NCBI RefSeq assembly: GCF_902788255.1
Contig: NZ_CADAJR010000011.1
Coordinates: 1 to 55,824, forward strand
DNA: 55,824 nucleotides
Origin: an uncultured Methanobrevibacter sp.
Lineage (GTDB): Archaea > Methanobacteriota > Methanobacteria > Methanobacteriales > Methanobacteriaceae
Direction of reading: 5' to 3'
Shown here: positions 1 to 55,824 of the stretch, piece after piece
How positions within the stretch are numbered: the stretch's first letter is position 1
How the letters are laid out: the number at the start of each line of letters is the position of its first letter
Program-made: the position numbers and the translations under genes
The notes under the pieces: model-generated
What the model was told of the DNA's origin: nothing
The model's input: the letters and a program-made list of their open reading frames with translations, nothing else
The model's database searches: none

Positions 1-128
1 AATAGAACAAGGACTTTTAACAAGATTCATGCTAAAACTAAATCATTGGAACATAAAAAATGAAAAAGAAAAAAATCACACAAGTTTTTGAAAGAGCCTG
101 ATTATTATAAAAAAATAACTATTTAAAG
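1..128. other. AT-rich left edge, no supported gene
   Basis: Very AT-rich sequence. Two plus-strand frames are open from the window edge and stop at about 63 and 92, so the tail of a gene starting outside cannot be excluded, but neither frame is recognisable. I see no RBS, hairpin or repeat beyond those of the neighbouring small-RNA units. Confidence 0.4.
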
Positions 129-254
129 TTAAAAAAATAATAGAATACCCAATTTGCAATTCATCCACTACTTTACAGAAGTTGTATTCTTGCATATTTA
201 TGATAAATAATAATTCATAATACCCTGCAAGACATCTAAATCTAAACAAAGTAC
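129..254 (-). ncRNA. Small-RNA-like unit 4 (diverged copy)
   Basis: This is the most diverged of four tandem units. It has the shared 5' end (TTGTACTTTG on the minus strand) exactly 32 nt downstream of its TATA element. It then shares a stretch with unit 1 (ATGTCTT.CAGGG) before diverging. Instead of the GGGAGTT/AACTCCC hairpin it can form a long imperfect stem with arms CTTGCA and TGCAAG and an inner TTATGA/TCATAA. A T-rich tract (TATTTTTTT) near 130 to 140 could end transcription. I infer a transcript of about 120 nt starting near 254. A spurious 78-residue frame crosses it but lacks any RBS or recognisable protein character. Confidence 0.4.
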
Positions 255-278
255 AATACAATATATGAAACAAACACC

Positions 279-305
279 ATATAAAGCTAATCGAAAGCAA
301 GAATT
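279..305 (-). promoter_or_regulatory. Promoter of small-RNA unit 4
   Basis: On the minus strand this reads TTGCTTTCGATTAG followed by CTTTATATGG: a BRE-like CGATTA plus a canonical archaeal TATA box. The upstream TTGCTTTCGAT is shared with the unit 3 promoter. A start about 26 nt downstream of the TATA centre falls on the G of TTGTAC. Confidence 0.55.
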
Positions 306-346
306 CAATCATATTTATTATATTAAAAAAATACTCATAAAGAGAA

Positions 347-456
347 ATACTGAAAAGTAGGGGGAGTTAAGACAACTCCCGAACATTTTTTCAAAAAGGG
401 AGAAATATTAAGAAAATAATTTACCACTTTAAAAGATATCAAATCTCTCAAAGTAC
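347..456 (-). ncRNA. Small-RNA-like unit 3
   Basis: Predicted transcript of about 105 nt, starting near the G of TTGTACTTTGAGAGAT and ending at a GGGAGTT-GTCTT-AACTCCC hairpin followed by CTACTTTTC. Near the 5' end a short stem, AGAGAT/ATCTTT with one G-U pair, sits where units 1 and 2 have equivalent stems of different sequence. A CTCCC about 18 nt before the terminator could pair with its GGGAG arm and compete with termination. No open reading frame with an RBS is present. The unit belongs to a tandem family; function is unknown. Confidence 0.55.
362..380 (-). terminator. Hairpin terminator of unit 3
   Basis: Perfect 7-bp stem GGGAGTT/AACTCCC with a 5-nt loop. The stem is identical to those at 525-542 and 742-758, while the loops differ. 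On the minus strand it is followed by CCTACTTTTC; on the plus strand by ACATTTTTTC, so bidirectional use is possible. Confidence 0.55.
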
Positions 457-480
457 AATACAATATATGAAACAAAGACT

Positions 481-510
481 ATATAAACCTTATCGAAAGC
501 AAGCACTCAC
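481..510 (-). promoter_or_regulatory. Promoter of small-RNA unit 3
   Basis: The minus strand reads GTGAGTGCTTGCTTTCGATA then AGGTTTATATAGT, that is, an upstream block, a BRE-like CGATAA and a TATA box TTTATATA. The same three blocks occur at the same spacing in front of the sister units. The predicted start is near 456. Confidence 0.65.
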
Positions 511-515
511 TATTT

Positions 516-623
516 AAAAAAAAAGGGAGTTAAAAAACTCCCTCGTGTGTTTTCAAATGGAAATTTAAAAAAATATTATACTTGCATAATACATACTTAA
601 AGAGATAAATACTCTCAAAGTAC
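516..623 (-). ncRNA. Small-RNA-like unit 2
   Basis: Predicted transcript of about 105 nt from the G of TTGTACTTTGAGAG to a GGGAGTT/AACTCCC hairpin followed by nine T residues, which is the clearest intrinsic-type terminator of the array. The 5' region can form GAGA/TCTC, and an internal AT-only stem TATTAT/ATAATA brackets GCAAGT. It shares promoter, 5' end and terminator with its neighbours but differs in the middle about 45 nt, as expected of related small RNAs with a variable part. No coding potential is seen. Confidence 0.6.
525..542 (-). terminator. Hairpin plus T9 terminator of unit 2
   Basis: GGGAGTT/AACTCCC stem, extendable by one A-T pair, with a 4-nt A loop on the plus strand. On the minus strand it is followed directly by nine T, which fixes the direction of transcription. 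Confidence 0.65.
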
Positions 624-647
624 AAATTAATCTATAAATTACATGAT

Positions 648-675
648 ATATAAAGGTTATCGAGTGTAAACACTC
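648..675 (-). promoter_or_regulatory. Promoter of small-RNA unit 2 with upstream palindrome
   Basis: On the minus strand GAGTGT-TT-ACACTC (662-675) abuts CGATAACC and the TATA box TTTATATAT. The palindrome lies directly upstream of the BRE, a position used by archaeal activators, and corresponds to the GAGTGCTTGC block of unit 3. The predicted start is near 623. Confidence 0.6.
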
Positions 676-734
676 ACTTACAGTCATAATATATAAAAAT
701 AACTTTTAAAAATAATTATTTAAAAAAATGGTGT

Positions 735-832
735 GAAAATAGGGAGTTTCAAACTCCCCGAATTAATAAAAGGGTATCGTATGAAGATTTAAAAATTTAT
801 TCCCTGAAAGACATCCACATCTTTCAAAGTAC
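735..832 (-). ncRNA. Small-RNA-like unit 1
   Basis: Predicted transcript of about 98 nt from the G of TTGTACTTTGAAAG to a GGGAGTTT/AAACTCCC hairpin followed by TATTTTC and a later T7. The 5' stem is GAAAGA/TCTTTC, replacing GAGA/TCTC of unit 2 at the same place, so base pairing rather than sequence is kept. ACCC ahead of the terminator could pair with GGGG at its foot. It is the unit nearest purA but is separated from it by purA's own terminator and a separate promoter. Confidence 0.6.
742..758 (-). terminator. Hairpin terminator of unit 1
   Basis: GGGAGTT/AACTCCC stem with a 3-nt loop; the same 7-bp stem as the two downstream units. On the minus strand TATTTTC follows. Confidence 0.55.
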
Positions 833-856
833 AAGTAAATATATTAAACTAGACAC

Positions 857-892
857 ATATAAAGTTTTTCGCATGCAAGTACCTACTTGCAT
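857..892 (-). promoter_or_regulatory. Promoter of small-RNA unit 1 with 20-bp palindrome
   Basis: A near-perfect palindrome, ATGCAAGTA-CC-TACTTGCAT (873-892), precedes CGAAAAAC and the TATA box TTTATATG on the minus strand. The TATA box is 32 nt from the TTGTACTTTG start block, as in the other three units. The palindrome is a likely regulator site next to the BRE. Confidence 0.6.
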
Positions 893-977
893 TTTAAATT
901 ATGAAATTAACATCCATTACCATTAAATTTTAAAATAAATAATGATAAAAACTGTTTCTAGAAAAATAAGAAAAATA

Positions 978-1000
978 AAGCTCATAAATGAAATGAGCTT
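978..1000 (-). terminator. purA terminator
   Basis: Perfect 8-bp stem AAGCTCAT/ATGAGCTT with a 7-nt loop, 11 bases past the purA stop. On the minus strand it is followed by a T-rich tract (TTTATTTTTCTTATTTTTC). Confidence 0.7.
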
Positions 1001-1011
1001 ACAATTTGAAA

Positions 1012-2031
1012 CTATAATAATTCTTTTCTTAAGTCAATAGTGTCCTTTAAATCAGGACCTGTTGAGATGATGGTAACTGGCACTCCAGTTTCTGTTTGTA
1101 TATCTTCAATGAAAGCCTTGGTTTCAGCAGACAACTCACTGTAATCCTGTACACGTGCACAGTCGAACAGTCTGTCAACACATGTCAATGCAATCTGGGT
1201 TGCACCGTTGATTCTACATGATTCCTTTGCAAGTTCCATATCAAAGTAGCCTATTCTTCTACGTCTTCCGGTAACGACACCGTATTCCTCAAGGCCTTTG
1301 CTTTCAGCTTCCTCTTGACTCATTTCGGTTGGGAAAGGTCCTTCTCCAACACGAGAAATATAAGATTTAAATACATTGATGACTTCATCTACTTTAGTTG
1401 GTCCTACACCCACATCCGCTGCAAAAGTTGATGCTGTGGTGTCTTTGCTTGTAACGAACGGATATGTTCCATAGTAAAGTGAAAGGGCAAAACCTTGTGA
1501 TCCTTCAATAAATACCTCTTCACCGTTATCAATCGCTTCATTACATGCAAGGGATACATCAGTGATATATTCCTCAAGTTCCGGAATATCCTTAGCAAGG
1601 TCAATGGTTCTCAATACACGGTCAGAGTTTGCTGGTCCACATCCTGAACCGGTACTTCCTATCTTTTTGGCCAAATGTTCTGAAGCCTTATCCCTGTTCA
1701 TGTGATCCTGTGAGATTATGGCACACCTAGGGTCTACAGACATCCTTTCTTTAATGTTATATTTCTTTAATTTTTCAAATTCATTAAATAATACATCCGG
1801 ATTTACTAGCACTCCTGCACCGATCATGAGCTTAGCGCCGGTATGTACAAAACCTGATGGGGTTAATCTTAAACCGTACTTTTCCCCATTGAACTCAACA
1901 GAGTGTCCTGCATTCGGTCCAACACCTGCACGGGCAATAATGTCCGGTTTGTCATTGTCACATAGGTAAGTGATACATTTTCCTTTACCTTCATCTCCCC
2001 ATGCTCCTCCAACTAAAATACTACAAGTCAT
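1012..2031 (-). CDS. purA: Adenylosuccinate synthetase
   Basis: Cytosolic enzyme joining IMP and aspartate with GTP to form adenylosuccinate, the first committed step to AMP. The N-terminal loop [11 protein letters not shown] (residues 8-18) holds the catalytic Asp13, and GVGPNAGHS supplies the second catalytic residue, His43. GSTGSGCGP (IMP site) and VVTGRRRR follow. At 339 residues it is the short archaeal form, against about 430 in bacteria. The ATG is preceded by AAAGGAG. It is monocistronic, with its own terminator and a promoter that carries an inverted repeat. Confidence 0.96.
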
Positions 2032-2059
2032 CTTATAACTCCTTTAAATATCAATAATC

Positions 2060-2102
2060 GAAAATTTTGTAAAATTTTCAAACAGTTATATTATATAATT
2101 AA
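2060..2102 (-). promoter_or_regulatory. purA promoter with inverted repeat
   Basis: An inverted repeat GAAAATTTT-GT-AAAATTTTC (2060-2079) lies where transcription should start, about 25 nt downstream of the TATA-like ATTATATAATAT on the minus strand near 2088-2100. A repressor site over the start of a purine gene is a reasonable inference. Confidence 0.45.
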
Positions 2103-2245
2103 ATGTTTAAAAAACTTTTGGATAATTATATAATACTAAAAAATGTATAATACCTAAAATGAAATATATGCAAAATTATCAGACATGCATTAAATTAAAA
2201 AAACAGCTGACAATCCCAATAGTTAATTAGAAAAAGTTAAATGAA

Positions 2246-2277
2246 ATATCTATTAAATCGATATTTTTAATAGATAT
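2246..2277 (-). terminator. Terminator hairpin after the dapL operon
   Basis: Perfect 12-bp stem ATATCTATTAAA/TTTAATAGATAT with an 8-nt loop, 18 bases past the stop of the last gene. The minus strand continues into a moderately T-rich stretch (AACTTTTTC). It could equally be an AT-rich operator; its position favours termination. Confidence 0.5.
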
Positions 2278-2295
2278 CAATAAATGTAGATTAAA

Positions 2296-2889
2296 TTATT
2301 TTTTAGTATACATCAGCGGATGATTTTCGCACATAGGGTCCTTAATGAGATTTCTTTTCAAGTGATAATTTAAAAAGTAAAGCATCCAATCATTGGAAAG
2401 TTCCCTTAATGAAGCATCATCGAGCCTTTCAAAAGGAGTGAAGAAATCCATACGATTTCCGCCCACCACAAACGCAAGCTCTTTTGTTTTAACCATCATG
2501 AAAAAGTCATTGCGAATATTGTGAATACTGAAATCTTCAACGCTTGAAACGGTTTTTTCACTTTTGTAATCATGGAAAAAAGTATTTAAATATTCAAAAT
2601 CAATGAATCTGATTTCCTCAACCTTAAAATAAACATCCTCACTAAGCAGCTGATTTTTAAAATTATATTTGGACAAAAATTCAATATCCCAAATGTTATT
2701 GTAAAATACAGTAAAGAAGGAATCCTCAGCGAAACGAACTGTCAGTGACATGTCCTCATTTGATTTGGGGTTTCCAATCTCAACATCCTTAAATTCAATA
2801 TAAATAGAATCATGAGCTATTTCTATGGCAGTCCATTTACCTGAATTGATTAAAACATCACGAATTAATTTTAAAGATCGTATATTCAT
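2296..2889 (-). CDS. Conserved hypothetical protein, last gene of dapL operon
   Basis: I do not recognise this 197-residue family. It is acidic and rich in Phe, Tyr and Asp, with no signal peptide, membrane segment or cysteine motif, so it is probably a soluble cytosolic protein. The start codon overlaps the stop of the upstream DUF6891-like gene by 4 nt (ATGA), which implies translational coupling and a shared role with it. The C-terminus ends in a basic MYTKK after a stem-loop-free stretch. Coding character (matched composition, no rare breaks) is the same as its neighbours. Confidence 0.75.
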   Translation of the reverse strand: MNIRSLKLIRDVLINSGKWTAIEIAHDSIYIEFKDVEIGNPKSNEDMSLTVRFAEDSFFTVFYNNIWDIEFLSKYNFKNQLLSEDVYFKVEEIRFIDFEYLNTFFHDYKSEKTVSSVEDFSIHNIRNDFFMMVKTKELAFVVGGNRMDFFTPFERLDDASLRELSNDWMLYFLNYHLKRNLIKDPMCENHPLMYTKK

Positions 2890-3482
2890 TCTGACACCTG
2901 ACTAGCTACAAAAGCATCATATGCTCCTTCAATTTCATATTCTTTTTCATCATCGTATGATTTATCCCATTTAAAGGGATTGATTTCAATTTGATTGTTA
3001 ACTGTCTCGTCCCAGACAACATTAAAGTTCTCATCCTTCAGACATCTGGAAACGATTTTACCGATTTCCAATGCATCACCCTCATCATTTTCAAAGTCCC
3101 CAAAGGTTATCTTCAGGTTTTCGTCGAAAATTGAATCCTCGACATCCTCAAAGGTATAAAAACAAAAGCCCTTGGGGTCGAACTTATTGTTCAGGAGATG
3201 AACGCGCAATTCAAATGCATCGGTCACGCCTTCCGAGATATCATAGCCGCAATTGTGGATGGAAACGATACCTTCTGAGGAAAGTTTTTTAAATGCATTG
3301 TCCAATTTGGAAAAGTTATCATTGGATGAATCTGCCAAGGGAATATTGAATTTGGAAAAATCAATTTCCTCTTCGATAAACTGATCCTCCAATATTTCCA
3401 CAATTTCCTCAACATCGAAAAAACCTGATTTGGAAAGCAAATCAATCATATACTCGATTTCTTCGACCAAATCAGAATCCAT
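2886..3482 (-). CDS. DUF6891-like protein
   Basis: Residues matching what I recall of DUF6891 are IHNCGYDISEG, then GFCFYTFEDVEDSI, ITFGDF, and NPFKWDKSY near the C-terminus; no biochemical function is established. I chose the internal ATG (198 residues) because it follows the upstream stop with AGTGAT ahead of it; an upstream ATG at 3503 would overlap the previous gene by 17 nt. The N-terminal 40 residues are strongly acidic and helical. It is sandwiched between a DUF6882-like gene and an unknown gene in the dapL operon. The family call is from memory and needs a profile search. Confidence 0.72.
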   Translation of the reverse strand: MDSDLVEEIEYMIDLLSKSGFFDVEEIVEILEDQFIEEEIDFSKFNIPLADSSNDNFSKLDNAFKKLSSEGIVSIHNCGYDISEGVTDAFELRVHLLNNKFDPKGFCFYTFEDVEDSIFDENLKITFGDFENDEGDALEIGKIVSRCLKDENFNVVWDETVNNQIEINPFKWDKSYDDEKEYEIEGAYDAFVASQVSE

Positions 3483-3486
3483 ATTA

Positions 3487-4179
3487 TCACTCTTCATCTT
3501 CACCGAACATCAATATACGTGTGACATTTCCCCTTTCGGTAAATCCGGCCATCACACGTGCCTCACCAATCTTTGCAAGGGCAAACTCATCATGAGGTTT
3601 GTAACCGTAACCTTTAAGTTTGGTGTAGGCTTCAAATGCAATTCTTGGATAAATGCTGAAATTCTTCTGGAATGTATAAAATGTATTTCTAAATTTTATG
3701 ACGGAGTTGTTCTCTTTGATTGAATCGGATTTAATCAACACGAAAATTTCCAAACCTTCTTCGGAAACCGCATAATATGCATCCATATTCAAAATACCAA
3801 CTGCAGTCATTGCAAGAGCATGACAGTCGTCATAGATTGCATTGAGCAGAGGTGTTTTAAATTCAGATATGTCGAATTCTTCACCGATTTCCTTTAGCTG
3901 ACATGCGGAGGTTATCAAGTCCTTTCCAAATATGTCCTCATTATCCCATGCCCATGACCATTGGTTGGAATCTTCCATGAAAAAACCTAAAATCTGTACA
4001 GGAAAAGTGATATCTCCAAAGGTGATTTCACCTTTTTCAATATCCAAATCCCCAACAGTTTCACCTATCATTTCGGATAAATTTTCTTGTTTATCTAAAG
4101 CTAAAGCACCATATTTTGATAAAACTACTTTAAATGTATCTTCTGGTTCAATAGTTATTGGCTTCTCTATTGTTTTCAA
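3487..4179 (-). CDS. DUF6882-like protein
   Basis: A 230-residue protein with the aromatic signature WSWAWDN (residues 74-80), which I associate with DUF6882; the function is unknown. No membrane segment is visible. The start is TTG, nine bases after the dapL stop, with GGTG overlapping that stop, so translation is likely coupled to dapL. DUF6882 and DUF6891 proteins are, to my knowledge, mainly described from bacteria as small accessory proteins, so finding both adjacent in a methanogen amino-acid operon is unusual. Confidence 0.72.
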   Translation of the reverse strand: MKTIEKPITIEPEDTFKVVLSKYGALALDKQENLSEMIGETVGDLDIEKGEITFGDITFPVQILGFFMEDSNQWSWAWDNEDIFGKDLITSACQLKEIGEEFDISEFKTPLLNAIYDDCHALAMTAVGILNMDAYYAVSEEGLEIFVLIKSDSIKENNSVIKFRNTFYTFQKNFSIYPRIAFEAYTKLKGYGYKPHDEFALAKIGEARVMAGFTERGNVTRILMFGEDEE

Positions 4180-4188
4180 TTATAACAC

Positions 4189-5424
4189 CTAAAATTCTAA
4201 TTTTGAAATTCTATCCATTGCCTCTTTGGTATTTTCCAGAGTATTGAATGCAGTGAGTCTTAAGTAACCTTCACCGCTAGGACCGAATCCTGAACCTGGA
4301 GTACCGACAACGTTTGCTTCATTCAATAAGATATCGAAGAAGTCCCAGGAATCCATATCGTTTGGAGTTTTAACCCAAATGTACGGGGAACTTACACCAC
4401 CATATACCTCAAGACCGAGGTCGGTTAAGCTTTCACGGATGATTTTGGCGTTTTCCATGTAATAGTCAACAACTTCCCTGATTTGCTTTTGACCTTCAGG
4501 AGAGTAGGTAGCTTCAGCAGCCCTTTGAACAGGATAGGATGCACCATTGAACTTTGTGGTTTGTCTTCTGTTCCACAATGGGTTGATTTCCACTTCATTG
4601 CCTTCACTGTCATATCCCATCAGTTCTTTAGGAACAACTGTGTATGCGCAACGGGTTCCGGTAAATCCTGCGGTTTTTGAGAAACTCTTGAATTCAATAG
4701 CAACTTCTTTTGCACCTTCAATTTCATAGATACTGTGAGGTACGTTTTCCTCATTTATGAATACTTCGTAAGCAGCATCAAACAAGATTATTGCCTTGTT
4801 TTCTTTTGCATAATCAACAAATACTTTCAATTGATCTTTGGTTAATGTTGTACCTGTAGGGTTGTTAGGATAACACAGGTAGATTATGTCCACAGGTTCG
4901 TCAGGCAATTCAGGAATGAATCCGTTTTCAGCATTGCATTTGAGGTAGGTTAAACCTTCATACATTCCGTCATCACCCATCTCGCCGGTTCTGCCCGCCA
5001 TTACATTGGTATCAACATATACTGTGTATACAGGATCAGTTACTGCAATCTTGTTGTCTATTCCGAAAATTTCCTGGATGTTACCTGTGTCACATTTTGC
5101 ACCGTCGCTTATGAAAACTTCAGAGGTGTCCAGGTCAATTCCATACTTGTTGTAATCGTTTTTGATAATAGCTTCAGCCAAAAATCCGTAACCTTGTTCA
5201 GGGCCATATCCCATGAATGTTTCGCCATCAGCCATTTCATCAACGGCATTTCTAAAAGCTTCAATTACTGCAGGGACTAACGGTTTGGTAACGTCTCCAA
5301 TACCCATTTTAATTATATTAGCATCAGGATTATTTTTTACGAATTCTTGTTCTCTTCTAGCCACCTCAACAAAAAGGTAACTGCTTTTTAATTTCAGATA
5401 ATTCTCATTAATTTTTACAGCCAT
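4189..5424 (-). CDS. dapL: LL-diaminopimelate aminotransferase
   Basis: PLP enzyme converting tetrahydrodipicolinate directly to LL-diaminopimelate with glutamate, the single-step branch of lysine synthesis used by methanogens. The class I/II aminotransferase features are CYPNNPTGT (184-192), Asp216 in FDAAYE, and the PLP lysine Lys250 in [12 protein letters not shown]. The length of 411 is normal. It heads a four-gene operon with three small uncharacterised proteins. The promoter has a TATA box and a 20-bp inverted repeat over the likely start site. In Methanothermobacter dapL lies next to gltX; here two genes intervene. Confidence 0.95.
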
Positions 5425-5444
5425 GATTAATCCTCATAAATATT

Positions 5445-5480
5445 AATCTAATTTATATTAGATTTTTGAAATATATAAAA
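5445..5480 (-). promoter_or_regulatory. dapL promoter with inverted repeat at start site
   Basis: On the minus strand a TATA box (TTTTATATAT, 5471-5480) is followed by the inverted repeat AATCTAAT-TTAT-ATTAGATT (5445-5464). The predicted start, about 26 nt from the TATA centre, falls inside the repeat, which is a typical archaeal repressor position. Confidence 0.5.
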
Positions 5481-5703
5481 TGAATGATTGGACAAAAAAC
5501 CCCAAAAATCTAAAAATTTAACATCAATCAAATTTAAAAACTGATGTAAAAAATCAACCAACACTTTAATATGAATGATTGAAGCATTTTCAAAACAATT
5601 TTTTAAAAAAACAGAGCATAAATCAAAAATTCAATCTTCATGAAAATATTTAAATTAATGAATATTCCATAAATAATATTATACTAAATAAGGGTTGGGA
5701 AAT

Positions 5704-7170
5704 ATGAATTTTGTAACAATTTTAATTTGGATAACTATTGTAATAATTGGTGCAATAGCTATAATAGGCGTTAAACTACACTATAGAGGAAAAGAACTAG
5801 AATCAGAAGAAGGATCAATACTTCCAAGTACTGAAGGAATTAATGAGGCATTGAATAAGGGAAAAGACCTTATTACCACTCGAAGTGAAAACCAATCTTC
5901 AACAAACACCCCACGTAGTTTATCCCCAAATGTTCCAAAACAGGAATCAAGCAACAACCTATTTAGAAAACATCTCGGATCAGATACCCGTAATGACGAT
6001 TATATCTCTCCGGAAGTTGAAGACAACAACTCAAAAAATTACGAATACCAATCTCAAAATCAAGTACTTATTAATTATGAAAATAATGTTAAAAAGTTTC
6101 AAGAACCAATTAAACAAAGCCAGATGAATATTATGAGCCAAAATAACAAAGATACAAGTGAATTAAAAGATTTATTTACCATTGATGAACTAATCAAAGA
6201 ATCAAAAAGAAAAGATAGTGAAAGGGAAAAAGAATCTCAAAAAATCAGCAAACCTGAAGACGATGAAGAATTGAATGAACTCAAGGAAAGCATCAAAAAT
6301 AAAACTCCAGAACCATTAATCGAAGAGGTCATAGCAGAAGACAGTGAAGAAAAGATTAGTGATGTAATCAAATCAGAAGAGGAATCCCCTAAAAGTGAAA
6401 CCGATTCAGTCGCTTCACAAAAAGATATTGATGAAGCTATCAGCAGCGCTTCCAAAGAAAGCGAAGAAGAAAAAGTTGAAAGCATTTCAGAAGAATCAAA
6501 TATCACAGACACCCTATTAAGCCAGGAAAAAACAGAAGAAATATCTGAACCTGCCCTTAAAACACCAAGCAAAGTAGGTGAAAACAAGGATTACAAAATG
6601 GGTGCTTCAATTGATGATGCTGACCTATTCAACAACGATAAAGAAGAAGACACAATGGATTTGGATTACAGAAAAGACCTTGATAAAGTTAAAAACAAGA
6701 TTAAAGAATCCAAAATATTCCAGGATGTAAAAGAAAAATTCATTTCAGAAGAGGTGCCTCCTGCAGACAATGTCCAGGACGAATTCATCAGGAATGTCAA
6801 CGAATACGATGAATATGAACCGATTATAAACGAAACCCACATTGACATTGATGACGGTTCCTATGAAGATTATCATAACCAAAAACTAAGGCAGGAAAAC
6901 ACCAGACGCGTATTCAGACAGGCAAAAGTCGCTCCAGAAGTTGAAAAACCTAACGTTGGTGAAATCAAAGAAAAACCTTCAAGAGCCAATATCAAAATTA
7001 ATCTCAACAACAATGAAGTTGTTCTTAAAAAAGGAGACGAAATCATCTATACCCACGATGGAGAAACCTATTCAAGCCAAGTATATGCAATTAGAGGTGA
7101 TGATATCGCTGTAAGGTATAGGGGTAAAAACATTAAAATTAAAGCAAGTGATGTGAAAAAGATATATTAA
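5704..7170 (+). CDS. Membrane-anchored acidic protein with C-terminal small beta domain
   Basis: The protein begins with one hydrophobic segment (about residues 3-22, before KLHYRGKE), so it is probably tethered in the membrane with a cytoplasmic body. Residues 30-400 are a long low-complexity stretch rich in Glu, Ser, Lys and Asp, likely disordered or partly coiled. The last about 65 residues (VVLKKGDEIIYTHDGE to IKASDVKKIY) look like a compact SH3/KOW-type beta domain. I chose the ATG, with GGGTTGGG upstream; a TTG three codons earlier is possible. No family is recognised. It stands alone between dapL and gltX, on the opposite strand to both. Confidence 0.8.
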   Translation: MNFVTILIWITIVIIGAIAIIGVKLHYRGKELESEEGSILPSTEGINEALNKGKDLITTRSENQSSTNTPRSLSPNVPKQESSNNLFRKHLGSDTRNDDYISPEVEDNNSKNYEYQSQNQVLINYENNVKKFQEPIKQSQMNIMSQNNKDTSELKDLFTIDELIKESKRKDSEREKESQKISKPEDDEELNELKESIKNKTPEPLIEEVIAEDSEEKISDVIKSEEESPKSETDSVASQKDIDEAISSASKESEEEKVESISEESNITDTLLSQEKTEEISEPALKTPSKVGENKDYKMGASIDDADLFNNDKEEDTMDLDYRKDLDKVKNKIKESKIFQDVKEKFISEEVPPADNVQDEFIRNVNEYDEYEPIINETHIDIDDGSYEDYHNQKLRQENTRRVFRQAKVAPEVEKPNVGEIKEKPSRANIKINLNNNEVVLKKGDEIIYTHDGETYSSQVYAIRGDDIAVRYRGKNIKIKASDVKKIY

Positions 7171-7178
7171 ATATCTTT

Positions 7179-7643
7179 TCATTCACTATTCAACCTATAT
7201 TCACCATTTTCAACAATATATTTCGGTACACTGATTTTTAAAGAGCGGATGATGTTTAAATAAAAATTATCCAGTTCCCTATCCGCATAAGGAAATACGA
7301 ATTCAAAAATATAGAGATTGTTATCCTTTTCACGATAGAATTCATAACGTTTAACCTCATTTTCACCGTTTGAGGAAGATGATTCAATCAAATAGTAGAT
7401 GTCATCATCCACAGGAACAAAATCTGAAAAGATCAAATTGAGGTTATCATTATTTTTTATGTTCTCTTCTAAACCCTCAATGAGGTCAACAATTCCCACA
7501 GGTGTAGGAACTGTTGAGAATTTGATGGACATCGGTATTTTGGTGTTTACCAGATGCAGTTCATTGAACTGTTCTTTTACGTTAACAGGCTCAAAGCCTT
7601 CAGGCATCATAAGTGTTGAATAACCGTTTGTAAACATTGTCAT
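7179..7643 (-). CDS. Conserved hypothetical protein
   Basis: A 154-residue soluble protein of unknown family, with alternating beta-rich segments (IYYLIESSS, LYIFEFVFP) and a possible lipocalin- or PsbP-like small fold; this fold remark is only an impression. GGTGAT precedes the ATG. The gene lies 8 nt downstream of gltX and is probably cotranscribed with it. It converges on the membrane-anchored protein gene with an 8-nt gap, so both must terminate within coding sequence. Confidence 0.7.
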   Translation of the reverse strand: MTMFTNGYSTLMMPEGFEPVNVKEQFNELHLVNTKIPMSIKFSTVPTPVGIVDLIEGLEENIKNNDNLNLIFSDFVPVDDDIYYLIESSSSNGENEVKRYEFYREKDNNLYIFEFVFPYADRELDNFYLNIIRSLKISVPKYIVENGEYRLNSE

Positions 7644-7651
7644 CCTATCAC

Positions 7652-9322
7652 CTATTTGTGTGCATAGTAGAAGATTAACCCATCATCTGTCTTTTCATCC
7701 AAACGGGCAAATCCTACCCTTTCGAACTGAACGATGTCTCCGACTTCAAGATCTTTGAGCGCACCTTCTCCAAGACCTGTCTTAACTGAAGCGTCATCCA
7801 TGACGATCTTGACATTGACATTGTCCTCAACCGGCACCCATTGGATGATTCTTGCCTTGACCGCTCTTGCATCTTCAAAGGAAGTGGAATGATATGTTAT
7901 CTCATCTCCTTTGATGTCGACATTGACGGCATCCATAAGCCTGAACATTCCGTCATTGATGTCCTTTTCGGCAAGATAGACCTCACCGTCAAACGGCAGT
8001 ACACGGTTTCCCCTGTCCTCATGGTCTGCGTGCAGTGGCCTTTCAATATCAACCTTACCGTCAGCGTAACCCTCGACTGTTATAAGCTTAGGGTTTTCAC
8101 AGAAGAAGTATCTGTTTGCTATAGGTTCGAGGAAATTACGGTTTTGACCGTAAATCTTTTTCCAGCTGATTGCGGAATCGGCCATCTTAACACCTATCTC
8201 GATGATTAAATCATAGATGGTTTTGGCCTGGATTCCTCTTCTTGCAATTGCCCTTAATGTTCCAAGTCTAGGGTCGTCCCATCCAGAGTATGTTCCGTTT
8301 TCAATACCCTCTTTTGCCTTGGAGGTACTTAATGCGATATCTTCCATTTTAAGTCTTCCGTAGTGGATGAATTCAGGAAGATTCCATCCCATATGGTCAT
8401 AAAGGTATTTCTGCTTTTCGGAGTTTGCAAGATGGTCCTTTCCCCTGAGCACATGAGTCATTCCCATCAGATGGTCATCGACTGCAACAGAGAAGTTCAT
8501 CATAGGATAGATTCTATATTTGTTTCCCAGACGTGGATGTGTTTCATCAACCAGTCTCATTGCAACCCAGTCACGTATTGCAGGGTTTTTGTGATTGATG
8601 TCGGTTTTTACTCTTAAAACCGCTTCTCCAGCTTCCATGGTGTCGAACTTTTCCCATAATGCAAGGTTTTCCTCAACACTGTTGTCACGGCAAGGACAAG
8701 GTTTGCAGTTGTCCTTAAGTTCCTTGAATGTCGCACCGTCACAGGTACACATGTAAGCCGCACCCTTTTCAATCAATTGGCGAGCATAATCATAATATAT
8801 TTCAAACCTGTCTGACTGGTAAATAATTTCGTCAGGTTTTACCCCCAGCCATTCCAGATCTTCCGGAATCATTTCGTAGGCAGGTTCAAATACCCTTTTA
8901 GGGTCAGTATCTTCAATTCTTAAAATCAACTTACCGCCATGCCTTTTGACGTATTCCGCATTTGGCACTGCGGCACGGGAATGTCCGATATGCAACGGTC
9001 CGCTTGGATTTGGAGCGAATCTCAATACAATGTTTTCATGTGTTCCAGGAAGTTCCTGAAGACCTGTTTCCTTTACCTTAGCCTTTTTTTGTTGAACTTC
9101 AATTCCTAGCTTTTCCATTTCACTGGCCTGTTCCTCAGGACTTAAAGCATTGACTTGAGCTACAATCTTACCGGACATAGGTCCTATTTCCTTGGCTTTG
9201 CTTCTGAGTTCAGGTTCATTTGACATGATTGAACCCATAACGGCTCCGGGATTTGCAGATCCCTTATGTTTAGCCGCATTGAGCAGAGCATGTTTATAGA
9301 TAATTTGTTCTAAATCATTCAT
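7652..9322 (-). CDS. gltX: Glutamyl-tRNA synthetase (archaeal type)
   Basis: Charges tRNA-Glu, and in methanogens supplies the aminoacyl-tRNA used for other glutamate-dependent routes. The class I HIGH motif is in PNPSGPLHIGHSR (HIGH at 111-114), IEDTDP follows, and the KMSKS equivalent is ALSTSKA. The about 100-residue N-terminal helical extension and a beta-barrel anticodon domain are those of the archaeal/eukaryal GlxRS branch. The length of 556 is normal. It is normally adjacent to idsA in this order; here about 7.6 kb separate them. Confidence 0.96.
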   Translation of the reverse strand: MNDLEQIIYKHALLNAAKHKGSANPGAVMGSIMSNEPELRSKAKEIGPMSGKIVAQVNALSPEEQASEMEKLGIEVQQKKAKVKETGLQELPGTHENIVLRFAPNPSGPLHIGHSRAAVPNAEYVKRHGGKLILRIEDTDPKRVFEPAYEMIPEDLEWLGVKPDEIIYQSDRFEIYYDYARQLIEKGAAYMCTCDGATFKELKDNCKPCPCRDNSVEENLALWEKFDTMEAGEAVLRVKTDINHKNPAIRDWVAMRLVDETHPRLGNKYRIYPMMNFSVAVDDHLMGMTHVLRGKDHLANSEKQKYLYDHMGWNLPEFIHYGRLKMEDIALSTSKAKEGIENGTYSGWDDPRLGTLRAIARRGIQAKTIYDLIIEIGVKMADSAISWKKIYGQNRNFLEPIANRYFFCENPKLITVEGYADGKVDIERPLHADHEDRGNRVLPFDGEVYLAEKDINDGMFRLMDAVNVDIKGDEITYHSTSFEDARAVKARIIQWVPVEDNVNVKIVMDDASVKTGLGEGALKDLEVGDIVQFERVGFARLDEKTDDGLIFYYAHK

Positions 9323-9418
9323 TCAATCATCACAATTAAAAAATTCATTATAAAAATAAGCAATATTATTTATCTTGTTAAATATATATAAAGATTAAGA
9401 ATTATAGGGACTGTCAAA

Positions 9419-10426
9419 ATGAGACTTGGAAAAACTAATCTTGAAGTGAATAAAATCGGATTTGGTGCTCTGCCAATCCAGAGAAGAAATATGGAAGATT
9501 CAATTGAAATATTGCACAGGGCATATGAATCCGGAATTGATTTTTATGACACAGCACGATTTTACACAGACAGCGAGGAAAAACTGGGTCGTGCATTTGA
9601 AGACGTGAGGGAAAACATTTATCTGGCATCAAAAACTGCGGCTGAAACTCCTGAAGACTTTTGGAATGATTTGGAAACCGCACTTAAAGAGTTAAGAACA
9701 GATTATCTTGACCTTTACCAGCATCACAACATTTCATTCTGTCCAAAGGAGGGTGATGAATTGGCCAAGGCAATGGCTGAAGCCAAAGAGGAAGGATTAA
9801 TCAGGCATATAGGAATTACCACCCATAAAATCACCTTTGCACACGAGGCGATTGAAAGCGGTTTATATGAGACACTCCAATATCCGTTCTCATACCTGAG
9901 CGGTGAAGAGGAACTCAAACTGGTTGAAAAATGCAAATCCCTTGATGTTGGATTTATTGCAATGAAAGCGATGGGAGGAGGACTGCTTAAAAACTCCAAG
10001 GCAGCCTATGCATTCATGAATCAGTTTGATAATGTGTTGCCGATATGGGGAATCCAGCACATGAGCGAGCTTGAAGAGTTCATGTCATATCCAGGTGATT
10101 TAAAATTGGACGGAGATTTAAAAGCCATTATTGAAAAGGACAAAAGTGAACTTGGCGATGACTTCTGCCGTGGATGCGGATACTGCATGCCTTGCCCGGA
10201 AGACATAAACATCAGCATGTGTGCAAGAATGTCACTCTGGATTAGAAGATTTCCAACAGAGCCATATCTGGATGAGAAAACCCAACAGATTATGAAAAAA
10301 ACCGAGGACTGCATTGAATGCTATGCCTGTGTGGACAACTGCCCATACGAATTGGAGATTCCAAGGCTTTTAAAGGAAAACTACGAAGACTACAAAAACG
10401 TGCTGTACGGAAAAACAGTAATATGA
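9419..10426 (+). CDS. Aldo/keto reductase with C-terminal 4Fe-4S domain
   Basis: The N-terminal 230 residues form an AKR TIM barrel with the catalytic tetrad Asp44, Tyr49, Lys72 and His102. The C-terminal 100 residues carry CRGCGYCMPCP and CIECYACVDNCP, giving one or two iron-sulfur clusters. This fusion is known in anaerobes and archaea; substrates are not established, and electron transfer from ferredoxin is plausible. It is the first gene of a tight three-gene operon: its stop overlaps the next start (ATGA). It begins the accessory block between gltX and idsA. Confidence 0.9.
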   Translation: MRLGKTNLEVNKIGFGALPIQRRNMEDSIEILHRAYESGIDFYDTARFYTDSEEKLGRAFEDVRENIYLASKTAAETPEDFWNDLETALKELRTDYLDLYQHHNISFCPKEGDELAKAMAEAKEEGLIRHIGITTHKITFAHEAIESGLYETLQYPFSYLSGEEELKLVEKCKSLDVGFIAMKAMGGGLLKNSKAAYAFMNQFDNVLPIWGIQHMSELEEFMSYPGDLKLDGDLKAIIEKDKSELGDDFCRGCGYCMPCPEDINISMCARMSLWIRRFPTEPYLDEKTQQIMKKTEDCIECYACVDNCPYELEIPRLLKENYEDYKNVLYGKTVI

Positions 10427-10872
10427 ACACACTACTAACTGATGAAAAGGATGAAAGGTTCCTCAGGCTTGTTGAAGAGCTTGACAAGGGTTATTATGAG
10501 CGCATTGGAGATGAACTTAGAAAATATGATGCCTACAATGAGTTCAACAAACCCCATACGGTAATTTTGATTCTTGATTCAAACGATGCCGTCGGATGTG
10601 CAAGCTATAGAAGATTTGATGAGCGTAGCGTGGAATTCAAAAGGGTTTATGTAAAACCGGAATACAGGAAAAAAGGAATAGCCTATAACCTTATCAGAGA
10701 GTTAGAAAAAAAGGTTATCGGCGAAAAATTCAAATATTCATATATCGTGACCGGAAAAAACAATTTGCCCGCCATCAGATTATATGAAAAGCTGGACTAC
10801 ATTAGAACAGAGAAATTCGGACAGTTTAGAGACGATGAAACTGTGGTCTGCATGAAAAAAGAGTTTAGGTGA
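10423..10872 (+). CDS. GNAT family N-acetyltransferase
   Basis: A 149-residue acetyl-CoA-dependent acyltransferase. The motif A region FKRVYVKPEYRKKGIAYNL contains the R/Q-x-x-G-x-A acetyl-CoA loop, and NNLPAIRLYEKLDY is the usual C-terminal GNAT helix. I start at the ATG overlapping the upstream stop by 4 nt rather than at longer in-frame starts inside the AKR gene. The acceptor substrate cannot be read from sequence. It is cotranscribed with the AKR and the following methyltransferase. Confidence 0.88.
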   Translation: MNTLLTDEKDERFLRLVEELDKGYYERIGDELRKYDAYNEFNKPHTVILILDSNDAVGCASYRRFDERSVEFKRVYVKPEYRKKGIAYNLIRELEKKVIGEKFKYSYIVTGKNNLPAIRLYEKLDYIRTEKFGQFRDDETVVCMKKEFR

Positions 10873-10876
10873 TAAT

Positions 10877-11689
10877 ATGAAACAGACAATTGAAAACCCG
10901 AATGATGTTGACTGGGAAGGCTTTTGGGCCGAAAGGCTTGAAGGCAAAGTGAATAAGGATTGGAATAAGGCAGCGCCGGGATTTTATAGAAGAACCCGTA
11001 AGGATGACTATCAGGATGCACTGTTTGACATGTTGATTTTGGATGAGGATGATGTTGTACTGGATGTGGGCTGCGGTGAAGGTAGCGTCACCATACCAAT
11101 AGCCAAAAGAGTAAAAAAGGTAATTGGACTTGATTCATCACCTAAAATGCTTGAATACTTAGAAAAAAGAGCTGCAGACAATAATATCGACAATATTGAA
11201 ACGATTCTAAAACCAATTGAGGAAATTAGCTACGATGAGATAGGTGATGTTGATGTGGTTGTCTGTTCAAGATCACTCAATGGAATACTGCCGATTGGAA
11301 ATGTCCTGTCTGAGCTTAATAGAATTGCAAACAAATACGTATTCATAACCATATTCGGACCAGAGAACAAAAAAATAGAAAAGGACTTTGACAGGGAACT
11401 TGGCATTAAAACAGAGGATTTTCCCGACTACAACTACTTTTTCAATATACTCTTCAATATAGGAATATATGCAAATGTCGAGAGATTCGACCTCAACAAC
11501 TACCGTGAATATGACAGCATAGAGGATGCAATGGACAACGGAAAGTTCCGCCTTGACCTATATTCAGATGAGGAAAAAATTAAATTGAAAGATTACCTTG
11601 AAAGGATTCTTACCAAGGATTCAAAAACAGGAAAACTTTACAACGTTAAAGATAAGGCGGATTGGGTCATGGTCTGGTGGAAAAAATAG
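10877..11689 (+). CDS. Class I SAM-dependent methyltransferase
   Basis: A 270-residue Rossmann-fold methyltransferase. Motif I is VLDVGCGEGSVTIPIA, motif II IGLDSSPKML, and VVVCSRSLNGI corresponds to motif IV. The N-terminal DWEGFWAERLEG region and the absence of a known substrate domain suggest a small-molecule substrate, though this is uncertain. It starts 4 nt after the GNAT gene with AGGTGAT before its ATG, so it completes the AKR-GNAT-methyltransferase operon. It ends about 30 nt before the convergent cupin gene. Confidence 0.88.
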   Translation: MKQTIENPNDVDWEGFWAERLEGKVNKDWNKAAPGFYRRTRKDDYQDALFDMLILDEDDVVLDVGCGEGSVTIPIAKRVKKVIGLDSSPKMLEYLEKRAADNNIDNIETILKPIEEISYDEIGDVDVVVCSRSLNGILPIGNVLSELNRIANKYVFITIFGPENKKIEKDFDRELGIKTEDFPDYNYFFNILFNIGIYANVERFDLNNYREYDSIEDAMDNGKFRLDLYSDEEKIKLKDYLERILTKDSKTGKLYNVKDKADWVMVWWKK

Positions 11690-11720
11690 TAAATTATTGA
11701 GTGAAATTCACCCAATAATC

Positions 11721-12050
11721 TTAATCAGACTTGATCATGGTCAGTATCATTTTGTATGGACTGTTGACCGCCTGAAGCGCATGAGGTTCATTGGCCGGCA
11801 TGATGATAATTTCACCTGCCTTTACAGTGTTTTTTACACCTGAAATTGTAATTTCAGCTTCACCATCAATTATTTGAACCATCGCATCGAAGGGAGCGGA
11901 ATGTTCTGAGAGTCCCTGACCCTGATCAAATGCGAAGAATGTTACTGTTCCAAGCTCCTTTTTGATTACTTCACGACTTACAACAGTATCATCCTGATAT
12001 TCAACTAAAGTTTGGATATCTAAAGCTTTCGCTTTAATATCTCCGCTCAT
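11721..12050 (-). CDS. Small cupin-domain protein
   Basis: A 109-residue single cupin barrel. The two cupin motifs are visible as the region from FDQGQGLSEHSAPFD and as IIMPANEPHALQAV; the His and Glu residues could bind a metal. Small cupins of this type often accompany stress enzymes or act as sensors, but the ligand is unknown. It lies 3 nt downstream of hcp and is surely cotranscribed with it, which suggests a role in the same nitrosative or oxidative stress response. Confidence 0.85.
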   Translation of the reverse strand: MSGDIKAKALDIQTLVEYQDDTVVSREVIKKELGTVTFFAFDQGQGLSEHSAPFDAMVQIIDGEAEITISGVKNTVKAGEIIIMPANEPHALQAVNSPYKMILTMIKSD

Positions 12051-12053
12051 AAT

Positions 12054-13361
12054 CTATTCTCCCATAATTGTTTTAATGTCAGCTATAGCGTCTCCAGTTG
12101 TAGGAGTCAAGTTGTAGTTTTCGACTAAAACATTTATGATGTCATCGTTACACCATGCAGGAAGCACAGGTCCAAGCCACATGTCGGTTTTTCCTAAGTA
12201 CAACAATGCCCAGAGAACTGCTGCCGCTTTCTGTTCCATCCAGGAAAGAACGATAGTTAAAGGTAATTCGTTTAATTCCATGTCAAATAAGTCACATAAT
12301 GCTAATGCCACATCAACCGCAACGATTGTATCGTTACATTGACCTACATCAAGAAGTCTTGGGATTCCTTCGATGTCACCTAAGTCGAGGTCATTGAATT
12401 TATATTTACCGCATGCTAATGTCAATATTACAGTATCCTGTGGGAGGTTTTGTACGAATTCCCTGTAGTAGTCATTGTGTTTAGCTGCTTTGTCACATCC
12501 TCCGACTACGAAGAATCTTCTGATTTTTCCTTCTTCGACTAATTTTTTGATGGCATCAGCATGTTCTACAATAGCTCCTGCACTCCAACCGGTAGTGATT
12601 GTGGTCAGTTCTTCTGCTTCAAGACCGCCTAATGATTTTGCGCATTCAATTACTTCTGAGAAGTCATAGTCTTCTACGGTTTTTACTCCTTCAAGTTTTG
12701 CTACATCCATAGTGAACATTCTTTCTTTGTATGCGTCAAGTGCTGGCAATACACAGTTACTGGTTCCGACGATTGCCGCATTGTATTTTTTAAAGACTGT
12801 CCTTTGGTCGTGCCATGCTCCACCTAATTGTCCTGCAAGATTTTCGTATTTGTTGAGTCCAGGGTATCCGTGTGCAGGTAACATTTCTGAGTGGGTGTAG
12901 ACTTTGATGTCGGTTCCTTCAACCTGTTTTAAGAGTTCTTCCAATGCTTTAAGGTCGTGACCTGTTACGATGATAGCTGGTCCTTCCTGTGCACCGACTT
13001 TTACTTCAACAGGTCTTGGTTCACCGTATGCTTCGATGTGAGCATCTTTGAGTAATCTCATTACTGCTACGCTTTTTTCACCAGCTTCCAGAGCAAGTGC
13101 CACAAGATCATTTACATCAAAGTTGACATTTGTCAGGGTGGTGTATAGACCTTTGGTCAAGAATGCATCGATTTCAGGGTCGTATTTTCCTAAAACATTT
13201 GCATTATAATTGTATGCACTGATTCCTTTCATAGTAAAGATTAAGTTATCCTGTAATCTTGCTACTGTTGGTTTTTTACCACAAACTCCACTTACAGTAC
13301 ATCCTGTACCTTTAGCGGTTTGTGAACATTGATAACAAAACATATCTAATCCGTCTGCCAT
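12054..13361 (-). CDS. hcp: Hybrid cluster protein (hydroxylamine/NO reductase)
   Basis: Fe-S enzyme family that reduces hydroxylamine or nitric oxide and protects anaerobes from nitrosative stress. The N-terminal cluster cysteines are in [12 protein letters not shown] and CTVSGVCGK. Hybrid-cluster ligands lie in the regions around [17 protein letters not shown] and DVGQCNDT. I chose the ATG giving 435 residues because GAGGT sits just upstream; a longer start adds 13 residues unlike the family. It has its own promoter, is divergent from the TrmB-type regulator, and is followed immediately by the cupin gene. Confidence 0.93.
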
Positions 13362-13384
13362 AATAATTACCTCATTTAATTTGT

Positions 13385-13479
13385 TAATAATAGTTTTCAT
13401 TGAAGAGTATTTAAAGATTTTGTCACTTTGTAAGGGTTAAAAGTAATAATTATATATCAGCAAATATAAACTGATTATC
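13385..13479. promoter_or_regulatory. Divergent hcp / trmB promoter region
   Basis: The hcp TATA box (CTTTAAATACTC on the minus strand) is near 13405-13416. The regulator's TATA (AATTATATATC) is near 13449-13460, so its ATG at 13480 may be nearly leaderless. Between the two lies TGTCACTTTG and an imperfect dyad ACTTT/AAAGT, a candidate operator for the adjacent regulator. Confidence 0.5.
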
Positions 13480-14256
13480 ATGGATGACAATATAGCTACA
13501 CTAAAGGGAATAGGAATGACAATGTATGAGGCACAGGCATATGTGACACTAACTTCATTAATCTCAGCAACCGCAGATGAAGTGTCACAGAACTCAGGCA
13601 TTCCACGAAGCAAAATATATGACGTGCTTAAAAAACTAAATGAAAAGCAATTCCTTGAAATTGAAGACGGAAGGCCGCTGACCTACAACGTCAAGTCCCC
13701 GGTTGAGGTTTTGACACGTGAAAAGGAACGTTTAAATTCTGAAATTGACGATACCATAACAAGACTGACATACGTTTATGAAAACGGTATGAGCCAGGTC
13801 CAGGCACCAATCTGGAGAATATATGGTGTTGAAAAGATTATCGCACAGGAAATTGAAATCATCAAAAGGGCAAAAAAATCAATCAACATGAGAATAGGAT
13901 TCCTGTTTGAAGGTGAGGGTGACGCACTCATAAAGGCGTTGAAAAACAGAACAGATTTGATGGTAAACATACTTGCCTCACCGGTATGCTACATAAACAA
14001 TGAGGAAGTCGACATCATAAAAATGTTTGAGGAAAATGACATAAACATTCAAAAAGCAGACATTCCATTTGTAAAACTCATAATATCCGATTCAAAGGAA
14101 ATGATGCACACCTATACAAAATTCAGTGAGGATAAACGTGAGGTAATTCCTGAAACGGCAATAGGCATCTGGAACAAATACGAGGACATTGCCAAAAACT
14201 ATGATGATAGGTTTAAAAATCAGCTGAAAAAATTAAAAAAGAGAAATAAAAATTAA
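13480..14256 (+). CDS. TrmB-family transcriptional regulator
   Basis: A 258-residue archaeal regulator. The N-terminal winged helix (residues 1-75) includes LKGIGMTMYEAQAYVTL and a recognition region IPRSKIYDVLKKL, followed by a coiled linker (about 78-105) and a C-terminal effector domain resembling the PLD-like TrmB sensor fold. Its divergent arrangement with hcp suggests that it controls hcp and the cupin, sensing an unknown ligand. The stop overlaps the 3' end of the convergent secreted-protein gene by 4 nt. Confidence 0.9.
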   Translation: MDDNIATLKGIGMTMYEAQAYVTLTSLISATADEVSQNSGIPRSKIYDVLKKLNEKQFLEIEDGRPLTYNVKSPVEVLTREKERLNSEIDDTITRLTYVYENGMSQVQAPIWRIYGVEKIIAQEIEIIKRAKKSINMRIGFLFEGEGDALIKALKNRTDLMVNILASPVCYINNEEVDIIKMFEENDINIQKADIPFVKLIISDSKEMMHTYTKFSEDKREVIPETAIGIWNKYEDIAKNYDDRFKNQLKKLKKRNKN

Positions 14257-15776
14257 ACATTAATTTTTAATTTCTTGAAATTTATATATTTGGTTAATCC
14301 CCATCTAAATAACACTACACCTTTCGCTCCGCCTGCCTTGGCGTATTTGGCATCCTTGAATAAAGATTTGTAGGATAGCTTTTTAATGTTTGAGTCGGAC
14401 TTATATGTCTGAAGACCAGACCATATTAATGATCCCTTACTCTTTTTTATAAATGCCTTGGTGGTCTTTTTAATCCACTTGGAAGATGCATGATAATTGC
14501 CCTTGTAAATCATTGGGACAATTACATCTAGGTATTTAGACAATGTAGGAACATCCTGACCGTAATAATACTTCATGTCATTCAGTTCGGGCATCACTGC
14601 CGCAGACATGATGATATCCGGATTTATCTTACGAGCTTCAACACATGCCTTTTTTGCAAAGTAATTTACTGCAGCCGCAGCGTTCTTGTACTTGTGCGCA
14701 TTTCCGGCAAACCTCAAGTAATCCAGATGGATCCCGTCGACCTGCTTAATTGAAGCATAGTATTTTATCTGCTTGATAATCTTGTTAATGTGCTTATAGT
14801 TATACACACCTTTCTTGCTGCAGGCAGGAATGAATTTTCCCTTATAGAACACTGAAATCCAAATGTGGACCTTCATACCATACTTGTGGGCCTTGTTGAT
14901 CCATTTAACCACGGTCTTTTTACCGTATTTGTCAAATACAGTGTGCAAAAGGAATATGTGTTTTGTTCCGAGTTTGGACAATTTCTTGAGTTTGACCTTC
15001 TTCATATCCCACTTATTGACCCAATATCCATTTCCGACAGCAAGTTTGGCCTTAACTTTAAGATCATATGAACTTGATGAAGCCAAATAATTGGAATTGC
15101 CTGCAAATGAATATGTTATGGTATAGGTTCCCTTTTTGAGCTTCAAGTATACTGTTGCAATACCTTTTGAATTGGTTTTGGCAGTGTAAGTTTTCTTACC
15201 GATTTTGATGATTACATTCTGATTTGCAACAGGTTTTCCATGAATGTCAACAAGCTGCAGTTGAAACATCGATTTCAAACCTTCACGATAAGTTATATCC
15301 TTATCATATACATTTAAAGAGGTTACCAGAACAGAATCTACGGTAATTTTTGATGTTCCATTGGAGGCCGTGTAATTTTCATCCCCTGCAAAGGAATAAT
15401 AAGCATAATAAATTCCAGTACCAAGTTTGAAATTTATTGTTGCTTCACCGTTTGAATTGGTTGCTTTATTATATGTAACACCATTTAAAGTTATTATAAT
15501 ATTCTTGTTGGCCAAAGGAGTCCCGTTAGATGTCAGCTTTACCGTAAACTTATCGGTATAGTCAACATGGGATGTCTTGTCTTCAGCCGAGATATTTGTT
15601 GTTGATTTGTTCCCATCAGCACCGATATCTTCACTTTCCATTTCACTTTCCAATAGTGGAGTTTCATCCACCAAAGTCGGATTTTCACAAGTGACATTTT
15701 CACTTGCAGAAATTGCTGAAACGGACAAAAACAATGTTAAAAGAATAATAAAACAAAAAAATATTTTATTTTTCAT
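14253..15776 (-). CDS. Secreted Ig-repeat protein with glycoside-hydrolase-like TIM barrel
   Basis: Starts with a signal peptide (MKNKIFFCFIILLTLFLSV, then SAISASE). After an acidic linker come two Ig-like beta repeats (about residues 48-135 and 145-235), each ending YSFAG.NY.AS. The rest (about 240-507) resembles a GHL10/DUF187-type barrel: HIWISVFYKGK, VDGIHLDYLRFAG, IMSAAVMPE and VIVPMIYKG. Asp and Glu in these motifs could be catalytic. It is probably exported to the pseudomurein cell wall; the substrate is unknown. Methanobrevibacter adhesin-like proteins use similar Ig repeats. The ATG chosen starts directly at the signal peptide. Confidence 0.8.
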   Translation of the reverse strand: MKNKIFFCFIILLTLFLSVSAISASENVTCENPTLVDETPLLESEMESEDIGADGNKSTTNISAEDKTSHVDYTDKFTVKLTSNGTPLANKNIIITLNGVTYNKATNSNGEATINFKLGTGIYYAYYSFAGDENYTASNGTSKITVDSVLVTSLNVYDKDITYREGLKSMFQLQLVDIHGKPVANQNVIIKIGKKTYTAKTNSKGIATVYLKLKKGTYTITYSFAGNSNYLASSSSYDLKVKAKLAVGNGYWVNKWDMKKVKLKKLSKLGTKHIFLLHTVFDKYGKKTVVKWINKAHKYGMKVHIWISVFYKGKFIPACSKKGVYNYKHINKIIKQIKYYASIKQVDGIHLDYLRFAGNAHKYKNAAAAVNYFAKKACVEARKINPDIIMSAAVMPELNDMKYYYGQDVPTLSKYLDVIVPMIYKGNYHASSKWIKKTTKAFIKKSKGSLIWSGLQTYKSDSNIKKLSYKSLFKDAKYAKAGGAKGVVLFRWGLTKYINFKKLKINV

Positions 15777-15812
15777 ATTAACAACCATTTAAAACTTATA
15801 TAATCAAAGTAC

Positions 15813-16610
15813 TTAAATGTTTGTCAATATGAATTTCTCTTCAAAATCCATTAAAACATCTAGAAGATTATCATCCAATCTGCAAATTGTATTATCCACA
15901 ATATTTTGAGGGATTTCCCAGTATGCAGATGCAATGCTTCCCGCAATTGCAGCCAATGTATCGGCATCACCACCAAGTGAAATGGCATTTCTGATGGTAT
16001 CCTCAAAGCTGTCGGCTTCTAAAAAAGACACTATTGACTCAGGAACACTTCCCTGGCATGACACATCAAAATCATAGTAAGGTCTGATTTCATCAAGTGA
16101 AAACGAAAGACCATAACCGTAATTGCTTTCGACATGACTTTTGATTTCATCTTTGCTATAACCGGACCTTGCAAGATATATCGCATCACATGTTGCAAGC
16201 GCCCCCTTGATGCCCTCAGGATGGTCATGGGTGACGATGGCAGAGAGTCTTGCAAGATGCTGTGCCTCCTCAAGTGAACATGCAACCCATGCGCATGGTG
16301 AAACCCTCATTGCAGAACCGTTTCCCCAGCTTTGATAAGGCTCAGGTGAATCCTCCATTAACCAGTGAATGAACCTTCCGCCATAACCCGCATTAGGATA
16401 TAGGTTTCCGAAATATTTCAAGTTTTTAATCAAGACATCCTTTGATGTTTTATCTTCCAACAACCATTCTGCAATGGCCAATGTCATTACAGTGTCATCT
16501 GTAAAAATGGAATAAGGTGAAAACAATTCAAATTCCTTGGTTTTGATTGGCCTATTTTCATATACAGAACCTATTACATCTCCGCTGATAGCTCCCAATA
16601 TTCCTTTCAT
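15813..16610 (-). CDS. ADP-ribosylglycohydrolase family protein
   Basis: A 265-residue member of the ARH/DraG family, which removes ADP-ribose from proteins or related nucleosides using two divalent metals. Metal-site motifs are visible: GAISGDVIGSVYENR at the N-terminus, FTDDTVMTLA, and GGDADTLAAIAGSIA at the C-terminus. The start is the ATG beginning MKGILGAISGD; a start six codons upstream is less family-like. A TATA-like ACTTTTATTAAC about 30 nt upstream would make the transcript nearly leaderless. No partner ADP-ribosyltransferase is seen nearby. Confidence 0.9.
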   Translation of the reverse strand: MKGILGAISGDVIGSVYENRPIKTKEFELFSPYSIFTDDTVMTLAIAEWLLEDKTSKDVLIKNLKYFGNLYPNAGYGGRFIHWLMEDSPEPYQSWGNGSAMRVSPCAWVACSLEEAQHLARLSAIVTHDHPEGIKGALATCDAIYLARSGYSKDEIKSHVESNYGYGLSFSLDEIRPYYDFDVSCQGSVPESIVSFLEADSFEDTIRNAISLGGDADTLAAIAGSIASAYWEIPQNIVDNTICRLDDNLLDVLMDFEEKFILTNI

Positions 16611-16653
16611 GATATTAAATGTGAGCAAATAGTTAATAAAAGTATTGTGTCAC

Positions 16654-16735
16654 TTTGAAAAATTGCTCCAACATTGCAAAATTGTTCTTAATTTGTAAAA
16701 TTGCTTTAAATGTGAAAAATTGTCCCCATTTGAAA
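16654..16735. repeat. Four direct repeats with exact 19-bp period
   Basis: AAAATTG recurs with starts at 16659, 16678, 16697 and 16716, always 19 bp apart and preceded by TTTG, TTGC or TGTG-like bases. The array lies between the ADP-ribosylglycohydrolase promoter and a divergent TATA box at 16741. It looks like a set of regulator-binding sites nearly two helical turns apart rather than a mobile or CRISPR repeat. Confidence 0.6.
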
Positions 16736-16740
16736 GAAAA

Positions 16741-16794
16741 AAGATATATAGGACTCCAAATATAATCAATAATGATAATGATTGTCATTATCAT
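16741..16794 (+). promoter_or_regulatory. Promoter with Fur-box-like palindrome
   Basis: A TATA-like AAGATATATAGG (16741-16752) is followed by a perfect 10-bp inverted repeat, ATGATAATGA-TTG-TCATTATCAT (16772-16794). Its 19-bp core matches the bacterial Fur consensus (GATAATGATAATCATTATC) at 17 positions. The predicted start about 26 nt after the TATA centre falls at the left end of the palindrome. Confidence 0.5.
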
Positions 16795-16967
16795 GAATGC
16801 CGGAATTTCTATATTGCAATTTTTAAATCATCCAGATATACCTTCAGAAAATAAACAAACCCGTTACTTTGATATGGAAATTTCGACTACAAAAAACTGT
16901 ATTTATACCTTACGTGATTCCGGACAAATTCTGGAATCACAAAAAAAGAAAAAAAAGTCGAGAGAAT
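16795..16967. other. Region between Fur-like site and idsA; short frame and hairpin
   Basis: A plus-strand frame of 75 codons starts in the palindrome, but it runs into the antisense of idsA and ends with a lysine run, so I do not call it a gene. A stem GTGATTCC/GGAATCAC (16914-16940) is followed by A-rich DNA; on the minus strand this gives T-runs just past the idsA stop, a likely archaeal terminator for the superoperon. Confidence 0.4.
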
Positions 16968-17948
16968 TTAAGCACTTCTCTCAAGTACAAAATCTGCTAT
17001 GTCAACAAGTACCTGTTTAGATGAAGAGTCGTCTAATATTTCAAGTACTTCTTTTGCTTTCACAACAGATTCTTGTGCTAAATTGCGAGCATATTCAATA
17101 GCACCACAATTTGTTAAAATTTCAATTGCTTCATCTATCTCATCTTGAGAATTATTTTCAGCTTTTAAGATTTCAAGTAATCTGCCTGAATCATCACTGG
17201 CCAAACCTTTGATTGCAATGATTGTCATCTTACCTTTGCCGATGTCTGAACCGATTGGTTTTCCAAGGGTTTCCTCATCAGCTGCAAGGTCAAGATAGTC
17301 ATCCTGAATCTGGAATGCAAGTCCGATAAGACGGCCATATTCATACATTGAATCGATGATTTCATCTGAAGCACCACCCATGATAGCTCCTGCCTTTGTT
17401 GCAGCAGCAATCAATGCTCCGGTTTTTTTGAAAATCATTTCCATGTACTCATCTTCAGTTACATCAAATCTTTCTTCAAAGCCCATATCCAATGCTTGAC
17501 CTTCACAGATTTTTACACATGCATCAGCCACAGTGGCAAGGGATTTGTTGTTCTGTTCTGAAGTGGTGTCCTCTGAACCGATGATGATTTCAAATGCCTT
17601 GGAGAATAATGTGTCTCCTGCAAGAATAGCAACATCATCACCCCAGACCTTATGGACTGACGGCATTCCTCTGCGCATGTCATCCTGATCCATGATATCG
17701 TCGTGTATTAAGGAAAATGTATGGATCAATTCTATAGCGGCACCAGTCTTTAAAGCAGCTTCACGTTTTCCGCCGACAGCTTCAGCAGTGATTAATGTTA
17801 AAGCAGGCCTTAACATTTTACCTCCAGCTCGGGTAAGATAAACAGATGCTTCACTTAAATTGTCTGGAGTAATAGTAGCCAGTTCTTCTTCGATTGTTTT
17901 TGTAATATCAGTTGAATAGTTTCCAATTACTTCTTTTACATCACTCAT
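16968..17948 (-). CDS. idsA: Short-chain isoprenyl diphosphate synthase (geranylgeranyl-PP)
   Basis: Condenses IPP with allylic diphosphates to FPP/GGPP, the chains of archaeal ether lipids. The first Asp-rich motif is [14 protein letters not shown] and the second [14 protein letters not shown], with the usual GK..S region after it. The length of 326 is normal. It is the last gene of the lipid cluster, 11 nt downstream of RNase J. A conserved methanobacterial order continues into gltX; here the accessory block intervenes. Confidence 0.95.
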
Positions 17949-17959
17949 AAAAATCCTCC

Positions 17960-19303
17960 TTAACTTTTAAAAACTTGTGCCTGAGCATTTCTCAATATAT
18001 GAATATCGTATCCGATTCTGTATCCTTCCTCTTCGGCAAGCTCAGCATAAGCCGCAAGCATTGATAAGTCTCCGTGTGCAGGTATAATATGTTGAGGTTT
18101 TAGCATTCTTAAAAATTCCCTGTGATCTTCCCTACCTGCGTGTCCGGAAACGTGAGCATTAGGATAAATTCTTGCACCATTCAATTTAAGTCTCCTTTCC
18201 ATAATGTGCCTGTTAGCAGCATTGGTCGGGTTTGGAATAATAGGTGCTGATATAATAACGTTGTCTCCTTTTTTGATGTTGAATGGAGTTCTACCGTTTG
18301 CAATTCTTGGAAGCAATGCGTCCGGCTCCCCTTGGTGACCTGTGGTTACAAGCAAGTAATTTGCACGGTCTTCATCAGCTTTCATCAAAGCCTTGTTGAC
18401 TGCCTTCGGTGAACCGTAGATACTGGCGTTTTTAGGCAGTTTCAATATACCGAGTTTCTGTGCTATACCACAGAACCTTTCCATTGAACGACCGAGGAAA
18501 AATATTTCCCTATGACTTTTTTTGGCAATGTCTGCGATTGCCTGAACACGTTCAACGTGGGATGAAAATGTTGTAACAATCATACCTGTCTTTTCATGAA
18601 GAGGCCCTCTCATCACATCTTCGAGAATGTTCTTTGCGATTCTTTCTGAATGGGTTTTTACTTCCGCAAAGTTTTTGGCATTGGTGGTTTCCACAATCAA
18701 TGCAAGTACTCCTTTCCTTCCTAATTCCTTGAGTCTTTTGTAGTCAGGTGGCGGAGACACTTTTTGATGGTTGTCAAATTTGAAATCCAGTGCATATACT
18801 ATGACCCCTTCAGGAGTATGCAATACCGGAAATACTGCCTGTGGAATACTGTGTGTTGACTGTACAAATTCCAATGTTATGTCATTTGATAGCTTTACCT
18901 TGCTTCCAGGGTTCAGGACCTTGATTGGATTTGTTACCTTAAATTTACGTTCCCCTTTAATTTGTTTTTCTATTAAAGCAGCAGTATATGGTGTTCCTAT
19001 TAACGGTGCGTCATACCTGTGTGCAAGTTTAGCGACAGCACCGATGTGGTCAAGGTGACCGTGAGAGAATACAATTCCTTTTACCTTTCCATCGACATCC
19101 TTCATCAATGTGTCGTCAGGAATGACCCCTCTTTCAATTAAGTCTAAACTGTGCATTCTGTCGATATCAGTGTCCTCGTGCATGCTGATCCTGTCGAGGT
19201 GAATTCCCATATCAAAAATAACAACATCTTCACCTATGCGGACAGCAGTCATGTTTTTCCCGACTTCCTGATATCCCCCTATAGCGATTACTTCAACGCT
19301 CAT
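17960..19303 (-). CDS. rnj: Archaeal ribonuclease J
   Basis: Metallo-beta-lactamase/beta-CASP 5'-to-3' exoribonuclease of the RNase J group acting in mRNA decay or 5' processing. The zinc motif is [15 protein letters not shown], beta-CASP residues lie in [12 protein letters not shown] and [15 protein letters not shown], and the final motif is IIPAHGD. The length of 447 matches the archaeal aRNase J form, which lacks the bacterial C-terminal domain. It sits between fni and idsA with 3- and 11-nt gaps, an association conserved in Methanobacteriales but functionally unexplained. Confidence 0.93.
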
Positions 19304-19306
19304 GTT

Positions 19307-20353
19307 TTATCTCCTTGAATATACCTTTGTGTTTATACCTCGCTCATTTAGCCATTCCCTTGTTTTTCCGCGAATGACCAAATTAGAGTGTTTCAATTCT
19401 TCAATGTTATTTGCTCCAACTAAAAACATAGCAAGTCTTAGTGAGTCATTAAATCTATTAATAAATGTGTTTAAAGCTTCCTGAGAAGCAGAATTTTTTA
19501 AAAACGGCAATGCCATACCTACGGCATCTGCACCAAGTGCGATAGCCTTTGCAGCTTCAAGACCTGTTCTTATACCTCCAGAGGATATGACCGGAACATT
19601 GACGGTATTGGTAACTTCAGCTGTACTGATTGCAGTTGGAATTCCCCAATCCCAGAATATTTCACCAAGATACCTGTCTTCAGCACGATATGTTTCAACA
19701 GCCGCCCAGCTTGTTCCTCCTGCACCTTCTATGTCAATGAAATCAACGCCGGCATCAACCAGTGATTTTGCTGATTCGGCTGAGATTCCACAACCTGTTT
19801 CCTTTGCAAGGACAGGAATATCCACGCTGTCAGTAATCTGTGCTATCAAGTCTGTGTATCCCCTGGCATCCAGGTCACCTTCAGGCTGAATTGATTCCTG
19901 AAGAGGATTGAGATGAATGGCCAATATGTCGGCATCCAAAATTTCAATGGCTTTTTCAGCCAGATTCAATTGTGGTGCTCCAATATTACCCACAAGTAAG
20001 CAATCAGGTGCATTTTCACGTACAACAGTATATGTATCTGCAAGTTCCGGATGTTCACATGCTGCACGTTGGGAACCTACACCCAAAGCGATTCTGTGAT
20101 TTTCAGCTGCTATTGCCAACTGTCTGTTGACTTCATGAGCTGCAGGATGTCCTCCTGTAATAGCTGTAATGAATAAAGGTGAGTCTAATTTTTTTCCGAA
20201 AGCCTCAGTTGACAAGTCTATCTCATTCTTGTCCACTTCCGGCAGGACATTGTGGATAAGTTCTATATCTTCAAATCCTGTTGTCTTGTCCTTAAACTCA
20301 ACATCATAATTTTCACAAATTAATAAATGCTCTAATTTTCTATCTGAAATCAT
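19307..20353 (-). CDS. fni: Type 2 isopentenyl-diphosphate delta-isomerase
   Basis: FMN- and NADPH-dependent enzyme interconverting IPP and DMAPP. The start [14 protein letters not shown] is the type 2 signature; [30 protein letters not shown] and [19 protein letters not shown] are flavin-binding loops. The length of 348 is typical. It is in series with IPK and MVK, 3 nt from each side's neighbour, so it forms one transcript for the archaeal mevalonate pathway. Confidence 0.95.
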
Positions 20354-20356
20354 GTG

Positions 20357-21157
20357 TTAATTTCCCCTTGAAATTATTGTTCCTTTAACTTCCTTATCTT
20401 CTAGTACTTTGAAAATATTACCTTCAACTTCAGCATTTATTATTTTAGATTCAATTCCTAAATCTGCTAAATCTAAAAGTTCTTTTATCTTTCCGACCAT
20501 TCCTCCTGTCACGTCGACATTAGTGGTTCCCTCAAGAGTGTCCAAATCCTCAAGTGATGTGAACTTGTCAAAGAATATTGCATCATCATGTGTTTTAGGG
20601 TTTTTGTTGTAGACCCCGTCAACATCAGTTCCCATGACCACACGGTCAGGGTTGAGGTTTTTAGCCAAATACTGAATTAGCTGATCGCCTGAAATTACAC
20701 AGAATTCCAAATCATCATCCAATACGACATCACCATAGATTACAGGTATGAAACCTTTTGATAAATAGTTTTTGAATAAATCCAAATTTCCGCTGGTGAT
20801 TCTTTTGTCTGTTGCGGTTATAAAACTAGATGCCGAAAGGGCAATAACTGGAAGTCCCTCATTAATGAAAGCCTCACAGACGAACATGTTTAATTTTTTC
20901 ACTTCATTTTGTATTTCACAAAAGCCCAGTCTTTTTTGAGGATACAGTTTTCTGTCAAATTCCTCACCGATTCTGTGTTTTTTTGCCGGAGGATGACCAA
21001 ATGATCCTGCCCCGTGGACAATAATCAACTGCTTTTGAGAGTTGTCCATTGAATCCTTTATTTCAGATGCGATTCTTTTAAGGCTTGAAGAGTCAACTTC
21101 ACTTGTTTTGGAATCCTTATTGGTTAGAATACTTCCGCCAATTTTTAAAATAATCAT
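20357..21157 (-). CDS. Isopentenyl phosphate kinase
   Basis: Phosphorylates isopentenyl phosphate to IPP, the last step of the archaeal alternative mevalonate route. The amino-acid-kinase fold shows LKIGGSILTNK at the N-terminus, HGAGSFGHP (with the catalytic His and Gly-rich loop) and GTDVDGVYNKNP near the ATP site. The length of 266 is as expected. It lies between mevalonate kinase and fni, 3-4 nt apart, which supports the pathway assignment over other amino-acid kinases. Confidence 0.94.
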   Translation of the reverse strand: MIILKIGGSILTNKDSKTSEVDSSSLKRIASEIKDSMDNSQKQLIIVHGAGSFGHPPAKKHRIGEEFDRKLYPQKRLGFCEIQNEVKKLNMFVCEAFINEGLPVIALSASSFITATDKRITSGNLDLFKNYLSKGFIPVIYGDVVLDDDLEFCVISGDQLIQYLAKNLNPDRVVMGTDVDGVYNKNPKTHDDAIFFDKFTSLEDLDTLEGTTNVDVTGGMVGKIKELLDLADLGIESKIINAEVEGNIFKVLEDKEVKGTIISRGN

Positions 21158-21161
21158 TAAA

Positions 21162-22124
21162 TCACTTGTAAACCCTTGAAGAAACTCCTTTTCGAGTGAA
21201 TCGGATTTTTAAAACATTATCAAACCTGTCAATGGCTTCAGCAACTTCATCCACTTTTCCAGGACAGAGTGCGATAATACTTCCACCACCACCGGCACCG
21301 GTTGTCTTTGCACCGATAGCTCCTGCTTCCCTAGCATTATATACCATACGGGACAGTTCCAGGGTATTGACTCCCAATACGTCCAAAAACCCGTGATTTA
21401 TATTCATCAGTTCTCCGATTTTATTGAAATCCCTTTTCAAAATAGCCTGTTTTGCATAATTGGTTAAATTGCCCATTGATGTTATGACAGGATTGATAAT
21501 CTTAGGATTTCTAAGCTTAAGCGCCCTTACATCCTTAACCATCTTTCCTGTGTTTCCATGCTTTGTGGTGTATCCGACAACAAAAGGAACATTGAAATTT
21601 ACCTTGAAGTGCTCAACGTTCTTGTTTCTTGACAGATATACAAGTCCTCCATATGTTGATACCAGAGTGTCCAAAGGACTTGCCACTCCCTGAACGGCCT
21701 GCTCGACCATATGGGCATCATGAGCAAGGGACTGTTTGTTGAAACGAATATTATGATAACGGTATAATGCAGCAAGAGTTGCTACGGTAACTGCCGCTGA
21801 TGATCCTAGACCTGAACCAATCGGCACGTTTGAATTTAAAGTAATGTCAATTGGAGTATGGTCGTGAACTCGATAAAGAGACTCTAAAATATATCTGATA
21901 ATTCCTGGTTTTCCCTTAAGCAATACATATTTCTTTTCTGCAGTGAACAGTTCTGCTTCAAAACCTATATCAGGAGCCCTGAAAATAGTCCTACCGTTTT
22001 CAGACGGTTTAACTGTTACGTAAGCTCTTTTGTTGACTGCTCCTGCTATGGCAGGTTCATCATATACTACGGAATGTTCACCAAACAATATTGTCTTTGC
22101 GGGAGCAGAGGCTTTAGCAATCAT
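21162..22124 (-). CDS. mvk: Mevalonate kinase
   Basis: GHMP kinase making 5-phosphomevalonate. The motifs are PAKTILFGEHSVVYDEPAI at the N-terminus, the ATP loop NVPIGSGLGSSAAVTVA, and GAKTTGAGGGGSIIAL near the C-terminus. The length of 320 is the archaeal size. It is first of the three mevalonate-pathway genes here, 9 nt downstream of the MEMO gene. Phosphomevalonate-processing enzymes are not in this window. Confidence 0.95.
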   Translation of the reverse strand: MIAKASAPAKTILFGEHSVVYDEPAIAGAVNKRAYVTVKPSENGRTIFRAPDIGFEAELFTAEKKYVLLKGKPGIIRYILESLYRVHDHTPIDITLNSNVPIGSGLGSSAAVTVATLAALYRYHNIRFNKQSLAHDAHMVEQAVQGVASPLDTLVSTYGGLVYLSRNKNVEHFKVNFNVPFVVGYTTKHGNTGKMVKDVRALKLRNPKIINPVITSMGNLTNYAKQAILKRDFNKIGELMNINHGFLDVLGVNTLELSRMVYNAREAGAIGAKTTGAGGGGSIIALCPGKVDEVAEAIDRFDNVLKIRFTRKGVSSRVYK

Positions 22125-22133
22125 AAATTCACC

Positions 22134-22982
22134 TTATTTAAAAACACCTGAAGCATAACCAACAACTGACGTGAAATCCCCACTGACATCTCCGCTGGTT
22201 CCATAGGCCAATATTTCACTTGTATTTTTACTGGTCCTTTTGGAAACGGAAATTGCTGTCATAACCGGAGCGTAACCGCACATTGTGATATTGTACTGCA
22301 CAACCTCTTCAAAAAGCTTGAACTCGTTCATTTCACTTATATCCTCCAGAACAAAGCCATCAACCTTGTTGGCCTTTTCCTGGTTGTTGTAGTGAGATAA
22401 ATCAGTACTTGCAATAACACAATATGATTTGTTCAATTTGTCTGCCGCCTCAAGAATAGCATTGGACAGATCATTTGAGGTTACAAAGTTCTGTGTTCCC
22501 ATTGTAATCGGAACAATTTTAAAATCAGTTGAAAAATATTGTAGGAACGGCAGCTGAACTTCAATGCTGTGTTCGCGAATGTGTGCTGAGAAATCTGCTG
22601 ATGCAATGTCTGAAGATTCAATGATGGCATCTGCAAACTCCCCGTCAACAGCAACGTTTCCGAATGGAGTGATCCACTCCCCTTCGTTGAACACTGAAAT
22701 TTCACTACCGAATCCGGTATGGTTAGGACTTATAATAATAAAAACTTCAGGAAAACCATTCTTAACGATTTCGCAATAGCCATGAGAGGCTATTGGACCG
22801 GAATATTGATAACCTGCATGCGGAACCATAATATTGATAGGATAATCGCTTCCTTCAAATGATTCAAGCTTTGGAACGTGTCCAACGCCGGCATCATCTA
22901 AAAAGCAACTTTCAATAAGATTTGCCAATCTTTCAGGATTGTCTGGATAGAAAGCTCCAGCAACAGCAGGTTGTCTTAACAT
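22134..22982 (-). CDS. MEMO1 family protein (AmmeMemoRadiSam system protein B)
   Basis: A 282-residue protein related to class III extradiol dioxygenases. Family features include the start MLRQPAVAGAFYPDNP, VPHAGYQYSGPIA, ISPNHTGFGSEISV and STDLSHYNN, with His residues for metal. Archaeal members are often linked with an AMMECR1 protein and a radical SAM protein; neither partner is in this window. Biochemical function in archaea is unknown. It lies between uS2 and mvk in a conserved order. Confidence 0.93.
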   Translation of the reverse strand: MLRQPAVAGAFYPDNPERLANLIESCFLDDAGVGHVPKLESFEGSDYPINIMVPHAGYQYSGPIASHGYCEIVKNGFPEVFIIISPNHTGFGSEISVFNEGEWITPFGNVAVDGEFADAIIESSDIASADFSAHIREHSIEVQLPFLQYFSTDFKIVPITMGTQNFVTSNDLSNAILEAADKLNKSYCVIASTDLSHYNNQEKANKVDGFVLEDISEMNEFKLFEEVVQYNITMCGYAPVMTAISVSKRTSKNTSEILAYGTSGDVSGDFTSVVGYASGVFK

Positions 22983-22991
22983 TTAACTCAC

Positions 22992-23594
22992 TTAAAATTT
23001 AAGTTCGAATTCAGTTGCATCAATATCGAGGTCACCGTCTTCTGGGATTTCTCCTCTTTCTCTTAAGATTTGTCTTGCAAGTAACCAGTAAACTAAAGCG
23101 ATAGCTTTTCTACCTTTGTTGTTTACAGGTACAGCAATATCAACAAAACTGAGTAAGTTTTCAGTATCACATAATGCAATAACTGGAATACCATTTTGTT
23201 TGGATTCTAAGATAGCTTGTGAATCTGATCTTGGGTCAGTTACTACAATAATTTTTGGTTCAATGAATTTAGCGTAATTAGGGTTTGTTAATGTACCTGG
23301 GATGAATCTTCCAGGAATGGTTTTAGCGCCGGTTAATTCACCGAATTTTTTAACAGGAGCTTGACCGTATTGACGGGTAGCTACTACTAAAATGTCTTCA
23401 GGGTCGTATTTTGCGAGTAATTTTGCGATTTGTCTGATTCTTTCATCAGTTTTTTGAATATCTAATACGTATAAACCGTCAGATCTTACTCTGAATATGT
23501 ATTTTTCCATGTCACTGGTTTTTTGTTGAGTACCAATGTGTAAACCAGCTGCTAAATAATTATCTAAGTCTATTAAAAGTTCTTCATTTACCAT
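22992..23594 (-). CDS. rps2: 30S ribosomal protein uS2
   Basis: Small-subunit protein, 200 residues, the archaeal size. Recognised by the N-terminal [52 protein letters not shown] and [21 protein letters not shown]. It sits between ferredoxin and MEMO, as in other Methanobacteriales. SD-like GGTGAAAAT lies just before the ATG. Confidence 0.97.
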
Positions 23595-23609
23595 ATTTTC
23601 ACCTACAAT

Positions 23610-23804
23610 TTAAAAGTCATCTTCAATTTTAATACATTCATTAGGACAAACGTCCATACATACTTCACAATAACTACATTCTTCAGGATTGTTGATTGTA
23701 ATCTTATCTCCTTCAAGAACTAATACTTCCATTGGGCAAACGTCAGCACATTCTGCACAGTCTGCACCATCACATTTATCGTAATCAAGAATTACTTTTG
23801 ACAT
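23610..23804 (-). CDS. 2x[4Fe-4S] ferredoxin
   Basis: A 64-residue electron carrier with two cluster motifs, CDGADCAECADVCP (N-terminal, with an extended first spacing) and CSYCEVCMDVCP. The acidic surface is typical of clostridial-type ferredoxins. The N-terminal motif has four residues between its first two cysteines instead of two, so that cluster may be altered in potential. It is embedded between enolase and uS2, 15-17 nt gaps, and the partner enzyme is unknown. Confidence 0.93.
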   Translation of the reverse strand: MSKVILDYDKCDGADCAECADVCPMEVLVLEGDKITINNPEECSYCEVCMDVCPNECIKIEDDF

Positions 23805-23821
23805 AATACTATCTCCTAATT

Positions 23822-25066
23822 TTAAAATTTGCCCATTTTTGAATTTGGAAGTTTTTCTTCTATGCGAATTAACTCATTCAGTTTAGCTATCCTTTCCCCA
23901 CCTATGGCACCGGTCTTTATCATTGGAGATGAAAAACCTACTGCCAGATGTGCAATTGTATCGTCGGTGGTTTCACCTGAACGATGGGAAACGACAGGAA
24001 CAATACCGTTTTCCTTAGCCAATTTTACAGTGGCATAGGTCTCGGTGAGTGAACCTATCTGGTTCGGCTTGATAATGATTGCATTTGCGGCATTCATTTC
24101 AATTCCCTTAGCCAAAAGTTCCTTGTTGGTTACAAACAAGTCATCTCCACAGATGAGACATCTGTCTCCAACCTTGGAAGTTAATTGTGCGAATCCTTCA
24201 AAGTCAGATTCATCAAATGGGTCTTCTACATAAAACATATTATAAGTATCAATGATTTCTGAAACGAAATCGATTTGATCACCAGTATCCCTCTTGATAC
24301 TGTCCTGAGCATAAACATATTTCTGCTCATCGGCATCCCATAATTCGGATGCAGCCATATCCAAAGCAGGCCTGATTTCAATACCTATCTCATCACCGAC
24401 CTCTTCACATGCCTGAGCTTGAATCTCCAAAGCATCGATGTTGGTAATGTTAGGCACCCATCCGCCTTCATCCCCCTTACCTCCGGTAAAGGAAGAGTCC
24501 TTGGACTGGATTAACTCTTTCAATTTTTTGTGAATAGAAGCATTTGCAAAAATTCCATCAACCATATTGGTGGCTCCGATCGGAACAACGAGAAATTCTT
24601 GAATATCTGGAGCATTTACACCTGCATGAGCACCACCATTCATCATATTGCCTAAAGGATATGGCAATTCATTAGCGAAATTACCTCCAATATACTGATA
24701 TAACGGCATATTGTAGGATGATGCAGCAGCCTTGGCACATGCCATTGAAATAGCAACGGTAGTGTTACCTCCAATAGCGGCATAATTGTCTGTACCGTCA
24801 ATTTCTTTCAATACCTCATCAATTGTAGCAACATCACAAGCGTCCATTCCAATAAGTTCGGAAGCAATCAGATCTTCCATTTCACTTACTACAACGTCAA
24901 CTCCACCTTCCGGAAATGATACCACTTCTCTTGATCCGGTACTTGCTCCACTTGGTGCAGCTGCCTTTCCAAAACCATTCCAAGTAATCACATCTACTTC
25001 TATGGTAGGATTGCCTCTGCTGTCCAAAATCTTTCTGACTTGGACGTCTTCTATTATACTATCCAA
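23822..25066 (-). CDS. eno: Enolase
   Basis: Interconverts 2-phosphoglycerate and phosphoenolpyruvate. It shows the N-terminal [26 protein letters not shown]-type loop ([11 protein letters not shown]), the metal and catalytic segments [10 protein letters not shown] and [23 protein letters not shown], and [18 protein letters not shown]. The length of 414 is normal. The start codon is TTG, with GAGGTG upstream. A 130-bp gap and a TATA-like sequence before it suggest its own promoter within the superoperon. Confidence 0.96.
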
Positions 25067-25195
25067 AAAAACACCTCAGTGTCATTCTATTTATTACCAA
25101 TCAAACCCATATCTTGAAAAAATTAGTAAGTTTCTTTACAGGTTTATATTGGTATTTACTATTTTTTTTAAATAATTAAAGAGAATAGATAAAAT

Positions 25196-25378
25196 CTATT
25201 CATCTCTAATAACATCTAATGGTAAAACTCCAGCTTTGAGTTCTTCGTAAGCTATGTCAATTGGATCGATGGAATCTTTAATTTCAACCAAAGGTTTTGC
25301 TCCCATGGATATTTGAATTGCTCTAGCTCCGAGAAGTCTAGCTCTTTCAAACCTTGTTAATTTTTTATTAACATCCAT
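25196..25378 (-). CDS. rpoK: DNA-directed RNA polymerase subunit K
   Basis: Homologue of bacterial omega and eukaryotic Rpb6, stabilising the polymerase clamp. [21 protein letters not shown] and [21 protein letters not shown] are the hallmark segments. I chose the second ATG (60 residues), which begins [11 protein letters not shown] and has GGAAG upstream; the first would add five residues. It follows rpoN in the conserved order. Confidence 0.95.
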
Positions 25379-25448
25379 AAATATTACTTCCATTTTTAGG
25401 CATTTATTTTACCAAGATTAGTTTGTATTAAAATATCCCTACAATAGT

Positions 25449-25619
25449 CTATTCCCAGGTTTCAACGTGGGAAATCAACATTCTTCTACAACAGTATCTT
25501 GTTAAACCTAAATCATCTAAAACATCTTTAGAATTTTCACCAGCTGCAACTCTTTTGTTGTATTCATCAAAGTACGCTGATACAGGTTTTCCGCAACTTA
25601 AGCATCTTATAGGAATCAT
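25449..25619 (-). CDS. rpoN: DNA-directed RNA polymerase subunit N
   Basis: A 56-residue zinc protein, homologue of Rpb10, that helps assemble the RpoD-RpoL subcomplex. Translating the minus strand gives [17 protein letters not shown] at the start and [16 protein letters not shown] near the end, with the zinc ligands CxxC and CC visible. GATGAT-like sequence precedes the ATG. It fills an otherwise empty gap between uS9 and rpoK and would be missed by a length cut-off. Confidence 0.96.
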
Positions 25620-25663
25620 TTATATCATCTTTTTAATTTAAATAAAATTTAAAGGTACAGAAT

Positions 25664-26065
25664 TTATCTGTAACTTTTTTGTTTACGAGCTCTTGCTCCA
25701 GGACCACCGTATTTCTTAGGTTCTGAACGTCTTGGGTCACCTACTAACATGGTTCTGTCGTAATGGATTAGTTTGTCTTTTAAATCCATATCTTGAGACC
25801 ATTGTACGAGTCCTTTAGCAATTACCATACGTGCAGCTTCAGCTTGACCCATTACTCCTCCACCAACAACGTTGATGTTAATATCAACTTCATTAGCTAA
25901 GTCTCCAGCTAAGGTTAATGGTTCTTGTAATTTTAAGTTAGCAAGCTCAGGGGAATAAAGTTCTAAAGGAACTTTGTTGATTCTGACTTTACCAGTTCCT
26001 TCACGAACAGTACCTCTTGCGATAGCTGTTTTACGTTTTCCACTAGTATGAATAACTTTAACCAT
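25664..26065 (-). CDS. rps9: 30S ribosomal protein uS9
   Basis: 133 residues. The C-terminal tail [17 protein letters not shown] reaches the P-site tRNA in known ribosomes; [20 protein letters not shown] is the typical N-terminus. It forms the uL13-uS9 pair conserved in all domains, 17 nt after uL13. Confidence 0.97.
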
Positions 26066-26082
26066 AATAACACCTTACTCAT

Positions 26083-26508
26083 CTAAAAGGTAGCTCCTAA
26101 AAGTTTGGAGATTTCTCCTAATTCGATACCTTTTTTAATATTCTTGTATTCTGCTTCAGGAACTGCAGTGAATTCAGCATCAGCATATTCAGCAGGTACG
26201 CCAACGAAAGCTTTTAAGCCTTTGTATGCTGTTTTACCTTTGGATTTTTTGAAAGGTAACATTCCTCTTACAGTTCTTCTAAATATGTCGTCAGGTCTTC
26301 TAGGATATTTAGGACCTAAGTCACGAGGGTTAGAGATACTTGCTCTGTCCACTCTTTGTTTGTATTTAGCATAAGCCCAATCCTTGTTACCGGTTAACAT
26401 GATTTTTTCAGCATTGAGAACTACTACTTCTTCGCCTTCTAAGAGATTTTTACTAGTTACACTAGCTAATCTTCCTAAAACGCATTTTTCACCATCAATA
26501 ATAATCAT
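26083..26508 (-). CDS. rpl13: 50S ribosomal protein uL13
   Basis: 141 residues from the internal ATG ([16 protein letters not shown]), which has GGGGATG upstream and matches family starts; a start three codons earlier lacks room for an RBS. Features are [20 protein letters not shown] and [16 protein letters not shown]. It binds 23S rRNA early in assembly and lies between eL18 and uS9. Confidence 0.96.
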
Positions 26509-26520
26509 AACACACATCCC

Positions 26521-26886
26521 CTATTCCATAATCCTGATGTTTGATCCTTTAGGATTACTTTCCATAATTTCTTCAATTGAGATGCATTCTCCGCCTGCAG
26601 CTTCGATTTTTTCCTGTGCTTTAGCTGAGAATTTTAATGCTACAACATCTACTTTGTTTTCTAAATCACCATTTGATAAAACTTTACCAGGTACTAAGAC
26701 TGTTTCGTCCGCTTCAGCATGTCTTGAAATATCAGACAGATTCACTTCAGCGGTTCTTCTATTAGACCTTTCAAGTCTTTGTGCAACATCTTTCCAAATA
26801 GCTGCATCTTCGCTTCTTGATTGTTCATAAAGTTTATTAATAAGTTCAATAAGGTTAGGATTTGTTTTTACTACTTTCTTAACCAT
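26521..26886 (-). CDS. rpl18e: 50S ribosomal protein eL18
   Basis: 121 residues, archaeal/eukaryal protein related in fold to uL15. Recognised by TNPNLIELINKLYEQSR, NRRTAEVNLSDI and VLVPGKVLSNGDL. Its start codon overlaps the rpoD stop by one nucleotide, so the two are translationally coupled. Confidence 0.96.
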   Translation of the reverse strand: MVKKVVKTNPNLIELINKLYEQSRSEDAAIWKDVAQRLERSNRRTAEVNLSDISRHAEADETVLVPGKVLSNGDLENKVDVVALKFSAKAQEKIEAAGGECISIEEIMESNPKGSNIRIME

Positions 26887-27716
26887 TATTTACTTCCTCC
26901 TTCTTCACTAAATCTGATAAACTTATCCGCTTTTTCACCTAATACGTCACATGCTTTTAATAAAACTTCTTTAGGGGGCATTGCACCGTCAGTTTCGATC
27001 CTGAATATGAAATCGTTTGGACGGAATCCCACATTGATGTATCCGTTGTCAGATGCCCTTACACAACTTTTACACATGGTACAGTTTTCAACACCTAATA
27101 AAGGACTACCTTCATGTTCTTCCACGATTTTAATCTTTTTGGATCTTCTGTCTGATTTTAAAATGCCTCTTGGACATGCCTGTGCACAGTCGTAATCGAT
27201 TTCAATATCGTCATTGAAAGTGATTTCAGGATACTGTTTGTATGCACATACAGTTGTTGGCATCCATTTAGCATGCTCTTTTCCGTAACCAACTTTAGCT
27301 ACTGCTTCAATGTTGAGTTCTTCGCCTTCTTTTAGTTTTACTAAAGGAATAGTGTCGTATACTGGTTTAATTTTTGAGTCTGAAGATATTAAATCTTTAG
27401 AATAAACAACTTTAGGTCCGACTTCGTTTAAGGAGAACATGATTCCGTTCTCAAAGATGTCCCAATCGTCATCTTCAGGTAAAGACAATCCTTCGATTGC
27501 ATCCAAATCAGAAACTAAAGGAGTTAAACCAAGTCTATGAGCAAGTACCTCGTTAAACATTGCAGAATCATTTCTTATGATATTTACATCTTCAATAGCT
27601 ATTTTAGGAACATTGACCATTGCAGTCCTTCTGATAGCATTAATAAAAGGCACTTCTGCATCACGAACAATGAAAACAATTTCATCATCGCTTTGACTTC
27701 TAACTTCTATCTCCAT
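26886..27716 (-). CDS. rpoD: DNA-directed RNA polymerase subunit D
   Basis: Homologue of alpha/Rpb3, scaffold for polymerase assembly with subunit L. The dimerisation region includes VPFINAIRRTAMVNVPKIAIEDV. An inserted ferredoxin-like domain (about residues 165-230) keeps DCAQACPRGIL and CTMCKSCVRA, enough for one [4Fe-4S] cluster. The length of 276 is typical of cluster-bearing methanogen subunits. Order uS13-uS4-uS11-rpoD-eL18-uL13-uS9 parallels the bacterial alpha operon. Confidence 0.96.
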   Translation of the reverse strand: MEIEVRSQSDDEIVFIVRDAEVPFINAIRRTAMVNVPKIAIEDVNIIRNDSAMFNEVLAHRLGLTPLVSDLDAIEGLSLPEDDDWDIFENGIMFSLNEVGPKVVYSKDLISSDSKIKPVYDTIPLVKLKEGEELNIEAVAKVGYGKEHAKWMPTTVCAYKQYPEITFNDDIEIDYDCAQACPRGILKSDRRSKKIKIVEEHEGSPLLGVENCTMCKSCVRASDNGYINVGFRPNDFIFRIETDGAMPPKEVLLKACDVLGEKADKFIRFSEEGGSK

Positions 27717-27731
27717 ATTAAACCCTTCCGC

Positions 27732-28124
27732 TTAAACTCTTCTTCCTCTTTTACCACCAGGTCTTCCAGTACCGTCGTGAGGAATAGGAGTAATATCTTC
27801 GATTTTTCCTATTTTAATTCCAGCTCTTGCTAAAGCACGAATAGTTGCTTGTGCACCAGGTCCCGGACTTCTAGGTCCATTTCCACCAGGAGCTCTTACT
27901 TTAATATGTAATCCAACAAATCCTTTTTCTTTAGCATCATCAGCTATTCTAGTTGCTGCAGCCATTGCTGCGAATGGTGAAGCTTGTTGTCTGTCTGCAC
28001 GTACAACTTTTCCACCAGACCATTGTGAAATAGTTTCAGCACCAGTAATATCTGTTACAGTAATAATAGTGTTATTAAATGATGAGTAAATATTAGCTAT
28101 ACCCCATTTTTCATCTTTTGCCAT
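27732..28124 (-). CDS. rps11: 30S ribosomal protein uS11
   Basis: 130 residues. It shows [58 protein letters not shown] and the Arg-rich C-terminus [11 protein letters not shown]. It lines the mRNA channel of the platform. It lies between uS4 and rpoD with short gaps. Confidence 0.97.
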
Positions 28125-28135
28125 AGTTACACCTT

Positions 28136-28675
28136 TTATTCTTCTGTATTAGCTTTATTATCCTTTGCATTGTTGTACTCTTCAATCTGTTTTGCTACAG
28201 GTGAAGAACGATAGAATCCAATATCATCTTCTTGACCGTTTAATACCACATAACTTGGTGAATTGATTTTTTTACCGTTTAATGCGATGTGGCCGTGTAC
28301 AACAAACATTCTTGCTTCTTTAGGAGTACGAGCTAAACCTTTTTGGTATACGATAGTTTGTAATCTTCTTCTTAAGATATCTTCAACGTTTAAGTCCAGG
28401 ATATCTTCAAGAGCTGCACCTTCAGGCAAAACACCGGTTCTAGCTAAGTGTCCTAATAATTGTAATTTTTCTTCTTTCATTTGATCAGTATCGAAACCAA
28501 GTAAGTATCTTGCTTCCCTACTGTATCTTCTGACTAAAGTATCAGCTTTCCAAATTTCTTTTTTGTTTTTTAAACCGTATTTAGTCATTAATTTATTTTC
28601 ATTTTTAATTCTTTCCGCATTCCAAGGATGTGGTGGTGTATTATACTTTTTCCTTGATTTTCTAGGTTGTCCCAT
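28136..28675 (-). CDS. rps4: 30S ribosomal protein uS4
   Basis: 179 residues. [19 protein letters not shown] is the archaeal N-terminus and [20 protein letters not shown] plus [20 protein letters not shown] form the S4 RNA-binding domain. It is a primary 16S rRNA binder. A 59-bp gap with a small ATTGAA/TTCAAT dyad and a T7 run separates it from uS13. Confidence 0.97.
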
Positions 28676-28734
28676 TAAAACATCTCCTTATAAAATTGAA
28701 TTTCAATAATTTAAGTTATAAAAAAAGTTCTTGC

Positions 28735-29184
28735 CTATCCTCTTGAACGTTTTACACCAACTGAAGAACTTTTTCTGAAAGTAGATTTGGTTCTTTGACC
28801 TCTAACAGGTAAACCAACTTCATGTCTTCTACCTTTGTAACTTCTGGTCTTTTTCATTCTGTTTAAATCATCTCTTAAAGTCATGTCAAGATCTGATTCA
28901 ATCAAGTGAATGTTTTCACCGGTTACATAATCTTCTCTTCTGTTTAACATCCAAGCTGGGATGCCGTGGTCGAGAGGATTTTCTAAAATTTCTTCAATTT
29001 TTAAAACATCTTCGTCAGCAATGTATCCAATTTTAGCATCTAAATCTAAGTCTAAAACACGACACATAGTTTTAGATAAAGAGATTCCAACACCTTTGAT
29101 TTCAGTTAAAGCTTGTTCAATGGTTTTGTTACCACTGACGTCCTTTCTTGAAATACGTACTAAATGTTTGAATTCGTCTTCCAT
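28735..29184 (-). CDS. rps13: 30S ribosomal protein uS13
   Basis: 149 residues. It has [20 protein letters not shown], the helix-hairpin-helix region [16 protein letters not shown], and the basic C-terminus [16 protein letters not shown]. It bridges to the large subunit and contacts P-site tRNA. GGAGG precedes the ATG. It opens the second half of the superoperon, behind a leader with two hairpins. Confidence 0.97.
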
Positions 29185-29238
29185 TAAATAACCTCCATTT
29201 ATAGAGCGAACCTACGAGACGTAAAATATAGATTCGAA

Positions 29239-29297
29239 TGTTTTGAATTTCAAAACACAGTTTTTTCAACAGTTATAAACTTAGCCTACTGGCTAAG
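29239..29297 (-). promoter_or_regulatory. Two hairpins in the uS13 leader
   Basis: CTTAGCC-TACT-GGCTAAG (29280-29297) and TGTTTTGA-ATT-TCAAAACA (29239-29257) lie between tRNA-Ser and uS13. The first may terminate or help process the tRNA precursor; the second may be part of the uS13 5' UTR. An ATTCGAAT palindrome touches the second. Confidence 0.4.
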
Positions 29298-29365
29298 AGT
29301 GCAATAAATATCAGTTTAACAAGTATTTTTAAAATATCAAAAAAATATAGTTAAAAACTAATAAA

Positions 29366-29450
29366 CGCCGAGACTGGGATTTGAACCCAGGAGGGCTGAA
29401 CGCCCACGAGATTTCCAGTCTCGCGCCTTACCAGGCTAGACTATCTCGGC
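29366..29450 (-). tRNA. tRNA-Ser(GGA)
   Basis: An 85-nt gene folds into a complete cloverleaf: acceptor stem GCCGAGA/TCTCGGC, D arm, anticodon arm CGAGA-CTGGAAA-TCTCG with anticodon GGA, a long variable arm (GGGCG..CGCCC-type, GTGGGCGTTCAGCCCT) and T arm CTGGGTTTGAATCCCAG. The long variable arm and the G discriminator base are serine-specific in archaea. CCA is not encoded. The probable promoter, CCTTTATATAGG, lies about 75 nt upstream. It reads UCC and UCU codons. Confidence 0.95.
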
Positions 29451-29764
29451 ATTAAAATAGTTAGCAATACTTGCACATCATATTGTCTAGAATAATATGA
29501 TATAATAATATATTCATGTTAACCTATATAAAGGTTTGGTTAAACATGGGATTTTCAGAAAAATTATCCCATTTGAAAAAATTTTTATTTGAAAAATACG
29601 CAGAAATCTAAAGGAGAAATAAGTTCGCTTCACCTTAATTAAATAATTAGAGAAAAAATCGATTTCAACGTACTATTAATAGTTTAATTTAAATCCATTT
29701 AAAACTTATCAAAAAATAACAAATTTTATTTTATACAATACTATATTATTAATTAGGTGATATA
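29451..29764. promoter_or_regulatory. Divergent promoters of tRNA-Ser and lemA
   Basis: On the minus strand CTTTATATAGG (about 29524-29534) is the tRNA promoter, giving a leader of roughly 50 nt. On the plus strand TTTTATTTTATAC near 29727-29740 is the probable lemA TATA box, followed by GGTGAT before the lemA ATG. The middle (about 29560-29700) shows nothing else that I can support. Confidence 0.5.
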
Positions 29765-30325
29765 ATGGATATCCTATTTACAATAATAATGATAATACTG
29801 GTTATTTTTGTCATAGTGACATTTGTGCACATGTACAATAACCTGGTTGGACTTAGAAACCGTGTGAAAAACAGCTACGCACAAATAGACGTCCAACTTA
29901 AAAGAAGAAACGATCTGATACCTAATCTCGTCGAAACCGTAAAAGGTTATGCAGGCCATGAGAAAGGTGTTTTGGAAGAAGTTACAAAAGCAAGAACTGG
30001 AGTCATGAACGCAACAAGCATTGAGGAAACAAGCGCTGCGGACAATCAGTTGACCGGAGCATTGAAAACACTGTTTGCCGTTGCTGAAAACTACCCTGAC
30101 TTAAAAGCAAACAGCAATTTCCAACAATTGCAAACTGAATTAAGCGAAACTGAAGACAAGATCGCCTATGCAAGACAATTCTACAATGATGTTGTCTTGA
30201 AATACAACAACGCTTGCCAACAATTCCCAAGCAGCCTCATGGCAAAACTATTCAGATTTAAGGAAGAAAGCTATTTCGAAGCTCCTGCAAGTGAAACAGC
30301 CGTGCCGGAAGTGAAATTTGAGTAG
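29765..30325 (+). CDS. LemA family protein
   Basis: A 186-residue protein with one N-terminal membrane segment (about residues 3-22, rich in Ile/Val/Met) followed by the LemA helical domain: [39 protein letters not shown] and [20 protein letters not shown]. Function is unknown in archaea; bacterial LemA is linked to membrane stress and proteins with TPM or DUF2207 domains. It is paired with a DUF2207 gene, the usual partner. Confidence 0.92.
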
Positions 30326-30334
30326 GTGAATTAT

Positions 30335-32107
30335 ATGAATGTTAAAAACACATTTATTATAATTCTACTTTTTTTATTATTATTTTCAACCCTAAGCGCA
30401 GTATCCGCAGATGACGACAGAAGTTACACTATAGATCAGGCATTGATTGATCTGACAGTTGAAAGTAATGGTCTTTTGCATGTGGAAGAGGAGTATGATT
30501 ACTCTTTTGACGGTCAATTTAACGGAGTTTATCGTGACATTCCACTGAAGGCTGGAGAAAGCATTGAAAACATCAAAGTTTATGCCGAGGGAGCATATCC
30601 AGTTCTTCAAGAAAGCGATGACAACGGATACAAGCATCTGAAAATCTATTTATACTCCGATGCAGCACATACAAAAGGAATCAAAGACTGTGACGTTAAA
30701 ATCCATATCCAGTATGACATGAAAAATGTCGTTACTCTTTTTAATGATGTTGGAGGACTCCAATACAAACTCTGGGGCGATGAGTGGGACGTTGGAGTTG
30801 GAGGAGTATACATTACAGTGACACTGCCCGGTAAAACCGGCAACGAATACTTCCTTAATCCACAGGAATTCAACGCAACAAGTGATTTGAAGGGAAATAC
30901 AATAACTGCAGAAAGTAACAGCATTCCGAAAGGTGACTTTTATGAACTTCTTGTCCTTATGCCGCTGGATGATTTCGGCAATGCAACATATGCAAAGCAT
31001 GTCGACTACAACGGACGGGACATGATAATGAAAAACCTCAACGACAGTGTCAACGGACGTAATTTCTGGAACACAACATACGTTGTTTTGGGATTGCTTT
31101 CACTTTTAAGTCCTCTAGTTGCTGTATTTACCTACATCAAATACGGAAGGGAACCGAAAGTCGACTATGATGGAATATATGAAAGGGAACTTCCGACCGA
31201 CGATCCACCGGAAGTTGTAAATGCAATTTATGCGCAGGGAGAAATTGGAACACCAAACATGGACGGGTTTGAAGCATGTATCTTGAATCTGATTGACAAG
31301 AAAGTTTTAAACATCCAAACCGTAACCAATCCTGATACCGATACAAACGATTTGTACCTTAAATTCAGCGGAGATACATCAGAGCTAAAAGCCAACGAAA
31401 AGCAGGTTTATGACATACTGCATAACTTTGCCAATGGAGACACACTGAACATGTCAAGTCTGAATACAAGATTATCCAATGAAAGCAATGCAAAATGGTT
31501 CATGGACCAGTACAATACATGGAGGGATCAGGTATCAAACGAAGTGAAAGGCAAGGTTGAAGAGGAATTCAATGACACAGGTACCACAATCATTTCAGCC
31601 TTAGGCATTTTAGGACTGGCTGCAGGGGTCATCATGGCAATTTTGGGAATGTGGAGTGAACTCAACAGCAGCGGTTATACTGTTGCCGGAGGAGTATTCC
31701 TGATAATATTTTCAATTTTACTCACAAGATTGGACGACGACAAATTCGGACAATGGAAAGCTGAAGGGCGTGTGAGATATCTCAAATGGAAAAACTTCAA
31801 GAAGTTTTTAAAAGACAACAGTTTAATTAACGAACACCCTCCAGAATCAATAGTTGTTTGGAGAAAGTACCTGATTTATGGTGCGGCCCTTGGAGTAGCA
31901 GACAAGGTTTATGAAAACATGAAACTGCAGGAGATTCCAACAGGATACTATGATGATGACATCTTCCTATACCACAGCTACGGAGGATACTACATGATGC
32001 ATGCAGCATTTATGTCCGGCCAAAGTACTGTAAACTCATCATCAAGCTCCGGAGGCTTCGGTGGCCTTGGCGGAGGATCAGGTGGTGGAGGTGGAGGAGC
32101 GTTCTAG
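30335..32107 (+). CDS. DUF2207 membrane protein
   Basis: A 590-residue protein with a signal peptide (MNVKNTFIIILLFLLLFST, cleavage near VSA-DDD), an extracellular beta domain (about 30-235), a membrane segment near 245-265 (TTYVVLGLLSLLSPLVAVF), a cytoplasmic region, a membrane pair near 420-465, and a Gly/Ser-rich tail ending GGGGGGAF. This is the DUF2207 layout. I start at the ATG with GGTGA upstream; a GTG three codons earlier is possible. It follows lemA by 9 nt. T-rich DNA after the stop should terminate both. Confidence 0.9.
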   Translation: MNVKNTFIIILLFLLLFSTLSAVSADDDRSYTIDQALIDLTVESNGLLHVEEEYDYSFDGQFNGVYRDIPLKAGESIENIKVYAEGAYPVLQESDDNGYKHLKIYLYSDAAHTKGIKDCDVKIHIQYDMKNVVTLFNDVGGLQYKLWGDEWDVGVGGVYITVTLPGKTGNEYFLNPQEFNATSDLKGNTITAESNSIPKGDFYELLVLMPLDDFGNATYAKHVDYNGRDMIMKNLNDSVNGRNFWNTTYVVLGLLSLLSPLVAVFTYIKYGREPKVDYDGIYERELPTDDPPEVVNAIYAQGEIGTPNMDGFEACILNLIDKKVLNIQTVTNPDTDTNDLYLKFSGDTSELKANEKQVYDILHNFANGDTLNMSSLNTRLSNESNAKWFMDQYNTWRDQVSNEVKGKVEEEFNDTGTTIISALGILGLAAGVIMAILGMWSELNSSGYTVAGGVFLIIFSILLTRLDDDKFGQWKAEGRVRYLKWKNFKKFLKDNSLINEHPPESIVVWRKYLIYGAALGVADKVYENMKLQEIPTGYYDDDIFLYHSYGGYYMMHAAFMSGQSTVNSSSSSGGFGGLGGGSGGGGGGAF

Positions 32108-32277
32108 CTTCCCACTTCATTTATTTTTTATATATATCCTCTTTTTAATCGTGAAATTCATTGATTAGCCTGTCTCATTATTAAAATATTATTTATGAAG
32201 AAATGATAATTAATAAAATTAAAAGAAAAATAATGAAAATAAGCAATTTAAAAAAAATCAAAAACTGGACAGATTAA
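32108..32277. terminator. Convergent terminator region of DUF2207 gene and cbf5
   Basis: Plus-strand T-runs (TTTATTTTTTATATATATCC, then CTCTTTTTAATC) directly follow the DUF2207 stop, the archaeal oligo-T type of terminator. The minus strand past cbf5 has TTTTTTTAAATTGC and TTTTTCTTTTAATT for the superoperon. No gene is seen. Confidence 0.5.
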
Positions 32278-33243
32278 TTATTTCCAGAACCTTGGATATG
32301 TGTCAGGTTTCATGAATACCTTACTAACATTGACAGCAAATCCACTGTCAGCTTCCAGAATCTCATTTGAAGTCAGCAATGAGTTTCCAGCTCCAACCAG
32401 TTCACCTTTCATGGTCTCAATTGCCACAATATCATTTTTCTGGATGTTATCTGCCAACTCAACAATTCCACCGTTTGCAAGATCCGCTCCATGGCAAACC
32501 GCATCCACTGCAGAATCCTTAACTATTATTTTAGGCAAGTAATCGGCGGCCCTTTCCATTGGCATGATTGCATCTCTAAGGAATGATTCATCACCGTCTT
32601 CCTTCCAGAAGTGATATGCATCAGTCACATCCTGCAATGTAACCAGATTATTTTTCTCATTAAAAGAACCGACCTGGGTTCTTCTAAGTTCTGCCATATG
32701 TGCCCCTACACCTAATGCCTCACCGATATTGTGACAGTAGGTTCTCACATAAGTTCCAGCCTCACAACCGATTCTGAATAATACGTCACGACCTTCTATT
32801 TCATAGATTGTGGAATAGTAGATGTTACGAGTTCTCAGTTCACGTTTTACTGCACTTTTAATAGGAGGCAATTGGAAAATCTTGCCTGTAAATTCGGCAA
32901 AAACTTCACGGATTCTATCCTCATCCACATCCTGGTGGAATGTCAAAAGACAGACATATTCCTTTGGAGCAGTCAACAGTAACTGAATTGCACGGGTAGC
33001 GTCATTCAATCCCACCGGCAGGATACCGGTTACCTTTGGATCAAGTGTTCCACCGTGACCTGATTTTTCCAGATTTAAAATACGTTTAACCCAAGAGTCT
33101 ATTTCATGAGATGTAGGTCCTGAAGGCTTATCCAGATTAATTACTCCTTTTGAGATATAATCAGTCATTTCACGTTCTTCGGGTTTGCATCCGAATTCGG
33201 GATTTGTAAAGCTTTCAGATTTTCTAACCATATTGAATTTCAT
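32278..33243 (-). CDS. cbf5: tRNA/rRNA pseudouridine synthase Cbf5
   Basis: Catalytic subunit of archaeal H/ACA ribonucleoproteins, also able to make tRNA pseudouridine 55. The catalytic Asp68 is in GHGGTLDPKVTGILPVG; KSAVKRELRTRNIYY and GCEAGTYVRTYCHNIG are the other TruB motifs. A C-terminal PUA domain begins near residue 235 (LPKIIVKDSAVDAVCHGADL). The length of 321 is normal. It ends the first half of the superoperon, 70 nt after eL14. Confidence 0.95.
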   Translation of the reverse strand: MKFNMVRKSESFTNPEFGCKPEEREMTDYISKGVINLDKPSGPTSHEIDSWVKRILNLEKSGHGGTLDPKVTGILPVGLNDATRAIQLLLTAPKEYVCLLTFHQDVDEDRIREVFAEFTGKIFQLPPIKSAVKRELRTRNIYYSTIYEIEGRDVLFRIGCEAGTYVRTYCHNIGEALGVGAHMAELRRTQVGSFNEKNNLVTLQDVTDAYHFWKEDGDESFLRDAIMPMERAADYLPKIIVKDSAVDAVCHGADLANGGIVELADNIQKNDIVAIETMKGELVGAGNSLLTSNEILEADSGFAVNVSKVFMKPDTYPRFWK

Positions 33244-33312
33244 GAAAAATACCCTTTAAAAAAATAGTAAATAAAAAAAGTTTATGAATAATTAGTAATT
33301 ATTCATTGAATT

Positions 33313-33534
33313 TTATAAGTCAGCTAAAGCTGCTTTAATAGAGTCGATGTCACCGGAAACGTCGATGGAATCTTCGGTTGGTTCTAAGTGAGCAATGTTA
33401 CATCTTCTGTTTTTAACTGCTTCACCAACAACTTCTACAAAGTTTTCATCGATAATTTCAACGATTGCACATTTTTCGCCAGCTTCTCTACCAGCGATTT
33501 TTACACATACTCTACCTACTTCGATTGATGCCAT
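33313..33534 (-). CDS. rpl14e: 50S ribosomal protein eL14
   Basis: 73 residues, the short archaeal form: MASIEVGRVCVKIAGREAGE and CAIVEIIDENFVEVVG are KOW-like segments. It directly follows cmk with the stop and start adjacent, in the conserved cmk-eL14-cbf5 order. Confidence 0.95.
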   Translation of the reverse strand: MASIEVGRVCVKIAGREAGEKCAIVEIIDENFVEVVGEAVKNRRCNIAHLEPTEDSIDVSGDIDSIKAALADL

Positions 33535-34056
33535 TTATATCACCTTTAATGTTTGAATAATGATTTCTGATACGTTTTCAGGATTGAAAGTATCAGTGTT
33601 TATAATTATGTCATAGATATCCATATTGGAAATGTCAATGTTATGGATTTCCATGTATCTTAAGGCTTCACTCTCTTCACGAGTAATGATTTCCTCTTTG
33701 GCCACTTCCACAGTCTTGTCTTCCCTTTCAGCTATCCGTTTAGATCTAACATCAAATGGAGTTACTAACCATACTCTTAAATCGGCATTATCAACAAAGA
33801 ATGCTGATAATCTACCTTCAACTATAAGGTTTTCTGCTTCACTAGCCTTTTGAGCTTGCCTTTTGTCAATTTCTTTATCAATATCATCATTACCTTCAGC
33901 AAATTCACTAAATTCAAGAACGCTCATACCCCTTTCAGCAGCCATTTCTCTGAAGACAAATCCTGCAGAAATATAAGGAATATCCAACTTTTCTGAGAGT
34001 AACTCAGCAGTGGTTGTTGTTCCTGTTCCAGCCAATCCGCCGATAGTAATTATCAT
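33535..34056 (-). CDS. cmk: Cytidylate kinase (archaeal type)
   Basis: A 173-residue P-loop kinase phosphorylating CMP/dCMP. The P-loop is IGGLAGTGTTTTAELLS, and VWLVTPFDVRSKRIAERE holds the lid arginines. Archaeal Cmk is shorter than bacterial. Its start overlaps the eL34 stop by one nucleotide. Location inside a ribosomal operon is conserved in archaea. Confidence 0.94.
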   Translation of the reverse strand: MIITIGGLAGTGTTTTAELLSEKLDIPYISAGFVFREMAAERGMSVLEFSEFAEGNDDIDKEIDKRQAQKASEAENLIVEGRLSAFFVDNADLRVWLVTPFDVRSKRIAEREDKTVEVAKEEIITREESEALRYMEIHNIDISNMDIYDIIINTDTFNPENVSEIIIQTLKVI

Positions 34057-34322
34057 TATTTTCTAGCCTCGTTTTTGAAATGTTTACGAGCACAGCTTGA
34101 ACATAAGTAACCACCGTATGGACGGTTAGGTCTTTTAGCTGTTTTTGATAATTTTCCAATTTCGTATGGACGTCCACGAGGAACTCCATGTAATACTTTA
34201 CCACATTCAGCACAAACATGCTTAGATGGTTTTTTCTTTTTATATCTTAAAACATTGTCCCCACCGGGAGTGTTTTTGTGAACTCTTTTATATGATCTTG
34301 ATCTAAACCTATTTGCAGGCAT
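34056..34322 (-). CDS. rpl34e: 50S ribosomal protein eL34
   Basis: 88 residues with [20 protein letters not shown] at the N-terminus, a zinc site formed by CAECGK and CSSC, and [20 protein letters not shown]. It precedes cmk. A 112-bp gap upstream contains a possible internal promoter. Confidence 0.96.
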
Positions 34323-34367
34323 TTAATCACCTTTATAATAATTTTTAATAAATAATTGTGTAATAGC

Positions 34368-34400
34368 GTATTCAAAATAGAATACTATAATATATCTTTT
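34368..34400 (-). promoter_or_regulatory. Possible internal promoter before eL34
   Basis: On the minus strand AAAAGATATATTATAG (about 34386-34400) resembles a TATA box; the inverted repeat GTATTC/GAATAC (34368-34385) follows. The gap is unusually long for this operon, and EMC3-like and eL34 genes could be uncoupled here. Confidence 0.4.
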
Positions 34401-34434
34401 TCATCATTAATAAATGTATGGAAAAAGGGTTGAT

Positions 34435-35013
34435 TTAGAACCCTTGTTTAAATCCTAAGAATTTTCTTAGTATCTGACTCATACCGAAGGTACAAATCAT
34501 ATACCATAATAACCATCCAATACCATATGGGATAGTTGCATTTCCACCATATAAGAAATGACCTATGAAATGCCAGAATGGTGTTAATGTAACCCAATAA
34601 ACGGAAGGAGGTAATATAACAACCAAACCACTGATGACAGATGTCCTCATCCAAAAGAATATCAGAATAATCGGAACAAAAGTTACGATCATAGGTTTGA
34701 ATGAATTGGTCATCATTTTACTTTGGTCCTGCATCATTTCAGTCTGTCTTGCCTGAAGTTCAGCAATCTTTTTACCGTCCCCTCTCTTTTGAGCATCACG
34801 CAATTCTTTCTGGAAAGCCTTGTTACGTTCTTGGATTTCATTCATTTCATCTTGGTCAACTAAATATTTATTTGCAATAGTTGTAATTAATGAAACAATA
34901 AATGCAATGATTAATACGGTCAATGCCGGATTAGTTGGATTCGGATCAATAGACAAAATTGGATTAAAAATAGCATTCAATGCTCCATAAACCATTCCCA
35001 TTGGATCTGCCAT
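34435..35013 (-). CDS. EMC3/TMCO1-like membrane insertase (DUF106)
   Basis: A 192-residue membrane protein of the Oxa1/YidC/EMC3/Get1 superfamily in its archaeal DUF106 form. There is one segment at about residues 28-48, a cytoplasmic coiled coil (NEIQERNKAFQKELRDAQKR, then LQARQTEMMQDQSKMM), and further membrane segments from about 108 onward. It is thought to insert nascent membrane proteins. Placement next to secY and adkA fits a cotranslational role. Confidence 0.92.
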   Translation of the reverse strand: MADPMGMVYGALNAIFNPILSIDPNPTNPALTVLIIAFIVSLITTIANKYLVDQDEMNEIQERNKAFQKELRDAQKRGDGKKIAELQARQTEMMQDQSKMMTNSFKPMIVTFVPIILIFFWMRTSVISGLVVILPPSVYWVTLTPFWHFIGHFLYGGNATIPYGIGWLLWYMICTFGMSQILRKFLGFKQGF

Positions 35014-35023
35014 GATTATACCC

Positions 35024-35584
35024 CTATAAGTTTAATACATTCACTAATTTTTTAACTGAAGAATTTAAATGATTATCATGATTTGAAATGATTTTTACAG
35101 TAGCTCCAGTTAAAGTAGCATAAGCCATTGAAGTAGCCCTGTTCATTTGTTGATGTAATTCAATATCTTTGACTTTTTGAAGGTCTCTTTCACGAGTATC
35201 ATCATTCAATCTTCTGTAAATGATTTCATCAGGATGTGCTTCAACTAAGATGAACTGATCTGGCTGTAATTGTTCCAATACCCAAATCGGTAATCCTGGC
35301 AAGAATCCTGCAGGAGTGTTGATAGTACAGTGGGTATCAACAATAATATTGTCCTTTTCAGATCTAGCCTTGATCTCTTTAGCTGCTTTAGCCTGAATGT
35401 CTCTTTGTGTTTCAGCAGGCAATTTTCTTAAAGCGTCCCTATCATTTACAATTTTTTCTTTGATTGCAATTTCAGTCATTATGTCCCCGTAGTTCAGGTG
35501 AACATAATCTACTTCTTCTAAAGCTTTACCAAGTAAAGTTGTACTTCCAGAACCTGGAATCCCTGTTAATACTACTAATTTCAT
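35024..35584 (-). CDS. adkA: Adenylate kinase (archaeal AdkA)
   Basis: A 186-residue P-loop kinase balancing ATP, ADP and AMP. The P-loop is LTGIPGSGSTTLLGKALE; IVDTHCTINTPAGFLPGLP and ILVEAHPDEIIYRRLNDD are family segments. The archaeal trimeric type differs from bacterial Adk. In bacteria adk also follows secY, so the neighbourhood is shared across domains. Confidence 0.95.
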   Translation of the reverse strand: MKLVVLTGIPGSGSTTLLGKALEEVDYVHLNYGDIMTEIAIKEKIVNDRDALRKLPAETQRDIQAKAAKEIKARSEKDNIIVDTHCTINTPAGFLPGLPIWVLEQLQPDQFILVEAHPDEIIYRRLNDDTRERDLQKVKDIELHQQMNRATSMAYATLTGATVKIISNHDNHLNSSVKKLVNVLNL

Positions 35585-35620
35585 TTTAATCCCTCACCTT
35601 AATAATGAGATGGAGAAGAG

Positions 35621-36982
35621 TTAATCTCCTCCTAAAACTTTCCTAAGAAGTGGGTTTGCAGACATGAGTTGTTCTTCAGCCATCTCTTCGTATAGCTTGT
35701 GAAGAATACCTACAGTAAGCAATACACCAGTACCTCCACCTAGAGCACCGGTTAAATCTGCAAGGAAAGCAATGAGACCTACATAGATACCACTTATAAT
35801 GGTAAGTGCAGGAATATATTTTTTCAAAATTTTATATAATTGGCGTTTACTACTTCTAAATCCAGGTATTTGAATACCAGAACTGTGAAGTTGTTCTGAA
35901 ATCTTTTTAGCATTTAAACCACTGATTTCAACCCATAGATATGAGAACAATATACAACATGCAATAAAGAATACTGCATATACCAACACGTGTATAGGTT
36001 CTGTAATAAACATTGTCAGGTTAGGTGTTGTTAACAACCAAGCAATACCGTCAACAGCCTTACCCTTTTCCAGGTGTCCTAAAATAGGGAAACCGATCTT
36101 TTGGAAAACATTAGCGAATAATGTTACGTTTACGAGTAATGCACTGGTCAAAATTACCGGCATGTTACTGGAGTAAACGAATTTTAATGGGTATTTACCG
36201 ACAGCCCCTCTGATTCTTCCGTGACCTTTTACACTACCATGTGAGATAGGAATTTCAACTCTCATAGCTTCACCATACAATACAACTGCAAATACAATAA
36301 TAGTTGCAAGTAATGGGATTAAAGCATAAAAGTCAGGAGTTCCCATAGTAGCCTGTTGGATGAATTTAGGAATAATACCTGCAAGTAAACCGTCTGTACC
36401 TTGTAGGATACTGAATGTACCTACCATAATAGTTTGACATACACCAGCTGCAATGAACAGTCCGATACCACTACCGAATCCCCATTTTGATACAACTTCA
36501 TCAAGGTAAATGATTACCAATGCACCTAAAACGAGTTGGAAAATTAGAATTCCGGTATAGGAACCGTCAATAGGAACCAAGTTTCCAGTCAGTACCAAAA
36601 CACTTGCCTCAAAAACAGTAAAGACAATTGATAATACTTTTTGAGTAGCTTGGAAATGAGATTTGTCCTTATGGGATGAAAGATCTAAATCTAAAAGATT
36701 TGATCCAACTAATAACTGTAAAACAATAGAAGCGGTAACGATTGGACCAATTCCTAAGGTAAGAATTGAACCAAAACTTCCAGCCATAACAGCCCTTAAT
36801 TGAGCGAAACTATCAATAGCTCCTGGAGCTAAACCATATAATGGTATTTGAGTTAAAAAGTAATATAACACTAAAATAAGAGCAGTCCATTTAAGTTTTT
36901 CATTGAAGTCTTCTCTGTGAACAGGAGATTTGACCTCTGGAATGAATTTAAATATTGGCTCTAATACTTCTAATGATGACAT
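35621..36982 (-). CDS. secY: Protein translocase subunit SecY
   Basis: Pore subunit of the Sec61-type translocon, 453 residues with ten predicted membrane segments. Conserved stretches include YFLTQIPLYGLAPGA (first segment region), GSILTLGIGPIVTASIVLQL, FGSGIGLFIAAGVCQTI, VEIPISHGSVKGHGRI and the cytoplasmic loop near QIPGFRSSKRQLYKIL. It lies after uL15 as in bacterial spc operons. Confidence 0.97.
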   Translation of the reverse strand: MSSLEVLEPIFKFIPEVKSPVHREDFNEKLKWTALILVLYYFLTQIPLYGLAPGAIDSFAQLRAVMAGSFGSILTLGIGPIVTASIVLQLLVGSNLLDLDLSSHKDKSHFQATQKVLSIVFTVFEASVLVLTGNLVPIDGSYTGILIFQLVLGALVIIYLDEVVSKWGFGSGIGLFIAAGVCQTIMVGTFSILQGTDGLLAGIIPKFIQQATMGTPDFYALIPLLATIIVFAVVLYGEAMRVEIPISHGSVKGHGRIRGAVGKYPLKFVYSSNMPVILTSALLVNVTLFANVFQKIGFPILGHLEKGKAVDGIAWLLTTPNLTMFITEPIHVLVYAVFFIACCILFSYLWVEISGLNAKKISEQLHSSGIQIPGFRSSKRQLYKILKKYIPALTIISGIYVGLIAFLADLTGALGGGTGVLLTVGILHKLYEEMAEEQLMSANPLLRKVLGGD

Positions 36983-37010
36983 TTTATCCCCTGATTAAAA
37001 AGGAATAAAG

Positions 37011-37448
37011 CTATAAGATTATAGCTTCTCCTCCTAATTCTTCAATTTTTTCAATAGCAGATGCAGAGAATTGAGGTGCTGAAATTTTGTAAGCTTTGGT
37101 AATTTTACCTTTAGCTAAAACTTTGTCATAACCTAATTCAGTTACATCTATAACGATTGCATCTCCTTCTTTGGATGCTTTACCTTGAGCGATTAATTTA
37201 TCAGCTTGTTCTTCTAAGTAGTTTAAGTTAACAGTGCTGATTTTTTTAATCATTTTTTGAGGTCTTTTGAAACCATGTTTACCGAAGTGGTTAGGATCGT
37301 GGATTACAGTCCAGGTCCAATGTTGTTTACCCATACCTGCTTTACCTTTTCCACCTTTGTTACCTGCACCTCTACGTTTTTTGGTACATCCTCCACCGTT
37401 GGATCTAGAACCTCTTTGTTTATTGATTTTACGTTTTGTTCTAATCAT
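37011..37448 (-). CDS. rpl15: 50S ribosomal protein uL15
   Basis: 145 residues from the ATG of MIRTKRKINKQRGSRSNGGG, with GGTGT upstream; a GTG three codons earlier is inferior. The Gly/Lys-rich N-terminus (GCTKKRRGAGNKGGKGKAGM) enters rRNA in known ribosomes. It lies between uL30 and secY. Confidence 0.96.
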   Translation of the reverse strand: MIRTKRKINKQRGSRSNGGGCTKKRRGAGNKGGKGKAGMGKQHWTWTVIHDPNHFGKHGFKRPQKMIKKISTVNLNYLEEQADKLIAQGKASKEGDAIVIDVTELGYDKVLAKGKITKAYKISAPQFSASAIEKIEELGGEAIIL

Positions 37449-37463
37449 AATATACACCTGAGT

Positions 37464-37922
37464 TTAAAGCATTCTTTTACCAAGATCTTTAATTTCTTCT
37501 CCCCTGTAACCTAAAGATCCACCTTCTTTAACAGATAAACGGATATCTTCGTAACCTTTTCTTGGAGGGTGTAAACGGAATACAGGTTTAATACCGACAT
37601 CAGCTAATTTAACTTTAGATTCAACTACAGCTTTAGCTAATTCTTCAATATTAGCGTAATCAGTATTTTCAGCAACATACTCATCAGTAACTTTTACATT
37701 ACCTGGGAGTCTTCCTCTTTTAGCAATCATAGCTGCTACAAATTCAGCGTCGATTTCTCCCCAGGTGATGTAATCCTTAGCTTTTTGAAGCATACCTTCG
37801 TAACTAGGATTTTCTTCTACTAATACTGCATGGCTGATTCTGTTAAGTCTTAACATATCTAAGGTGTCTGCAATATTTTTAATGACACCGGTAGTTCCTC
37901 TAACTCTAATAACTAAAAACAT
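37464..37922 (-). CDS. rpl30: 50S ribosomal protein uL30
   Basis: 152 residues, the long archaeal/eukaryal form. [20 protein letters not shown] and [20 protein letters not shown] form the L30 domain, and [20 protein letters not shown] is the C-terminal extension. It is 12 nt after uS5. Confidence 0.97.
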
Positions 37923-37934
37923 ACTATCACCAAA

Positions 37935-38576
37935 TTAGTAGTGTACTCCCATTTTCTTGAGATCTTCTTCACTTGCTTTAACGTTACTTAATTCTTTTAA
38001 AGCAGCAAATACTGCATTAGCAAAGTTAACTGTGGTTTGAGTTTGTCCGAAGGTTTGAGACCATACATCGTGAACACCAGCAAGTTTCAGGATGGTTTTT
38101 CCAACATCCCCAACTACTAAACCTACACCTGCAGGTGCTGGCATTAAAGTAACACTTACACTACTGGTTTTACCGGTTACTTTGAAAGGAACAGTGTGTT
38201 CTCTTCCACATACACAACCCCAGTCTCCACAACCTCTTCTTACTTTAATGATGTTGTATTTAGCGTTGTCTACAGCTTTTCTAATAGCAGGACCGACCTC
38301 TTTAGCTTTACCTTGGCCTAATCCAACGTAACCATCTTTGTTACCTACAGCAACAATTACTCTGAAATTAACTTTTCTACCAGATTTATGCATCCTTTGA
38401 ACTAAGTTAACATCCATTACTTCTTCTTCTAAATCTGGAATTAAGGCATCAACTATTTCTAATTCCATAATTGGAAGACCTTTTTCAAAAATTTCATCGA
38501 TATCAGTAATGATACCATCTTTAACTTGTCTACCCATTTTAGTTTTAGGTTCCCATTCATCCATATTAAAACTCAT
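37935..38576 (-). CDS. rps5: 30S ribosomal protein uS5
   Basis: 213 residues with the dsRBD-like S5 domain ([20 protein letters not shown]) and the C-terminal S5 domain ([20 protein letters not shown]). [11 protein letters not shown]-type cysteines ([12 protein letters not shown]) are normal in archaeal proteins. It helps decoding accuracy. It starts 2 nt after uL18. Confidence 0.97.
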
Positions 38577-38578
38577 AG

Positions 38579-39157
38579 TTATACCTCTGCATCGATATTT
38601 TCAACAGTTTTATCAAAGTTTTCAGGTAAGTCTTTAGGATTAAGACCTCTTTCAAAATACTTTGAGAATTTTTTAGCAACTTCTTCAGCATCTAATGATT
38701 CAGCATATTCTGCAATGTGTTCTCCTCTGATACGTTCATCTTCAGGGAAAATGAAGTCTCCGTGAGGGATTTCTAAACCTGCGTCAAGAGCACCTTTGAG
38801 TGCTGCGAATACTTTAGAACCTTTGATAGGAGATTTTAAACCGATGTCTAAGATTGCATTTTCTACACCAGCAGCTAAAGCTCTTTTAGCACAGAGATAT
38901 GCGGTTAAGTAGAAGGATGTAAGGTTTCCGGTGTGTCCTAAGTAACCATATTGGGATAATTGTTTACTTACAGCGGATGCAACAGTGATGTCTCCTTCAG
39001 GAGCGTAATCAATTACTTGAACGGTTGCGTGAGAGTTGGAAACTCTGACAACTAAACGAGATTTGTCGTAATCGACTAATTTCATTCTAGCTGCATAGTC
39101 GGTTTTACCTTCTCTTCTTCTTCTGAATGCTACTTTATAGTTAGTTCCTTGTGCCAT
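38579..39157 (-). CDS. rpl18: 50S ribosomal protein uL18
   Basis: 192 residues. [40 protein letters not shown] and [20 protein letters not shown] identify it. It binds 5S rRNA together with uL5. Gaps to eL19 and uS5 are 2 nt each. Confidence 0.97.
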
Positions 39158-39159
39158 GC

Positions 39160-39615
39160 TTATTCATCTCCTTTAATTAAATCATGGTCACGGGCGTAGT
39201 TTCTCATGTAAGATTTACTTCTAAATGCGCCACCCTTAGCCATTTTGTATAGTTTACGATAGGTAGTAGCATCAATAACTTCTTCTTCACGCATTTCTTT
39301 AAGATCTTTTCTTAAAGCTCTAATGGTAGTCATCCAAGCTTTTTTCTTAGGAGTACGTGCTTTTTTAGCCCCTTTTATACTACCTCTACCTTTTCTTTTA
39401 CCTTTTGCTTTTTGTTCTTTGATTTTTTTAGATCTGTAGCTACTAATACCTTTTTCAGGTTTTGCTTTAATAGCTCCATCGTTAATTAACTGCTTAACTC
39501 CTTCTCTAGTAATCGCCATAGATACTTCTTCTAATCTTTCTGGATCAATCCATACACGATTAAGCCCTACTTTGAGAATACTAGCAGCTAATCTTTTTTG
39601 AGTTGTAAGATTCAT
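39160..39615 (-). CDS. rpl19e: 50S ribosomal protein eL19
   Basis: 151 residues, highly basic, with MNLTTQKRLAASILKVGLNR and VWIDPERLEEVSMAITREGV; the middle is Lys/Arg-rich (KRKGRGSIKGAKKARTPKKK). Its SD (GGAGG) is directly preceded by a hairpin in an unusually long intercistronic gap, so its translation may be controlled. Confidence 0.97.
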   Translation of the reverse strand: MNLTTQKRLAASILKVGLNRVWIDPERLEEVSMAITREGVKQLINDGAIKAKPEKGISSYRSKKIKEQKAKGKRKGRGSIKGAKKARTPKKKAWMTTIRALRKDLKEMREEEVIDATTYRKLYKMAKGGAFRSKSYMRNYARDHDLIKGDE

Positions 39616-39623
39616 GTAAATAA

Positions 39624-39707
39624 TCCTCCATTTAGATAGAATCTAAATTCCCTTATATTTTAATTCAAATAGTCAAATCAATTCAAATAAAGCCCCGGAA
39701 TTGATTT
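39624..39707 (-). promoter_or_regulatory. Two hairpins between eL32 and eL19
   Basis: In a 108-bp gap, AAATCAATTC/GAATTGATTT (39675-39707, 10-bp stem, 13-nt loop with CGGGG) and ATTTAGAT-TCT-ATCTAAAT (39630-39648, 8-bp stem on the minus strand) precede the eL19 SD at 39624-39629. This may be a ribosomal-protein binding, processing or partial termination site. Confidence 0.5.
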
Positions 39708-39723
39708 AACTTATAATTATGAT

Positions 39724-40053
39724 TTATTTGTTTAATACTTTAATTCCGAGCTCGGATGCTTTTTCTAACATCAAAGCTTTTTTCCTTTTACCGATAGAAG
39801 CACTGATTCTTGCAGCATCATTATCTGGATCTAATGCTTCTAATTCTTGCATATTGTGAACAAGAACATCATTATACCCTGAAGGGTGTAAGTCCCTTAC
39901 TGCTCTAGGGGTTCTGTAACCGATAGCTGGCATGTCAGGTTTGCCTGCTTCGTATCTTCTCATTTTACTGGTTTTACCTCTAGGGCGTCTCCATTTGATT
40001 CCAAGTTTTTTATAACGAGCATATTCTTGTCTTTTAAATCTTTTATTAGCCAT
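39724..40053 (-). CDS. rpl32e: 50S ribosomal protein eL32
   Basis: 109 residues. The whole L32e domain is present (RFKRQEYARYKKLGIKWRRP, RGKTSKMRRYEAGKPDMPAI, VRDLHPSGYNDVLVHNMQEL), but the N-terminal extension seen in some archaea is absent, so it is short rather than truncated. It lies between uL6 and eL19. Confidence 0.95.
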   Translation of the reverse strand: MANKRFKRQEYARYKKLGIKWRRPRGKTSKMRRYEAGKPDMPAIGYRTPRAVRDLHPSGYNDVLVHNMQELEALDPDNDAARISASIGKRKKALMLEKASELGIKVLNK

Positions 40054-40066
40054 TCAAATCACCAAT

Positions 40067-40603
40067 TTATTCTTTGCTAGTTAAGTATATTCCGTCTTGG
40101 AATACTCTAGGATCTCTTCCTTTAATTTTAGTTGCTTGTTCTAAGTTAGCCATGGTTTGACCAACATGTTCCTTGTTAATACCGGTAATTGTTACCTCAT
40201 CACCTTTAACTGCTACTTTAGCAGAACCTACGATTTTAGCAGTTCTTGGGTGTCTTTCCCCGAGGAAGTTGTCAATTACGACAGTATCGTTCTGGACTTT
40301 TACAGTCATTGGAAAGTGAGCAAATACGATTTTCATGTGGTATTCGAAACCATCAGTAACACCGATAATCATGTTGTTGATGTGTGCCCTTGTGGTTCCA
40401 ATCATTGCTTTGTCTTTCTTTTTAGGAAATGCTGTTTCTAAAACAACAACATCATCTTCTTCTTTAATACTTACATTTGGGTAAGTAAATTTTCTGGAGT
40501 CTTCTCCATTAGGTCCTTTTACAGAGACCTCATTGTTATTAATTATAACTTCAACGCCTTCAGGGATTTCAATTTCTTCCCTTATAGCTGCAGCTATTAC
40601 CAT
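40067..40603 (-). CDS. rpl6: 50S ribosomal protein uL6
   Basis: 178 residues with two L6 repeats, for example [20 protein letters not shown] and [20 protein letters not shown]. It sits near the GTPase-associated region in known ribosomes. It is 8 nt after uS8. Confidence 0.97.
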
Positions 40604-40611
40604 TTTATCAC

Positions 40612-41004
40612 CTAGTACATGTAAGCCAACAAACGTCCACCAATTCCTCTTTCCTTAGCCTCATTGTGAGTCATAATTCCTTCAGGAGTTGTGACGATTA
40701 AAATACCAAAGTTTTTTGCTGGCAAATATCTTTTTTCAAATTTCTCAAATTCGTTCTTCTTAACAGCGTGACGAGGTTTGATAACACCACATTTGTTAAT
40801 GTTACCTTCTAATTCTACTATGAATTTACCTGCCCTGTTGTCATCAATATACTCAAAATTACCAATATAATTCTCTTTTTGCATAGTGCTTAAAACTTGT
40901 CCAATTAATTTGGAAGCAGGAGAAATAACACAGGAATCATTTACTTGTAATTCGTTATTTCTAATGTTAGTTAAAGCATCAGCGAGAGGATCCATAAGAC
41001 TCAT
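40612..41004 (-). CDS. rps8: 30S ribosomal protein uS8
   Basis: 130 residues starting [20 protein letters not shown] and ending [20 protein letters not shown], both characteristic. It is a central-domain 16S rRNA binder and, in bacteria, the spc operon autoregulator. It lies directly after the tiny uS14 gene. Confidence 0.97.
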
Positions 41005-41015
41005 ATTTATAACCT

Positions 41016-41159
41016 CTAATTATATTTTTTAAATCCGATTTTAGGGGCGATTTCCCTAAAACATTGTCTGCATAAGTTTAATCCATATCTGCTTACCATA
41101 GCAGAATGGTCTCCGCAACGACTACATTTTTTTGAAGCTTTACCGTATTTTCTTGGCAA
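41016..41159 (-). CDS. rps14: 30S ribosomal protein uS14 (zinc type)
   Basis: A 47-residue zinc-ribbon protein read from the minus strand: [20 protein letters not shown] at the start and [20 protein letters not shown] at the end, with Cys ligands CxxC and CxxC. The start codon is TTG, with GGTGATTATT upstream; no ATG gives a full-length protein. The combination of a rare start and small size makes it easy to miss. It fills the uL5-uS8 gap in the standard order. Confidence 0.96.
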
Positions 41160-41170
41160 AATAATCACCT

Positions 41171-41683
41171 TTATTCTGTTACATAATTAACTTTGAAGTT
41201 TTCTTCCATAAATTTCATAGTTTCTTCTTTAGAAATTCTATGTTTTTGAGGAACTTTCTTTTGTTGGATTTTCCTTTTGGATATTCTGTATCCTGGTTTT
41301 TCAAAAGTGATTGAAACATTCATACCGAATATACCAATATCAGGATTATATCTCATACCAGGGATGTCAATGTGTTCCCTAATACCGAAAGAAAGGTTTC
41401 CTTGAGCATCAAATTGAGTAGGTTTAATATTTCTACTAATACCTTCTAATACCATATCAATAGCTTTATCAGCTTTTTCTCCACGTAAAGTTAATTTACA
41501 TGCAATTGGTTGTCTTTTTCTGATACCCCATTCTGGGTTTGTAACAGTTGAAAAAGTTTTAACAGGAGTTTGATCGAACATTTCTTCTAAAAGAGTGATT
41601 GCACGAGATAATTTTTCACCTGCTTCACCAACACCAATACTGACGGTAGCTTTTTCGATACGTACTTCATTCATTGGGTTCAT
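41171..41683 (-). CDS. rpl5: 50S ribosomal protein uL5
   Basis: 170 residues. Features are [40 protein letters not shown] and [20 protein letters not shown]. It binds 5S rRNA. The first ATG has GGAGG 7 nt upstream and overlaps the eS4 stop by 4 nt; a second ATG three codons on is less likely. Confidence 0.97.
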
Positions 41684-42408
41684 TTATTAACCTCCAATAA
41701 TGATATTACTGGTGCATCAGTACCAACTACAAATGCATAGTCTTTTAAAGTTAAGAATTCATCTTTAGCACTATTTTGGATAATGATAGTGTTAGGATTT
41801 GAAGATTGATTTTCAATAATTTCAGATACTGTACCTAATTCACCGGTGTGTTTACCACCAGTAACAAGAACGGTAGATCCTTCTTGTAAAGGATATGCTT
41901 CAACGATTTCTTGTTCAGGTACTTTTAAACAAATAACATCTCCAACGGAGTATGCGTCTTCTTCAATGATAACGTTTTTACCATCGTGAAGATTTAATTG
42001 AGTTTTACCACCTTTGATGGTGGATTTGTTAACAATTTTTGATAATTTAGCACTAGCATCTTCGATTAAATCTAATTGTAATCTTCCTTTTCTATCTAAA
42101 AGAACTCTATAAGCTTCTTCAGTTTTTGGAATTTCAATGATATCCATAAATCCAACTGGGAATTTATAATCTTTAACGACTCTTCCATCTACTAAAACGT
42201 TACCTGAGTTGATGATTCTTTTAGCTTCTCTTGCGTTGTCTGCTAATTTTAAAACATCTCTGATAACTAATGTTAATGGAATAGCGTCTTCAATGGAGTG
42301 AGAACCTGCAGAAGGTTTTACAGTCCATGTGTCTTCTTTAGGATGAATAGGCCAAGATTTTGGTGCTTTATATCTTTTAAGATGTTTTCTAGATCCCATT
42401 TTAGCCAT
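41680..42408 (-). CDS. rps4e: 30S ribosomal protein eS4
   Basis: 242 residues, an archaeal/eukaryal protein. It has [20 protein letters not shown], an S4 domain ([20 protein letters not shown]) and a C-terminal KOW segment ([16 protein letters not shown]). It is coupled to uL5 by overlapping stop and start and follows uL24 by 1 nt. Confidence 0.97.
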
Positions 42409-42409
42409 A

Positions 42410-42760
42410 TTAATTATCTCCTTTATTTTTAATTCTTCTGTCGTCTTTTAAATCTGCATCAATAATTACTAAGTTTGATGGGTCGACTGGGAGAAATGTA
42501 GTAGTTCCGTCAGGTTTAGCTAAAGTAACGTCTTCGATAGTTACTTTGTAGGAACTGTAATCAACAGTGAGGACTTCTCCTTCATGTCCTTTAAAGTCTC
42601 CACGGACAACCATAACTTTGTCTCCTGATTTTACTGGTAAACTTCTTTTTCCAATTTTTTCTCTTAATTCAGGACTTAAAGAAGCACTTAAGTATTTACC
42701 ACGTGCGTGAGCAGGAGCATTGTAACGAGCTTTTCTTTGTTTTCTTGGTTGAATTGACAT
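42410..42760 (-). CDS. rpl24: 50S ribosomal protein uL24
   Basis: 116 residues. [20 protein letters not shown] is the archaeal extension, and [20 protein letters not shown] is the KOW motif. It initiates large-subunit assembly by binding 23S rRNA. It is 8 nt after uL14. Confidence 0.97.
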
Positions 42761-42768
42761 TTTATCAC

Positions 42769-43167
42769 CTATACTAAAATACTTGCTGCACTACCAACAC
42801 TAGGCCATCTGTCAGCTGCTTCTTTAGCAACAGGACCTCTGATTTCTGATCCTTTTAATATTCCTTCAGGAGTAATAATAACAGCAGCGTTGTCTTCAAA
42901 TTTAACACGAAGACCGTCAGCACGTCTGTATTCCTTTTTTTGTCTGACTACAACTGCATTAACAACTTCTCTTCTCATGTCAGCAGTTCCTTTTTTAACA
43001 GATGCAACAACTAAATCTCCAACACCAGCAACGTCGATCCTTCTTCTTACACCTTTGAATCCTTTTACGGAAATGATTTCGATTTCACGAGCACCAGTAT
43101 TGTCGACACATTGGAGTCTTGCTCCAATTGGTAATGCTTTAGTCATGCTTGAGGTTAATGGTTTCAT
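42769..43167 (-). CDS. rpl14: 50S ribosomal protein uL14
   Basis: 132 residues with [40 protein letters not shown] and [20 protein letters not shown]. It lies at the subunit interface in known ribosomes and 5 nt after uS17. Confidence 0.97.
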
Positions 43168-43172
43168 AATAA

Positions 43173-43490
43173 TTACTCTCCTTTAACTTCAACTAAAACA
43201 AAATGTTTAGTTTTACTTAATGGTCTACATTCTGCTACTTTAACAGAATCACCAACATTCACATCTAAACAATCTGGTTTGTGAACATTGATTTTAGATT
43301 TCCTTTTTTCGTATCTTTCATATTTTTTAATGAATTTATAGTAACTACGTTCAACAGTAATAGTCCTTTCTGCTTTGTTACTTACTACAACACCTTCAAG
43401 GACTTGACCTCTTACAGGTAAAGTACCGTGGAAAGGGCAGTTAGGATCATCACATGTAGTTTCTGGTTCTTGAACGTTAAGCCCAACCAT
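43173..43490 (-). CDS. rps17: 30S ribosomal protein uS17
   Basis: 105 residues. The archaeal N-terminal extension includes [20 protein letters not shown], and the OB fold has [20 protein letters not shown] and [20 protein letters not shown]. It lies between Rpp29 and uL14. Confidence 0.97.
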
Positions 43491-43501
43491 ATTATCACCA
43501 T

Positions 43502-43780
43502 TTAAATTTTTTTAAACCTTTTTTTTATTCTATCTTCAGGACGTATAGACAAAATATTACCATCAACTTCTATCTTTTCCCCGTCAGGAATTTCAAAGAT
43601 AAAGATTGTTCCGTTTTTTGGAATAATCTTTTCTGTATTGTCAATTCCCTCTATCTTAATGGTATTTTTTGTCTCATCAATAATTGTTCCCTTTAAGTCA
43701 AGAGATTCGTTATTTTTACTTATCGCATGAACGTTCAGCCCAATGAATTCATGATGGACTAAGTTTTTTGAAGTAATCAT
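43502..43780 (-). CDS. rnp1: RNase P protein component 1 (Rpp29/Pop4)
   Basis: 92-residue Sm-like barrel protein that assists the RNase P RNA in removing tRNA 5' leaders. [20 protein letters not shown] and [15 protein letters not shown] match the family. Its position between SUI1 and uS17 is the conserved archaeal one and independently supports the call. An 81-bp gap separates it from SUI1. Confidence 0.94.
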
Positions 43781-43861
43781 AATCCCAATCTCTTAGAAAC
43801 ATTCACAATAAATTATGCAGTAAAATTACAAAATTATTGAAAAACATATCGAGTAGATGAA

Positions 43862-44200
43862 TTATCTCCTTTTTTTGTTATTCTTCTTAGATTCACGAAT
43901 TTCGATAGTATCTGAAGAGAATCCCATATCGGATAAAACTTCTTTAACTCTTACCTTATGATCTCCTTGAAGTTCAATTTGACCATTTTTAGCGGTTCCT
44001 CCACAAGCACATTTTGCTTTGAGGGTTTTTGTGAGTTCTTTGATATCGATATCGTGTTCATCTATACCTTCGATAATAGTCATGAGTTTTCCGAATCTTC
44101 TTCTAACAGTAAAAACTTTTAGAGTCTGAACTTCACGTGCAATTTCTTCGCATACACAAAGTTCTTCTGGAAGCCCACATACATCACAGATTTTTGACAT
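43862..44200 (-). CDS. Translation initiation factor aIF1 (SUI1 family)
   Basis: 112 residues. The N-terminus carries Cys pairs, CDVCGLPEELCVCEE, likely a small zinc site known in archaeal homologues. The SUI1 core follows: RRRFGKLMTIIEGIDEHDID and ACGGTAKNGQIELQGDHKVR. It monitors start-codon choice on the small subunit. It starts immediately after uL29. Confidence 0.95.
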   Translation of the reverse strand: MSKICDVCGLPEELCVCEEIAREVQTLKVFTVRRRFGKLMTIIEGIDEHDIDIKELTKTLKAKCACGGTAKNGQIELQGDHKVRVKEVLSDMGFSSDTIEIRESKKNNKKRR

Positions 44201-44407
44201 TTAATTCTCCTTTTGTTTTTCATTTAAGATTGTAAGAACACGAGCAATTGTTCTTTTTAATTCTCTAATTTTTCCAGGGTTTTCAACTACCCCGGCAGCT
44301 GCACTTTTAGAAACGTTTTTGGATAATTCAGTTCTGAGTTCAACTAATTTGTCTTGAATCTCATCAACTTCCATGTCCCAAATTTCTTTACTTCTTAAAA
44401 TCGCCAT
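44201..44407 (-). CDS. rpl29: 50S ribosomal protein uL29
   Basis: 68 residues, all helical: ILRSKEIWDMEVDEIQDKLV and NPGKIRELKRTIARVLTILN. It sits near the exit tunnel in known ribosomes. It is 35 nt after uS3. Confidence 0.97.
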   Translation of the reverse strand: MAILRSKEIWDMEVDEIQDKLVELRTELSKNVSKSAAAGVVENPGKIRELKRTIARVLTILNEKQKEN

Positions 44408-44442
44408 TGTTCCAACTCTTTTAGGATAATCAAATTTAAGAT

Positions 44443-45198
44443 TTAACTATCATCTTCTGCTACTTCTTCAGTAGTTTCTTCTTCAACAACTTCTTCTAAT
44501 TCGTCGAGATCTTCAACATCCTCAATGATTTCTTCTTCGATGACTTCTTCGGTTTCAACATCGATTTCTTCTTCGATGACTTCACCGTCTTCTTCGATGA
44601 TCATTTTTGGAGGAAGGATTTCAACGGAATCAGGCAATACAGTTTCCGGAGGCATAATTCTTACATAAATACCTAATACACCAGGTTTTAATTCAGCGGT
44701 AGCGAAACCTTCTTCTACTAATCTGATGGAAGGTTCTCCACATTTTTTGATGTATCCTTCAACGAATTTTGCTACAGCAGATCTAGAACCTCTGATTTTA
44801 CCAGAAATAGTAACTTCCACACCTTGAGCTCCTGCGCCCATGATTCTACGGATAGTAGAGTAAGCCACTCTTCTGAAGTGCATACCTCTTTGTAACATGT
44901 TAGAGATTTTGTATGCCATGATTTTAGGGTTAAGTTCAGGAACTTCAACTTCTTTAACTTCAATTTGTGGATTGTCTAAACCGAATTCGGTTTTTAAAAC
45001 GTTGGTAATATTCCTTACGTTTTTACCACCTCTACCAATAACCATACCAGGTCTTTCTGCGTAAACAATAACCATGGTACCTAAAGGTGTAATTTGAACT
45101 TCCATACCACCGTATCCAGCTCTTTCAAGTTCTTTTTCTAAGTATTCATCAATTCTAGTTCTTCTAAGGCCTTCTTGAACGAAATCTTTTTCTATCAT
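44443..45198 (-). CDS. rps3: 30S ribosomal protein uS3
   Basis: 251 residues. The KH domain includes VIVYAERPGMVIGRGGKNVR, and RMHFRR-type and IMGAGAQGVEVTISGKIRGS segments follow. The last about 45 residues form a highly acidic Glu/Val/Asp tail, longer than in many archaea. The start overlaps the uL22 stop by one nucleotide. Confidence 0.97.
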   Translation of the reverse strand: MIEKDFVQEGLRRTRIDEYLEKELERAGYGGMEVQITPLGTMVIVYAERPGMVIGRGGKNVRNITNVLKTEFGLDNPQIEVKEVEVPELNPKIMAYKISNMLQRGMHFRRVAYSTIRRIMGAGAQGVEVTISGKIRGSRSAVAKFVEGYIKKCGEPSIRLVEEGFATAELKPGVLGIYVRIMPPETVLPDSVEILPPKMIIEEDGEVIEEEIDVETEEVIEEEIIEDVEDLDELEEVVEEETTEEVAEDDS

Positions 45199-45662
45199 TA
45201 GTTAGCCTCCTGTAATACAATTTGAATATGAGTAGTAGGTGTATTGAATGGAGTCATTCTACCGAATGCTCTTGGGATGTAACCAGGGATAACTACACCT
45301 TTGTGAGATGAGATATGTTCAATGAATAATTTTTCAGTGTCCATACCTTTGTATTCTGCGTTAGCTTCAGCGTTTTCTAAAACTTTTAAGATTTGTTCTG
45401 CAGCTTTTACAGGATACCTACCAGCAGCCCATCCTTCTTGTCCTTTTCTGTGACCAACTTTTTTGTTGTGTCTTTTGAAAGGAACAGATTTTTTCATGTC
45501 AATAACATCTTCTAAATAAGCTTTAGCTTTTGCTACTTCCATTCCTCTGATTGCACTGCAAATTTCAACACTATGCTTAGGAGAAATCTTAAGAGATTTT
45601 GCCATAGCACGTGCAGTTTTTGCTTCATCAACTTCTTCATTATAAGCATATTTGTTAGCCAT
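45198..45662 (-). CDS. rpl22: 50S ribosomal protein uL22
   Basis: 154 residues: [40 protein letters not shown] and the tunnel loop region [20 protein letters not shown]. It lines the exit tunnel. It lies 12 nt after uS19. Confidence 0.97.
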
Positions 45663-45674
45663 GTTCTAATCTCC

Positions 45675-46085
45675 TTATTTAAGTGGTACAAACATGGATG
45701 ATCTAGTAGCACCCATACCTGGGTCTCCGTGTTGAACTCTTTTTCTGGTTGGTGCGTATTCACCGAAGTAATGACCAATCATTTCAGGTTCAATGGTAAC
45801 TTCTACAAAATTTTGACCATCATAAATACCGAAAGTGGTTCCGACCATTTCAGGTATTACAATCATGTCTCTACAATGGGTCCTAACTACAACAGGACGA
45901 CCATCTTTAGTTCCTTCTTTATTTAATTTTCTCATTTTATCCAAAACAATTTGTTGTCTTGGTAAGAATCCTCTTTTTAAAGATCTTCTTTGTCTTGCAG
46001 GGAGTAATTCCATAACTTCCTCTAAAGACATAGCTTGAAGTTCTTCAAGAGTATAACCTTTATATTTAAATATTTTTCTTGCCAA
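45675..46085 (-). CDS. rps19: 30S ribosomal protein uS19
   Basis: 136 residues. [40 protein letters not shown] and [20 protein letters not shown] are typical archaeal segments. It lies in the small-subunit head, next to uS13. It is 15 nt after uL2. Confidence 0.97.
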
Positions 46086-46100
46086 TGAAACACCCTCTAT

Positions 46101-46826
46101 CTATCTTTTTAAACCTGTTCTTTTAGCTGCAATTGAACCAACTTTTCTTCCTGGTGGTGCATGTCTTGAAACAGTGGTAGGACGACCAGGATGTTGTCTG
46201 TTACCTCCCCCGTGAGGGTGATCTACAGCGTTCATAGCTACTCCTCTAACAGTCATGAACTTCTTACCTTTAGCTTTGTAAGCATGCCATCTTTTACCTG
46301 CTTTAAGGAACGGTTTATCTTTTCTACCTCCACCAGCAACTACACCGATACTTGCACGGCAGTTAGGGTTTAAGTATTTTAATTCACCGGATGGTAATTC
46401 TACAACAGCTTGGTTTGCATCATGAGTAACTACAGAAGCGTAAGTTCCAGAAGATCTTACAAAACGACCTCCGTCTCCAGGAGTGTTTTCGATATCGTAA
46501 ATTGGGGTACCTTCAGGAATTTCAGCAAGTGGTAATGTGTTACCGAATTTGATAGGAGCAGAAATACCACATTCAATTTCATCATCGATTTGAATGCTTT
46601 CAGGTGCTAATATAAATTTCTTTTCACCATTTTCGAATTTTACTTCTGCGATAGGAGCGGTTCTTGCTGGATCGTGAACGATGTCAATAACTTTTCCTTT
46701 GATACTTCCTTCTTTTTCTAATGCATCGTAAGATCTGTATCTGATTTTATCTTTAAAACGATGTGAAGCAACACGGTGAGCAGGAGTTCCTCTTCCTCTT
46801 CTTTGGTGGATTAATCGTTTTCCCAT
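46101..46826 (-). CDS. rpl2: 50S ribosomal protein uL2
   Basis: 241 residues. MGKRLIHQRRGRGTPAHRVA and the near-peptidyl-transferase region VRGVAMNAVDHPHGGGNRQH are diagnostic. It is essential for subunit joining. It is 13 nt after uL23. Confidence 0.97.
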   Translation of the reverse strand: MGKRLIHQRRGRGTPAHRVASHRFKDKIRYRSYDALEKEGSIKGKVIDIVHDPARTAPIAEVKFENGEKKFILAPESIQIDDEIECGISAPIKFGNTLPLAEIPEGTPIYDIENTPGDGGRFVRSSGTYASVVTHDANQAVVELPSGELKYLNPNCRASIGVVAGGGRKDKPFLKAGKRWHAYKAKGKKFMTVRGVAMNAVDHPHGGGNRQHPGRPTTVSRHAPPGRKVGSIAAKRTGLKR

Positions 46827-46839
46827 ATTTCATTCCTCC

Positions 46840-47100
46840 TTAGAATACTCCTAATCTGACAGCGATTTCTTCCGCCATTTCTTCTTCAACAAGTTTGATA
46901 TATGCTACTTTTACACCTTTAGTAGTAATGTGAGTGTTGACTCTTGCTACTTTTTCTTCATATAAATCTTCAAAAGCGTATTTGATTTGATTTTTGTTAG
47001 CTTTACGATTTACAACGAACGCAATCTCATTATTTAAATCGATTAAGTTCATGGTTTTTTCAGTAACATGAGGTTTAATAATAACTGAATATGAATCCAT
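46840..47100 (-). CDS. rpl23: 50S ribosomal protein uL23
   Basis: 86 residues: SVIIKPHVTEKTMNLIDLNN and FVVNRKANKNQIKYAFEDLY. It is the docking site for SRP and Sec at the tunnel exit. It is 23 nt after uL4. Confidence 0.97.
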   Translation of the reverse strand: MDSYSVIIKPHVTEKTMNLIDLNNEIAFVVNRKANKNQIKYAFEDLYEEKVARVNTHITTKGVKVAYIKLVEEEMAEEIAVRLGVF

Positions 47101-47123
47101 AATATCACCTTATTTTTCCAAAA

Positions 47124-47888
47124 TTATTGGAATAAACCTCCTAACTTTTCAACAGCTGATTTGGTGTAAATAGTGAGTCTTCCAGCATGGGTACCAGGTG
47201 CTAATAATTCAGCATTTAAGTTTTCTGCAACCACAACATCTACACCAGCGTGGTTTCTTGCACCTAAGGAAATACCTTTGTCTTCACCGACTACAACGAG
47301 AGGTCCTTTTACTTTTTTGTATTTTCTTCCTCTTGTTTTACCTCTACCAGCTCTGATTCTTTTACCTTCTTTTGCACGAATGATATCGTCGTAAACTCCT
47401 AATTTTTCAAAGATTTCACGAGTTTGTTTGGTAGTTTTTACTTCTTCAATATCATCTTCAACAATAATAGGAACTTGTTCTAAGTCTTCCACTTTGTGGC
47501 CTCTGTTTTCAACAAGTTCTTTGTTAACAGTTGCTGCAACAGCAGATCTGATAGCAAATCTTCTTTCTTTTATGTTGATTTTTTCATGATGATTTTTTTC
47601 TGCTCTTGTTGGGTGAGCTTGTCTACCACCAATAGCCATTGGTACAAAAGCTGCTTTGGAACCATTTTTAATCCTTGGTACTCTTGCGGTACCTCTACCT
47701 GAACCCCATCCTTTAGCGGAAGTTCTTTTACCTGCCATTGGGTCATTACCCCATGGTTGTACTCTAGCAGATTGTGCAGAAAGTACAGCTCTTTTGATTA
47801 AATCTGGTCTGTATACTTCATCAAAAATAGCTGGAAGTTCAATATCTTCTTTGACTTCCCCATTAATAGAATAAACGTTAACTTTCAT
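47124..47888 (-). CDS. rpl4: 50S ribosomal protein uL4
   Basis: 254 residues, the long archaeal form. The tunnel loop is visible in KRTSAKGWGSGRGTARVPRI and GRQAHPTRAEKNHHEKINIK; RGRKYKKVKGPLVVVGEDKG follows. Bacterial uL4 also represses its own operon. It is 2 nt after uL3. Confidence 0.97.
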   Translation of the reverse strand: MKVNVYSINGEVKEDIELPAIFDEVYRPDLIKRAVLSAQSARVQPWGNDPMAGKRTSAKGWGSGRGTARVPRIKNGSKAAFVPMAIGGRQAHPTRAEKNHHEKINIKERRFAIRSAVAATVNKELVENRGHKVEDLEQVPIIVEDDIEEVKTTKQTREIFEKLGVYDDIIRAKEGKRIRAGRGKTRGRKYKKVKGPLVVVGEDKGISLGARNHAGVDVVVAENLNAELLAPGTHAGRLTIYTKSAVEKLGGLFQ

Positions 47889-47890
47889 GA

Positions 47891-48901
47891 TTATACCCCT
47901 TGTTTAGATTTTGTACTTATATAGTTAATTTGAGGTATATCCTCAGCTTTATTATTAGGTCTGATAGGTTGTCTTAAGATTACTAATCTTTTGGAAGGAC
48001 CTGGTAAGGAACCTTTAACTAATACGTAATCATTTTTGACAAGTCCGTATTTAACAAATCCACCATCTGGGTTGATTTGGTCAACTTCGTCAGCTGATGC
48101 GATTTTTAGGATTCTTTTATTGAATTCAGTTCTTTTGTGGTAACCCATTTGACCTGCTTGAGCTACAGTCCACATGGTTCTTCTTGGTGTCCAAGGACCA
48201 ATGGAACCGACGTGTCTACCTTTACCAGCTCTGACAGCTTTACCGTATTGAATCCTAATTCCCCATCTTTTTACTACACCTTGGAATCCTTTTCCTTTTG
48301 TGGTTGCAATTGCATCAACAAATTCACCTTCATTGAAGATTTCACTAGCTTTTACTTCGTTACCTAATAATTCTAATGCGGTGTTTAATTTTTCTTCAGG
48401 ATTTGCTCCTCCGATACCACATTCAAATATATCTGGTTTTTTCTTAGGTACGCTAGTTACTTTTGGATTTGTGTGTACTAAGACTCTAATTTCTTCTGTG
48501 TTTTCTAATGCACCTTGTATTTTTGCAATAGCTTCAGATTTGTTGTATTCTTTCGGAAGTGAAATTTTCCTTGAAAGTTCTTGATCTAAATTGTCTGCAA
48601 GTACTTCGGTGATTACTTTCAAACCACGAGAAGTTTTTTCATAAGCTCTAATTCCCATTACTACGACTGGAGGTACTTCCAATACAGTTACAGGAGTGAA
48701 AATATCCATTCCTTGAGTTGGAGAGTTTTTATCAGTATCAGTGACTAAAGCGTGAGTCATGCCGACTTTATAACCTGCGAGGCCGAGTAATTTTGGTTCA
48801 TCTGATTTTGGCCAAGATTTTATTCTAGGGGTTTCTTTAGCTGCTCTTTTTCTTGGACTAAAAGCAACAGACCCTTTTCTTGGTTGATGATGTCTAACCA
48901 T
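47891..48901 (-). CDS. rpl3: 50S ribosomal protein uL3
   Basis: 336 residues, the archaeal/eukaryal size: MVRHHQPRKGSVAFSPRKRA, LGLAGYKVGMTHALVTDTD and GRHVGSIGPWTPRRTMWTVA. GGAGG lies before the ATG. It is the first gene of the superoperon and is preceded by a long structured leader. Confidence 0.97.
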   Translation of the reverse strand: MVRHHQPRKGSVAFSPRKRAAKETPRIKSWPKSDEPKLLGLAGYKVGMTHALVTDTDKNSPTQGMDIFTPVTVLEVPPVVVMGIRAYEKTSRGLKVITEVLADNLDQELSRKISLPKEYNKSEAIAKIQGALENTEEIRVLVHTNPKVTSVPKKKPDIFECGIGGANPEEKLNTALELLGNEVKASEIFNEGEFVDAIATTKGKGFQGVVKRWGIRIQYGKAVRAGKGRHVGSIGPWTPRRTMWTVAQAGQMGYHKRTEFNKRILKIASADEVDQINPDGGFVKYGLVKNDYVLVKGSLPGPSKRLVILRQPIRPNNKAEDIPQINYISTKSKQGV

Positions 48902-49230
48902 TTAATTTAACCTCCTTATTTATATTTTTCCGTATTTTTTAATTATTTTAATTTTTTATACTCCAATAGTCGAATGAACAACTATCTATGAGTTTTGATG
49001 AAATAAATTCATCGAGATGATAAATAGCCACAAACAAGTTTGTAACTAGATAAATATCAAATTTTAATATATTCAGTTGAGTTTAAGCTAATTGAAGCAC
49101 AAACAAGAATATATTTAATGTATAAACCATTCTGTGCTAAGACCATATCTAGGAAGTCCTAAAAATATAATCTGTATAAAAAGTTGAGCAAGTTATCTAT
49201 TAGCGTGTAAAACTAATAATTTAAAGAGAA
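48902..49230 (-). promoter_or_regulatory. Leader and promoter region of the uL3 operon
   Basis: No gene is seen in this 329-bp gap. TATA-like sequences on the minus strand lie at about 49172-49182 (TTTTTATACAG) and 49118-49126 (TTTATACAT), predicting a 5' UTR of roughly 195 or 250 nt. Inside it are ACAAAC-AA-GTTTGT (49030-49043) and GATGAA/TTCATC (48997-49013). A long structured leader is a candidate autoregulatory target. Confidence 0.45.
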
Positions 49231-50058
49231 TTAAAATCTAATAAAGTTAAATAAAGAAAGTGTAGCGACAACTGCCTCTTCAGTTCTAACAGTTTCAGTT
49301 CCCTGTCCAGGAAGGGTATTCACTTTATACAAATCCCAGCTAGGATTGGAAACATCTTCTGAAATTGAAGAATAAGGGCCACCAAATAAAATAGCAATAC
49401 TTTTACATTCATCTACTTTATCTTTTAATTCATCAAAAATAGAATCAATATAATCTCCATATCTTGTAGTTTCCACAACAAGATCAGGTTTAATTAATTT
49501 TAAGCTATTTTTAAGACTCTTATTAGAGGAGATAACCTTGTATCCCCAGTAAACGTCATCTGGTTTATCAGGTGTGACTATTACTTCTTTCTTAGCAATC
49601 TTAGTAATCTTAAAGTCAAAAATCTTTTTGACAGTAAGCTGCTCTTTACAGAATGCAAGTTTATCCATACCTATATCAACATAAGTTCCTTTCTTGTTTC
49701 TCTTAACAGTGAACCCTTGTCTATAATCACCCACGTCTGGCTGATCATTTAAAGGATGATGAGGAGTCCTAAGTGGCGGAAGGATACCTACATGCCTCAG
49801 TTCGGATTTTATAGGAATAGCTTGTTTCCTCAAGTATTGAGGAGTATTCATATAATTTAAAACTTCAGCAATAAAATCTCCATCCTCTTTCCCATCAACA
49901 TTCTTGTCATGATTATCATTGTAAATAATCACGTTATCTGCTTTGAAAATCGCTAAAGCTCTTGCTATAATCCCTACTTTATAAGTACGAATTTTAAGAT
50001 CTTTAGACTCAGAAAGAAATGAGTTTGGAATAAATATAGATAGCTCATCTTTATACAT
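49231..50058 (-). CDS. SPOUT-superfamily RNA methyltransferase (C9orf114/SPOUT1-like)
   Basis: A 275-residue knotted methyltransferase candidate. Family segments are YLRKQAIPIKSELRHVGILP, PPLRTPHHPL, and the C-terminal SAM-knot region AILFGGPYSSISEDV with NTLPGQGTETVRTEEAVVAT. An OB-like insertion lies in the middle (GFTVKRNKKGTYVDIGMDKL). Archaeal homologues commonly sit upstream of uL3, as here. The RNA target in archaea is, to my knowledge, unsettled. TATA at 50081-50090 implies an almost leaderless mRNA. Confidence 0.88.
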   Translation of the reverse strand: MYKDELSIFIPNSFLSESKDLKIRTYKVGIIARALAIFKADNVIIYNDNHDKNVDGKEDGDFIAEVLNYMNTPQYLRKQAIPIKSELRHVGILPPLRTPHHPLNDQPDVGDYRQGFTVKRNKKGTYVDIGMDKLAFCKEQLTVKKIFDFKITKIAKKEVIVTPDKPDDVYWGYKVISSNKSLKNSLKLIKPDLVVETTRYGDYIDSIFDELKDKVDECKSIAILFGGPYSSISEDVSNPSWDLYKVNTLPGQGTETVRTEEAVVATLSLFNFIRF

Positions 50059-50080
50059 TAGTAATACATTTGGAATGTAA

Positions 50081-50090
50081 ACTATATAAA
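50081..50090 (-). promoter_or_regulatory. Promoter of the SPOUT methyltransferase gene
   Basis: The minus strand reads AATC then TTTATATAGT. The TATA centre is about 28 nt from the ATG, so the transcript probably begins at or within a few bases of the start codon. Confidence 0.55.
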
Positions 50091-50142
50091 GATTACCCTA
50101 CATTTATATAGCTATCACTAAATAGACTTACACATTTACAAA

Positions 50143-50215
50143 ATATTATATCAGTTATAATATCCGTAGCTTCTTTTTATGCTACCAACTTTTTTATACT
50201 CAGAGAATATATTAA
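50143..50215 (-). ncRNA. Candidate small RNA between METTL5-like and SPOUT genes
   Basis: A strong promoter (CCTTTATATAGTGG, TATA at 50237-50245) on the minus strand has no gene behind it for 150 bp. The predicted RNA of about 70 nt contains a GTAGC/GCTAC hairpin (50166-50185) and ends with an 8-bp ATATTATA/TATAATAT hairpin (50143-50163) followed by TTTTG. The SPOUT gene has its own promoter downstream. No box C/D or tRNA features were found. Confidence 0.4.
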
Positions 50216-50236
50216 TATAGAATATGTACTATCCAC

Positions 50237-50245
50237 TATATAAAG
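50237..50245 (-). promoter_or_regulatory. Promoter of candidate small RNA
   Basis: CTTTATATA on the minus strand, similar to the tRNA-Ser and small-RNA-array promoters elsewhere in this window. The predicted start is about 26 nt downstream, near 50215. Confidence 0.45.
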
Positions 50246-50290
50246 GTATGGTTTTTTGGCATGAAAAATAGGAAAATTGAAAAATTGAAA

Positions 50291-50923
50291 TTATTTTAAC
50301 TCCGCCCGAATCACAATAACTTCAACATCTTGCTTTTCTTTAGTGTGAAAATCATAAATCTTCGGAATTGGAAAATCATACCTGAAAATATGGGTTATCT
50401 CACAGCCATTGTCATGGTAATAATCTATTAGAAAGTCCTGTGTTGATGCCATATGAAATGAATAAAAAACTTCAGGACTAAGTTCAATTGCCTTTTTGAC
50501 AAATTTCAAGTCCTGACCTGAATCGGCTTTCCTTTGAGATCCGAAGGGAGGGTTCTGAAATACAGTATCTGGATTTATCGGTCCACTAAATTCACAGATG
50601 TCAGAGACGATGAAATCTACGCCGTCAACATTTAACTTATCGCAAACATCCCTTGCAAGACCGATTGAATCGGCATCGATATCTACACCAACTGAAGAAT
50701 TTGCACCCATAAGACGGGACGCTATTGCAAAAACACCTGTACCACAGCCCAAATCAACAATATTTTTATCCAGAATGTCACCCAGAGAATATGCATTCCA
50801 AACCAGATCAGAAGCTATGACGGAAGGTGTGGTGTACTGTTCAAGGCCTACCTTCGGATTGGGATGTGAGGGTATTGACTGAAGCCTCATTTCCAAATGT
50901 TTCTTGCGGGTAATTTTTTTCAT
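50291..50923 (-). CDS. METTL5-like N6-adenine RNA methyltransferase
   Basis: A 210-residue SAM methyltransferase. Motif I is IVDLGCGTGVFAIASRLMGA, motif II VGVDIDADSIG, and the catalytic NPPF motif is in DTVFQNPPFGSQRK. Order and the N-terminal region (LEMRLQSIP, LEQYTTPSVIASDL) match METTL5, which modifies 18S rRNA in eukaryotes; a 16S rRNA adenosine is the likely target by analogy. It is divergent from pycA. T-rich DNA follows the stop. Confidence 0.9.
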   Translation of the reverse strand: MKKITRKKHLEMRLQSIPSHPNPKVGLEQYTTPSVIASDLVWNAYSLGDILDKNIVDLGCGTGVFAIASRLMGANSSVGVDIDADSIGLARDVCDKLNVDGVDFIVSDICEFSGPINPDTVFQNPPFGSQRKADSGQDLKFVKKAIELSPEVFYSFHMASTQDFLIDYYHDNGCEITHIFRYDFPIPKIYDFHTKEKQDVEVIVIRAELK

Positions 50924-50998
50924 ATTAATCTAATAAAATATTAATATATCAAGCAATATATAATTATATATTAATGAAAAAATTATAGAGGTTTTAAA
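50924..50998. promoter_or_regulatory. Divergent promoter of METTL5-like gene and pycA
   Basis: AT-only TATA candidates (AATATATAATTATATATT, about 50956-50974) serve pycA, whose ATG has GAGG 8 nt upstream. TTAATATTTTATTAG lies close to the METTL5-like start on the other strand. No operator is clear. Confidence 0.45.
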
Positions 50999-52492
50999 AT
51001 GTTTGAAAAAATCTTAATAGCAAATAGAGGTGAAATAGCAATTAGAGTAATGAGAGCATGTCGTGAACTCGACATTAAAAGTGTAGCTATTTACTCTGAT
51101 GCGGACAAAACTTCCCTATATACAAATTATGCTGATGAAAGCTATGAACTGGGAAATCCTTCACCATCACAATCCTATTTAAATATTGAAAAAATCATCG
51201 ATATAGCACTCGAATCCGGGGCTGATGCAATTCACCCAGGTTACGGATTTTTAGCTGAAAACCCTAAATTCGGTGAAGCATGTGAAAAAAACGGAATAAA
51301 ACTTATCGGACCAAGCGGAGACGTAATCAATAAAATGGGAGATAAGATCACATCAAAAGCTCTTATGAAAAAGGCAGGAGTTCCGGTCATTGAAGGAACC
51401 CCTGAAGGAGTAAGTGATATTGAAGAGGCTAAAGAAATCGCCGCTCAAATCGGATACCCTGTCATCGTTAAGGCTTCCGCCGGTGGTGGAGGAATTGGTA
51501 TGCGTGCAGTCTACAAGGAAGAGGAACTCGTAGAAGCAATCCAGGCAACCCAATCCGTAGCATCCACAAACTTCGGTGACTCAACAGTATTCATTGAAAA
51601 ATACCTTGAAAAACCAAGACACATCGAATTCCAACTCCTGGCTGACGAGCATGGAAACGTAATCCACGTAGGGGACAGGGAATGTTCCATCCAAAGAAGA
51701 CACCAAAAGCTTCTCGAAGAGGCTCCATCCCCAATCATGACCGAAGAGCTAAGGGAACAGATGGGTGGAAGTGCAGTTAAGGCTGCAGAATACATAGGAT
51801 ATAAAAGTGCAGGAACCGTTGAATTCCTATACGACAACGGCGAATACTACTTCCTTGAAATGAACACACGTATTCAAGTGGAACACCCAATCACCGAACT
51901 GGTAACCAATACAGATTTAATCAAGGAGCAAATCAAAATCGCCAACGGTGACGAGCTGACATACTCACAGGATGACATCAAGGTAACAGGTCACGCTATC
52001 GAATGTCGTATCAATGCGGAAGACCCATTAAACGACTTCTCACCAAACCCCGGTAAAATCACAGGTTACAGATCCCCTGGTGGACCAGGTGTACGTCTTG
52101 ACAGTGGAGTTTACATGAATTATACAATTCCAACATTCTATGATTCAATGATTTCCAAGCTAATCACCTATGGAAGAGACAGAACCGATGCCATAAACAA
52201 GATGAAAAGGGCATTGAGCGAATATATCATTTTAGGTGTAAAAACCACAATTCCATTCCATAAAGCAGTTTTAAGAAATCCTAACTTCATTTCAGGAGAC
52301 CTGAACACCCACTTCATCGATACCTACAAACAGGGAATCGAAGAAGAGATGGTAAATGTAATCTCCGAGGATTTAGACCACATGAACAAATTGAAATCCA
52401 CATTCATGCCGGCTAAAAAGATTGCTGCTATTTCAGCGGCAGTTGGATCATACCTGAACGCTGCAAACGAAGAGATACAAAAAAGACAATAA
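50999..52492 (+). CDS. pycA: Pyruvate carboxylase subunit A (biotin carboxylase)
   Basis: ATP-dependent carboxylation of biotin for oxaloacetate synthesis. Features are the N-terminal [20 protein letters not shown], the ATP-grasp loop [36 protein letters not shown] and [18 protein letters not shown]. The length of 497 matches the two-subunit archaeal enzyme. The next gene is its biotin ligase. The pycB partner is not in this window, which is common in methanogens. It could be named acetyl-CoA carboxylase by similarity, but methanogens lack fatty-acid synthesis. Confidence 0.93.
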
Positions 52493-52496
52493 TTAG

Positions 52497-53408
52497 ATGA
52501 ATATGAAAACCGAGATAATAAACTTGCTTGAAAAGGAGAGTGAATTATCCGGTGAAATAAACGATGAAAACATCAATGGATTTTCACAGCTGGTCAGGGA
52601 CATCGGCAAAAGGAAAACCGAATATCTCGACAGGTGTGAAATATCCAACGGGTTGAATACAAAATTCATAGCAAAGAACTTATACCTCTATAACGAAGTA
52701 GGTTCAACAAATACCCTTGCCAAGTATTTGGCTAAAAACGGTATTGAAAACGGAAGTGTAGTAATTTCCGAAAAACAGAACAACGGAAGAGGAAGAACTG
52801 GAAAATCATGGGAATCACCGTTGGGAGGAGTGTGGATGTCCATCATATTATCTCCCGAGGTTGATATCTCCAAAATTCCTCTTATAACCATCACAACAGG
52901 AGTTGCCGTTGCAATCGCCCTTGAAAAGATAGGGGTTCACAATCCTGAAATCAAATGGCCGAATGACATAATAATAAACGGCAAAAAGGTCTGCGGAATT
53001 TTAACCGAAGCGGTAAGCAACTTCAACACAATAGAAAACATCATTGTTGGAGTGGGAATAGATGCAAACCTCTCCATTGAGAAATTGCCTGGCGAACTGC
53101 AGGAGATAACCACCACCCTTGAAATTGAACTTGGAAAAAAGGTCAATGAAAATATACTGATTAAACTATTTTTGGAAGAATTCGAAAGGGTTTATGAATT
53201 GCTAAATGATGACTGTGTGGAAGACATACTGAGAGAATGGAGAAAACGTTCATACAGTGTCGGAAAACTTGTGGAAGTGAGAAAGCCACATCAAAAGTCA
53301 TACGATGCATATGTCATAGGAATTACAAAAGACGGTGAACTGGTTGTTGAGAAAAATGACGGTACATTCGAAAAGGTAATTTCCGGGGAATGCATAATCA
53401 AAAGATAA
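52497..53408 (+). CDS. birA: Biotin-protein ligase
   Basis: Attaches biotin to the carrier subunit of pyruvate carboxylase. The ligase core has GRGRTGKSWESP (97-108), KWPNDIIINGKKVCGIL (from 153) and a C-terminal SH3-like domain. The N-terminal about 60 residues resemble a degenerate winged helix (IINLLEKESELSGEINDENI), so DNA binding is possible. It is 4 nt after pycA. The 3' end overlaps the convergent PLP-enzyme gene by 11 bp. Confidence 0.93.
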   Translation: MNMKTEIINLLEKESELSGEINDENINGFSQLVRDIGKRKTEYLDRCEISNGLNTKFIAKNLYLYNEVGSTNTLAKYLAKNGIENGSVVISEKQNNGRGRTGKSWESPLGGVWMSIILSPEVDISKIPLITITTGVAVAIALEKIGVHNPEIKWPNDIIINGKKVCGILTEAVSNFNTIENIIVGVGIDANLSIEKLPGELQEITTTLEIELGKKVNENILIKLFLEEFERVYELLNDDCVEDILREWRKRSYSVGKLVEVRKPHQKSYDAYVIGITKDGELVVEKNDGTFEKVISGECIIKR

Positions 53409-54546
53409 TTTTTCTGCATTCATCCTCATCTTGAACGACACTTACAAGCTTATCGAATGATGAAGATATCTTTTGTGCAAGATCATCCAAATCCAAATTG
53501 AATGTATCATTGGTTGAGAGATCAAATCTTATTGTTGCTGAGGCACCAGGCATTCCAACAGAAGGGATGGTGATTATTCCATAGTCCCTAAGCAATATAA
53601 AAGAAAATACAAATGCCAGGTCATTGTCTGACAGGTCATGCGGAACAGTGATTTCAGAGGCCAAACCCTCAGGAGAAATCATGACCCCATTCGGAGTCTT
53701 TTCAAAGCTGTCGAATTTCTGATTCAATATATCGAAAAGCTTCTCCTTTCTGTCAAAACTCTTTATCAGGTTTTCACCATTGAAGTTCTTGATTCCGTTC
53801 ATCATTGCAAGAACCAATGGAGGCTGTGCTTCAAGACCGAACTGGTTGACCTTAACCTTAATCTTATCTATAAAATCAGCTTTACCAGCCATCAGTCCAC
53901 CCCTAGGACCGGGCATCAACTTGTCTGTGCTGGTAATTGCAATATCCGCTCCCAAATCGCAGGCCCTTTTTTGATTGAACACAACTGTTCTAAGCCTTGC
54001 ACCGGAAGCGTCATCAACCATGACAGGAATTCCCCTATCATGAGCCATTTCAATGACTTTAATAAATTCATCCTCATCAATTACCTGCAAATCCATGGTA
54101 GATCCTGTCACTACAACAAGGGATGTGTTTTCAGGTATTGTAAACTCATCAAAAACATCAGTTTCAAAATAGTTTGCACCTACAAGATTGCAGCTGCGAG
54201 GTATTGACGGGTGAGCGGGCAGTTTTGCAAGGTAATGGACAACATTGGTGTCTTTTTTGACCAATGCTAAAATGGTGGCTAAAATTCCTGATGAAGTCCT
54301 GTTTAATGGAAGAACCTTTTCTCCACCCATATGTTCTATTCCCACTTCCTGAAGCGCATCTTCAAAGATAGCTGGACCAACATAGGTTTCCAAAAGATTC
54401 AATTCTGATGGAGATGCAATAAAACCACCAGACAATCCAGTTAAATCAAATAAGAAATCACGGCCTTTATTCTCAACTATATCCCTAATAATTGACAAGG
54501 CCTTTTCCCTTTTTTTAACTTCATCCAAGGAATTATTTATAATCAT
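53398..54546 (-). CDS. SelA-like PLP enzyme (MJ0158/TIGR03576 type)
   Basis: A 382-residue PLP-dependent protein of fold type I. The PLP lysine is Lys209 in TSTDKLMPGPRGGLMAG, and Asp178-Asp179 in PVMVDDASGARLR hold the cofactor. It resembles archaeal homologues of bacterial selenocysteine synthase that were shown not to make Sec-tRNA in at least one case; the real reaction is unknown. It overlaps the following 109-residue gene by 4 nt. The upstream partner and fumarase beta are on the same strand. Confidence 0.88.
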   Translation of the reverse strand: MIINNSLDEVKKREKALSIIRDIVENKGRDFLFDLTGLSGGFIASPSELNLLETYVGPAIFEDALQEVGIEHMGGEKVLPLNRTSSGILATILALVKKDTNVVHYLAKLPAHPSIPRSCNLVGANYFETDVFDEFTIPENTSLVVVTGSTMDLQVIDEDEFIKVIEMAHDRGIPVMVDDASGARLRTVVFNQKRACDLGADIAITSTDKLMPGPRGGLMAGKADFIDKIKVKVNQFGLEAQPPLVLAMMNGIKNFNGENLIKSFDRKEKLFDILNQKFDSFEKTPNGVMISPEGLASEITVPHDLSDNDLAFVFSFILLRDYGIITIPSVGMPGASATIRFDLSTNDTFNLDLDDLAQKISSSFDKLVSVVQDEDECRKIIF

Positions 54547-54872
54547 TCAGAGTCATCTAACTGTAATTTATAATCTTCAAAGAACTCAATAATGGATTTT
54601 AACTGTTTTTCAGTAATTTCCACATTGGTATATTCCTCATCTTCAGGAATTCCATAGAAATAATCTGCAAATAATACTTTACCGTCAGGTGAAGTAATAA
54701 TAGTGATCCCATCAGAAAGTTTATCAGGATTCTTATTTTGGAATTCAAGCTCTAAAGAAATACCAATTTTTTCAGAAAACTTTGCTTTTTCTTCCGGTTC
54801 TCTGTTACATTTCCTAATTTTTGTCATTCTTGATTTTAGTTTTTTTTCTGCAGCTTCGTTAATATCAGCCAT
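54543..54872 (-). CDS. Conserved hypothetical protein
   Basis: A 109-residue protein I cannot place. It is basic at the N-terminus (KKLKSRMTKIRKC) and acidic at the C-terminus, with a central strand-rich part (ITIITSPDGKVLFADYFYGI) resembling small ligand-binding folds. The ATG chosen has GGAG 8 nt upstream; an earlier TTG is possible. Its stop overlaps the start of the PLP-enzyme gene (ATGA), so the two are translated together. Confidence 0.78.
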   Translation of the reverse strand: MADINEAAEKKLKSRMTKIRKCNREPEEKAKFSEKIGISLELEFQNKNPDKLSDGITIITSPDGKVLFADYFYGIPEDEEYTNVEITEKQLKSIIEFFEDYKLQLDDSE

Positions 54873-54963
54873 AAACAACACTCCATAAAATTGTTATGAT
54901 AAAGTAATAATTATTTTAAAATATACTATAAACTAATTCATATATAAGTATTTCTTATTCAAA

Positions 54964-55485
54964 CTAATCATATAGACTATTTCCCTGACTATCCATCGCA
55001 ACTATAAGTGGTCCGAAATCCTTGACTTTTAAATTCCACATCGCCTCAGGCATTCCAAGGTCCAGCCAGTCCACACTTTCAATCTTTTCAACTGCATCAA
55101 CATATAGCGCAGCACATCCTCCGGTAGCCACAACATATAATGCGTTGTTGCGAATCAGTGCCTCACGTACGGAATCATCCATACCGCCCTTACCTATGAC
55201 TATCTTAGGACCCATGTCCAGAACGTCACTTTGATACGGATTCATTCTCATTGAGGTTGTGGGACCTATAGCTACCATTTCATATTCATCGTCTTTTTTG
55301 GAAATGATAGGTCCTGCATGAAAAAGGGCTGCGCCTTCAATATCCAAAGGAGCACCTTCCTCCAGAAGACGTTTATGTGCCTGGTCTCTTGCAGTCAATA
55401 TATTTCCAGTAAGATAAACTACATCTCCCGCTTTTAATTCATTTAAATTTTCATCTTTAATCGGAACAGTTAATTTTTTTTCCAT
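54964..55485 (-). CDS. Fumarate hydratase beta subunit (class I, two-subunit)
   Basis: C-terminal domain of the oxygen-sensitive [4Fe-4S] fumarase, 173 residues. It shows [52 protein letters not shown] and [14 protein letters not shown]. It works with an alpha subunit encoded elsewhere. In methanogens it belongs to the incomplete reductive TCA branch, consistent with pycA making oxaloacetate nearby. It has its own promoter, with AAGGTG before the ATG. Confidence 0.93.
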
Positions 55486-55506
55486 TTATTACACCTTACA
55501 ATTAGT

Positions 55507-55538
55507 ATAAAAATAATATTTATCATACATATATAAAA
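55507..55538 (-). promoter_or_regulatory. Promoter of fumarase beta gene
   Basis: TTTTATATATG on the minus strand (55528-55538) with a predicted start near 55507, giving a leader of about 22 nt that contains the AAGGTG SD. Confidence 0.5.
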
Positions 55539-55558
55539 TTTTTAATTTTATAAATTTA

Positions 55559-55763
55559 ATGGCAAAAAACAAGAATCCTTCAACCACTTCTGAAATGCCG
55601 ATTGAACCTCTCCGGTAAAGAAACCGGAGAATTTGTTCAATTTAATTTGAAATAGACTGAAAAAAATATTAGATTGCTTCAGGTATGGACGAATCAACCT
55701 TGAAGCATCTGTTAAATCCGTATACTTTGAACAACCTCGCCTTGAAGAAGGCGAGGATTCCTA
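55559..55763 (+). mobile_element. Decayed IS200/IS605 right end with omegaRNA-like hairpins
   Basis: About 200 bp richer in GC than its surroundings. A terminal frame reads RYGRINLEASVKSVYFEQPR then LEEGEDS and stop, like TnpB C-terminal tails; another fragment reads NPSTTSEMPIEPLR, so the reading frame is broken. Three hairpins follow each other: a 43-nt two-part stem (55600-55642), GCTTCA-GGT/ACC-T-TGAAGC (55676-55706), and the perfect 9-bp CCTCGCCTT-GAAG-AAGGCGAGG (55735-55756). No tnpA or tnpB body is present upstream. The family call is inferred from these features. Confidence 0.5.
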
Positions 55764-55824
55764 GATTTTTCATGTTTATTTGCTCAATCGTTTATTGAGT
55801 GTTTTCTAGGCAATCCCCGGGGCA
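55764..55824 (+). other. Right edge with small hairpin
   Basis: CTCAAT-CGTTT-ATTGAG (about 55784-55800) followed by TGTTTTC could be a terminator. A CCCCGGGG palindrome ends the window. No gene is seen. Confidence 0.35.

Follow-up and report, generated by a model that had tools for sequence, protein, structure and literature searches.

What are the four repeated blocks that lie head to tail on the minus strand directly past purA, at the end of a contig of an uncultured Methanobrevibacter sp. (G000:C11, analysed over its whole length of 55,824 nucleotides and referred to here as the window), and to which set of genes do they belong? An initial annotation regarded them as duplicated genes for small non-coding RNAs (ncRNAs) with a constant head, a constant tail and a variable centre; its observation was partly confirmed and its interpretation partly supported. 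The array probably consists of four tandem copies, three intact and one degenerate, of a small ncRNA gene from a cell-surface regulon of methanogens of the Methanobrevibacter type, and the RNAs would most likely be co-regulated riboregulators of that regulon. The promoter of the units, their membership in its regulon and the predicted anatomy of the RNAs are established at the level of sequence comparison, and these are treated first, before the readings that compete for the function of the array.

The four-unit array and its predicted transcripts

A search of the window for TTTATAT followed, after 22 nucleotides, by TTGTACTTTG returned four exact sites on the minus strand (285-247, 487-449, 654-616 and 863-825) and none besides, even when three mismatches were allowed. 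The tandem arrangement at a fixed promoter spacing described earlier is thus borne out, including the distance of 32 between CAAAGTACAA and ATATAAA in all four units. The sites form part of an 80-nt repeat whose four copies are 68-79% alike, with a spacing of 202/167/209. In addition, hairpins of the form GGGAGTT..AACTCCC occur at 362-380, 525-542 and 742-758, the only three in 55.8 kb (0.02 expected by chance), and they close units 2, 3 and 4, as had been noted, together with the T9 tract (516-524) that follows one of them; unit 1 has none. Two details required correction: counted from the first T of TTGTAC, the hairpins begin after 76-83 nt instead of the 73-79 nt given before, and the CGATAA or CGAAAA reported in front of each TATA box does not extend to unit 1 (247-285), which has CGATTA.

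The upstream neighbour of the array, purA (adenylosuccinate synthetase, an ORF of 339 aa at 1012..2031 on the minus strand), lies outside the regulon, and its relatives in Methanobrevibacter are 90-96% identical. Between purA and the array, a hairpin, AAGCTCATTTCATTTATGAGCTT, followed by T-rich DNA (978..1000, minus strand) reads as the probable terminator of purA, and the array is absent at 40 Methanobrevibacter purA loci, none of which has a unit nearby. Thus, the location downstream of purA had been correctly recorded but is incidental. At the contig edge itself, a plus-strand reading frame (IEQGLLTRFMLKLNHWN..., 1-91) is open and cut off.

The four units, all of them on the minus strand, differ in their state of preservation. 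The promoter of unit 4 (825..892; 67.1 bits and E 2.3e-18 with the promoter model R1 described below) comprises an operator that is a perfect palindrome, TGCAAGT-N4-ACTTGCA (874..891), the same as in the regulon alignment (A1), a BRE (CGAAAA), a TATA box (863-857) and the start region TTGTACTTTG, with the predicted start at 834-832. The predicted sRNA of ~100 nt (735..834) would carry a 5' hairpin (829-802), a variable middle and a terminator stem (758-742), with a fold z of -2.36 relative to shuffles (first 36 nt, p 0.007). In unit 3, a near-intact operator (TGTAAGTGAGTGTTTACA, 682-665) and a TATA box at 654-648 belong to a promoter at 616..682 (54.6 bits, E 1.8e-14), and the predicted sRNA of ~109 nt (517..625) has its 5' hairpin at 623-593, its terminator at 542-525 and the T9 tract at 524-516 (fold z -5.29; first 36 nt, p 0.01). 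Unit 2 (promoter 449..512, TATA box 487-481; 53.2 bits, E 4.8e-14) has retained just the downstream operator half (CTTGCTTTCG), and its predicted sRNA of ~105 nt (353..458) combines a 5' hairpin (454-426), an unpaired CUCCC mid-RNA and a terminator (380-362), with a fold z of -3.27 (first 36 nt, p 0.003). The operator of unit 1 is mostly lost (promoter 247..309, TATA box 285-279; 49.5 bits, E 7e-13), and the DNA downstream (137..256) could form a 5' hairpin (first 36 nt, p 0.007), has no GGGAGTT/AACTCCC terminator and, as a whole, folds no better than shuffles (z -0.58); unit 1 looks like a degenerate or terminator-less copy. Across the array, the palindrome is complete in unit 4 and almost so in unit 3, and its left half has been lost in units 2 and 1.

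This palindrome upstream of the BRE is absent from the initial annotation, and so is the finding that units 2-4 have a strong terminal hairpin with TTGTACTTTG as its 5' arm and a 3' arm that varies between units; from unit 4 to unit 3, the 5' stem shows one double change, from A-U to G-C. The predicted RNAs of units 2-4 would consist of this 5'-terminal hairpin, an AT-rich variable middle and the GGGAGTT/AACTCCC terminator. Each of these three units has its own promoter, an intrinsic-type terminator and no conserved ORF, which are the features sought in an sRNA gene.

The regulon promoter and its targets

When the DNA of units 3 and 4 was used as a query, the best matches elsewhere covered the stretch upstream of and including TTGTACTTTG, and in other genomes the RNA bodies were never matched. 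The aligned sites gave a 69-nt consensus (ATGYAAGTRRGYACTTRCATKCGAAAAMCTTTATAT, about 20 nt including TTTCATATA, then TTAATTGTACTTTG), made up of the TGCAAGT-N4-ACTTGCA palindrome, the BRE, the TATA box and a conserved start region. A sequence model of this promoter (R1, cut-off E < 1e-5), the training set of which included the four window units, placed these units at E 2.3e-18 to 7e-13 and detected 13 sites in the window genome, 4 of them in the array; three sites of this genome that lie outside both the window and the training set reached E 1.1e-18 to 2.1e-18. Within the genus (Methanobrevibacter sensu lato), 48 of 67 genomes have R1 sites; for the family the figure is 68 of 139 genomes, confined to 3 of 17 genera. 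Moreover, an independent pattern search found matches in 66/151 genomes of the order, against 0/151 for the reversed-pattern control. The promoter core has no exact match in viral contigs and, thus, there is no sign of a viral origin.

Protein-coding transcripts, too, have TTGTACTTTG at their predicted start. Since the constant head coincides with a promoter core that also opens protein-coding transcripts, the window units are, judged by their DNA, members of a regulon and not a stand-alone RNA family, and the head that had been put forward as an RNA-family feature has to be reassigned to the core of a genus-wide promoter, which mostly drives secreted surface proteins.

For 138 distinct promoter sites the surrounding sequence was examined; at least 76 of them are followed by a reading frame whose N-terminus is hydrophobic, encoding small proteins that are secreted or anchored at the surface, some drive micro-ORFs, and about a quarter have no recognisable ORF. 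The targets include 161-residue secreted proteins of the VNDFKVD type and small proteins that combine a signal peptide with an Asn/Thr/Asp-rich linker and carry LPATGNPILALLA...RKK as a C-terminal anchor; many targets end in an LPATGNP-hydrophobic-RKK anchor, which resembles the Gram-positive LPXTG anchor but falls below the Pfam cut-off. The adhesin-like and surface-protein genes of Methanobrevibacter, as in M. ruminantium M1, are the gene class that shares the window promoter. In the surroundings of the site clusters of five genomes, only surface proteins were shared and no common transcription-factor gene was found. A description of how Methanobrevibacter surface-protein genes are controlled was not found in the literature, nor was one of the promoter or the RNAs in its searchable part, which is incomplete; the genome paper of M. 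ruminantium M1 lists 3 ncRNAs for this strain, and neither "palindrom" nor "promoter" occurs in its main text (PMC2812497).

Several targets are of other kinds. A 60-residue zinc-ribbon-like protein, MKMHKICPRCGS..., recurs at L066, L126, L016, L088 and L147, and L016 and L147 also have a protein of ~270 residues that matches the C-terminal domain of DUF2207 (PF20990; tested for L147). Two tandem promoters at L150 (G097:C4, 262 and 723) each precede an SD-led ORF of 7 codons, MRIPFIK, behind nearly identical leaders, possibly a signal peptide gene pair, and three promoters of G064 (L134, L135 and L136) have ~150-nt leaders in front of very short, conserved and amphipathic-looking peptides that begin with MAP(T/V)(G/L)..KLF.KIA.LF.

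Non-coding members and competing readings

In 28 ncRNA members of the regulon, the first 36 nt fold at a mean of -7.6 kcal/mol versus -3.3 kcal/mol for dinucleotide shuffles (Fisher 2.6e-17), and the neighbouring stretches, with the exception of the terminator, fold much more weakly. The arms of this 5' hairpin differ between members with pairing kept (GTGCC/GGCAC, TTGTACTT/AGTACAA, AAGTTAAAG/CTTTAACTT, GAGTT/AACTC and ACTTTGAG/CTCAAAG). The 5'-terminal hairpin thus counts as a conserved RNA secondary structure across the ncRNA members, whereas RNAalifold, run on a poor alignment of the three window units and L011, a locus of another genome, recovered a 4-bp terminator stem only and no covariation. 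ATTAACC or ATTGACC is present in 12 of the 27 ncRNA members (1.0 expected), mostly just past the hairpin, and 19/27 have CTCCC close to their 3' end (2.2 expected), although these counts, like those of the hairpins, overstate the independent events because the members of a tandem set are not independent. The window units have the 5' hairpin and the 3' CTCCC and lack ATTAACC/ATTGACC.

CTCCC was found in 0/65 mRNA leaders of the regulon, but hairpin-U-CTCCC also ends several regulon mRNAs, and CTCCC after a hairpin and a U-run was met in one weak case within 404 kb of window and purA-type loci, so that it is rare in housekeeping loci; CTCCC is therefore read as a 3'-end mark of the regulon rather than as a proven seed, and its candidacy as an sRNA-specific anti-SD seed is weakened. 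The mRNA leaders have 5' hairpins too, which are weaker (p 4e-6). Thus, neither the 5' hairpin nor the 3' CTCCC is specific to sRNAs.

Tandem ncRNA units also occur in other genomes, as triplets in G041 and G037 and as pairs in G051 and G034. Five units of G037 and G051 served to build a covariance model for a second sRNA type, distinct in sequence; the model also matches G034, G040 and G049, so that this type spans five species. The window RNA type, searched for in 139 genomes with the pattern TTGTACTT, 58-88 nt, GGGAGT..ACTCCC, is nearly species-specific, with three units in the window genome and one in a single other genome (G010, locus L011); the same pattern gave one stray match in G134, where no promoter site is present. 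In Rfam 15, a search at the gathering score recognised only a tRNA-Ser elsewhere in the window and left the array unmatched, and a search at E up to 10 added weak chance matches below threshold; related loci matched no Rfam family either. The proposal of duplicated small ncRNA genes without a named family is thus supported by the lack of a conserved ORF and of an Rfam match, by the folding of the 5' hairpin and terminator of units 2-4, which is better than that of shuffles, and by the tandem arrays in other species. As a separate observation, two ncRNA units of G011 (L017, 1490, and L076, 1500) have a 5' hairpin of the TTGTACTT/AGTACAA type followed by TAACTATTCCCCCC, and L017 continues into a GC-richer, structured-looking stretch.

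The strongest rival to this interpretation is that the units are decayed surface-protein genes, in which the promoter, leader and terminator are left, the reading frame has been lost and the transcripts are functionless. The units share with the mRNAs both the promoter and the hairpin-U-CTCCC 3' end, an anchored-protein gene of G014, behind one of the promoters (L059, 2818), is visibly reduced to a broken remnant, and the array itself shows decay from unit 4 to unit 1, with degeneration of unit 1 and of the operators in units 2 and 1. Nevertheless, such decay is an unlikely account of the whole, since the 5' hairpins are much stronger in the ncRNA members than in the mRNA leaders, the ATTAACC/ATTGACC motif of the former contrasts with AACC[CT] in 2/65 of the latter, one sRNA type keeps its sequence, tandem copies and terminator in five species, and window units 2-4 keep both hairpin and terminator. 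The two readings would be reconciled if the units arose from surface-protein genes and were later put to use as RNAs.

It is improbable that the units encode very short peptides from leaderless or SD-led micro-ORFs. Some sites elsewhere do drive SD-led micro-ORFs, such as the tandem MRIPFIK of G097 (L150), and peptides of ~20-30 aa are found at L107, L109 and L134-L136; however, no shared or SD-led ORF was found in the window units, the possible frames in units 4 (MWMSFRE) and 3 (MYYASIIFF) being unrelated and none being clear in unit 2. Similarly improbable is a local action, with the tandem promoters and terminators as a transcriptional buffer or the array as a DNA decoy titrating a transcription factor. 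The tandem repetition of the operator-promoter and the scant conservation of the bodies across species would fit it, but in units 1 and 2 no element is as poorly preserved as the operator, whereas the TATA box, start region and terminator have been retained, and a decoy would require the reverse.

Proposed regulation and known counterparts

If the units are co-regulated sRNA genes, as preferred here, a transcription factor would bind TGCAAGT-N4-ACTTGCA, centred ~50 bp upstream of the start, and switch on surface-protein genes and sRNAs together. The palindrome lies next to the BRE/TFB region, which would suit an activator, as a position next to the BRE is typical of archaeal activators. The 5' hairpin would protect the RNA and the hairpin terminator would end it, and the unpaired, C-containing and fast-changing middles might act as antisense seeds on mRNAs, by analogy with bacterial multicopy envelope-regulon sRNAs. 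In duplex prediction, the sRNA middles showed no preference for the regulon mRNAs of their own genome over mRNAs from other genomes (Fisher p 0.30); thus, there may be targets outside this set, or the RNAs may work via a protein.

Comparable circuits are known in bacteria, where the Qrr sRNAs of Vibrio and the sigma-E dependent MicA and RybB of enterobacteria are multicopy or multi-member sRNAs transcribed from the promoters of one regulator, beside protein-coding members of its regulon. The sharing of one regulator's promoters between sRNAs and protein-coding genes is the point of likeness, whereas those systems rely on bacterial sigma54 or sigma-E promoters and Hfq, and the promoter here is of the archaeal BRE/TATA type. 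Among methanogens, sRNA154 of Methanosarcina mazei is a nitrogen-regulated sRNA with its own regulated promoter, as proposed here, but it belongs to another order, Rfam gave no family match for the window units and no relation to the operator is known. This sRNA is mentioned in PMC11549558 and PMC9765008.

Two further candidates were rejected: a CRISPR array, given the low likeness of the 80-nt repeats, their irregular spacing and the promoters inside them, and C/D box sRNAs, as both the C box RUGAUGA and the D box CUGA are absent from the three predicted RNAs on reading. The nearest functional analogue would be LhrC1-5 of Listeria monocytogenes, several ~100-nt near-copies, each with its own conserved promoter and all under one envelope-related regulator, the LisRK two-component system, with three redundant unpaired UCCC sites and a surface adhesin among the targets (PMC4132741). 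Multiple copies of ~100 nt, own conserved promoters, a link to surface proteins, C-rich motifs of the UCCC type and hairpins are common to both. However, LhrC is bacterial and has no sequence relation to the window units, and CUCCC occurs in units 3 and 4 only inside the terminator stem and is free only in unit 2. Assignment as an LhrC-type sRNA was rejected, as CUCCC is mostly in or past the terminator and the mRNA pairing test was null; because redundant unpaired UCCC motifs that pair with SD sequences of surface-protein mRNAs are not matched here, LhrC is regarded as an analogue and not as the same family.

Rumen and gut Methanobrevibacter are among the main sources of methane from animals, and the proteins on their surface, thought to mediate contact with partners, are candidate vaccine targets. 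One readable promoter common to surface proteins and sRNA arrays would make the regulon predictable in any genome and give a handle on its factor. To our knowledge, archaeal regulons containing sRNAs are poorly described, and the present features point to a regulon of surface proteins and regulatory RNAs with one on-switch as undescribed in archaea; if true, archaea gain a multicopy sRNA family with a defined regulon. More tentatively, Methanobrevibacter and two sister genera might possess an envelope regulon with a single factor that jointly activates small surface proteins, by the dozen, and fast-evolving, tandem, trans-acting sRNAs, an archaeal counterpart of bacterial envelope-stress and quorum sRNA circuits with its own transcript marks, a terminal hairpin at the 5' end and hairpin-U-CUCCC at the 3' end.

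Three other sites of the window genome deserve mention. At L031 (G000:C10:58052 and 58142), a pair of operators spaced 90 bp apart precedes a TnpB-like ORF close to a contig end. At L022 (G000:C18:40713-40777), a surface-protein gene is frameshifted at an A-run right past its start, through a sequencing error, a phase-variable tract or decay. L033 (G000:C7:27388-27451), where a weaker promoter is followed by several strong hairpins and the stretch up to the next gene holds no ORF, is possibly a further ncRNA.
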